Below, piece after piece: positions 1 through 38,543 of a DNA stretch of 38,543 nt (positions are counted from its first letter, which is position 1; each line of letters begins with the position of its first letter). Below the pieces are notes generated by a model that saw only the letters and a list, made by a program, of their open reading frames with translations, did not search any database and was not told the DNA's origin. The stretch covers positions 1 through 38,543 of the forward strand of contig CADDZJ010000031.1 in the NCBI GenBank assembly GCA_902812415.1. The letters are read 5' to 3'. The stretch comes from Acidobacteriota bacterium. GTDB taxonomy: Bacteria; Acidobacteriota; Terriglobia; UBA7540. A program made the translations under genes and the position numbers.

Positions 1-317
1 GCTAACCCTCCTCTCGGTGAATTTTTTTGAATTCGTGAAGTTCAATCTCCTGACTGACTTTTGGTAAAAGCTTTAACCGTCGCTCATGCTACAACGGAGC
101 GCGAGGCATTCGCAAGAGGCATTTTCACAAATTTATGGGGGTGGAGTTTGGCGCTTGGCTGTTTCTTGTTTCTTGTCTCTCGGCACTCGTTTCTGCCGTT
201 CAGATTCCTTGCGGAGTTTATCCTGAGCTGAAATTCAGGGATTCTTCGCTATCGCTCCGAATGACAGACGAAGGGCCCGAAATGGCATGGTTCAGGGGCG
301 GTTTTTTCAGCAAACTG
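1..317. other. Left-end intergenic region, no gene seen
   Basis: No credible coding region is visible. The short open frames starting at 135 and 287 have no family resemblance, and one runs antisense into the TPR gene. The right half contains a copy of a dispersed repeat (236-295) also found near 15.0 kb and 38.3 kb. The left half (1-130) shows nothing I can name. It lies downstream of the minus-strand TPR gene ending at 318, and no clear hairpin plus T-run terminator was found for that gene. Confidence 0.6.
211..295. repeat. Dispersed intergenic repeat, family A, copy 1
   Basis: The core at 236-295 (key words GGATTCTTCGCTATCGCTC, GAATGAC, CGAAGGG) matches most positions of the copy at 14970-15031. 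The left flank (211-240, GGAGTTT..TGAAATTCAGGG) matches the left flank of the copy at 38335-38380. Such GAATGAC/GTCATTC elements are typical non-coding interspersed repeats. There is no open frame and no transposase. Confidence 0.7.
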
Positions 318-1544
318 TTAAGGTTGGGAAGGTTGCGATAGCTGCGCCGGGGCTTTGCGCCCCAGGACGCCCGCGCGGATGCCCTGCATGCTTTGGGAGG
401 CTGTGGTCTGGGCCTGGCGATAGGCCGTCAATTCACGGTTGGCGTCCTGAGCGCGTCCGGCGCGGCGATAGGCTGTGGCAAGCAGATAGTGGCCTTCGGG
501 GTTTCCAGGCTCAAGCTTGACGGCTCTTTCCAGCGGCGCTACAGCCTGTGCGGCATGCCCTGACGTGACCAGCGCGCGCCCCAGTTCCAGATAGGCTTCT
601 CCAAAGTTCGGATCAAGTTGCGTGGCACGGCTGAAGTAGTGTTCCGCTTCATCCCACTGGCGTTGTTGCAAGTCGAGTTCACCCAGAACAAATTCCGCCC
701 CAGCATTGCGCGGATCAATCTTAAGTTCCGCCTCGAATTCGCGCCGGGCGTTCTCCAGGGTGGCGGGTGTGCGCGGCTCTGAAAGAATCAGACGCCCAAT
801 CCGATAGTGAATGCCTGGTAGATCGGGCTTCATCGCCAGGACGCGGCGATATTCCTCTTCGGCTTCCTTCCATTTGTTCTGCATTTCAAGCGATTCGGCG
901 TTGAGCTCATGCACCTGGTAAGAGCCCGGGTCGGTCGTCAGAAGCCTTTGCGCGGCTCGCGTGGAGAGGTCGGAATAGACGTGAACGGTGAGGTAAAGAG
1001 CCTGGGGGTCTTTGGGAAAATCGCGATTGAGCATGGAGAGGAAATTGAGGGCGTCCTGTTCTTCGTCAAGCTCCATCGCGCAGCGAATGCCGTCCATTTC
1101 GACGGCGCGCTTCAGAACAGGCTCCTGAATTTCCGAGGGGTCCTTTTTCAAATAGGGAAGCGCTTCCCGGCAGCGGCCGCTTTCGGCGAGGCTGGCGCCG
1201 AAAAAGTGAGGAAACACGCTGGTGTGAGCGAGAGCGGGTTCGAGCTTAAGGGCCTTGCTGAACGACTGAGCGGCATCCAAAGGTCTGCCAGCGGTATAGT
1301 AGGCAATTCCTAATCCCTCAAAATTCCGGGCTGAGTGCGGATCAAGATGGATCAGGGTCGAGTAGGCATGAATAGCGGCCTGCGAGTCGCCGCGTTCAAG
1401 AGCGGCTTTCCCCTCCGTGGCAAGCTCGGACGGATTAACGGTCGCGCTCGAAGTTTTCTGCGCGGGGAATCCTGTTGTGGCGAACAGCGCTCCCAAAACG
1501 GCTGCCGTCATGAGCCTGAAAGCGGAATATCGGAAAGTCGGCAA
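318..1544 (-). CDS. Exported tetratricopeptide-repeat (TPR) protein
   Basis: The 408-residue protein has an N-terminal signal-like segment (about residues 1-28, ending near FPAQ) followed by about seven degenerate TPR units. Recognisable units include the GLGIAYYTAGRPLDAAQSF type near residue 75 and LGELDLQQRQWDEAEHYF near residue 290. TPR helices act as protein-protein scaffolds, so the partner is unknown; export to the periplasm or outer membrane is inferred from the signal. The start is a TTG at 1544 with AAGGA about 10 nt upstream. The alternative ATG at 1511 would leave a signal peptide with no positive charge. It follows TonB receptor 1 on the same strand, but a strong terminator between them means it probably has its own promoter. 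A second receptor-TPR association occurs at 28-33 kb. Confidence 0.85.
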   Translation of the reverse strand: MPTFRYSAFRLMTAAVLGALFATTGFPAQKTSSATVNPSELATEGKAALERGDSQAAIHAYSTLIHLDPHSARNFEGLGIAYYTAGRPLDAAQSFSKALKLEPALAHTSVFPHFFGASLAESGRCREALPYLKKDPSEIQEPVLKRAVEMDGIRCAMELDEEQDALNFLSMLNRDFPKDPQALYLTVHVYSDLSTRAAQRLLTTDPGSYQVHELNAESLEMQNKWKEAEEEYRRVLAMKPDLPGIHYRIGRLILSEPRTPATLENARREFEAELKIDPRNAGAEFVLGELDLQQRQWDEAEHYFSRATQLDPNFGEAYLELGRALVTSGHAAQAVAPLERAVKLEPGNPEGHYLLATAYRRAGRAQDANRELTAYRQAQTTASQSMQGIRAGVLGRKAPAQLSQPSQP

Positions 1545-1640
1545 AGTGTTCTTATCCTTTAAATCGATTGTAGCGCAGCGTGGGATTCTTCATCTGGATG
1601 ATTCTGCGCTCCACTCATCGCTGAAAAACCCGACGGCAAT

Positions 1641-1680
1641 AAAAAAGCCGCGGAGCCAGTTGAAAGGCTGACTCCGCGGC
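1641..1680 (-). terminator. Rho-independent terminator of TonB receptor 1
   Basis: Read on the minus strand, GCCGCGGAG (1680-1672) pairs perfectly with CTCCGCGGC (1655-1647). The stem extends by two further pairs past one mismatch, around a loop of about ten bases, and is followed directly by TTTTTT (1646-1641). It lies 22 nt after the receptor stop codon. This is the clearest intrinsic terminator in the window and separates the receptor from the downstream TPR gene. Confidence 0.88.
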
Positions 1681-1702
1681 GAGGGTGAGGAACCGAGGCG
1701 CG

Positions 1703-4700
1703 TCAGAAGTAGAACTTGAGCGCAAACTGGATGTTGCGCGCCCCTTGCGAGCTTTGGATGAAGCCTAGAGTGGAGCCGAGTCCGCCGTTGGGCGAATTCA
1801 GTATCGGCGTATTGGCGAAGTTAATGAACTCGGCGCGGAACTCCAGGCGCTTCGATTCCGTAAAGGGGAACTCCTTCTGAAAGCTCAGGTCCACCGTGTT
1901 GAGGCCCGGCCCGCGGGTGGTTGCCGGGGCGCAAGTTCCGAACGTTCCCACGGGTTGCGAATACGAGCTTGGATCGAACCACAGAATTCCGCCTCCAAGC
2001 GCCGCAGGGATGTTGTTTTGATCAAGCGTCCGATCCGGACCGATGCAATTGGCGCGCGGGCCGCGGGAATTCGTCCCGGAAGCGTCGCTTGCCGAAATAT
2101 CGATCGGATAGCCGGTGTGCCATGAATAGATGCCGGTCACCTGCCAATCGCCGAGAACCGCGTTGACCACCGGATTCCAACTGTTGCCGAATTTCATCTT
2201 GTGGCCGAATGGCAACTGGTAAACGGCGTAGCCGGTCAGAATATGGGTGACGTCGTAATAGCAGGGCGCCCACTCGGCGCGCATGTCATAAACGTTTTGC
2301 CAGTAGGGAGAAGTCGGCGTCGTCTGGCCGCCCCAGGAGCCGTAGTAGCCGCTCGAATTGGTCATGCACTTGGAGTAGGTATAGGCTACCTGGTACTGAA
2401 GCCCGTTTGAGAACCGCTTTTGAAGCGTGGCCTGCAGCGCATCGTAGAGGTTGTCGCCGTTCGAGGCCGTTCCCGAGATGCCGCCGCCGGTTGAATTCAG
2501 GTCATTCACCAGCGTGGGGTTCCCGGCCAGATAGACGCTCGGCGCGGTCAACGGCGAGGTGGTGGCGGTTCCAGGCGTCACCAATTGCCGCTGGGCGTAG
2601 GGCATGGGCACCATCAGATGCGTGGAGTGCTCGCCCACGTACCCGACGTTTAGCGTGGTCTGGCCCGCGAATTGATGCTCGACTGAAAAGTTCCATTGCT
2701 GCACCACGGCCGGCATCACGTTCGGATCCCACACTCGCAGGAATACGCCCGCGAAAGGATCAGTCGGCAAGCCGAGGGTGCTTAACCCCTGATCCGAGGT
2801 CGAGCCCGGAAACGACAAGGAAGAGTAGTTTTGATTGAACTCTTCGTTGAAGGGCGGGTTGATAGGAAGGCGCAGGTTCGTTCCGGTGCCTTCCAGATAG
2901 GAGGAAAGAGTGTAGGCGCCACGAAACACCGTCTTGCCGCCAAGACTCTTGGGCGTCCAGGCAAAACCCAGGCGCGGCTGAAAATCAACGCCGAGATTGT
3001 AGCTGTTATAAAGCGCCCGGCAGTTGCTGTAAGGGCAGGAACCCTGGCCCGCAATATACTGCGTGCCGCTGAAGAGACCGAAGTTGGTCTGTTTGTTGTG
3101 AACCTCAACCCAGGGCGTGTGGTTCTCGTACCTGACGCCAATGTTGAAGGTCAGGTTGTCCGTCGCCCGCCAGTCGTCCTGAATATAGGATCCGAAGATG
3201 CTCGATCTCTGGCCCCAGACGCCGTTGCTGAGACCCAGGCCGAGCGACTCAGGAAGGCCCAGGAAGAAGTCGGCCTCTCCAAGGCCCACCGTCGAGCTGG
3301 AGTGCGAGAAAACGCCCGGTCCGGCAGTGAACTGGCCGTTATAGGTCATAAATCCCCAGACGCCGTTGTTGCCGGAGTAAAACGTATTGATCTGGTCGCG
3401 CCAGAACTGGAATCCTGTGTGGAGAACATGCCGGTTATGGGTGATGACCAGTTGGTCTTCGTACTGGAAGACCGTATCGTGAAACCGCTCTTCGTTGTTC
3501 TCGCTGCCGATTGTATCCAGCGAGCCGATATTCAAAGCGAGCAGCCCGGGGCCATGGCTGTTGCCATTGGCAATGCCAAGCTGTTCGGCGATGTTGCCCT
3601 TGTTGCCTGCCAGCACGCCGTTATCCACCAAAACACGATTCACCCCAGCGCGGGCTTCATTCACAATGCTCGGGCTGATGGAGCGCGTCCAATCCACGAC
3701 TCCGTTGTGAATGGGAGTCTCGAAGAACGAGTTGAAGAACAACGGGAACGAATTAAAACTGGGGTTGCTGCTTCGGCTCTGGGAATAGCGACCGAAAATA
3801 TGGTCCTTGTCGGATGCCTGATAGTCGATCTTTACGTCGCCCTGGTCGCCGAAGATTCCGCTCCGGCTGGCGTTCAGTTGATTGTGAACCAGATTGCCGT
3901 TAACGGGCGCAGGATAGAGCGGGGAAGAAAAGAGCTTGGCGGCAACCGGATCGATCATGCTTGGTGGAATAATGTTGCCGGCAAACGGTTGCCGACTGGA
4001 CGCGGAAGCTGGCAGCGGCTGGCAAGGCCCGCTGACGTTTGCGCAAGGGTTGTAAATCTGAATGCCGTTTTGGCTCAACTGTTGCGAAAAGTCTCCGTTC
4101 CGCTCCGCTTCAGTCATGACCGTGATGGGCCCGACGGTGTTGGGATTGTCAAATCGTTCGCCTTGATAATCAGTGAAGAAGAATAGCTTGTTCTTCCTGA
4201 TAGGCCCGCCAAAAGTGCCGCCGAACATATTCCAGCGCATCTTCGCCTTGGGGCTGCCCGAGAGGTTATCCGACCATTGCGCGGCATTGAAAATGTCATT
4301 GCGGACAAACTCAAAGGCGTCGCCATGGAAAGCGTTGGTGCCGGACTTGATCGTGGCATTGATGACGCCACCCATGAAATTCCCGAACTCGGCCGGCGCG
4401 TCAGCCGTAATCATGTTAAATTCCTGGATGGCATCGACACTGGGCGTGTAGCCCACCAGATTGTCGGAAACCTGGTTGTTGTCGAGACCGTCCAGAATGA
4501 AATTGTTGGCTTGCTCGCGGTTTCCATTCACATAGGGCCGACCCGCACTGTCCGCATTCTGAGCGGAAGTTAAGGTTTGGGGGTTGGGATTGGTGCTTCC
4601 CGGAACCAGTAAGGTCAGTTGTACGTAGTTTCGCGTTGCCAGCGGTAGGGCTTCATTGATCCGGGAATTGATTACGGTTCCAACCTGCGTGGTTTCCGTC

Positions 4701-5119
4701 TGAAGGAGGGGAGGCGCGCCGGTCACTTCCACCTTCTGGCTTACCAGCCCGAGTTTCAACTGAATGTCGACCCGAGCTTTCTGGTTCATTTCCAGAACGA
4801 TGTTCGGTCTGACCGCCGTCTGAAAGCCCTTGGCTTCAACGGTGACGTCGTAAGTGCTCGCTGGCAGCCTGGGAAGCGTATAGGCGCCGACTGCGTTGGT
4901 CTGCGTAGGCCAGGTTGTCCCCCGCAAATCGTCCTTTGCAACAACGGTGGCGCCTGGAATGGGAGCGCCTGAAGGATCGGTGATAGTGCCAATAAGACCT
5001 GCTGTCACGTCCTGCGCCCAGGCAATTTGTGGAACGATCCCAAGGATTGCGACGAATAACCCCAAAAAACCCAGAGACGGATAAACTTTCCAGGTCCGTC
5101 TTTGCTTACACCCTGTCAT
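1703..5119 (-). CDS. Oar-like TonB-dependent outer-membrane receptor 1
   Basis: From the chosen start the protein has 1138 residues. A signal peptide (about 1-35, cleavage near AWA-QD) precedes a carboxypeptidase-regulatory-like beta-sandwich (about 37-120, with DPSGAPIPGATV). A TonB plug follows, with PYVNGNREQANNFILDGLDN near residue 200, and then a long 22-stranded-type barrel ending in aromatic FYF at the C-terminus, as expected for Bam-dependent folding. The family imports large ligands (oligosaccharides, peptides, chelates) using TonB energy; the ligand here cannot be told. The ATG at 5119 is preceded by GAGGAGG, which decides the start over the longer frame to 5239. That extension is hydrophilic and unlike any signal peptide. 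A ROK regulator is encoded divergently from it and may control it (inference). Confidence 0.92.
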   Translation of the reverse strand: MTGCKQRRTWKVYPSLGFLGLFVAILGIVPQIAWAQDVTAGLIGTITDPSGAPIPGATVVAKDDLRGTTWPTQTNAVGAYTLPRLPASTYDVTVEAKGFQTAVRPNIVLEMNQKARVDIQLKLGLVSQKVEVTGAPPLLQTETTQVGTVINSRINEALPLATRNYVQLTLLVPGSTNPNPQTLTSAQNADSAGRPYVNGNREQANNFILDGLDNNQVSDNLVGYTPSVDAIQEFNMITADAPAEFGNFMGGVINATIKSGTNAFHGDAFEFVRNDIFNAAQWSDNLSGSPKAKMRWNMFGGTFGGPIRKNKLFFFTDYQGERFDNPNTVGPITVMTEAERNGDFSQQLSQNGIQIYNPCANVSGPCQPLPASASSRQPFAGNIIPPSMIDPVAAKLFSSPLYPAPVNGNLVHNQLNASRSGIFGDQGDVKIDYQASDKDHIFGRYSQSRSSNPSFNSFPLFFNSFFETPIHNGVVDWTRSISPSIVNEARAGVNRVLVDNGVLAGNKGNIAEQLGIANGNSHGPGLLALNIGSLDTIGSENNEERFHDTVFQYEDQLVITHNRHVLHTGFQFWRDQINTFYSGNNGVWGFMTYNGQFTAGPGVFSHSSSTVGLGEADFFLGLPESLGLGLSNGVWGQRSSIFGSYIQDDWRATDNLTFNIGVRYENHTPWVEVHNKQTNFGLFSGTQYIAGQGSCPYSNCRALYNSYNLGVDFQPRLGFAWTPKSLGGKTVFRGAYTLSSYLEGTGTNLRLPINPPFNEEFNQNYSSLSFPGSTSDQGLSTLGLPTDPFAGVFLRVWDPNVMPAVVQQWNFSVEHQFAGQTTLNVGYVGEHSTHLMVPMPYAQRQLVTPGTATTSPLTAPSVYLAGNPTLVNDLNSTGGGISGTASNGDNLYDALQATLQKRFSNGLQYQVAYTYSKCMTNSSGYYGSWGGQTTPTSPYWQNVYDMRAEWAPCYYDVTHILTGYAVYQLPFGHKMKFGNSWNPVVNAVLGDWQVTGIYSWHTGYPIDISASDASGTNSRGPRANCIGPDRTLDQNNIPAALGGGILWFDPSSYSQPVGTFGTCAPATTRGPGLNTVDLSFQKEFPFTESKRLEFRAEFINFANTPILNSPNGGLGSTLGFIQSSQGARNIQFALKFYF

Positions 5120-5683
5120 ACTGCCTCCTCTCAGTTTTCTGGGCCAGCCGGAAGCGGCTGACGCCGTTGTCCTCGCCTGGTGGCTGCGCTTATCCCGCAA
5201 CGTGAATTTGCGGCTCCCCTGCGCCTTGCGCCACTGCAATCCCCTGTGACGGTCGGGCTAAAATCTGAAGTTCGCATTCATTCTGCCATGTGAAACGCGC
5301 TGGGCCAAGAAGCTCGTGGCTGATTGTTCGAGTTTCACCTGGCCCTGAATGATTTAAACCCAACACTTAACCCTCCGTCCGCTGAGAAATACCAGAAATA
5401 TTGAGTGCTTGTCAAGAAATTTTTTGTATTTTTTAATTAAATGTGGCAATCTAAGTCATAGATTTCGTTTATTATTTGTAATTTTACATCAATCTATGAA
5501 ACCATATTTCTTTAAAGGTCTGGCTGAGGGATAATCTGGAAGCGCTCTATGAAGACCCAAATGCGCTTTTAAGGCTCAATTCAAGAGAGCGTTGAGGGGA
5601 ATCATCAGACGTTTGAATCGTGGCGTAAGTCGTAATGAAATGCTGTTTCACACTCTCCTTTATCGATAATAAGGACGTGTTCC
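5120..5683. other. Divergent control region between TonB receptor 1 and ROK regulator
   Basis: This 564-base gap is gene-free. It contains a markedly AT-rich block (about 5395-5515) unlike the surrounding genes, where both promoters are expected. The receptor transcript would carry a leader of roughly 260 nt if the promoter at 5386-5415 is used. I see no recognisable riboswitch. An open frame enters from the receptor side up to 5239 but has no ribosome-binding site. AAGGA at 5671-5675 serves the ROK gene. Confidence 0.6.
5386..5415 (-). promoter_or_regulatory. Candidate promoter for TonB receptor 1
   Basis: On the minus strand TTGACA (5415-5410) is a perfect -35 box. TATTTC (5391-5386) is a weaker -10 at 18-nt spacing. 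It sits in the AT-rich block. TonB receptor 2 has the same TTGACA in an AT-rich block (33525-33520), which supports the call only modestly. Confidence 0.4.
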
Positions 5684-6970
5684 ATGAAGCATGTCAGCAT
5701 GAAGAGTCAAAGAGACAAGCTTGTGATTGAGAGCTTGGTGCGACGCTCCGGGCCGCTGTCCCGTTCTGAAATCCATAAGTTTACGAATTTGCAACAAAGT
5801 GAAATATCGCGGCTCGTTCGTGAATTGCTTGAGGAAGGGAAGCTGCTGGAAGCTGGCCATGCAGGAAATCCCTTGGGAAGAAAGCAGGTTTTGCTGCGGT
5901 TTAACGAGGATCAAAAGTTCATCATCGGGATCGGTTTTGATGACGAAAATGTGCTGGCCTCGGTCACCAATTTGCATCCTCGCATCAAGTCCGAGGTTCG
6001 GGAGACGACCTGTTTGACTCAGGGGGCCGAAGGCTTGATTCAGCAGATTATTGCTTGCGCAAGGAAAGCGTTGAACGAAGCCCAAACGAGCCTTGAAAAT
6101 GTGATGGGTATCGGTGTGGCAGCCTCCGGGCTGGTGGATAGTCGGCGAGGCGTGCTCCTGATGTCCTCTACGCTGGACTTCCTGAAGGATGCCCCCATCC
6201 AGCAGGCTTTGGAGGAAAGCTTTGGCGTACCGACGATCCTGGAGAATCTCACGCGCGCCAAGACGGTGGGCGAGTGGCGACTGGGCACGGGGGATATGGC
6301 CGACGACATGATCTTTGTTGAATACGGCAGAACGGGCATCGGCGCGGGAATTGTGCTGGGCGGGAAATTGGTTCATGGCTCAGGTTTTGCGGCAGGCGAG
6401 TTTGGCCACACTCACATGATGGAAGACGGGCCAGCCTGCAAGTGCGGCAGCTTCGGTTGCCTTGAGGCCGTGGCCGGTGCCGCTGCGCTCGAAGCTCGGA
6501 TCCGCAAGGCTGTTGCGGAAGGAAGCAGCTCAGAAGCGCTATCCCTGGCGGGCGGCGACCCGCAAAGGATCACCGGCTGGATGGTTTTGGAAGCGGCGCG
6601 CAAAGGGGACAAAACCTGCGCCGTCCTGGTAGAGCAAATCGGAACTTATCTGGGTTTGGGCCTTGCGAACCTGGTGAACCTGTTTAACCCCACGGTGCTG
6701 GTGATCGATCAGCGTCTGAAGCTGGCCGGCGAGGGCTTGCTGGACCGGATTACCAAAGTCGTCAGAAGGCAGGCGCTCGGCCATGCCACCCGCAACCTAA
6801 CGATCCGTTTCGGAAAGCTAGGAAATGAGGCCATTGTGCTGGGCGTTGGGTCGATTGTGCTGGAAAAATACTTTGAGATCCCTGTTTTGCGGCCTCCGCG
6901 CTTCATGATCGAGCCGCTTTCGGCTTCGGAGAAGGCCACCTTAAACAATAGAACTTCACAGGTTTTTTAA
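5684..6970 (+). CDS. ROK-family transcriptional regulator, kinase residues degenerate
   Basis: The 428-residue protein has an N-terminal winged helix-turn-helix (about 12-60, GPLSRSEIHKFTNLQQSEIS), the DNA-binding part of NagC/Mlc-type ROK repressors. A ROK sugar-sensing domain follows. The zinc motif is intact (GEFGHTH with H242, then CKCGSFGC with C252, C254, C259). Two kinase signatures are not: the phosphate-binding DxGxTK region reads GFDDENV near residue 85, and the catalytic ENDANAA motif reads ENLTRAK, putting Leu189 where the catalytic Asp should be. I infer a sugar-responsive repressor without kinase activity. It is divergent from TonB receptor 1, a likely target. The start has AAGGA 8 nt upstream. 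Compare the intact ROK kinase at 8046. Confidence 0.88.
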   Translation: MKHVSMKSQRDKLVIESLVRRSGPLSRSEIHKFTNLQQSEISRLVRELLEEGKLLEAGHAGNPLGRKQVLLRFNEDQKFIIGIGFDDENVLASVTNLHPRIKSEVRETTCLTQGAEGLIQQIIACARKALNEAQTSLENVMGIGVAASGLVDSRRGVLLMSSTLDFLKDAPIQQALEESFGVPTILENLTRAKTVGEWRLGTGDMADDMIFVEYGRTGIGAGIVLGGKLVHGSGFAAGEFGHTHMMEDGPACKCGSFGCLEAVAGAAALEARIRKAVAEGSSSEALSLAGGDPQRITGWMVLEAARKGDKTCAVLVEQIGTYLGLGLANLVNLFNPTVLVIDQRLKLAGEGLLDRITKVVRRQALGHATRNLTIRFGKLGNEAIVLGVGSIVLEKYFEIPVLRPPRFMIEPLSASEKATLNNRTSQVF

Positions 6971-6997
6971 AATCCACAAAGGAGTGAATCAAAAGGA

Positions 6998-7074
<77 letters not shown>

Positions 7075-7162
7075 ACAACAGCAGAGAAAAGAGACCCGAG
7101 GCGAGAGCCAAGCCAAAGGCATTTCAGCCAAACTTGTCTCTCCTCTCTGGTCCCCGTAATTC

Positions 7163-7239
7163 TGGTCGGGACGGCCAGATTTGAACTGGCGACCCCTTGC
7201 ACCCCAAGCAAGTGCGCTACCAGGCTGCGCCACGTCCCG
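7163..7239 (-). tRNA. tRNA-Pro (anticodon GGG)
   Basis: This is a 77-nt cloverleaf on the minus strand. The acceptor CGGGACG (7239-7233) pairs with CGTCCCG (7173-7167), followed by A and an encoded CCA (7165-7163). The anticodon arm CTTGC/GCAAG encloses loop TTGGGGT, giving anticodon GGG. It reads CCC/CCU proline codons. It lies between the MerR-like gene and tRNA-Pro(CGG) on the same strand, so all three may be cotranscribed. Confidence 0.97.
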
Positions 7240-7302
7240 ATGAAGACAGCGATGAGTGAAAAGTGACGAGGATGGCATCAGCCGCACCGCAAGCCTTGCG
7301 TG

Positions 7303-7737
7303 TCACTCGTCATTTCTCACTGTAGTTTTGCGTGAAAGCATTGTCAAGATATTCCGCAGTTCTCGTTGAATCAGCTTGAGGCCAGCGCCATCCAGCCGAG
7401 TGTGAAATAGCGGCCTCTGCTCCGGCGTTGAATTGGATTTGGAAGTGGTGGCAAGCTGTTTCCGCGCTCCGTCGATCGTGAACCCCTCTTCATAGAGAAG
7501 ACGTTTGATTTCAAAGATGGTTTCAACATCTTTGCGGCGATAAAGCCGGTGGCCGGTTCGCGTTTTGGTGGGTCTGAGGGTAGGAAACTCGGTCTCCCAA
7601 TAGCGCAAGACGTAAGGCTTGGTTTGCGCCAATTGGCTGACCTCGCCGATGCGGAAGTAGACCTTATCAGGAATCGAAACCTCGGGTGTTGCGCGATTCC
7701 CTCTTTCTGTGGATCGAAACTTAGGGTTCCGGGACAT
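7303..7737 (-). CDS. MerR-family transcriptional regulator
   Basis: This is a small DNA-binding protein of 144 residues. The MerR winged helix-turn-helix spans about residues 27-97 (YFRIGEVSQLA, VLRYWETEFP, RLYRRKDVETI). A short C-terminal part (LKLIQRELRNILTML) could form the dimer coiled coil. There are no cysteines, so a metal-sensing role of the MerR/CueR type is unlikely. It resembles the orphan MerR-like regulators of unknown target found in many bacteria. The ATG at 7737 has GAGGG just upstream and a good promoter about 35 nt further up. The two tRNA-Pro genes lie 63 and 228 nt downstream on the same strand. Confidence 0.88.
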   Translation of the reverse strand: MSRNPKFRSTERGNRATPEVSIPDKVYFRIGEVSQLAQTKPYVLRYWETEFPTLRPTKTRTGHRLYRRKDVETIFEIKRLLYEEGFTIDGARKQLATTSKSNSTPEQRPLFHTRLDGAGLKLIQRELRNILTMLSRKTTVRNDE

Positions 7738-7772
7738 GATCCCTCGATGGGGTTTGAGTCCCTCCTCACGTC

Positions 7773-7801
7773 ATCTTAAGAGAACACCCAAGGTGCGTCA
7801 A
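7773..7801 (-). promoter_or_regulatory. Sigma70-type promoter for MerR regulator and tRNA-Pro pair
   Basis: On the minus strand TTGACG (7801-7796), a 17-nt spacer and TAAGAT (7778-7773) give five of six and four of six consensus matches at ideal spacing. Transcription would begin near 7766, leaving a leader of roughly 28 nt before the ATG at 7737. It is among the best matches in the window. Confidence 0.65.
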
Positions 7802-8045
7802 CTTGTTCCCGGCGTCAGGTTCAGAAATATTCTTTGCAGGGCGGGCTGAGCTATACTTGCGATTCGGCTTTGAATCGTATTCATACATGGGATGGGTGGC
7901 TTGCAGAATACCCCCGTAAAGAGGGGTTAAAATCTATTCGGATTTAGAGCGCTTGCGGTCACCCTTGCGAAAATGAGGCTGTGGTTTGGAAAAATCTCCC
8001 TCGAGGCGTCAAGCCAATTCGGGGAAGGAGACAGAATAGGAGTCC
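7802..8045. other. Intergenic region upstream of glucokinase
   Basis: No gene is seen. A TATACT (-10-like) lies at 7852-7857 without a good -35. The imperfect hairpin ACCCCCGTAAAGAGGGGT around 7911-7927 could attenuate transcription but lacks a T-run. AGGAG just before 8046 serves as the glucokinase ribosome-binding site. Confidence 0.4.
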
Positions 8046-9038
8046 ATGCAAAATCTTACAATAGGCATTGATGTGGGCGGCACGAAAATTGCAGGCGGCA
8101 TCGTTACGGCCAAGGGGCGATTGCTGAAATCGTGGGTCGTGCCCACCAAGGCTCACGATGGAGTCAAGACGAGTTTCCTCCAGGTGCGGCGGCTTATTGA
8201 GCGATTGATTGCCGAGGCGGGAGGAAAGCACAACCTTGTCGGGATTGGCCTGTGCGCCCCGGGAACGCTTGATCCCAAAACAGGATTTGTGATTAATGCT
8301 CCCAACTTGCCGGGATGGGAACATCTGAAGCTGGCCCACGAGTTGGAGCGTATTTTCAGCCTTCCCGCGCGCGTCGAAAATGACGCCAACGCCGCGGGGT
8401 TGGCTGAAGTGTTATTCGGCGCCGCTGTGGGACACCGCAACGTTTTCTATGTGACGGTTTCGACCGGCATCGGGACGGGCATTATCATCGACCGGCGGAT
8501 TTACCACGGCAGCCGTGGAGTGGCCGGCGAGGGAGGCCATGTTTCGATTGATTACAAGAGCCCTTATCGTTGCGGATGCGGCACTCTGGGATGCATTGAA
8601 GCCCTGGCATCCGGACCGGCCATGGTTCGCCGCGCCCGCGTGCGCCTGGTGCAGGAATATACGACCCCCAGCTTGCTTCGCACCATGAGCCACGGCCAGA
8701 TGAAGTTGATTTCACCCGAAATGATTTCCGAAGCCGCGCGGAAAGGCGACGCCATTGCGAAATCGATCCTTGATGAAACGGGATTTTATCTGGGGGTATG
8801 GCTGGGCGGCATGATCACTCTGCTTGATCCGAGCGCGGTGGTCATGGGCGGGGGCGTCGCTCGAATTGGCAAGCCACTCTTCAGCAAAATCCGCGAGGCG
8901 ATTCGCCATTACACGCTGAATCCGGCGATGGCTGCTAAAATTCCGATCCTTCCCGCTAAGCTTCAGGAGAATGTAGGAGTCTATGGCGCGGCCAGCCTCT
9001 TTCTGCCCGCCGGCGAAACGGCCGAGAGGCCCCTTTAG
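8046..9038 (+). CDS. ROK-family glucokinase
   Basis: This is a sugar kinase of 330 residues that phosphorylates glucose (or a close relative) at O6 with ATP, feeding glycolysis in the cytoplasm. All diagnostic parts are present: phosphate-binding DVGGTK (9-14), ENDANAAG with catalytic Asp113, GEGGHVS (161-167) for sugar binding, and the zinc knuckle CGCGTLGCIE (C176, C178, C183). A late MGGGV motif completes the nucleotide site. Length fits single-domain ROK kinases with no DNA-binding domain. The ATG has GGAG 3 nt upstream. It is followed on the same strand by fumarase after 184 nt. Substrate choice among glucose, N-acetylglucosamine or fructose cannot be decided from the sequence. Confidence 0.88.
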   Translation: MQNLTIGIDVGGTKIAGGIVTAKGRLLKSWVVPTKAHDGVKTSFLQVRRLIERLIAEAGGKHNLVGIGLCAPGTLDPKTGFVINAPNLPGWEHLKLAHELERIFSLPARVENDANAAGLAEVLFGAAVGHRNVFYVTVSTGIGTGIIIDRRIYHGSRGVAGEGGHVSIDYKSPYRCGCGTLGCIEALASGPAMVRRARVRLVQEYTTPSLLRTMSHGQMKLISPEMISEAARKGDAIAKSILDETGFYLGVWLGGMITLLDPSAVVMGGGVARIGKPLFSKIREAIRHYTLNPAMAAKIPILPAKLQENVGVYGAASLFLPAGETAERPL

Positions 9039-9222
9039 CCGGGCGTTCAGTTCCGCTCGCCCTGAACAAACACCGTGATGGGCAGGCAGATCTTTGGAAG
9101 TCTCGTCATGGATTCTCTCAGCGGTTTCCCACCACGCGGCTGGAAAAGGTGAGGAACAAACCCGACAATATACTAAACTAAGAACAGGGAATCTTCCTGC
9201 CCACCCCTCTGAAGGAGGCTTC

Positions 9223-10764
9223 ATGGAATTCCTAAAAGAAAGCGTCCTGGAGCTGATCATCCAGACTTCGACGAACTTGCCGCCGGACGTGCGCCAGGCG
9301 ATGGCCCGGGCTTTAAGGACGGAAAATTCTGAATCGCAGGCAGGTCAGGCGCTGAGCATCATCGGCGAGAATATCGATCTTGCCTATGAAAACGAAGGGG
9401 CCATTTGCCAGGATACGGGTTTTCCGACCTTTGAGATCAAAACGCCTGTCGGCGTCAATCAAATCGCCATAAAACGGCAGATTCTCGAGGCCATTCGTGA
9501 AGCGACAAGGCGCGGCAAGTTGCGGCCCAACTCGGTGGATTCGCTGACCGGGAAAAATACCGGCGACAATCTCGGTTCGGAAATGCCGGTGATCCACTTC
9601 GAGCAGTGGGAGGAAGAGGATATAGAAGTCCGACTGATCCTGAAGGGCGGCGGGTGTGAGAACAAGAACATTCAATACTCCCTGCCTTGCACGCTCGATC
9701 ATTTGGGCCGGGCCGATCGCGACCTCGAAGGAGTTCGCAAGTGCATTCTGCACGCGGTCTGGCAGGCGCAGGGGCAGGGTTGCGCGCCGGGGGCGATTGG
9801 AGTCTGCATCGGCAGCGACAGGGCCCACGGCTATCATCTGGCCAAGCAGCAGCTTTTCCGCCCGCTCGATGATATGAATCCGAATGCGGAACTCGCAAAG
9901 CTTGAAAAAGAGATCATGGAAGAGGCCAATAAAATCGGTGTGGGCACGATGGGATTTGGCGGAAAGGCATCGCTCATCGGCTGCAAGATCATGGCGGCCA
10001 ACCGGCTGCCGGCAAGTTTCTTTGTTTCTGTGGCCTATGATTGCTGGGCGTTTCGTCGGCTCGGAGTCATCCTGGATGCGCAAAGTGGAGCCGTCAAGAA
10101 GTGGCTCTACCGTGATCCTGATCGGCCGGTCGAACGCTTGATCGCGCAAGGTTCAGGATTCAAACTGACAGGCCGCGAAGTGCGACTTGAACCTCCGCTC
10201 AGTGAAGAAAAGGTGCGGGCCTTGAAAGTTGGAGATGTTGTCCTCATCAACGGACCACTGGTAACCGGCCGGGACGCCTTGCACCACTACTTGCTGCATC
10301 ATGAACCTCCTGCTGACTTGCGCGGCGCCATTCTTTACCATTGCGGGCCGGTGATGCTTAAGGAAGGAACGCCTCCCCACGAGCGCTGGCGCGTGCTCGC
10401 TGCCGGCCCCACCACCAGCATCCGCGAGGAGCCTTACGAGGCGGATGTGATCCGCAAATATGGCTTGCGCGGCGTGATGGGCAAGGGCGGCATGGGCAAG
10501 AAAACCTTGGCGGCACTGAAAGAATTCGGCGCGGTTTATCTCCATGCGATCGGCGGCGCGGCGCAATATTATGCCCGCTGCCTGCCTCGCGTCGCGGGCG
10601 TGGACTTGCTCGATGAATTGGGCATCCCGGAGGCGATGTGGCGCCTGGAAGCGCGCGATTTTCCAGCCATCGTCACGATGGACGCCCACGGAAATTCCCT
10701 CCATGAGAACATTTCTGCTTCGACCGGCCTCGAACTGGAAAAAGTGGGCGCAGGCGGTGGATAG
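9223..10764 (+). CDS. Class I fumarate hydratase (4Fe-4S), alpha and beta domains fused
   Basis: The enzyme interconverts fumarate and L-malate in the TCA cycle using an oxygen-sensitive 4Fe-4S cluster. The chain has 513 residues. The alpha domain (about 1-290) carries AICQDTGFP with Cys62, QGCAPGAIG with Cys187 and AYDCWAFRR with Cys274, the three expected cluster ligands. The beta domain (about 310-510) carries GAILYHCGP and AGPTTSIRE. In many bacteria the two domains are separate genes; here they are fused. The ATG at 9223 has GAAGGAGG 4 nt upstream, which excludes the longer frame beginning at 9094. A TATACT at 9169-9174 is a possible -10. A tartrate dehydratase-like activity is possible but less likely. 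Confidence 0.9.
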   Translation: MEFLKESVLELIIQTSTNLPPDVRQAMARALRTENSESQAGQALSIIGENIDLAYENEGAICQDTGFPTFEIKTPVGVNQIAIKRQILEAIREATRRGKLRPNSVDSLTGKNTGDNLGSEMPVIHFEQWEEEDIEVRLILKGGGCENKNIQYSLPCTLDHLGRADRDLEGVRKCILHAVWQAQGQGCAPGAIGVCIGSDRAHGYHLAKQQLFRPLDDMNPNAELAKLEKEIMEEANKIGVGTMGFGGKASLIGCKIMAANRLPASFFVSVAYDCWAFRRLGVILDAQSGAVKKWLYRDPDRPVERLIAQGSGFKLTGREVRLEPPLSEEKVRALKVGDVVLINGPLVTGRDALHHYLLHHEPPADLRGAILYHCGPVMLKEGTPPHERWRVLAAGPTTSIREEPYEADVIRKYGLRGVMGKGGMGKKTLAALKEFGAVYLHAIGGAAQYYARCLPRVAGVDLLDELGIPEAMWRLEARDFPAIVTMDAHGNSLHENISASTGLELEKVGAGGG

Positions 10765-11066
10765 GCGATAAGCGGCGAAATTGTTGCGTCAACCCGGCAC
10801 GCAGCCTGCGCAGGTGCGCCGGAAAATCGCGTACTATCAACGGCCTTCCCAAAAACGAAAGCAAAGATGATTCGGATATCTTCTGAAAATAAGCTATACT
10901 AATCCCACCTCGTATTTGAGGCATTGAGCCTGTGAAGAACTAAGCAAACACTCTCCTATTCCCGGCATTTCGAATTTAAATCCAAGTCTCAGGCGCTCAG
11001 GAATATCTCTGTGCCTGCGAAATTACCCTCGTCTGTAATTTTTGATTGAAATTTTGGAGACCTTCT
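10765..11066. other. Intergenic region between fumarase and MATE exporter
   Basis: No coding frame of note is seen. TATACT at 10895-10900 is a plausible -10 element for the exporter, without a good -35, and would give a leader of about 160 nt. I do not recognise a riboswitch in this leader. No terminator with a T-run is visible after fumarase. Confidence 0.4.
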
Positions 11067-12488
11067 TTGTCTTCTATGGATGTCGCTTCCACAACCCGAA
11101 AAACAGCGACTTTCTGGGCCTCCGTGCGCGAGGCGATCCATGGCTCGCAGCAGGACTTCACCGCCGGCAGCCTGGAGCGCGCCATCTTCCTGCTGGCCAT
11201 CCCGATGGTGCTTGAGATGTTGCTGGAGTCTCTCTTTGCCGTCGTGGATGTGTTCTGGGTGGCGCGGCTGGGAGCCGATGCGGTGGCTACCATTGGCTTG
11301 TCCGAGTCCCTCATGACCATCATCTACGCCGTCTGCATGGGGCTTGGCATGTCCACAACGGCCATGGTGGCGCGACGCGTGGGAGAAAAGGATTCCGACG
11401 GGGCAGCAATTGCGACCGTTCAAGCCGTTGGATTGGCATTAATTTTGTGTTTGAGTTTTGGCGTGCCGGGCTGGATTTTCGGCCGGTCGCTTCTGCGCCT
11501 GATGGGCGCCTCGCCGGGCGTCCTCGCCGTGGGATCGAGTTATACGAAAATTGTGCTGGGCGCGAGCGGGGTGCCGCTGCTGCTTTTCCTGAACAATGCG
11601 GTCTTTCGAGGCGCGGGCGACGCGGCCATCGCCATGCGCGTTCTCTGGCTTTCAAACTTTATTAACCTGATTCTCGACCCGTGCCTGATCTTCGGCCTTG
11701 GCCCATTTCCTCGCTTGGGTCTCACAGGCGCTGCCCTTGCCACCACAACGGGGCGCTCCATCGGCGTGCTTTACCAATTCGGACTGCTCTGGCGTGGCAC
11801 GGACCGAATCCGGATTCTGCGGAGCCAGATTCGCATCCAGCCACGTGTGATGCTGCGACTGCTTCGTGTCTCGCTCACCGGCATTGGCCAGTTTCTGATC
11901 GCGCAAACAAGCTGGGTTGGGCTGGTGCGAATCATCAGTATTTTCGGGAGCGCTGCCGTCGCCAGCTATACCATCGCCATCCGGATTATCATCTTCGTGA
12001 TCTTGCCCTCTTGGGGGCTGAGCGGAGCTGCCGCCACGCTGGTGGGCCAGAACCTGGGAGCGCGGCAGCCGGAACGCGCCGAGAAATCCGTTTGGAGGAC
12101 AGGGTTTTACAATATGCTTTTTCTCGGCGGCCTCGGCGTCTTCCTGTTGATGTTCGCCGGCCCTGTGGTGCAACTGTTTACGAGCGATCCTGCCGTTGTA
12201 CCGCTTGCCGTCAACTGCCTCCGCATCCTCAGTTGTGGCAACGTCGCCTACGCTTATGGCATGGTGATGGTGCAGGCCTTCAACGGAGCGGGCGATACGG
12301 TAACGCCTACGGTTGTAAACTTCTTGTGCTACTGGCTCTGGGAGATTCCACTGGGCTACTGGCTGGCCATCCGCACAAGCTTGCAGGCGCAGGGAGTGTT
12401 CTTTTCAATTCTGATTGCCGAGACCGCGCTGGCAGCATTGAGCATTCTCCTGTTTCGGCGCGGACGGTGGAAATTGCAGCAGATTTGA
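11067..12488 (+). CDS. MATE-family multidrug/metabolite exporter
   Basis: This is a polytopic inner-membrane protein of about 474 residues with twelve hydrophobic segments in two pseudo-symmetric halves. The first helix region has AIPMVLEMLLESLFAVVDVF and the partner region WVARLGADAVATIGLSES, the usual MATE N-terminal signature. FNGAGDTVTPT in the second half mirrors FRGAGDAAIAM in the first. MATE proteins export cationic compounds in exchange for Na+ or H+; the substrate is unknown. The start is uncertain: TTG at 11067 has GGAGA 6 nt upstream, ATG at 11076 is too far from it, and the frame reaches a TTG at 11046. The gene downstream on the same strand begins about 85 nt later. Confidence 0.88.
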   Translation: MSSMDVASTTRKTATFWASVREAIHGSQQDFTAGSLERAIFLLAIPMVLEMLLESLFAVVDVFWVARLGADAVATIGLSESLMTIIYAVCMGLGMSTTAMVARRVGEKDSDGAAIATVQAVGLALILCLSFGVPGWIFGRSLLRLMGASPGVLAVGSSYTKIVLGASGVPLLLFLNNAVFRGAGDAAIAMRVLWLSNFINLILDPCLIFGLGPFPRLGLTGAALATTTGRSIGVLYQFGLLWRGTDRIRILRSQIRIQPRVMLRLLRVSLTGIGQFLIAQTSWVGLVRIISIFGSAAVASYTIAIRIIIFVILPSWGLSGAAATLVGQNLGARQPERAEKSVWRTGFYNMLFLGGLGVFLLMFAGPVVQLFTSDPAVVPLAVNCLRILSCGNVAYAYGMVMVQAFNGAGDTVTPTVVNFLCYWLWEIPLGYWLAIRTSLQAQGVFFSILIAETALAALSILLFRRGRWKLQQI

Positions 12489-12573
12489 TCTGCCAAACCC
12501 GGCATAGAATGACTCGGTTGAGAAGCCTGTTCCCATAAGTTAAACTTGAGGTGTGGTTTGCTGGGGGGCCTGC

Positions 12574-14034
12574 ATGAGAGCCGGATGCCTGAGGGCCACG
12601 ATCGATCAGAATTTCATGCTGGTCAACTGGCGCTATTCTGCCGTCGTGTGCGCGATTCTGGTCGTTTTCGCAGCCTGGCCGGCTGTTTCCTCCCAACAAC
12701 TTAAGATCCCCCTGACAATTGCCAAGGGCGTTCCACTCCGCGTGATCATTTCAGAACGTGTCCCCATCAAGCGCGCAGGCCAGCCTGTAAAAGGACGCCT
12801 GGCGGCTCCAGTCTATGTCTACAATCGAGAGGTGTTGCCGGCGGGTACGGAAGTGTTAGGCCGCCTCGTTAAAGTGCAGCCGGTTTCACGCTGGCGGCGC
12901 GCGCAGGAGGTCATGAACGGTAATCTGGCTCCGTTGCATACGACTCAGGTGGAATTTGATGCCTTGGTGTTGAAAGATGGCGAGCGAATTCCGATCTCCA
13001 CCCAAGTCTTACCGGATGCAGCCCCGATTATCCACCTTGAAAGCGGCGATCCTGTTAAAGCCAGCAAGGATCCTGTTTCCGGGCTCATGGGCTATGCTAG
13101 ACAACAGATAAAGTCGCATGAGGAAGAGACTCTTTCTTTATTGCGCGGGCCGGATAAAATGCAGCGGATCATGACTGAGGCGAAAGCAGAAGCTCTTAAG
13201 AAGTTGCCGTATCATCGCGAGGCTTTCCAACCCGGAACGGTCTTTACTGCCGAGCTTCAGAAACCGGTGGAATTTGGGATTGAAACCCTTCCCGCGCGGG
13301 ACGTGTCGCTTGTGGGCTCACCGCCGCCTGCTGAATGCGTCATCCACGCCCGTTTGATTACTCCGTTGAACTCGGCTACAGCCCGCCGCGGCGAGCCGGT
13401 GAAAGCGGTGGTGACGCAGCCGCTCTATTCCAAAGACCATCAGTTGATTATTCCTCAAGGCAGTCGCCTGGAAGGGACGGTGGTTGAGGCAAGGTCCGCT
13501 CGAAAGCTTCATCGAAATGGCAAGCTGCGCTTCACTTTTCAGCGCATTGAGCCGCCCGCTTGCCAGCCCCAGGCCATTGAGGCGAGCGTCCAGGCCGTTG
13601 AAGCGCCCCGCGCGGAGCAATTGCAACTGGATGAAGAGGGCGGGGTCAGCCCTAAGGAGTCGAAGCAGAAGTATGTGGCGCCTACGCTCGCAATTCTGGC
13701 CACAATTTGGACGTCCATGCCTGATGAGGATGCCGCCGGTGCGGCTGGCAGAGTCCCGGGGCAGGGCGGCGCTACGGGGCAGGTGGTTGCCGGGGGCTGG
13801 AAACTGGGCGCGGTGGGATCGATTCTGTCTCTGGCATTTCGATCGCGCCCGTTGACGATGGGGCTCGGAGCTTACGGCGCCGCATGGTCCGTTTATGATC
13901 ATCTTGTGGCGCGCGGGCGCGATGTGGTCTTTCCCGCTGACACGCCCATGGAAATACGCCTGGGCAACCATCACCAGCCCAATGCAAAGCTGCCTTTGCC
14001 GTCTTCGCGAAATTCGATTCCGTCCAAGAGTTAA
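12574..14034 (+). CDS. Exported protein with two VirB10/TrbI-like beta repeats, function unknown
   Basis: I do not recognise a named family. A hydrophobic signal segment (about residues 24-40, VVCAILVVFAAWPAVSS) precedes two similar modules. The first (about 45-150) has RVIISERVPIKRAGQPVKG.. then VLPAGTEVLGRLV. The second (about 250-350) has IHARLITPLNSATARRGEPVKA.. then IIPQGSRLEGTVVEAR. The pattern of a ligand loop, PxGtxlxGxV turn and beta strands recalls the C-terminal barrel domain of VirB10/TrbI proteins, but no other type IV secretion gene is nearby. A Gly/Ala-rich stretch (residues about 385-425) near the C-terminus may be membrane-associated. ATG at 12574 follows GGGGGG by 5 nt; ATG at 12616 gives a tidier signal peptide. 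Confidence 0.6.
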   Translation: MRAGCLRATIDQNFMLVNWRYSAVVCAILVVFAAWPAVSSQQLKIPLTIAKGVPLRVIISERVPIKRAGQPVKGRLAAPVYVYNREVLPAGTEVLGRLVKVQPVSRWRRAQEVMNGNLAPLHTTQVEFDALVLKDGERIPISTQVLPDAAPIIHLESGDPVKASKDPVSGLMGYARQQIKSHEEETLSLLRGPDKMQRIMTEAKAEALKKLPYHREAFQPGTVFTAELQKPVEFGIETLPARDVSLVGSPPPAECVIHARLITPLNSATARRGEPVKAVVTQPLYSKDHQLIIPQGSRLEGTVVEARSARKLHRNGKLRFTFQRIEPPACQPQAIEASVQAVEAPRAEQLQLDEEGGVSPKESKQKYVAPTLAILATIWTSMPDEDAAGAAGRVPGQGGATGQVVAGGWKLGAVGSILSLAFRSRPLTMGLGAYGAAWSVYDHLVARGRDVVFPADTPMEIRLGNHHQPNAKLPLPSSRNSIPSKS

Positions 14035-14132
14035 GCTTTAGCAGTGTCGGCCTGTCACTTTTTGATTGTGTCACGACAACCATCGCCACTCGGAATGAAA
14101 GTGTAGAGTTGCGACCTGAACAACGGAGGAAG

Positions 14133-14798
14133 ATGAGTCTCTACAGCAGCCGCCTTGTTATCAATTCTCTTTTTTTAAGTCGTGATTTTCTGCCGGATGG
14201 CGACCTGAAGAAGGCGATTTGGCGCAAAGCTTCATCCGTTCAATTCGATCATGATTGGGCAGGGAAGCGCCACTATCCACGGGCGGAGACGCGCGTGGCA
14301 AGTTGCTGGACGCGCGAGCACGTTTATTTCGCGTTTTCCTGCAAATATTCCTCCTTAAACTTTTTCAAGTCAGGGGATCTCGAGAAGGATAAATGGGGGC
14401 TATGGGAGCGCGATGTGGTAGAGGCCTTTCTGAATCCGGAGCCTCAGCGCGTGAACCACTACTACGAATTTGAGGTGGCTCCAAATAATCTCTGGATCGA
14501 TCTGGAAATCAACCTGGATAAAAAGCCTTTTAATGATGCGTCGTGGAATTCGGGTTTTTTGCACCGAACGCGCATCCGAAAGGACGTTTGGATCTGCGAA
14601 ATGAGAATTCCGGTTGCTTCCCTGGCGGGACCGGGATACGAGCTTCGCCCGCGTGCAATATGGCGCGGTAACTTTTTCAGAGCGGACGGGGCAGGCGACA
14701 ACACCCAGCGACGCCTGCTGGCCTGGAGCCCGACGCTGACTCCAAAGCCTGATTTCCATGTGCCAACGCGCTTCGGAATTATTCGCTTTGTGATGTAG
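14133..14798 (+). CDS. CBM9-like (DOMON-fold) carbohydrate-binding protein
   Basis: The protein has 221 residues and is a single beta-sandwich domain of the carbohydrate-binding module 9-like group often found in Acidobacteriota. Supporting motifs in order are AIWRKAS near the N-terminus, VYFAFSC, WERDVVEAFLNP, YYEFEVAPNNLWID, and a C-terminal AWSPT..DFHVPTRFGIIRF. These proteins bind sugars or act as accessory domains to glycoside hydrolases. No signal peptide is visible, so it may be cytoplasmic, which is odd for a polysaccharide binder. ATG at 14133 sits 3 nt after GGAGG; the longer TTG frame at 14109 has no such site. It ends convergently with the 15051-15752 gene. Confidence 0.75.
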   Translation: MSLYSSRLVINSLFLSRDFLPDGDLKKAIWRKASSVQFDHDWAGKRHYPRAETRVASCWTREHVYFAFSCKYSSLNFFKSGDLEKDKWGLWERDVVEAFLNPEPQRVNHYYEFEVAPNNLWIDLEINLDKKPFNDASWNSGFLHRTRIRKDVWICEMRIPVASLAGPGYELRPRAIWRGNFFRADGAGDNTQRRLLAWSPTLTPKPDFHVPTRFGIIRFVM

Positions 14799-14969
14799 TC
14801 ATTCCTCAAGGCTAAAACGTCTACCCTGTCGTCCCGAAGAGCCGAAGACAGCGAGAAATCTCAATTGAACAATCAGTTGTCAACATCCAGTTTTTCGCCC
14901 CCCGGAGCTTTCCCCTGATGGCTGAGCGCTGTTTGCTGAAAGTCAAAAGAGGCGATATCTCTGAGCATA

Positions 14970-15031
14970 AATACGGGGATTCTTCGCTATCGCTCGGAAT
15001 GACAAGCGAAGGGATCGGAATGACATGGTTT
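14970..15031. repeat. Dispersed intergenic repeat, family A, copy 2
   Basis: GGATTCTTCGCTATCGCTC, GAATGAC, GCGAAGGG and GGAATGACATGG follow in order, matching 236-295 almost throughout and the inverse of 38243-38294. It lies between two converging genes (14798 and 15051). Confidence 0.75.
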
Positions 15032-15050
15032 GCAAGCGCTCTTCGGTAGC

Positions 15051-15752
15051 TTAATGGTTCCTGGCCAGTCGCTGGGCAATGTCCGGCCAGAACTCCTTGA
15101 AAATGTCGCTGGCCCCGTTTCCCAGAAGCGCCCATCCAATATTGCCTACCGTGATGCCCACGCCGCGCGCTCGCGGCGGATAATAGGTGTTTGAAAGAAT
15201 AGTGGAGGAAGCGCTTCCGAGCACTCTGGATGCGTTGAATTGTCTTCTGCCGCCGTCGCTGCGAGTGATGAAAACGCGGGAAAGGGCGTAGGCAAGGCGG
15301 CTCGCGATCGGCCCCTCGCCCTTGCGGAAGTAACGAGGGTCCTGGTGGAGCAGACTCGGGTAAAAGAAAGTTCCAAACATATTCCCCGAAACTTCATCCA
15401 GGTAAGAAGCTCCAAATTGCTTGAGATATCCCACACCGCCATGGCCGATCTTCTTCCGCGGGTTCGTTCCACGATAATATTCCGCCTTGACGGCGGCCTC
15501 AGCAAACTCGAACGGGTTCGCGGAGTCTTGAACGGCCATGCGGAATTTCTCGCCGGGCGTCAAAGGCCGGGCGTGCTTGACATCGATCACATCATAAGTT
15601 GGGACCAGGCCGAGAAGGCCCTTGTGTTTCCTGGAGGTTTTCTGTTCGGTTGGATTTTGATCTGTACCCTGAAGGTTTCTGCCTTGCCCGCAAGCCACTG
15701 AAACGCAGAAAACGAAAATTGCGATTGAAGCAAGAACGTGAGAGATTTTCAT
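15051..15752 (-). CDS. Exported protein of unknown function, acidobacterial family
   Basis: The protein has 233 residues and an N-terminal signal peptide (about 1-22, AIFVFCVSVACGQ). The Cys before GQ could be a weak lipobox, but the residue three before it is Ser, so ordinary cleavage is as likely. The body has the conserved-looking strings LTPGEKFRMAVQDSANPFEF, YLDEVSGNMFGTFFYPSLLH and QDPRYFRKG. I recall this pattern in hypothetical acidobacterial envelope proteins but know no function. The C-terminus ends in an amphipathic Gly-rich helix with NIGWALLGNGASDIFKEFWP. ATG at 15752 is chosen because it begins the signal peptide; the frame extends upstream to 15839 into the waaA leader. No strong ribosome-binding site is visible. 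Confidence 0.65.
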   Translation of the reverse strand: MKISHVLASIAIFVFCVSVACGQGRNLQGTDQNPTEQKTSRKHKGLLGLVPTYDVIDVKHARPLTPGEKFRMAVQDSANPFEFAEAAVKAEYYRGTNPRKKIGHGGVGYLKQFGASYLDEVSGNMFGTFFYPSLLHQDPRYFRKGEGPIASRLAYALSRVFITRSDGGRRQFNASRVLGSASSTILSNTYYPPRARGVGITVGNIGWALLGNGASDIFKEFWPDIAQRLARNH

Positions 15753-15837
15753 ATCATATTTTATGATGAGTGGTGAGGAACTGGCGAGGCTGCGCTTTAA
15801 ATCAGACGAACATGATGGCTCTCCCGGGTTTAGCGCC

Positions 15838-17178
15838 ATGTATTTTGCCTATAACCTGCTTTTCACCCTGGGCGTTCTGCTGATGGCCCCTTACTATGCC
15901 TGGCGGTATCGAAAGACGTCCTTTCTTCGGGAATCCTGGCGGGAGCGATGGGGTCTGCTTCCGGAAAGCTTTCAACAATCGCGGCGGGAAGCCATCTGGG
16001 TTCATGCTGTCTCGGTGGGTGAGACCCTGGCCATCGCAAGTCTCGTTCAGGAGCTTCAGCGGCGGCATCCCGAAGTCAATATTTTCATGAGTCACGTCAC
16101 CCCGGCGGGACGCGAGGCGGGAGAGAAACGGCTGCCGGAACTTCGAGGGCGCTTTTACCTACCGCTCGATTGGCAAGGGCCTGTCTGGCGGGTTCTCAAC
16201 CGCATCCGTCCGGCGCTGCTGATCATTATGGAAACCGAAATCTGGCCCAACCTGCTGCGAGCGGCGCATCAGGCGGGCGCAAAGGTGATTCTGGTGAATG
16301 CTCGCCTTTCGGATCGCTCGCTGCGCGGATACCGACTGTTCCGGTTTTTTATGCGCAAAGTTTTTGAGAACGTCGATGCCGTCTTCGCGCAGACATCGCT
16401 CGATGCCGGGCGCTTCCTTGAAATTGGCGCTCCTCGAGGACGGGTATTTGTGATGGGCAATCTCAAGTTTGATGGGCAACTCCCCCAGCGTTGCGAATTT
16501 GCGTCCTTCCTAAAGCAGGCTGTGGCTGAGACGGAGCATTGGCCAGTCTGGGTGGCGGCCAGTACGATGGCCGGCGAGGAAGAGCAGGTGTTGACCGCCT
16601 GGAGAGAAATTCGCGCGCAACATCCACGGGCGCTTCTGATTCTTGCGCCGCGCCACCCCGCGCGATGTGACGAGGTGGCTCGTTTGGTTCAAGGACAAGG
16701 GTTTGAATTGATACGGCGCTCGGCGCTTGTCCCCGACGCCCAGGATCTTCAGCGCGCTCTTCGTTCGTCTGGCATTCTGTTGCTTGATACTGTCGGGGAA
16801 CTCGCGAGCCTTTTTGAGTTGGCGAATATCGTCTTTGTTGGAGGCAGTCTGGTGCGTACGGGAGGACATAATCTTCTGGAGCCAGCCCGGTGGGGAAAAC
16901 CCGTTCTTTTCGGACCTCATATGGAGAATTTCCGCGATGCGGCTCAAATCTTTCTGCAATCGAAGGCGGCGATTCAGGTGCGGAATGCGCAAGAACTTGC
17001 CCGTGAAATTCTCAGGCTGCTTGAGGATGAAAAACAAAGGCGCGCGTTGGGTGAAGCGGCGCGAGGAGTGGTTGCACGCGAGTCGGGCGCTACAGATCGG
17101 ATTCTGGAACGCATCGCGCAACTGCTGCATGCGGCCCCTTCTGCTTCGAGCCTCGGCTCAGAGAGAGTTAGTGGATGA
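15838..17178 (+). CDS. waaA: 3-deoxy-D-manno-octulosonic acid (Kdo) transferase
   Basis: This GT30 enzyme adds Kdo from CMP-Kdo to lipid IVA on the cytoplasmic face of the inner membrane, the first core step in LPS assembly. The chain has 446 residues. It begins with one membrane helix (about 5-22) and RESWRERWGLLP, then HAVSVGETLA with catalytic Glu62. METEIWPNLL, NARLSDRSLRGYR and MGNLKFDG follow. The C-terminal GT-B domain carries GGHNLLEPA, which binds CMP-Kdo. ATG at 15838 is chosen by family length; the frame opens at 15763, but those residues are not conserved. The stop overlaps the lpxK start by 4 nt, indicating translational coupling. Confidence 0.93.
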   Translation: MYFAYNLLFTLGVLLMAPYYAWRYRKTSFLRESWRERWGLLPESFQQSRREAIWVHAVSVGETLAIASLVQELQRRHPEVNIFMSHVTPAGREAGEKRLPELRGRFYLPLDWQGPVWRVLNRIRPALLIIMETEIWPNLLRAAHQAGAKVILVNARLSDRSLRGYRLFRFFMRKVFENVDAVFAQTSLDAGRFLEIGAPRGRVFVMGNLKFDGQLPQRCEFASFLKQAVAETEHWPVWVAASTMAGEEEQVLTAWREIRAQHPRALLILAPRHPARCDEVARLVQGQGFELIRRSALVPDAQDLQRALRSSGILLLDTVGELASLFELANIVFVGGSLVRTGGHNLLEPARWGKPVLFGPHMENFRDAAQIFLQSKAAIQVRNAQELAREILRLLEDEKQRRALGEAARGVVARESGATDRILERIAQLLHAAPSASSLGSERVSG

Positions 17179-18206
17179 ATCCATTCCTGTCATCTTTGGC
17201 CGCGATTTACGGGTGCGCCTCGGCGGCGCGCGTCGCAGCCTATCGACGCGGCTGGCTGAAGCGCCGGAGCTTGAATCGCCCTGTGATCAGCGTTGGAAAT
17301 CTCACCACGGGCGGCACAGGGAAAACGCCTCTCGTAGCCTTCGTGGCAAGGCTTCTGCTGAAGCGAGGATTGAAGCCATCCATCCTCACTCGCGGTTATC
17401 GGCGTCATCGAGGGTCCTCGCTGATCGCGTTGGAACCCTCATCGGCCCGGTCTCCAGATCCCCGCGAACTGGGAGATGAGCCTGCGCTGCTCGCAGCCGC
17501 TTTGCCCGAAGTTCCGATTGTTGTTTGCGCCGATCGATATCGGGGAGGACGCATTGCCGAAGAACGATTTCAGGTCAACGTTCATTTGCTCGACGATGGT
17601 TTTCAACACTTGCAGCTTGCGCGCGATGTGGATATTGTGGCGCTGGATGTGACTCAGGAACTCTCGGATCGGGCGCTTCTACCTGCTGGCCGCCAGCGCG
17701 AACCTGTGGAAGCATTGAATCGCGCTCACCTGATTGTGCTAACTCGCGTTGATCTTGGCAACGCCGGGCGATTGGAGCAGATCGTCAGAGAGCGGCATCC
17801 CGATGTCCCGATTTTTCGTGGCAGAACAAGGCTGCGGGCTTTGCGGAGTTTTTCGAGCGGGCAGGAACTTTTGCCGGAGAGCCTCGAAGCCCGGCCGGTA
17901 TGCGCCTTTTGCGGCGTCGGCAACCCGCGGGCTTTCTTCCGGAATCTCCGCCAATGGGGTTTTCACATCGTCGGCGAGCACGCTTTCCCCGATCATCATG
18001 TTTACAGCGAACAGGATGTTGCCTCACTGGTGCTCAGCGCCCGTGAAGCGGGCGCTCTCACCCTGGTTACAACTGAAAAGGATTTTGTCAACCTGCCTGC
18101 CGATTGGCGAGCGGACTTGAACGCCTATGCCTGCGTGATTGAAACAGAAGTGGAAGAGCAGGAAGCGTTTGAGCAGGCGCTGTTGGCGCGCCTGGGAAAT
18201 CGATAG
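17175..18206 (+). CDS. lpxK: Tetraacyldisaccharide 4'-kinase
   Basis: The enzyme phosphorylates the 4' position of the lipid A disaccharide with ATP, giving lipid IVA, the substrate of the upstream WaaA. The 343-residue chain begins with a short membrane-binding helix. The P-loop GNLTTGGTGKTP is at 41-52, ILTRGYRR follows near residue 73, and the catalytic DDGFQHLQL lies near residue 137. C-terminal FCGVGNPRAFF and HAFPDHHVYS are typical LpxK landmarks. The ATG overlaps the waaA stop as ATGA. The order waaA-lpxK puts consecutive lipid A/Kdo steps in one operon. It converges on the SDR gene with only 26 nt between, and I see no terminator there. Confidence 0.93.
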   Translation: MNPFLSSLAAIYGCASAARVAAYRRGWLKRRSLNRPVISVGNLTTGGTGKTPLVAFVARLLLKRGLKPSILTRGYRRHRGSSLIALEPSSARSPDPRELGDEPALLAAALPEVPIVVCADRYRGGRIAEERFQVNVHLLDDGFQHLQLARDVDIVALDVTQELSDRALLPAGRQREPVEALNRAHLIVLTRVDLGNAGRLEQIVRERHPDVPIFRGRTRLRALRSFSSGQELLPESLEARPVCAFCGVGNPRAFFRNLRQWGFHIVGEHAFPDHHVYSEQDVASLVLSAREAGALTLVTTEKDFVNLPADWRADLNAYACVIETEVEEQEAFEQALLARLGNR

Positions 18207-18232
18207 CAGCGCCCTCGCCTCCGGGCCCTCTC

Positions 18233-19003
18233 CTACCTTCGTTTCTTCCCTTTGGTTGTCGCGGCTATATCGCCTTGTGAGGGAGTCAGGAAAATCTCAT
18301 CAACTGTAGCCCGCGCGGGTTGCAACATCGCAGCCCGCGCGGCTTCGGCAACATCCTCGGGTTGGAGCAGCTTTTTGCGGTCCACCGGGAAATCAAATTC
18401 GTCGGCCATTCGGGTGCTGGTTGCGCCGGGCAGAATGGCGGTGACGCGGATTCCCTTGGGACGCAATTCTTTGGCCAGAACCCGTGTGAATCCCAGAGCG
18501 CCAAATTTTGAGGCGCAATAAGCGGAGCATTTGGGAAAGGCGACGCGGCCGGCAATGGAGAGGATGTTCACAATGTGGGGTTTGGAACTTCGTTCGAGCA
18601 GGGGCAGTAAAGCTTGCGTGACCAGAAAAAGAGAAGTCAGATTGCTGCCCAGGTTTCGATTCCAGTCTGACAGGGTGGTGCGGGTGAAGGGCTTGTAGAT
18701 AAAGACGCCGGCGTTATTCACCAGAATATCCAGCCGTCCGAATTGTCGTTGCATGAATTGAAAGAGGCGCCGAACGTCGCTTTCATCTGTTACATCTGCT
18801 GCAAAAGAGACCGCGCCGGAGACGCGTTTGGCGGCGTTATCGAGCGCCTTGCGGTCGCGCCCCACAACGATAAGCTGGGCGCCCTCCCGCGCGCAAGCTT
18901 GCGCAATGGCCAGCCCGATCCCCCGGCTGCCGCCCGTGATGAGGGCCACGCGATCGGCGAGCCTGCCGGGCTTGGAGTCCGGGGTTGGTGACTTGAGATT
19001 CAT
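18233..19003 (-). CDS. Short-chain dehydrogenase/reductase, candidate pterin side-chain reductase
   Basis: This classical SDR has 256 residues. Cofactor motif TGGSRGIG is at 23-30, NNAG at 96-99, and the catalytic residues are Ser149, Tyr162 and Lys166 (YCASK). Arg or Lys residues after the second strand (GRDRKAL) suggest NADPH preference. On its own it would be annotated as a 3-oxoacyl-ACP-reductase-like enzyme of unknown substrate. Its place as the last gene after GTP cyclohydrolase I and two PTPS genes, with a 12-nt gap to folE, makes it a candidate for reducing 6-pyruvoyl-tetrahydropterin, the role sepiapterin reductase (also an SDR) has elsewhere. That role is inference from context. The ATG at 19003 is the only early start. 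Confidence 0.85.
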   Translation of the reverse strand: MNLKSPTPDSKPGRLADRVALITGGSRGIGLAIAQACAREGAQLIVVGRDRKALDNAAKRVSGAVSFAADVTDESDVRRLFQFMQRQFGRLDILVNNAGVFIYKPFTRTTLSDWNRNLGSNLTSLFLVTQALLPLLERSSKPHIVNILSIAGRVAFPKCSAYCASKFGALGFTRVLAKELRPKGIRVTAILPGATSTRMADEFDFPVDRKKLLQPEDVAEAARAAMLQPARATVDEIFLTPSQGDIAATTKGKKRR

Positions 19004-19015
19004 AGATTGCTGTGA

Positions 19016-19627
19016 TTATCTTGCGCCCCGCGCGAGGCTCAGAAATTCTTCGCGGGTCTGTTGCTCGTCCCGAAAGACTCCGAGCATAGCGGAGGTGACG
19101 GCCACGGAGTTCTGCTTTTCAACGCCGCGCATGATCATGCACAGATGCTTGGCTTCGATAATCACGCCAACGCCCAGCGGATGAATCTTTTCCATAATCG
19201 TGTCGGCGATCTGATTCGTCAGCCGCTCCTGCACCTGCAACCGGCGCGCGAAAGTCTCGACGAGACGGGGAATCTTGCTGAGGCCGATCACCTTCTTGTC
19301 CGGGATGTAGGCGACATGACAACGCCCCAAAAAGGGCAGCAAATGGTGTTCGCAGAGGCTGAAGATTTCAATATCCCTGACGATCACCATCTCATCGTAG
19401 GCTACATCGAAAAGCGCGCCGTTCAGCATCTTATCCGTATCCTGACGGTAGCCGCTGGTGAGAAAGCGCAGGGATTGAACCACGCGCCGCGGCGTCCTTA
19501 AAAGACCCTCGCGAGTAGGATCTTCTCCCAGCATGCGGATCATTTCGCGGACGTACTCTTCCATCCGATCTTCAGTCCGATTGTCTTTGGCGCTTTCAAT
19601 CTGAACATTGACTTTCTGCTCTTTCAC
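19016..19627 (-). CDS. folE: GTP cyclohydrolase I
   Basis: The enzyme converts GTP to 7,8-dihydroneopterin triphosphate, the entry step to folate, queuosine and biopterin-type pterins. The chain has 203 residues. The zinc ligands are all present ([10 protein letters not shown] with Cys92 and His95; HLCMIMRG with Cys163). [15 protein letters not shown] near residue 35 and [20 protein letters not shown] are family landmarks. The start is GTG at 19627, with GGAGA 6 nt upstream. It lies 24 nt after the PTPS-1 stop and 12 nt before the SDR start. A housekeeping folate role cannot be excluded, but no other folate gene is nearby, whereas both adjacent genes fit a pterin route. Confidence 0.95.
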
Positions 19628-19651
19628 AGTGTGTCTCCGATTAATGGGTGA

Positions 19652-20074
19652 TCACTCCTCGTACTCAAAATAATTTGAGTTTGTTTCCTCCAGACAGACC
19701 TTTTTCAGCCGCGCCGAGCCGCTTTGCGGAGCTTGCGCCAGCTTCTCACGCAGCAGTTTGTAGATTTCTAAGCAGAGGTTCTCGGTCGTGGGGATGACGT
19801 GCTGGAAGATATCGACATCCAGGTTAAGATGCGTATGGTCCAGCCGGTCGAGGGCTTCCTTTTGAACGATGCGGTCCAGAGTGGCCAGATCAAAGACCAT
19901 TCCCGTTGCGGGATCAACCGGGCCGGCCAGCGTCACATGCAGCACATAATTATGTCCATGCCCGTAAGGATTATTGCACTTGCCGTAGATGCGGGCATTT
20001 TCCTCGGGCGTCAGGGAGTCGCTGTGGAGGCGATGCGAAGCGGAGAAGCGGTAGCGGCGCGTCAGATAAACCAT
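19652..20074 (-). CDS. PTPS-family enzyme 1 (6-pyruvoyl-tetrahydropterin synthase-like)
   Basis: The family acts on dihydroneopterin triphosphate; true PTPS makes 6-pyruvoyl-tetrahydropterin, while QueD makes the carboxy derivative for queuosine. The chain has 140 residues. Zinc ligands His14, His39 and His41, nucleophile Cys33 (GKCNNPYGHGHNY), Asp79-His80 (RLDHTHL) and TTEN (96-99) are present, with a C-terminal Glu (129 or 130) to anchor the pterin. The spacing C-x5-HGH and the CNNP motif match animal PTPS better than the C-x3-HGH of E. coli QueD. Its ATG shares one base with the PTPS-2 stop (TGATG), so the two are coupled. It is clearly a duplicate of PTPS-2. Confidence 0.88.
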   Translation of the reverse strand: MVYLTRRYRFSASHRLHSDSLTPEENARIYGKCNNPYGHGHNYVLHVTLAGPVDPATGMVFDLATLDRIVQKEALDRLDHTHLNLDVDIFQHVIPTTENLCLEIYKLLREKLAQAPQSGSARLKKVCLEETNSNYFEYEE

Positions 20075-20481
20075 CAGTCTCCATAATAATCCACGTAGAG
20101 ATCGGGAGACTCGTACACCCGTATTCGATGCAGCTTCCCGAAAGTCAGTTTCGGCGCCAGACGATTCCAGATCTCGATGGCGATGTTTTCCGTGGTGGGA
20201 ATGCGCTTGGCAAAAGCCGCAACTTCCTTGTTCAGAAACTTGTGGTCCATCGCTTCGAGCACTTCACTCTCAAGCAGCTTCTTCAGATCCGTGATGTTCA
20301 GCACCATGCCGGTGTCGGGATTCACCTCACCGGCCACGGTGACTTCGAGCGTATAGTTGTGCCCGTGGCCGTGAGGGTTGTTGCATTTTCCGAAGATGCG
20401 GCGGTTCTCTTCCGGGCTGAAATCAGGATTGTGATAGTAATGCGAGGCGGAAAACTCCGCCCGGCGCGTCAGATAGATCAC
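20074..20481 (-). CDS. PTPS-family enzyme 2 (6-pyruvoyl-tetrahydropterin synthase-like)
   Basis: The chain has 135 residues and the same fold and active site as PTPS-1: His14, Cys33, His39, His41 (GKCNNPHGHGHNY), Asp79-His80 (MDHKFL), TTEN and Glu124 (RVYES). From memory, long stretches such as ENRRIFGKCNNP, DPxTGMVxNxxDLKK and the MDHK/LDHK block closely follow human PTPS. This copy looks the more canonical of the two. The start is a GTG at 20481 with GGAGG 4 nt upstream, overlapping the glycosyltransferase stop as GTGA. A long upstream frame to 20847 is only antisense-free reading of the glycosyltransferase gene and is not the start. Confidence 0.88.
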   Translation of the reverse strand: MIYLTRRAEFSASHYYHNPDFSPEENRRIFGKCNNPHGHGHNYTLEVTVAGEVNPDTGMVLNITDLKKLLESEVLEAMDHKFLNKEVAAFAKRIPTTENIAIEIWNRLAPKLTFGKLHRIRVYESPDLYVDYYGD

Positions 20482-21530
20482 GCGACCTCCTTGACGGAAT
20501 AAGTTCGTCCTTTCCATTCGACCACGCCCCTCCGGTAAGCCTTGAATGAGTTGATCAAAAGTAGAACAAACAGCGGGGCGCCGACCCAGAAATGGAAAGC
20601 GAGCCCTGCGGGAAAACCGAGACGCCGGAGTTGCCGGCTGTAAGTCCAGAGCGCGGCGCAGTGCGCCAGGAGACATGCGGTTGCCGCATAGAATATCCAA
20701 TTCCGCCAGTTCACCCAAAGGGCTACGTCCAGCCCCAGAAGCAGCGCTCCTGGGATCCACTCCAGCGTCAGTTCGAGCGCCGTTTTCAGGATGTTTCCTG
20801 AGCGGCGTCCGTAGAGCAAGAACAGGTTTTTGGTCCACCCGCGCCACATATCCTCAAAAGTGCGATACATGCGTGTTTCGGCCCATTCGGCCCCGGGAAG
20901 AAAGAGAATTTTGCCGCCAGCCGATTTCACCCGGCGGGCAAGCTCCACATCCTCCAGGATCTCATTACGCACTGCCTCATGGCCTCCAATCGCATCGTAA
21001 ATATTCCGGCGGATGAGGATATACTGTCCGTTGGCCGCTGCCGCCGGCGAGCGGGGATCATTCACCTCGTCGAACCGATAGAGACGCGCAAGCTGCGCGT
21101 ACGCCAGTGGGATCACGCCCTTTTCCCACCAGGTCTCCATGCGCTGGCCAGGTGAAATCGAGAGCAGGTCGGCGGATTCGCGCTCAGCGCGTTCCCGTAA
21201 TTCCGATAAACTTGCCGGGCGATGTTCGGTGTCAGCGTCGGTGAAAAGCAGCCAATCGCCCGACGCCAACCTGGCTCCTGCGGCTGCTGCGTGAGGCTTG
21301 CCCAGCCAGCCGGCCGGGAGGCGCTCCAGGCGAAGCACACGAAGTTTTGCGTATTGACGCGATAACTCGGCAAGAATCGCCGGAGTCTGATCCTGCGATT
21401 GGTCGTCCACCACGATAATTTCCCGAACGTCAGTTTGAATTGCAAGGGATCGCACGGCCCGGGCGATGTTTAATCCCTCGTTACGCGCCGGAATAATTGC
21501 CGAGACGACGGGCAGGTGATCTTTAGTCAT
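20478..21530 (-). CDS. Membrane GT2 glycosyltransferase (HpnB/CruC-like)
   Basis: The GT-A domain begins at VSAIIPARNEGLNIARAV, with DDQSQD (42-47), GWLGKPHA (74-81) and the metal-binding DAD (98-100). NEILEDVELARRV and WRGWTKNLFLLYG follow, and then three or four C-terminal membrane helices (from about residue 258). The C-terminal WKGRTY ending is typical of hopanoid-cluster HpnB and carotenoid CruC-type transferases. The chain has 350 residues. It would transfer a sugar from a nucleotide donor to a membrane-facing acceptor. It is the first gene of the pterin operon, and its stop overlaps the PTPS-2 start. Whether its acceptor is a pterin, a lipid or an unrelated terpenoid is unknown. No hopanoid or carotenoid gene is in the window. 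Confidence 0.8.
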   Translation of the reverse strand: MTKDHLPVVSAIIPARNEGLNIARAVRSLAIQTDVREIIVVDDQSQDQTPAILAELSRQYAKLRVLRLERLPAGWLGKPHAAAAGARLASGDWLLFTDADTEHRPASLSELRERAERESADLLSISPGQRMETWWEKGVIPLAYAQLARLYRFDEVNDPRSPAAAANGQYILIRRNIYDAIGGHEAVRNEILEDVELARRVKSAGGKILFLPGAEWAETRMYRTFEDMWRGWTKNLFLLYGRRSGNILKTALELTLEWIPGALLLGLDVALWVNWRNWIFYAATACLLAHCAALWTYSRQLRRLGFPAGLAFHFWVGAPLFVLLLINSFKAYRRGVVEWKGRTYSVKEVA

Positions 21531-21654
21531 GGGGAATGAGTGACCTGTCAGGAATTCTCCTGGTCGCAGAGTGGATAGAGGGGGCGCTCGGCACTTGGAG
21601 CGCTATTCCATGCCATATCTCAATAACAGCTTCCTTGCGAGTCCCTTTAGCCAG

Positions 21655-21660
21655 TATAAT
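21655..21660 (+). promoter_or_regulatory. -10 element of the thioredoxin-like gene, predicting near-leaderless mRNA
   Basis: A perfect TATAAT ends 8 nt before the ATG at 21669, so transcription would begin about 2 nt upstream of the start codon. No ribosome-binding site precedes that ATG, which agrees with leaderless initiation. The -35 is weak (TCCTTG at 17-nt spacing). Confidence 0.5.
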
Positions 21661-21668
21661 AAAGCCAA

Positions 21669-22235
21669 ATGAATGTGAGCAAATCCACTTGGCTATTGCT
21701 GGGGATGGCGGCGCTAGTGCTGGGCGGAATGCTCTCGCTGATCTGGAAGCGAGGTTCGCAGCCGTTGGCCGTAGGCGATAAGGTTCCGAGCTTCAGCTTA
21801 CGAAGCGTGGATGCAACCACCCTGACCTTCAAAGATGCAGGCCATCATGTGACGCTGATTAACTTCTGGGCCTCGTGGTGCCCGCCCTGCGTCGAAGAGA
21901 CTCCCAGCCTTGAAAAATTTTCACGGCAAATGAGTCCATTCGGCGTGCGGGTCATCAGCATCAGTGTGGACCAGAACCTCGGCGCCCTGCAGAAATTCAT
22001 CTCTGATTATCATCTGACCTATCCCGTGCTTCGTGACCCGAATCAGACATTGGCCGCGCGGTTCGGCACCTACAAATTTCCGGAAACCTACATTTTTGAT
22101 CGCAATGGGCGGCTTGCCGATAAAATCATCGGCGCTACCGATTGGGAAGATCCACGCATGGCGCAATTTATAGAAGCGCTCGTCCACTGGCCGCCTGTCA
22201 TGCCCGTTCAAAAGGCAGCCGCCGGAAAGTGGTAG
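21669..22235 (+). CDS. Membrane-anchored TlpA/ResA-like thiol-disulfide oxidoreductase
   Basis: The protein has 188 residues: one N-terminal membrane helix (about 8-25) and a periplasmic thioredoxin fold of the AhpC/TSA-redoxin type. The active site WASWCPPC has Cys71 and Cys74, and the cis-Pro is in YKFPETYIFD (Pro139). Such proteins reduce disulfides outside the membrane, for example in apocytochrome c maturation or metal-centre assembly. The presence of a copper ATPase gene next on the strand suggests but does not prove a copper-linked job, since 350 nt separate them. The ATG at 21669 has no ribosome-binding site. It is transcribed divergently from the pterin operon. Confidence 0.87.
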   Translation: MNVSKSTWLLLGMAALVLGGMLSLIWKRGSQPLAVGDKVPSFSLRSVDATTLTFKDAGHHVTLINFWASWCPPCVEETPSLEKFSRQMSPFGVRVISISVDQNLGALQKFISDYHLTYPVLRDPNQTLAARFGTYKFPETYIFDRNGRLADKIIGATDWEDPRMAQFIEALVHWPPVMPVQKAAAGKW

Positions 22236-22585
22236 TCCGGCCCGCTTTCTTCCGCGACCAACCTATCACGTTTGGCGGTTCGTGTAGGCGACATGTGAAC
22301 AGCGACGGCCTGACGATGGAACGGAGACAGACTCCGCCGCATCAGAAATGATGTGTTGCGTCCGGCAAAAGGTTTGACTTATAGCATTGTCCTCCAGGCC
22401 AGACGCGGTGGCGCAAGGGGAATCTAACGACCCCCAGAATTGCGATGACTTCTCTCGCCTGTCATTCCCCTGCAAGCGGGAATCCACGGCACTCCTGTCC
22501 TCCTACCTTCATGGAGGACATGCTTCGCGGGGGTGATGAGGAAGGATGTCCGGAGTCCGGAGTTCGACAGTGGAGTGAGAAACAC
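22236..22585. other. Intergenic region upstream of copper ATPase
   Basis: No gene is seen. TTGCGT (22356-22361) and TATAGC (22380-22385) at 18-nt spacing form a possible promoter for the ATPase. A repeat of the CCTGTCATTCCC..GCGGGAATCC type lies at 22459-22487, inside the spurious upstream extension of the ATPase frame. A second short inverted repeat (CCTCC..GGAGG, 22501-22520 region) follows. I see no clear CueR- or CsoR-type operator. Confidence 0.45.
22459..22487. repeat. Dispersed palindromic repeat, family B, copy 1
   Basis: ATTCCC (22464-22469) is inverted as GGGAAT (22478-22483), flanked by CCTGTC on the left. The element at 36632-36649 is of the same kind. These resemble the widespread GTCATTCCCGC..GCGGGAAT intergenic repeats. 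Confidence 0.6.
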
Positions 22586-25084
<2,499 letters not shown>

Positions 25085-25210
25085 CTTATAGCGGAGGTGG
25101 TCTCACTGCCGAAAACCGCCGGTGGGGACACCGGCGCTACAACAGAGGTTGTCATCGCAATTTGCAGACCGCAGTAACAAGAGAGAAGGTGCTAATAAAT
25201 CTCGCTGTAG

Positions 25211-25240
25211 CGGCGATCTGTGATCGCCGGATTTTTGTTT
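25211..25240 (+). terminator. Candidate terminator of copper ATPase
   Basis: An 8-bp perfect stem CGGCGATC/GATCGCCG with loop TGT (25211-25229) is followed by GGATTTTTGTTTT. It lies about 125 nt after the ATPase stop. It belongs to the repeat cluster, so terminator function is inferred from the T-run only. Confidence 0.5.
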
Positions 25241-25300
25241 TCAGAAACTTCGGCGAACATCGTTCGCCGCTACAACGGCGCGGATGAATTGATTCACAAC

Positions 25301-25348
25301 GTGGCAGGGCCGTCTCGGCCGTGGGCACGGGCGAGACGCCCGTGCCAC
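25301..25348. repeat. Nested double-hairpin element
   Basis: The outer arms GTGGCA (25301-25306) and TGCCAC (25343-25348) enclose two internal hairpins whose loops read TCT and AGA. The left half and the reverse complement of the right half are nearly identical (GTGGCA-GGGCCGTCTCG against GTGGCACGGGC-GTCTCG). It can therefore fold as two small hairpins or as one long one, the layout of a paired REP (BIME-like) element. Confidence 0.75.
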
Positions 25349-25410
25349 GCAAGAAAAATTTGCGTAAGCCGCAAACATTTTGACCCTTAGTAGTACACCT
25401 TCAGAGGCCG

Positions 25411-27375
25411 TCACTTGCCGGTATGCTGTTTGATGAGCAAGAAGAGAGTGTATGGGTCAACGAATTCCACATCCTTTCCTTTCGGCGAAGACTTGACGAG
25501 ATCGAACATCTTGCGATGCTCGCTCGGCGTCATCAGAATCGTGCGGAAGTAGAGAAAATCTGGCCGCTTTTTCTTCACCAGGCGCAACAGAAGCCTGGCG
25601 GACTCCTCAGGATTGTGATATTGGATGCTCTCTTCAACTTTGATGTAGGGCGTCCCATTGTAAACGCCCCAACTCTCGCCATATTGCAAACCGAGGCCGT
25701 TCGGCGAAAAGGTGGTGTAAGCCTCCTCGACCTTGCCCGAAGTATGAGCGGCATAGCCGTCAATGATGAAGCCGGTGACTGAAATATCCCACAGCTTGTA
25801 ATATTTCTGGCAATGCCGCGTCCAAACTTCCAATCCTGACGGCAGACCTGACCATTTTCGCGGCTCGACCAGATTCATGGGGTTTACATAACCGGCGCCT
25901 GAATCGCCGGCCACAAAACTATCGTTGGATGAGCTTTTCCTTCTGGCATAGACCAGTCCGGGAGCGAATCGGTCGGAGAGATTCGGATTAAAAGCCCAGC
26001 CTAACGGAACCGAGCCGCGAGCCGGGTCGCCCCACATATCCGGAATCCGCTGATAGATCCAGCCTGTTGAGTCATAGTCTCCCACATAAGCCGCTGCGTA
26101 AAATTTGGGGGCTACTTTTCCTTCCTCCGTGACATAACCTCTTCTTTTAAGGTCAGCAATCGTCGGCGGTTTTTGCGCGTACTGCGCGGCAAGCGGGTAG
26201 TGCTGGTAAATTGACGCATTGGCGATGTCGGCGATTGACCCGATATCGGCGTCCATGTAGGCGTTAAAGCAGGAATAAATCTCCGCAAAATGCCACTCGG
26301 TGGGCACGCCTTCATGCTTGCCGCCCTGCTGTTTCGTGTACTTCCTCTCAACCGGCGGAAATCCTCCGATGTGGATCATCGCCTCTCCGCCCGTTTGTTC
26401 CCACGCGGATCGGAGAATCGCCTGCATGGTTTTCAGGTCTGTTCCGATCGGCTGATGCGGATCGTCATTCGGCGCTTCATCGCCCCATGGGGAAAGATCG
26501 AAGAAAAAGCCGCGCTGAGCGATGAAGTAGTCATGATTCGAGAGCTTGTGGTCGGGAATATAGCCTTGCGGTTTTTGGAGCCAATAGGCGTCCAGATAAT
26601 AACCCATGTTTTTGGCGTTCGAGCGGCCCGTATCCAGATACTTCTCTTTAGCCCACAAATAGGCGTCGCATTTTGCGCTGCCGCTGGAGGGCGTTTTTGA
26701 ATCGGGAATCGTTCCCTGGCCCGTGAATAGGCTGCTGCCATCGGGATTAATCAACCAGACTTTTACAGGTAATCCGGGCCCTTTGGAAGAGCGCGTCAGC
26801 CATTGATGGAGCGAGTCGGGGTCTGGATCGTATCGCGCGCAAAGCAGGTTTTCAGCGCCCGCAACCGTCGAGGCCACATTCGAGGTGGCTGGAATCTTTT
26901 CGTCATAGACCACAAGCCCCTGAATTTCGTTCCTGAATGTCTCGAGGAGGGCGTTCAAGTCAGGCAGCGATTCCTGGCGACGATTTGCCAGCCACTTGTC
27001 CTCTTGTTGCAGGAATCGAAGCCAGAAATGATCGAGCGTCGGTGTGCCGGAAGGCAGAGCGCGAAGCCACGTCATATCCTGAGTTGCGGATTCAGGCCCC
27101 ATCAGGAAGGTATAGAGACGCGGCTGTTCGCGGTTTACAAGCCCTTGGAGGGAGGAGACAAAATGGCTGTGATCGTGGATTTTCCGCAGGTCTTTTGGAT
27201 TGTCGCGATTCAACTTTAAGGTATAAGTGAGGTCAAATGTGTAAAGGGGCCTGCCTTGCTCGCGTTCACCGCGTTTTGAAGAGCAACTTGCAAGGCCGAG
27301 CGCGCTTGCGCTCGCCGCCGCAGCTCCTAACGCAATCTGCCTCAGGAATTTGCGCCGGCTTTGTCTTCTTCTCAT
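25411..27375 (-). CDS. Tat-exported GxGYxYP-family lipoprotein, putative glycoside hydrolase
   Basis: The 654-residue protein opens with a twin-arginine signal (SRRKFLRQ, residues 6-13, then an Ala-rich helix) and a lipobox LASC with Cys31, so it should be folded in the cytoplasm, exported by Tat and lipid-anchored. SGAGYVNP near residue 492 is the GxGYxYP-type motif of a family proposed to be glycoside hydrolases. Other landmarks are HSHFVSSLQGLVNREQPRLY near the N-terminus, characteristic of its N-terminal domain, and aromatic/acidic clusters (DYDSTGW, GYAAHTSG). No enzyme activity is established to my knowledge. The ATG has GAGG 7 nt upstream. It is the last gene of a unit with TonB receptor 2 and two TPR proteins, 63 nt after the TPR gene. 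Confidence 0.8.
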   Translation of the reverse strand: MRRRQSRRKFLRQIALGAAAASASALGLASCSSKRGEREQGRPLYTFDLTYTLKLNRDNPKDLRKIHDHSHFVSSLQGLVNREQPRLYTFLMGPESATQDMTWLRALPSGTPTLDHFWLRFLQQEDKWLANRRQESLPDLNALLETFRNEIQGLVVYDEKIPATSNVASTVAGAENLLCARYDPDPDSLHQWLTRSSKGPGLPVKVWLINPDGSSLFTGQGTIPDSKTPSSGSAKCDAYLWAKEKYLDTGRSNAKNMGYYLDAYWLQKPQGYIPDHKLSNHDYFIAQRGFFFDLSPWGDEAPNDDPHQPIGTDLKTMQAILRSAWEQTGGEAMIHIGGFPPVERKYTKQQGGKHEGVPTEWHFAEIYSCFNAYMDADIGSIADIANASIYQHYPLAAQYAQKPPTIADLKRRGYVTEEGKVAPKFYAAAYVGDYDSTGWIYQRIPDMWGDPARGSVPLGWAFNPNLSDRFAPGLVYARRKSSSNDSFVAGDSGAGYVNPMNLVEPRKWSGLPSGLEVWTRHCQKYYKLWDISVTGFIIDGYAAHTSGKVEEAYTTFSPNGLGLQYGESWGVYNGTPYIKVEESIQYHNPEESARLLLRLVKKKRPDFLYFRTILMTPSEHRKMFDLVKSSPKGKDVEFVDPYTLFLLIKQHTGK

Positions 27376-27438
27376 CTCAATGCCTCGTCAGGTTATGTGA
27401 AAGCTCCTGTTTTCGCGTTGTAGCGGCGATAGGCGCCC

Positions 27439-28833
27439 TTATTCCTTGGCCGCGCGATACGCCGCTTCCAAATTCAATTTGTAGGCAGCCTTCCGGGGGT
27501 CAAGCGCAAGCGCGCGCTTGAATTCTTCAATCGCTTCCTGCGGATCGTGCGATTCGAGAGCAATCTGCCCCAGTTGATTGTACGCTTCGGCGGACTTTGG
27601 ATTCAGTTGAACGACGGTCTCAAAGCTATTGCGGGCTTGCGCGGAATTTTCCAGGCGTTCCTGAATCAATCCCATCAGATAGTAATAGGTCCATTCTGAG
27701 GGGGCCCGAGAAATAGCCTGTTGCGCGCATTGATGCGCCGGCTCATATTGCCCGGCGTCATAGTAAAGACTTGCCAGGCGATAAAGGACCTGATCGTTAT
27801 CAGGATAAAGTTGTTGCGCCTCTTTGACGAGTTGCAGCGCCTCCTGAAGTTTGCCGTCATCGACGAGCGGTTTGGCCTGCAAAAGCAACTTCATCGCCTT
27901 CCTTCGGGCTTCAAACGTTTTTTCCGATTGCTCCTTCAACTCCGCAAAGCGCTGCATGGCGGCATGCCGCTCTTCTGAGCGCCCGGCGTGCTCACAAGCG
28001 CTCGCCAGTTGGTAGTAAATGTCCGCATCGTTGGGAGAAAGCCGAGCGGCCTGCTCAAGCGCCGTAACCGCTTCCTGGTATTTGCCGAGCCGGTTGTAAG
28101 CCGAGCCGAGGAGGTAAAAAGGCTTGGAGTCGTTCGGAACCCGTGTCACAGCCTTCTGGAGCAGGGGAAGGGCCTGTTGGGTTCGGTTGGTCCTCAAATA
28201 GACGGCGCCCAGGCCGACCAGCGCTGAAGCGTTATCAGGGTCGGCGCGGAGCGCCTGATCTAACTCTTTCTCGGCTTGTTCAAACTTTCCTGTGGCCGCA
28301 TAGGCGGCGGCGAGGTCGCATTTCGCCTGAGGATCGGCGGGCTGTAACTCTACGAGGCGTTCAAGCAAGGGGACAGCCTGAGTATTCATCTCATGGCGCA
28401 AGCAAAGCTTGCCGGAAGCCCGCAGCGCCTCTACATTATTGGGCTGAAGTTTGAGCACGGCTTCATAGGCTGCCAGGGCGCGGTTGTCATCTCCCTTCTC
28501 GGCGTATGCTTCGGCAAGGGCGATTCTGGCATCCGGCATGGAAGGATTGCAGGCGGCGGCGCTGCTGAATTCCACAATCGCCTCATCAATTTGCTTCAAG
28601 CGGTAGCGCGCGAGGCCGATAAAAAATGGAATGGCGCAATCTGAAGACAACTTCTGCGCCTGTTCAAATGATCGCAACGCTTGAGTGTAATCGCCTGCAT
28701 TGAATGCCCGCTGTCCCTGCGCGACGAGCGCTGCCAATGAGGATGTTTGCGATGCGGCGGGCAGGCAGCCGATGAGCATCAGCAGGGCGCTAATGAGTTT
28801 TGGATGGAGAAGAGGCTTCCTGGGCACGTTCAA
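27439..28833 (-). CDS. Exported TPR protein, nearer the Tat lipoprotein
   Basis: The 464-residue protein has a signal peptide (about 1-29, ALLMLIGCLPAASQ) and roughly eleven TPR units. Examples are LVAQGQRAFNAGDYTQALRSF near residue 35 and LGQIALESHDPQEAIEEFKRAL near the C-terminus. A charged linker (ELKEQSEKTFEARRKAMKLL, about 283-302) may be a coiled coil that divides two TPR arrays. It likely scaffolds an envelope complex. The first start is TTG at 28833, overlapping the previous gene by 44 nt; GTG at 28827 is an alternative and neither has a strong ribosome-binding site, so translation may be coupled. No enzymatic residues are seen. Confidence 0.83.
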   Translation of the reverse strand: MNVPRKPLLHPKLISALLMLIGCLPAASQTSSLAALVAQGQRAFNAGDYTQALRSFEQAQKLSSDCAIPFFIGLARYRLKQIDEAIVEFSSAAACNPSMPDARIALAEAYAEKGDDNRALAAYEAVLKLQPNNVEALRASGKLCLRHEMNTQAVPLLERLVELQPADPQAKCDLAAAYAATGKFEQAEKELDQALRADPDNASALVGLGAVYLRTNRTQQALPLLQKAVTRVPNDSKPFYLLGSAYNRLGKYQEAVTALEQAARLSPNDADIYYQLASACEHAGRSEERHAAMQRFAELKEQSEKTFEARRKAMKLLLQAKPLVDDGKLQEALQLVKEAQQLYPDNDQVLYRLASLYYDAGQYEPAHQCAQQAISRAPSEWTYYYLMGLIQERLENSAQARNSFETVVQLNPKSAEAYNQLGQIALESHDPQEAIEEFKRALALDPRKAAYKLNLEAAYRAAKE

Positions 28834-29950
28834 TCTGCCGGGCGCTTTCCTGGCGGGAAAGTTGCTCGCTCTTTTCGATGGCCACGCGGGCCAAATCCTG
28901 CTTTCCTAACTTTCGATAGACCCTTCCTAACACGAAGTAAGTTGAGGATTCCTGATCTCCAAGCTGGATTCCTTTTTGAAGCGCGCCGGCTGACTTTTCC
29001 AGCTGCCCCATTTCTTCATAAGCGCGGCCCAATTCCACCCACGACATTGCCCTTCCGGAGTCAATTTGAACGGCCTTTTCAAGATAAGGCAAGGCCCGCT
29101 CGGGCTGATGCTCTTCCACATAGATATGCCCCATCTGGAGATAGGTGCGCGGGTAGGGTGCATCCAGAAGAAGTTCCTTTTGAAGCTCGGCAATGGCTGG
29201 CGCATATCGGCGTTGCTCCATATACAGGCAGCCCAGGGTGTAATGGAGGCCGCTTACTTTGGGGTCATGTCTCAGTAACGTCTCCAGTTCCTGGATGGCC
29301 TTCCGGTTTTCCCCGGAGGCTTCGTAATAGCCCGCCCGCAACTGGCCGATGCGAAGGGAATGGGGATCAATCGCAGTTATTTCCCGGACTGTTTCTTCAA
29401 ATTTTTTGCGCAGCTCGTTTTGATTTCCTTTCTTTTCCTGCGCCTCACGAAGATAACATTCAGCCAGGTGATAGAGAACATCCACGTTCCTGGGAGCTAT
29501 CCTGCGCGCCGCGATCAGAGATTGTTCAGCTTGTGAGCACCAACCCAGGCTTAAAAGCGAAAGGCCCAGATAGTAATGCCCCTGAAGGTCATCGGGGCGC
29601 GCCGCAACGTACTTATGGAGAGGCGCAAGAGCTTCCGCGGGCCGGTAAAGGTTGAAGTCTGACATGCCAAGCATCAGCCAGCCATTGGCCATGCTGGGAT
29701 CAAGCTTCAAACCCTGCTGAAGCGCCTCTCGCGCTGCCTGATATTTTTTCTGGAGAAAACAACTGATGCCGAGATCAATCCAGGCCGCCGCCATCTCGGG
29801 ATGAGCAACAACGAGGGCGCGGTAGTCTTTTTCTGCGACGGCGTAATGGCCTGCTTCTAACTCGGCTTGCGCAGTCTCAGTGGAGGGCGGCGGTCCTGAT
29901 TGCGCTCCCCATGCGCTCAGAGCCGCCGACAGAAAGACCGCTGCAATCAA
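28790..29950 (-). CDS. Exported TPR protein, coupled to TonB receptor 2
   Basis: The 386-residue protein has a short signal (about 1-17, AALSAWGAQ) lacking positive residues and about ten TPR units, including LEAGHYAVAEKDYRALVV at 31-48 and YTLGCLYMEQRRYAPAIAEL near 240. The start is TTG at 29950. Its TTG overlaps the receptor stop as TTGA, and GAGG lies 8 nt upstream in the receptor's last codons. Translational coupling to the receptor is therefore likely. Together with its neighbour it doubles the TPR dose in the operon. The role is probably to hold an outer-membrane uptake complex together; this is inference from domain type and position. Confidence 0.84.
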   Translation of the reverse strand: MIAAVFLSAALSAWGAQSGPPPSTETAQAELEAGHYAVAEKDYRALVVAHPEMAAAWIDLGISCFLQKKYQAAREALQQGLKLDPSMANGWLMLGMSDFNLYRPAEALAPLHKYVAARPDDLQGHYYLGLSLLSLGWCSQAEQSLIAARRIAPRNVDVLYHLAECYLREAQEKKGNQNELRKKFEETVREITAIDPHSLRIGQLRAGYYEASGENRKAIQELETLLRHDPKVSGLHYTLGCLYMEQRRYAPAIAELQKELLLDAPYPRTYLQMGHIYVEEHQPERALPYLEKAVQIDSGRAMSWVELGRAYEEMGQLEKSAGALQKGIQLGDQESSTYFVLGRVYRKLGKQDLARVAIEKSEQLSRQESARQIERAQEASSPSKTH

Positions 29951-32900
29951 AATTGAAACCTCAGCATGAATTGGATTTCCCGAGGATCGTTACGCTGATT
30001 GCTGATAAACCCGAAAGCGCCGCTTTCCACCGAATTGTTGGGCGCGCCGAGTTGGACTCGATTAAATGCATTGAAGAAGTTCGCGGAAAACGTCAGCTTG
30101 CGGTTTTCGCTGGGAAGATAGAAGTCCTTATACAACGAAAAGTCTTCGTTAAGCTGTGCCGGACTCCGCAGGTTGGAAAACACTGCTGGACTGTTCCCGA
30201 AAGTGAAGATAGCCGGCCGTGAGAAGGCCGCCGGATTGAGATAAGGCTGGGCGTTGGGATCGCCGTTCCATGCTGGATTGATGAGCGGGGCGCTCCAATT
30301 CACGTTGGCTCTTTCCGTCTGAGTGAAAAGGCCATTGGTCTGGTTGGAATTCACCCACATCGGATTGCCGCTCTGATACTGCTGAACGCCGCTCACGTGC
30401 CATCCGCCGAGAACTGCGTTGGTAATCCCGCTGGCGTTGCTCAGAAAATGTTGACCCCGGCCTACAGGCAGGGCATAAACGTAGCTGATCACCAGGCGGT
30501 GCGGAATGTCATCCGGGCTAATCGCCTTGTCCGCGCGCCGATCGAACTCATTTTGAGTTCCCACATCTCCATTGCCGGTAAAGCCGCCGAGCGCCGGATT
30601 ACCTCCTTGGGTGTTTGAGATGAGTTTCGACCAGGTGTAGGCCGCCTGGAACCAGAGCCCGTGGGAGGTCTGGTGTTCAACGCTGATCTCCAGGGCATTA
30701 AACGTGCTATGCCCGGTCATGTCCGTGCCCACATATTCGTTGACGCCGGGATATTGAGGAAATGGGCGCAGCGCCTGGGCCACGCTCTGCGTGGCCGGGA
30801 AGCTTGCGTAAGGCAGGGTGATCCCCGCCGCCTGGGCGGCGGGCGAGTCTATGGGATCGAGCAGCACAGTCCCAAGAGCGAGATATTTGGGATCAACCTG
30901 CATAATGTTTTCGCGGTTGGCATATAGTGAAATGCCGTTGGTTCCCTGGTAGGCTACGGTCAGCGCGGTATTAGCCCCGAATCGATGTTGAACCGTGGCG
31001 TTCCAGGAGCCCATGTAAGGAGCAAGCCCGGAGTACGGGTAAGTAATCCAGGGCGTGCATCCCACCGGATTCCCCCAGGCGCAAATTCCCGGATCGATCG
31101 TGGGTGAAGGTATCGGCGTGGGGAATCCCTGCGCCAGGGTGAAGGCGGGTGTGAAACTGTTGGGCGCGGACACGCTTCGATATCCTGCGAATCCGGTGTT
31201 GTGCGTATCGGAGTTGGCCGGTTCTCGCTGCGCCATGTAGAAGATTCCGCCGCCCGCGCGGAGCACTGTGTTAGGCGTCACGAGATAGGCCACGCCGAGC
31301 CGCGGGCCCAAAGCGTCCGTTCGCGTGTTGGTCCACCGGAACTTGCCGGTGCGGCCAGGGCCGATGCCTCCGAACTCAATCGCTCCCGGAAAACCATTGG
31401 CAGATGGATTCGGGCAGGTGAAGCAGAGATTGCCCGTGTTGCCGTATTTTTCCGAAATCGGGATGGGAAGTTCATAACGAAGCCCCATGTTGATCGTCAG
31501 CCTGGGGGTGGCTTTGAAATTGTCCTGCACAAACCACGCATAATACGGCGCCGCCCAGTGACCATAGCCGCCCAAATTGTAGGCTCCGCCGGAAGGAAGC
31601 CCCAGCAGGAAGGAGGCAAACGCCGAGCCGGTCTGGAACGGCGCTCCCGGTAGACCCGTCACGCTGGCGCCGAAATCAGCCTCGCCGGCGCATTGGTTAC
31701 AATCCTTGCGGGCAAATAAAGTGTGAAGGTATTCAAATCCCATCATGATGTCATGACGGTTGTGGATATCCGTGACCTCATCCAGGATTTCCCAGGTTCG
31801 ATCGGGAGAATTCGTATCCACCCAGAAGTTGACCTGGGCAAAGCCGTCTGACGTGAAGTTGTATTCTGAGGGCGCGTTCGGATCGCCCGGGATGCCTTTC
31901 AATTGAATAGCCTGCTTTTCCGCGGCGGTCAGCTTGTCAGAGCCGGACCGCAACTGGTTGGGCTGAGTTTCAAGATATCTCGTCCAGTTGCCGCTGAAGA
32001 GAAAATGATTCAGCAAGGTGGGCTTGATTGTGTAATCGTTGCTCAGGCGAAAGTAATCGCTCACGCCGCTGGACTCGAAATTGTTTCCAAGCGGACCCGG
32101 AATCGGTCCAATCTGCGGCGGCGATCCAAACGTTGACCGGCTATAGAGGCCGCTCCAATGCATCTTGTTGGAACTGTATGCGTCGATCTGGATGGAGGGG
32201 ACGTTATTGGTGCTTGCGGGATTCCCCACCTGGTGGATGTTATTGTAAAGCGATGAAGTCTGAGGGGGTGGAAGAAGGCCCAAAATCGTCTGGGCCGTGG
32301 CGTCGATGCGGCCGGAAGGGATGATATTCCCGGCAAACTGATCCCTGACGATCTGGCCGTTCACGATCCGCGTGGTTGTTGGGTCGTAGATGGGAATTTG
32401 CTGCCCGGCTCCATTGACCCAGCCGGAAAAGTCTCCGCTTCGCATCGCCATCGGCGGCACGGACGCCAGGCCGTTAGGGCTTCCGGCCTGATAGCGGTTT
32501 CCCTCATAGGCGAAGAAGAAAAAGAGCTTGTTGTGCCCGTTATAGACGCGCGGAATATCCACAGGGCCGCCGAAAGTGCCGCCAAAATCGTTTTGCCGCG
32601 TGACCGGCGTGGTGAGGTTATAGAACCCGCGGGCGTTCAGCGCCGTATTTCGAAAATACTCGAACAGTCCCCCGTGGAACTGGTTCGTTCCGGACTTGGT
32701 GACGAAATTCTCCACTCCATTGGCGGTTCTGCCGTACTCGGCGGAAAAAGATCCCGTCTGAACTTTAAACTCCTGAATGGCCTCCACACTGACGGGTGAA
32801 AATCCTCCGTCATTCTGGCGCCCGCTCATCGATTCACCGCCATCCAGCAGTTGACTCGACTCTGCCGAGAGGCCGCCGGCGACCCTGATGTAGTTGTCTC

Positions 32901-33423
32901 CGCCTCCGGCGTTGTAGGTTCCGGGCGTTAAAGTGACAAATTGCAGATTGTCGCGCAGGCCGCCTGAAAGACTCAGGGGTAAGGACAGGATCTGGTTCGA
33001 TGACAAAACCAGGCCCAGATCTGTGCGATCCGTCTGAAGCAGGGGAGGCGCGGCTTTAACCTGAACGGACTGCGTGACAGCGCCGACTTCCAATTTGAAA
33101 TCCACGCGCGTCGCCGTGTTGACTGCAACCGTAACCTGGCTGGCGACCGTTGAGCGAAATCCGGTCTTTTCCACAGTGACGGAATAAACGCCAACCGGCA
33201 GTTGAACGATGGTGTAATCGCCGCTGCTGGTCGCCAATGTGCTTTGCGTTCGTCCTGTCGCTGCATTTCTTGCTGTCACCTTGGCGCCAGGCACCGCTGC
33301 GCCCGAGGGATCAGTGACAACTCCCGTAATCGTCCCGCGATCCTGGGCAAAAGAAGCGAGAGAAGTGAGTAAGAACAAGAATGGAACGATGACTAGAATA
33401 GAGACCAGTCGTTTTCGCAACAT
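29947..33423 (-). CDS. Oar-like TonB-dependent outer-membrane receptor 2
   Basis: The 1158-residue chain begins with a signal peptide (1-26, SLASFAQ) and a carboxypeptidase-regulatory-like domain (about 28-112, DPSGAAVPGAKVTARN). The plug follows (LLDGGESMSGRQNDGGFSPV, then VEAIQEFKVQTGSFSAEYGR), and then a long beta barrel ends in FQF. It shares layout and motifs with receptor 1 (for example APPLLQT in both) but differs in the plug loops, suggesting another ligand. It imports a large unknown nutrient across the outer membrane with TonB. ATG at 33423 has GGAGG 7 nt upstream. It leads the operon of two TPR proteins and the Tat lipoprotein, which may process what it imports. Confidence 0.92.
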   Translation of the reverse strand: MLRKRLVSILVIVPFLFLLTSLASFAQDRGTITGVVTDPSGAAVPGAKVTARNAATGRTQSTLATSSGDYTIVQLPVGVYSVTVEKTGFRSTVASQVTVAVNTATRVDFKLEVGAVTQSVQVKAAPPLLQTDRTDLGLVLSSNQILSLPLSLSGGLRDNLQFVTLTPGTYNAGGGDNYIRVAGGLSAESSQLLDGGESMSGRQNDGGFSPVSVEAIQEFKVQTGSFSAEYGRTANGVENFVTKSGTNQFHGGLFEYFRNTALNARGFYNLTTPVTRQNDFGGTFGGPVDIPRVYNGHNKLFFFFAYEGNRYQAGSPNGLASVPPMAMRSGDFSGWVNGAGQQIPIYDPTTTRIVNGQIVRDQFAGNIIPSGRIDATAQTILGLLPPPQTSSLYNNIHQVGNPASTNNVPSIQIDAYSSNKMHWSGLYSRSTFGSPPQIGPIPGPLGNNFESSGVSDYFRLSNDYTIKPTLLNHFLFSGNWTRYLETQPNQLRSGSDKLTAAEKQAIQLKGIPGDPNAPSEYNFTSDGFAQVNFWVDTNSPDRTWEILDEVTDIHNRHDIMMGFEYLHTLFARKDCNQCAGEADFGASVTGLPGAPFQTGSAFASFLLGLPSGGAYNLGGYGHWAAPYYAWFVQDNFKATPRLTINMGLRYELPIPISEKYGNTGNLCFTCPNPSANGFPGAIEFGGIGPGRTGKFRWTNTRTDALGPRLGVAYLVTPNTVLRAGGGIFYMAQREPANSDTHNTGFAGYRSVSAPNSFTPAFTLAQGFPTPIPSPTIDPGICAWGNPVGCTPWITYPYSGLAPYMGSWNATVQHRFGANTALTVAYQGTNGISLYANRENIMQVDPKYLALGTVLLDPIDSPAAQAAGITLPYASFPATQSVAQALRPFPQYPGVNEYVGTDMTGHSTFNALEISVEHQTSHGLWFQAAYTWSKLISNTQGGNPALGGFTGNGDVGTQNEFDRRADKAISPDDIPHRLVISYVYALPVGRGQHFLSNASGITNAVLGGWHVSGVQQYQSGNPMWVNSNQTNGLFTQTERANVNWSAPLINPAWNGDPNAQPYLNPAAFSRPAIFTFGNSPAVFSNLRSPAQLNEDFSLYKDFYLPSENRKLTFSANFFNAFNRVQLGAPNNSVESGAFGFISNQRNDPREIQFMLRFQF

Positions 33424-34225
33424 GGGAATCCTCCAGCACGGATTGGGTCCACAGAAGAAAATAAATCGACTCTGCTGTTATTCAGCTTATATATCATTAA
33501 GAATCTTTCATAACAAAGATGTCAAGATTTTTTACAGCTTAGTAATTGATTCATATTAGAGACACTGTAGTTTGGCAAGTTGGAAAAATTTTCGGGGCAG
33601 GATGACACCTCCTTGGGTTACGACGAGGCGGCCACACTGCACTCCCCCTGCTCAATCAGCTCATTTCTGCACCTTAAATTGACGAACAATTTCCCCATTT
33701 TTCAGTTAAGTCGCTTCTTTTCTATTGATTGCGAGAAACTAACAATTTTAATAAATAAGCCATTTAGAATCTTATAGATACAAGGAATTTCGGAAATTGT
33801 TGGTCAAGAATGATTCGACAATAAGCCAATAACATCCATGTTTTCAATAAAGTAGCTTCCTTTTCACGCTCATCAAACCTAAACATTCTCTTTTTTTCCC
33901 AACCAATCGCAGCCCTAAACTCCAATTACGGCCCCTCTTTTTGGCCCAAGGGCAAGCTACTCCAATCAATTGGCGCCCAATGCCGTTTTTGCCCTCCGTT
34001 TGCGATTCCATTCCATCTCTCGCCGCTTCCTCCGGTGACGGTCGAAGGGCCTTTGGGGAAAGGAGCGGGGCGGTCGGGAACTATCTCCATGATTAGTCTA
34101 CATTGGTAGCCTATCTTCAGTCGAGCTCAATTGCGGCGGGTTGGCCGGTTGTGAAATGGGGTGAAGAAAATCCAAGGCTTCTCGCGAAGGAAAGGCCAGG
34201 CGGAGGCATGACGGCGGCCCTGCCA
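33424..34225. other. AT-rich gene-free region between TonB receptor 2 and phosphoketolase
   Basis: About 800 bases carry no convincing gene. 33470-33850 is strongly AT-rich; 33850-34020 is pyrimidine-rich with runs such as TTTTTTTCCC. The only open frame of note (33580-33777) has no ribosome-binding site and odd composition. The promoter of receptor 2 is expected near 33500. Beyond that I see no repeat, tRNA or riboswitch. It may be decayed or acquired DNA. Confidence 0.55.
33497..33525 (-). promoter_or_regulatory. Candidate promoter for TonB receptor 2 operon
   Basis: On the minus strand TTGACA (33525-33520) is a perfect -35, with TCTTAA (33502-33497) as a poor -10 at 17-nt spacing. The surrounding AT-rich tract matches the setting of the receptor 1 promoter. 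The leader would be roughly 65-75 nt. Confidence 0.35.
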
Positions 34226-36583
34226 TCAGTTTTCGGCGCTCCAGCGCCAATCGAGCACTTCCGGCATATCACGGTCGTGGGCTTCGATATAGGCGTGGTG
34301 TTCCGCGAGCTTTCGCTGAAACTTCTGGATCGCATCCGCGGTATGGGAACGCAGCCGGGGCGCGCGGCGTAGCGCTTCGATCGCCAGATGATATCGGCTC
34401 ATCTGGTTGACCACGGTCATATCAAACGGCGTGGTCGTTGTGCCTTCTTCGGCGTAGCCCCGCACGTGGAAGCGGGTTGCAAGGGGTCGGCGGTAGATGA
34501 GTTCATGGATCACCCGCGGGTAGCCGTGAAAGGCGAAGATGACATCTGTGTTTTCCGTAAAAAGGGAGACGAACGCATCGTCATCCATGCCGTGCGGATG
34601 ATCGCGGTGGGAATCGAGCGTAAAGAGATCCACCACGTTCACGACGCGCACGCGCAGGTCCGGGGTCTCGCGGCGCAGCCACCACGCGGCGGCCAGCGTC
34701 TCGCGGGTGGGAACATCGCCGGCCGCAGCCAGCACCACATCGGGACGACCGCGATCGTTGCTGGCCCATTCCCAGACGGACGCCCCGCGCGCGCAATGTG
34801 CCTGGGCTGATTCCATATCCAGCCACTGCGGCATCGGCTTTTTGGAGGCCACAATGAGGTTAATGTAACTGCGACTGCGCAGACAGTGATCGGCGACCGA
34901 GAGCAGGCAATTCGCATCGGGCGGCAGGTAGATGCGCGTCATGGAGCCTTTTTTGGTGAGCAGCATGTTGATGAAGGTCGGCCCCTGGTGGCTGTAACCG
35001 TTATGGTCCTGCTCCCAGATATGGCTCGTCAAAAGATAGTTCAGCGAAGCTACAGGTTTGCGCCAGGGAATCTCGCGCGCCATCTTCTGCCACTTGGCGT
35101 ATTGGGCCATCATCGAATCGACAATGCTGATGAAAGCCTCATAGCAGGCGAAAATCCCGTGGCGGCCCGTCAGCAGATACCCTTCAAGCCATCCCTCGCA
35201 ACAATGTTCGCTTAGGATTTCCATCACCCGCCCATCGCGCGACAGGAACTCGTCGGTCGGGATCATCGGCAGTTCGAATGCCCGTTCGGTGGCGTCAAAT
35301 ACTGCCTGAAGGCGGTTGGAGCTGGTTTCGTCCGGGCAGAAAAGGCGGAAATTGCGCTGGGCCTGGTTTTGCCGAAAAATATCGCGCAGAAATGTGCCCA
35401 GCACTCTCGTCGCCTGCGTCTGCGAGTTCCCCGGCTCGCGAACCTCGATCGCATAATGCGTGAAATCGGGCATCTGCAGCGGCTTCAGGAGTTCGCCGCC
35501 ATTCGCGTGCTGGTTTCTGCCCATGCATTTTTCCCGCGCGGGATAGACCGCTGTCACAAGCGGCACGGGCTTTCCTTGAGCATCGAAGAGTTCCTCGGGG
35601 TGGTAGCTTCGCAGCCACGCCTCAAGCGCCTTCAGATGAGAGGGATTGGTGGCGGGGTCTTCAATCGGGATCTGGTGGGAATGGAAAGTGCCCTCGATCG
35701 GTTTACCATCAAGCTCCTTGGGTCCGGTCCAACCTTTGGGGGTGCGCAGAACAATGGCGGGCCAGCGGGCGATGCCCGACGTCTTTCCTTCACGAGCCTG
35801 CCGCTGAATATGACGAATCTCCCCATAAGCCCAATCCAGCGCGGCCCACATAGCCGGATGCACTTTGGCGGGATCATCGCCGGCCACTTCACGCATCTGA
35901 TATCCGCAGCCCTCAAAAAAGCTGCGCAATTCCTGCTCGCTCATCCGCGCGAAGGCCGCCGGGCCGGAAAGCTTGTAACCATTCAAGTGCAGGATGGGAA
36001 GCGCCGCCCCATCCGTGACGGGATTCAGAAACTTGTTCGAGTGCCACGAGGCGGCCAGCGCACCGGTTTCCGCCTCGCCGTCGCCAATGATGCAGGCGAC
36101 CAGAAGATCGGGATTATCAAACGCTGCACCGTAGGCGTGCAGAAGGCTATAGCCAAGTTCTCCCCCCTCGTGCATGGCGCCGGGCGTCAGGGCCGTCAGG
36201 TGGCTGGGCATTCCGCCGGGCCACGAAAAGTCCCGCACAAAGCGATGGAGGCCGGCAAGGTTTTGAGAATATTTGTCGTAATATTCACTGAGCGTGCCTT
36301 CAAGATACAGGCTTGCCAGCACCCCGGGCGCTCCATGGCCGGTACCTGCTATGTAGAGAATGTCGGCGTGGGTATCCTGGATCAGACGGCTGAGATGCGC
36401 ATAGACCAGGTTCAAACCCGGCTGCGTGCCCCAGTGACCCAGCAGGCGCGCCTTGATGTGTTCGGGTCTAAGCGGCTCGCGCAGTAGGGCGTTTTCCTGC
36501 AGATAAAGCTGCGCCGCCCCCAGATAATTGGCAGCGCGAAAATTGGCATGGAGCTGATTCAGACGTTCATGCGGATATTCCAT
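34226..36583 (-). CDS. xfp: Phosphoketolase (xylulose-5-phosphate/fructose-6-phosphate)
   Basis: This TPP enzyme splits xylulose-5-P or fructose-6-P with phosphate into acetyl-P plus glyceraldehyde-3-P or erythrose-4-P. The 785-residue chain has the usual family length. The signature EGGELGYSL is at 139-147 and the TPP-Mg motif GDGEAETG at 167-174 with Asn183. HLNGYKLSGPA, RTPKGWTGPKELDG and HNGYSHQGPTFI are further family landmarks. ATG at 36583 has GGGAGGAG 6 nt upstream. It follows acetate kinase by 79 nt on the same strand, so the two form an acetyl-P to acetate plus ATP module. Dual substrate use cannot be read from the sequence. Confidence 0.95.
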   Translation of the reverse strand: MEYPHERLNQLHANFRAANYLGAAQLYLQENALLREPLRPEHIKARLLGHWGTQPGLNLVYAHLSRLIQDTHADILYIAGTGHGAPGVLASLYLEGTLSEYYDKYSQNLAGLHRFVRDFSWPGGMPSHLTALTPGAMHEGGELGYSLLHAYGAAFDNPDLLVACIIGDGEAETGALAASWHSNKFLNPVTDGAALPILHLNGYKLSGPAAFARMSEQELRSFFEGCGYQMREVAGDDPAKVHPAMWAALDWAYGEIRHIQRQAREGKTSGIARWPAIVLRTPKGWTGPKELDGKPIEGTFHSHQIPIEDPATNPSHLKALEAWLRSYHPEELFDAQGKPVPLVTAVYPAREKCMGRNQHANGGELLKPLQMPDFTHYAIEVREPGNSQTQATRVLGTFLRDIFRQNQAQRNFRLFCPDETSSNRLQAVFDATERAFELPMIPTDEFLSRDGRVMEILSEHCCEGWLEGYLLTGRHGIFACYEAFISIVDSMMAQYAKWQKMAREIPWRKPVASLNYLLTSHIWEQDHNGYSHQGPTFINMLLTKKGSMTRIYLPPDANCLLSVADHCLRSRSYINLIVASKKPMPQWLDMESAQAHCARGASVWEWASNDRGRPDVVLAAAGDVPTRETLAAAWWLRRETPDLRVRVVNVVDLFTLDSHRDHPHGMDDDAFVSLFTENTDVIFAFHGYPRVIHELIYRRPLATRFHVRGYAEEGTTTTPFDMTVVNQMSRYHLAIEALRRAPRLRSHTADAIQKFQRKLAEHHAYIEAHDRDMPEVLDWRWSAEN

Positions 36584-36631
36584 AGGTTACTCCTCCCGAT
36601 TAAACTATTCACAAGCGATGCTCTCACATCA

Positions 36632-36649
36632 TTCCCGCCTGAGCGGGAA
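36632..36649. repeat. Dispersed palindromic repeat, family B, copy 2
   Basis: TTCCCGC (36632-36638), loop CTGA and GCGGGAA (36643-36649) form a perfect 7-bp hairpin between acetate kinase and phosphoketolase. It could dampen or stabilise the cotranscript. It matches the element at 22459-22487 in type. Confidence 0.65.
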
Positions 36650-36662
36650 CCCCTATATCCCG

Positions 36663-37913
36663 CTAGCCTTTCCGCCACACTTCCAGCGTATGTCGGGCGA
36701 TCATCGCCTCTTCGTCAGTCGGCATCACTCGCACGGTGACGCCGGCATCGGCGGAGGAAATCACGGCGTTGTTGCGGTCGTTGGCGTTCCGGTCTAACCG
36801 GATCCCAAGGCTTTCAAGACCGGCGCAGATTCTTTCACGGATCGCCGGCGCGTTTTCTCCGATCCCGCCGGTGAAAACCAGCGTCTCCAGGCCGCCAAGC
36901 GCTGCCGTGAGCGCGCCCAGGAATTTCTTCGCCACGTGGCAGAATACGGCAACAGCTTCTTCGGCGCGCGGATCGCTCGGAGCTTTTTGAAGCAAGTCCT
37001 GCATATCCGAACTCACACCGGAGAGTCCGAGCAGGCCGGAATGCTTATTGAGCATCTCATTGACTTCCGCTGTCGAGTGTTTCTTGTGCCCGAGGAGGTA
37101 AAGAATGACGCTCGGGTCCAGGTCGCCGGAGCGCGTGCTCATGGTGAGACCGCCCGTGGGAGTGAAGCCCATTGTGGTCTCGATGCTCTGGCCTTCGCGG
37201 ATGGCGCACAGGCTGCATCCATGGCCGAGATGGGCCACAATCGCGCGCCCTTGGGCGACGCCGTCGCCAGCTTCCCGGGCGAGCGCCTGCACAATGTATT
37301 CGTAGGAAAGGCCGTGAAAGCCGTAACGGATAATGCCCTCCTCGGCCAGCGCCCGCGGCAGGCCATAGAGCTGCGCCACTCTCGGCATGGTGCGGTGAAA
37401 TGCGGTGTCAAAACAGACAGCCTGGCGAAGGTGAGGTTGCAGGCGTTCGAGAGTCTCAATAGCCTGGATTTCTTGCGGCAGGTGGTCAGGAGCGAGGGGA
37501 ATCAGGCTTTTCAAATAGGCAAGGAGAGCAGGGGTGACAAGCTGCGGTTGCGCGTATCGGTTGCCGCCATGCACCACGCGATGCCCGGCTATCTGGAGAT
37601 CGATTTCAGGGAGATTTGATGAAATCCAGTCGAGAAGCGTTTCGAGCGCGCGATCGTGGTCCTTGAGGCTAAGCTCGCGTTTTGCGAGAGACTTCCCCTG
37701 GCTGTCCTTGGCCTGGAACGTGCCCGAGGTCAGTCCAATGCGATCGAGCTTGCCGGAAATAAGACGGTCGGGAAGGGCATCATCTTTCCCGTCTCGAAAG
37801 ATGGCAAATTTGAGGCTGGAGGAACCAAGATTGAGGGTCAGAATAATTGGATTTTGGTTGGTGGTCGTAATCTCATCTCCTTGGGTAGGCTCTTTGAATT
37901 TCCCTTTGTCCAC
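36663..37913 (-). CDS. ackA: Acetate kinase
   Basis: The enzyme converts acetyl-P and ADP to acetate and ATP. Motifs in order are LTLNLGSSSLKFAIF at the N-terminus, GHRVVHGG with the catalytic Arg, FDTAFH with the catalytic Asp, RYGFHGLSYEYI, GHGCSLCAI, STRSGDLDP and TGGIGEN. The start is uncertain. GTG at 37913 gives 416 residues and has only a loose ribosome-binding site. An ATT at 37871 gives 402 residues, the normal family length, and has AAGGAG 5 nt upstream (37882-37877). The frame reaches 38084, but that part is repeat DNA. Phosphoketolase follows after 79 nt, so both likely form one operon. Confidence 0.9.
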   Translation of the reverse strand: MDKGKFKEPTQGDEITTTNQNPIILTLNLGSSSLKFAIFRDGKDDALPDRLISGKLDRIGLTSGTFQAKDSQGKSLAKRELSLKDHDRALETLLDWISSNLPEIDLQIAGHRVVHGGNRYAQPQLVTPALLAYLKSLIPLAPDHLPQEIQAIETLERLQPHLRQAVCFDTAFHRTMPRVAQLYGLPRALAEEGIIRYGFHGLSYEYIVQALAREAGDGVAQGRAIVAHLGHGCSLCAIREGQSIETTMGFTPTGGLTMSTRSGDLDPSVILYLLGHKKHSTAEVNEMLNKHSGLLGLSGVSSDMQDLLQKAPSDPRAEEAVAVFCHVAKKFLGALTAALGGLETLVFTGGIGENAPAIRERICAGLESLGIRLDRNANDRNNAVISSADAGVTVRVMPTDEEAMIARHTLEVWRKG

Positions 37914-38030
37914 GGCCAATCCCTCTCCTGCCAGGGCGGAGGAGGGCAGCCCCTTCACTTTTTCCCAACTCTCTCCCCATTGGGAAGAGGCGACACCGCG
38001 CAGCGGAGCGGATGAGGGGATTCGCGACGG
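37914..38030. repeat. Dispersed intergenic repeat, family C, upstream of acetate kinase
   Basis: CTCTCC..CCAGGGCGGAGGAGGGCAG and CTCTCCCCATTGGGAAGAGG followed by GCGCAGCGGAGCGGATGAGGGG resemble the common bacterial interspersed sequence CTCTCCC(C)ATTGGGAGAGG..GCGGATGAGGGG. It continues open in the acetate kinase frame only by chance. Confidence 0.55.
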
Positions 38031-38131
38031 CCAGACGCGAGATGACGCTGACAGCTCTTTGGAGCCACAACGCAGCACCGACAAAACTTTCCCGAACCCC
38101 TTATCACACCATGCCGCAAAGGTTGGCGCAA

Positions 38132-38154
38132 TCGGGTTTTCCCCGAATTGTCAA
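38132..38154 (-). promoter_or_regulatory. Candidate promoter/operator of acetate kinase-phosphoketolase operon
   Basis: Minus-strand TTGACA (38154-38149) is a perfect -35. The matching -10 is poor (TTGCGC at 17 nt). The palindrome TCGGG-GAAAA-CCCGA (38146-38132) lies in the spacer and could be an operator. The leader would be about 220 nt. Confidence 0.3.
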
Positions 38155-38242
38155 CTTACAAGCAGGGCGTTCTGCCGCGTTGATTCGCTGCGGTTAGCGT
38201 TCAGCAATGATTTCGCAGGCTGCTGAAAATGGGTCAGGGGGT

Positions 38243-38294
38243 GTCATTCCGAGCCCTTCGCCTGTCATTCTGCGCGTAGCACAGCAAAGAATCC
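38243..38294. repeat. Dispersed intergenic repeat, family A, inverted copy 3
   Basis: GTCATTCCGAGCCCTTCGCC, GTCATTC and AAGAATCC in order match the reverse complement of 14970-15031 at most positions. It is inverted with respect to the copy starting at 38335. Confidence 0.7.
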
Positions 38295-38334
38295 TCCGCA
38301 TTTGTTCGATCCCACAACCACAAGGATGCTTCGT

Positions 38335-38380
38335 GGAGTTTGTCTTGGGTTGAAATACAGGGATTCTTCGCTACCGCTCA
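38335..38380. repeat. Dispersed intergenic repeat, family A, copy 4
   Basis: GGAGTTTGTCTTGGGTTGAAA, then CAGGGATTCTTCGCTACCGC, matches 211-260 over nearly its whole length. With 38243-38294 it forms an inverted pair. Confidence 0.7.
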
Positions 38381-38543
38381 GTTTGCCATGTCGCTTTACG
38401 ACACCCCGAAGGATGAAAATTACGCCGAGACTGGCAGGCCTTTGGGTTGCCTGCCGAAATATCGCCGTATTTTTCAGGGCAGAATGACAGATGAGGTCTT
38501 CAACATAACATGCTCAAAAAGTTTGACTCCTCTCCCAAAAGTG

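Follow-up and report, generated by a model that had tools for sequence, protein, structure and literature searches.

The window analysed here is a 38,543-nt stretch of DNA, contig C31 of a 4.84 Mb, 96% complete genome from the phylum Acidobacteriota. Four of its genes follow one another head to tail on the minus strand in the order receptor, TPR-A, TPR-B, GxGYxYP (Table 1), and a simple gene caller that uses hexamers and was trained on the source genome scored the same four as coding. Receptor and TPR-A overlap by 4 nt, the letters TTGA at 29950-29947 holding both the stop of the former and the start of the latter. TPR-B has two start candidates, a TTG at 28833 and an in-frame GTG at 28827, which give an overlap with TPR-A of 44 or 38 nt, respectively, and the GxGYxYP gene follows 63 nt after TPR-B. 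A preliminary description of this DNA had reported the four reading frames, the TTGA and 44-nt overlaps and the 63-nt gap, and all of them were recovered from the reading frames, the sequence and the Pfam matches. The TTG starts of TPR-A and TPR-B are unproven readings of the sequence.

Table 1. Features of the window discussed in the text.
Feature	Position	Strand	Evidence and remarks
Oar-like TonB-dependent receptor	29947..33423	-	PF25183, PF13620, PF07715; one of the genome's 66 PF25183 matches
TPR-A, secreted TPR solenoid	28790..29950	-	Pfam TPR; large paralogous family
TPR-B, second TPR protein	27439..28833	-	Pfam TPR (E 8e-57); lipobox match
TPR-A/TPR-B frame overlap, 44 nt (38 nt with the GTG start)	28790..28833	-	ORF coordinates and sequence
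GxGYxYP protein, putative glycoside hydrolase	25411..27375	-	PF14323, PF16216
AT-rich 802-nt region 5' of the receptor	33424..34225	-	Composition, sequence
Receptor 1, second Oar-like TonB-dependent receptor	1703..5239	-	PF25183 (E 2.8e-216)
TPR gene 3' of receptor 1	318..1544	-	Pfam TPR; neighbour table

The AT-rich region upstream of the receptor has a GC content of 45%, falling locally to 27-36%, and carries a TTGACA at 33525-33520. It is the probable promoter region of the receptor; the predicted promoter itself is unproven, since a promoter scan gave no more sites than shuffled sequences. The scan against shuffles likewise gave no above-chance internal promoters or terminators in the four-gene stretch, which, together with the gene overlaps, would be compatible with a single transcript over all four genes. 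The intergenic stretch at 25130-25400 contains several short GC-rich palindromes (e.g., tgtagcggcgaacgatgttcgccg and ccggcgatcacagatcgccgctaca) resembling dispersed REP-type elements.

The receptor matches PF25183 (OMP_b-brl_4, E 5.5e-188), PF13620 (CarboxypepD_reg, 1.4e-21) and, weakly, the Plug family PF07715 (1.7e-5). With its N-terminal CarboxypepD_reg domain, plug and barrel, it has the layout of Oar-like TonB-dependent receptors, and its C-terminus, LRFQF, ends in an aromatic residue. No SusC model was found among its NCBIfam matches, and its barrel belongs to PF25183 and not to the SusC type. Several receptor paralogues are interrupted by an in-frame stop or a frameshift (L045, at C7:38890-41586 of the same genome; L083; L071; genes 5-6 of L212); these split genes are decaying or mis-assembled copies within the 66-match family.

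Both middle genes encode TPR proteins, as judged by tandem 34-residue helical pairs in the Pfam matches and in the TPR-A model. TPR-A holds about 10 TPR units behind a Sec-type signal peptide (MIAAVFLSAALSAWGA, cleaved before Q) with no lipobox, and its predicted model (pLDDT 94.5) is an all-helical, regular solenoid over the full length, matched best by the OGT TPR domain and designed TPRs. There are 74 TPR-A-like matches in the genome. TPR-B carries a signal peptide with a possible lipobox, LIGC, and the best match in an orthologue search was only 32% identical. An alignment of the TPR-A (P0002) family revealed a conserved non-canonical stretch, LM..Ty..m...PDSYR.H, and a serine, S198 in P0002, that is invariant.

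SusD is the usual sugar-binding protein in the sugar-scavenging clusters of gut bacteria. The possibility that the TPR proteins are SusD homologues was rejected: no SusD family appeared among the Pfam matches shown for them, nor was SusD listed in the top 50 fold matches of TPR-A. With filters off and three sequences searched, the SusD HMM reached E values of 0.06 on TPR-B and 0.37 on TPR-A. SusD_RagB (PF07980) was found in 0 of 40 genomes of the order, the Bacteroides control being positive, and no SusD/RagB protein lies next to the receptor in the window. SusD itself holds four TPRs plus a loop-rich domain (PMC2954216), so the analogy between TPR proteins and SusD has a structural grain without homology.

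The last gene encodes a protein with both GxGYxYP domains, GxGYxYP_N and GxGYxYP_C (PF16216, 38.1 bits against a cut-off of 23.9; PF14323, 88.2 bits against 27). It had been proposed to be a Tat-exported lipoprotein, and its N-terminus indeed reads as one, with the Tat motif SRRKFL and the lipobox LASC31. The top fold match of its model, which is of low confidence (mean pLDDT 51), was BT2193 (3sgg, E 3.3e-12). D433 and D435 align with Asp331 and Asp333 of BT2193, and the counterpart of Glu272, which belongs to the acidic triad of that protein, is E353 or E360, depending on the alignment. Hydrolase activity of the family is a prediction (PMC4071793). The gene is the only one of its family in the source genome. 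Its closest relatives come from Bacteroidota (Pedobacter, 41% identity over 24-649; Tannerella, 40%), and those from Acidobacteriota show 22-28% identity. The Bacteroidota relatives came from an alignment-based contig search; a single-protein search, which gave no match, was therefore misleading. A lateral origin of the gene is likely; its GC content is 0.54 vs 0.57 for the window, and base composition gives no sign of a transfer.

The general association between receptors and TPR genes is a more interesting result than the quartet itself. The preliminary description had pointed to a TPR gene beside receptor 1 and to the pairing being recurrent. This gene was found downstream of receptor 1, separated by about 158-191 nt, depending on its start, and the recurrence proved to exceed chance. 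In the source genome, a downstream neighbour is visible for 64 receptors, and for 10 of them this immediate neighbour is a TPR gene of the same strand, compared with 6 such cases among 297 other genes (odds ratio 9, P=5.4e-5); since loci were fetched around receptors, this background is drawn from the same neighbourhoods. A TPR gene upstream of the receptor was seen in 1 of 53 cases. The enrichment was replicated in two relatives (G032 and G019), where 9 of 62 TPR-A-like genes lie directly downstream of a receptor with about 0.8 expected (P ~7e-8), two lie upstream of one, and six are convergent to one; these six tail-to-tail pairs in two genomes may exceed chance. Overall, same-strand downstream adjacency reaches about 8-12 times expectation in three genomes and is strongly one-sided. 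About one-sixth of receptors have a TPR gene behind them, and most have neither a TPR gene nor a close co-directional gene.

Receptor-TPR-TPR triads were found in L212 (own genome), L213, L215, L220, L222 and L226, with very short gaps between genes in L220. In a sample picked by TPR-A similarity, without a background rate, carbohydrate genes follow the receptor-TPR(-TPR) unit in several loci: GHL6/fucosidase-like and GH42M genes in L212, phosphoesterase and GH2 genes in L213, GH94 in L203, GH28 in L209 (after a 659-nt gap), GH38 in L238 and a sugar-isomerase-like gene in L207. Some other units are followed by a CRTAC1/FG-GAP gene, a lactate permease or a transposase. L220 (G004:C16), from a relative, is a tight operon of the order TPR-CRTAC1-receptor-TPR-TPR-CRTAC1 and then a sugar-transporter-like gene, CRTAC1 standing for FG-GAP plus UnbV_ASPIC.

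On the receptor tree, which was built on a profile alignment and is weakly resolved at these distances, TPR linkage is scattered (19 changes vs a shuffled mean of 18.2). An old obligate receptor-TPR pair should show some clustering there. As the linkage is not inherited along the tree, the pairing appears modular and labile and not an obligate SusCD-like pair. Several points speak against a strict analogy with SusD: besides the scatter on the tree, homology to SusD is lacking, and the lipobox is absent from most receptor-linked TPR proteins of the relatives.

The quartet, in turn, is not conserved. GxGYxYP searches of genomes from the order, class and phylum gave no second case of the ordered series receptor-TPR-TPR-GxGYxYP. 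A TPR pair stands beside GxGYxYP in 0 of 20 other Acidobacteriota loci, and the TPR profile found no TPR gene near GxGYxYP in 61 loci, mostly from other phyla, within the flanks covered; the preliminary description had itself named such a lack of conservation as refuting the quartet. A receptor was near GxGYxYP in about 9 of the 20 Acidobacteriota loci, with TonB-dependent receptors beside it in L093, L094, L096, L132, L130 (GH92), L128 (GH76 and GH92) and L134, and genes of GH92, GH76, GH106 or rhamnogalacturonan-lyase-like type accompany other such loci. The most regular arrangement (L093, L094, L096, L132) consists of a receptor, two genes of about 375 aa and GxGYxYP. Gene pairs of this kind, with at most weak DUF4185 similarity, were located at L132:3299-5532, L094:10211-12547 and L098:3640-6104; a ~375-aa pair between receptor and GxGYxYP is a recurring uncharacterised arrangement in Acidobacteriota.

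Among Bacteroidota, SusC-SusD lies upstream of GxGYxYP in 11 loci, with DUF3823 in between in 9 of them. The order is GH92-GH92-SusC-SusD-DUF3823-GxGYxYP-GxGYxYP in Pedobacter (L240) and SusC-SusD-DUF3823-GxGYxYP-GxGYxYP in Tannerella (L263), where the first gene is called SusC by profile only. Thus, the GxGYxYP gene of the window closes a predicted receptor operon just as the genes of its Bacteroidota relatives do, with two TPR genes where those loci have SusD and DUF3823. The SusC/SusD-like logic previously ascribed to the locus is in part supported: receptor-TPR adjacency is enriched and replicated, triads of a receptor and two TPR genes are found elsewhere, carbohydrate genes are frequent followers, the closest GxGYxYP relatives end SusC-SusD-DUF3823 loci, and the 40 genomes of the order lack SusD.

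Such evidence induces us to regard the quartet, with about even confidence, as a polysaccharide-utilisation-like operon whose core is a GxGYxYP enzyme of Bacteroidota type and in which TPR adaptors occupy the SusD position. The four genes would form one transcriptional unit that acts as a polysaccharide-utilisation locus of small size. Energised by TonB, the Oar-like receptor might bring an oligosaccharide, or else a glycopeptide, through the outer membrane; the GxGYxYP protein, a lipoprotein that would fold before its export by Tat, would be anchored in the envelope and process the glycan. TPR-A would be an exported adaptor soluble in the periplasm and TPR-B one that is probably lipid-anchored; together, they may tether the enzyme to the receptor (or to the cargo) at the SusD/DUF3823 place. 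The unit was probably assembled locally, a Bacteroidota-type GxGYxYP gene having been put behind a resident receptor-TPR module. We infer the co-transcription, localisation, glycan substrate, adaptor role and lateral origin of the quartet from such comparisons, and an alpha-mannan type substrate is a guess from the GH92/GH76 neighbours of the relatives. It is tempting to go further and suppose, although we do so with considerable doubt, that secreted TPR solenoids convergently took the SusD role in SusD-less Acidobacteriota as partners of Oar-like receptors in modular receptor-TPR-enzyme glycan loci, the quartet being one instance with a Bacteroidota-type GxGYxYP protein.

An alternative, which we consider unlikely, is that abundant families were stacked by chance, the receptor-TPR-TPR-enzyme string having no joint function beyond shared transcription. 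In a genome with 66 matches to Oar-like receptors and secreted TPR genes by the dozen, the quartet would be just one local arrangement among many. The lack of a second quartet, the 74 TPR-A-like matches, TPR linkage that does not follow the receptor tree and some TPR genes convergent to receptors, hence not co-transcribed with them, all agree with this scenario; however, the one-sided adjacency repeated in three genomes, the gene overlaps in the window and the very short gaps in L220 speak against it. Chance stacking accounts for the quartet's uniqueness but not for the receptor-TPR enrichment.

It is also conceivable, but improbable, that the receptor secretes, as Oar of Myxococcus xanthus does, with the TPR proteins acting as periplasmic chaperones or adaptors and a TPR protein or the enzyme as possible cargo. 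M. xanthus Oar is needed, with TonB, for secretion of the protease PopC, and no sequence feature is known to separate secreting from importing receptors (PMC6434023). The Oar-type domain layout of the receptor and the TPR solenoids, which are typical chaperone and adaptor folds, would suit such a role, but the GxGYxYP protein is predicted to be lipid-anchored and not free cargo, and its relatives sit in SusC-SusD import loci. Similarly improbable is a role of the TPR proteins outside substrate handling, dedicated to assembling or stabilising the neighbouring beta-barrel: TPR proteins do serve in barrel and pilus assembly, ours weakly match the PilW, Tgl, BepA and BamD models and TPR genes accompany receptors of many clades, but these NCBIfam matches fall far below the cut-offs and about five-sixths of receptors have no TPR neighbour.

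Genomes of the order hold dozens of Oar-like receptors each, and we found neither their substrates nor any TPR partners of acidobacterial receptors described in the open-access literature. If TPR proteins are receptor partners, the association would offer a rule for finding SusD-less acidobacterial uptake loci and also a protein pair. The quartet would give a new context to the GxGYxYP family, whose activity is still predicted.

Finally, we would like to compare the quartet with known systems. M. xanthus Oar shares the N-terminal extension-plug-barrel arrangement with our receptor, but it secretes PopC, and no TPR partner is described for it in the accessible part of the source (PMC6434023). 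BT2193 (PDB 3sgg) and the GxGYxYP protein have domains, fold and two barrel acids in common, but differ by low identity, the Tat lipoprotein signal and the motif GAGYVNP. L212, L213, L215 and L220 resemble the window in receptor type and in two tandem TPR-A homologues directly downstream, whereas the next genes are fucosidase-like/GH42M, phosphoesterase and GH2, transposase and CRTAC1, respectively. Conversely, L093, L094, L096 and L132 match it in order and strand, sometimes with 4-nt overlaps, but their middle pair is not TPR and their GxGYxYP protein is of another subfamily (23-25% identity). SusD is a surface lipoprotein; a lipobox is lacking in TPR-A and in most receptor-linked TPR proteins of the relatives, whereas TPR-B has LIGC. 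The loci of Pedobacter, Tannerella and Petrimonas (L267) share with the window a TonB-dependent receptor, a helical partner and GxGYxYP in last position, the enzymes of the first two being 40-41% identical to ours; their receptor is SusC, whereas that of the window is of the OMP_b-brl_4/Oar type, and two regular TPR solenoids occupy the place of SusD and DUF3823. Loci that combine a TonB-dependent receptor and a putative glycoside hydrolase are known; TPR proteins in the partner position would be the new element here.
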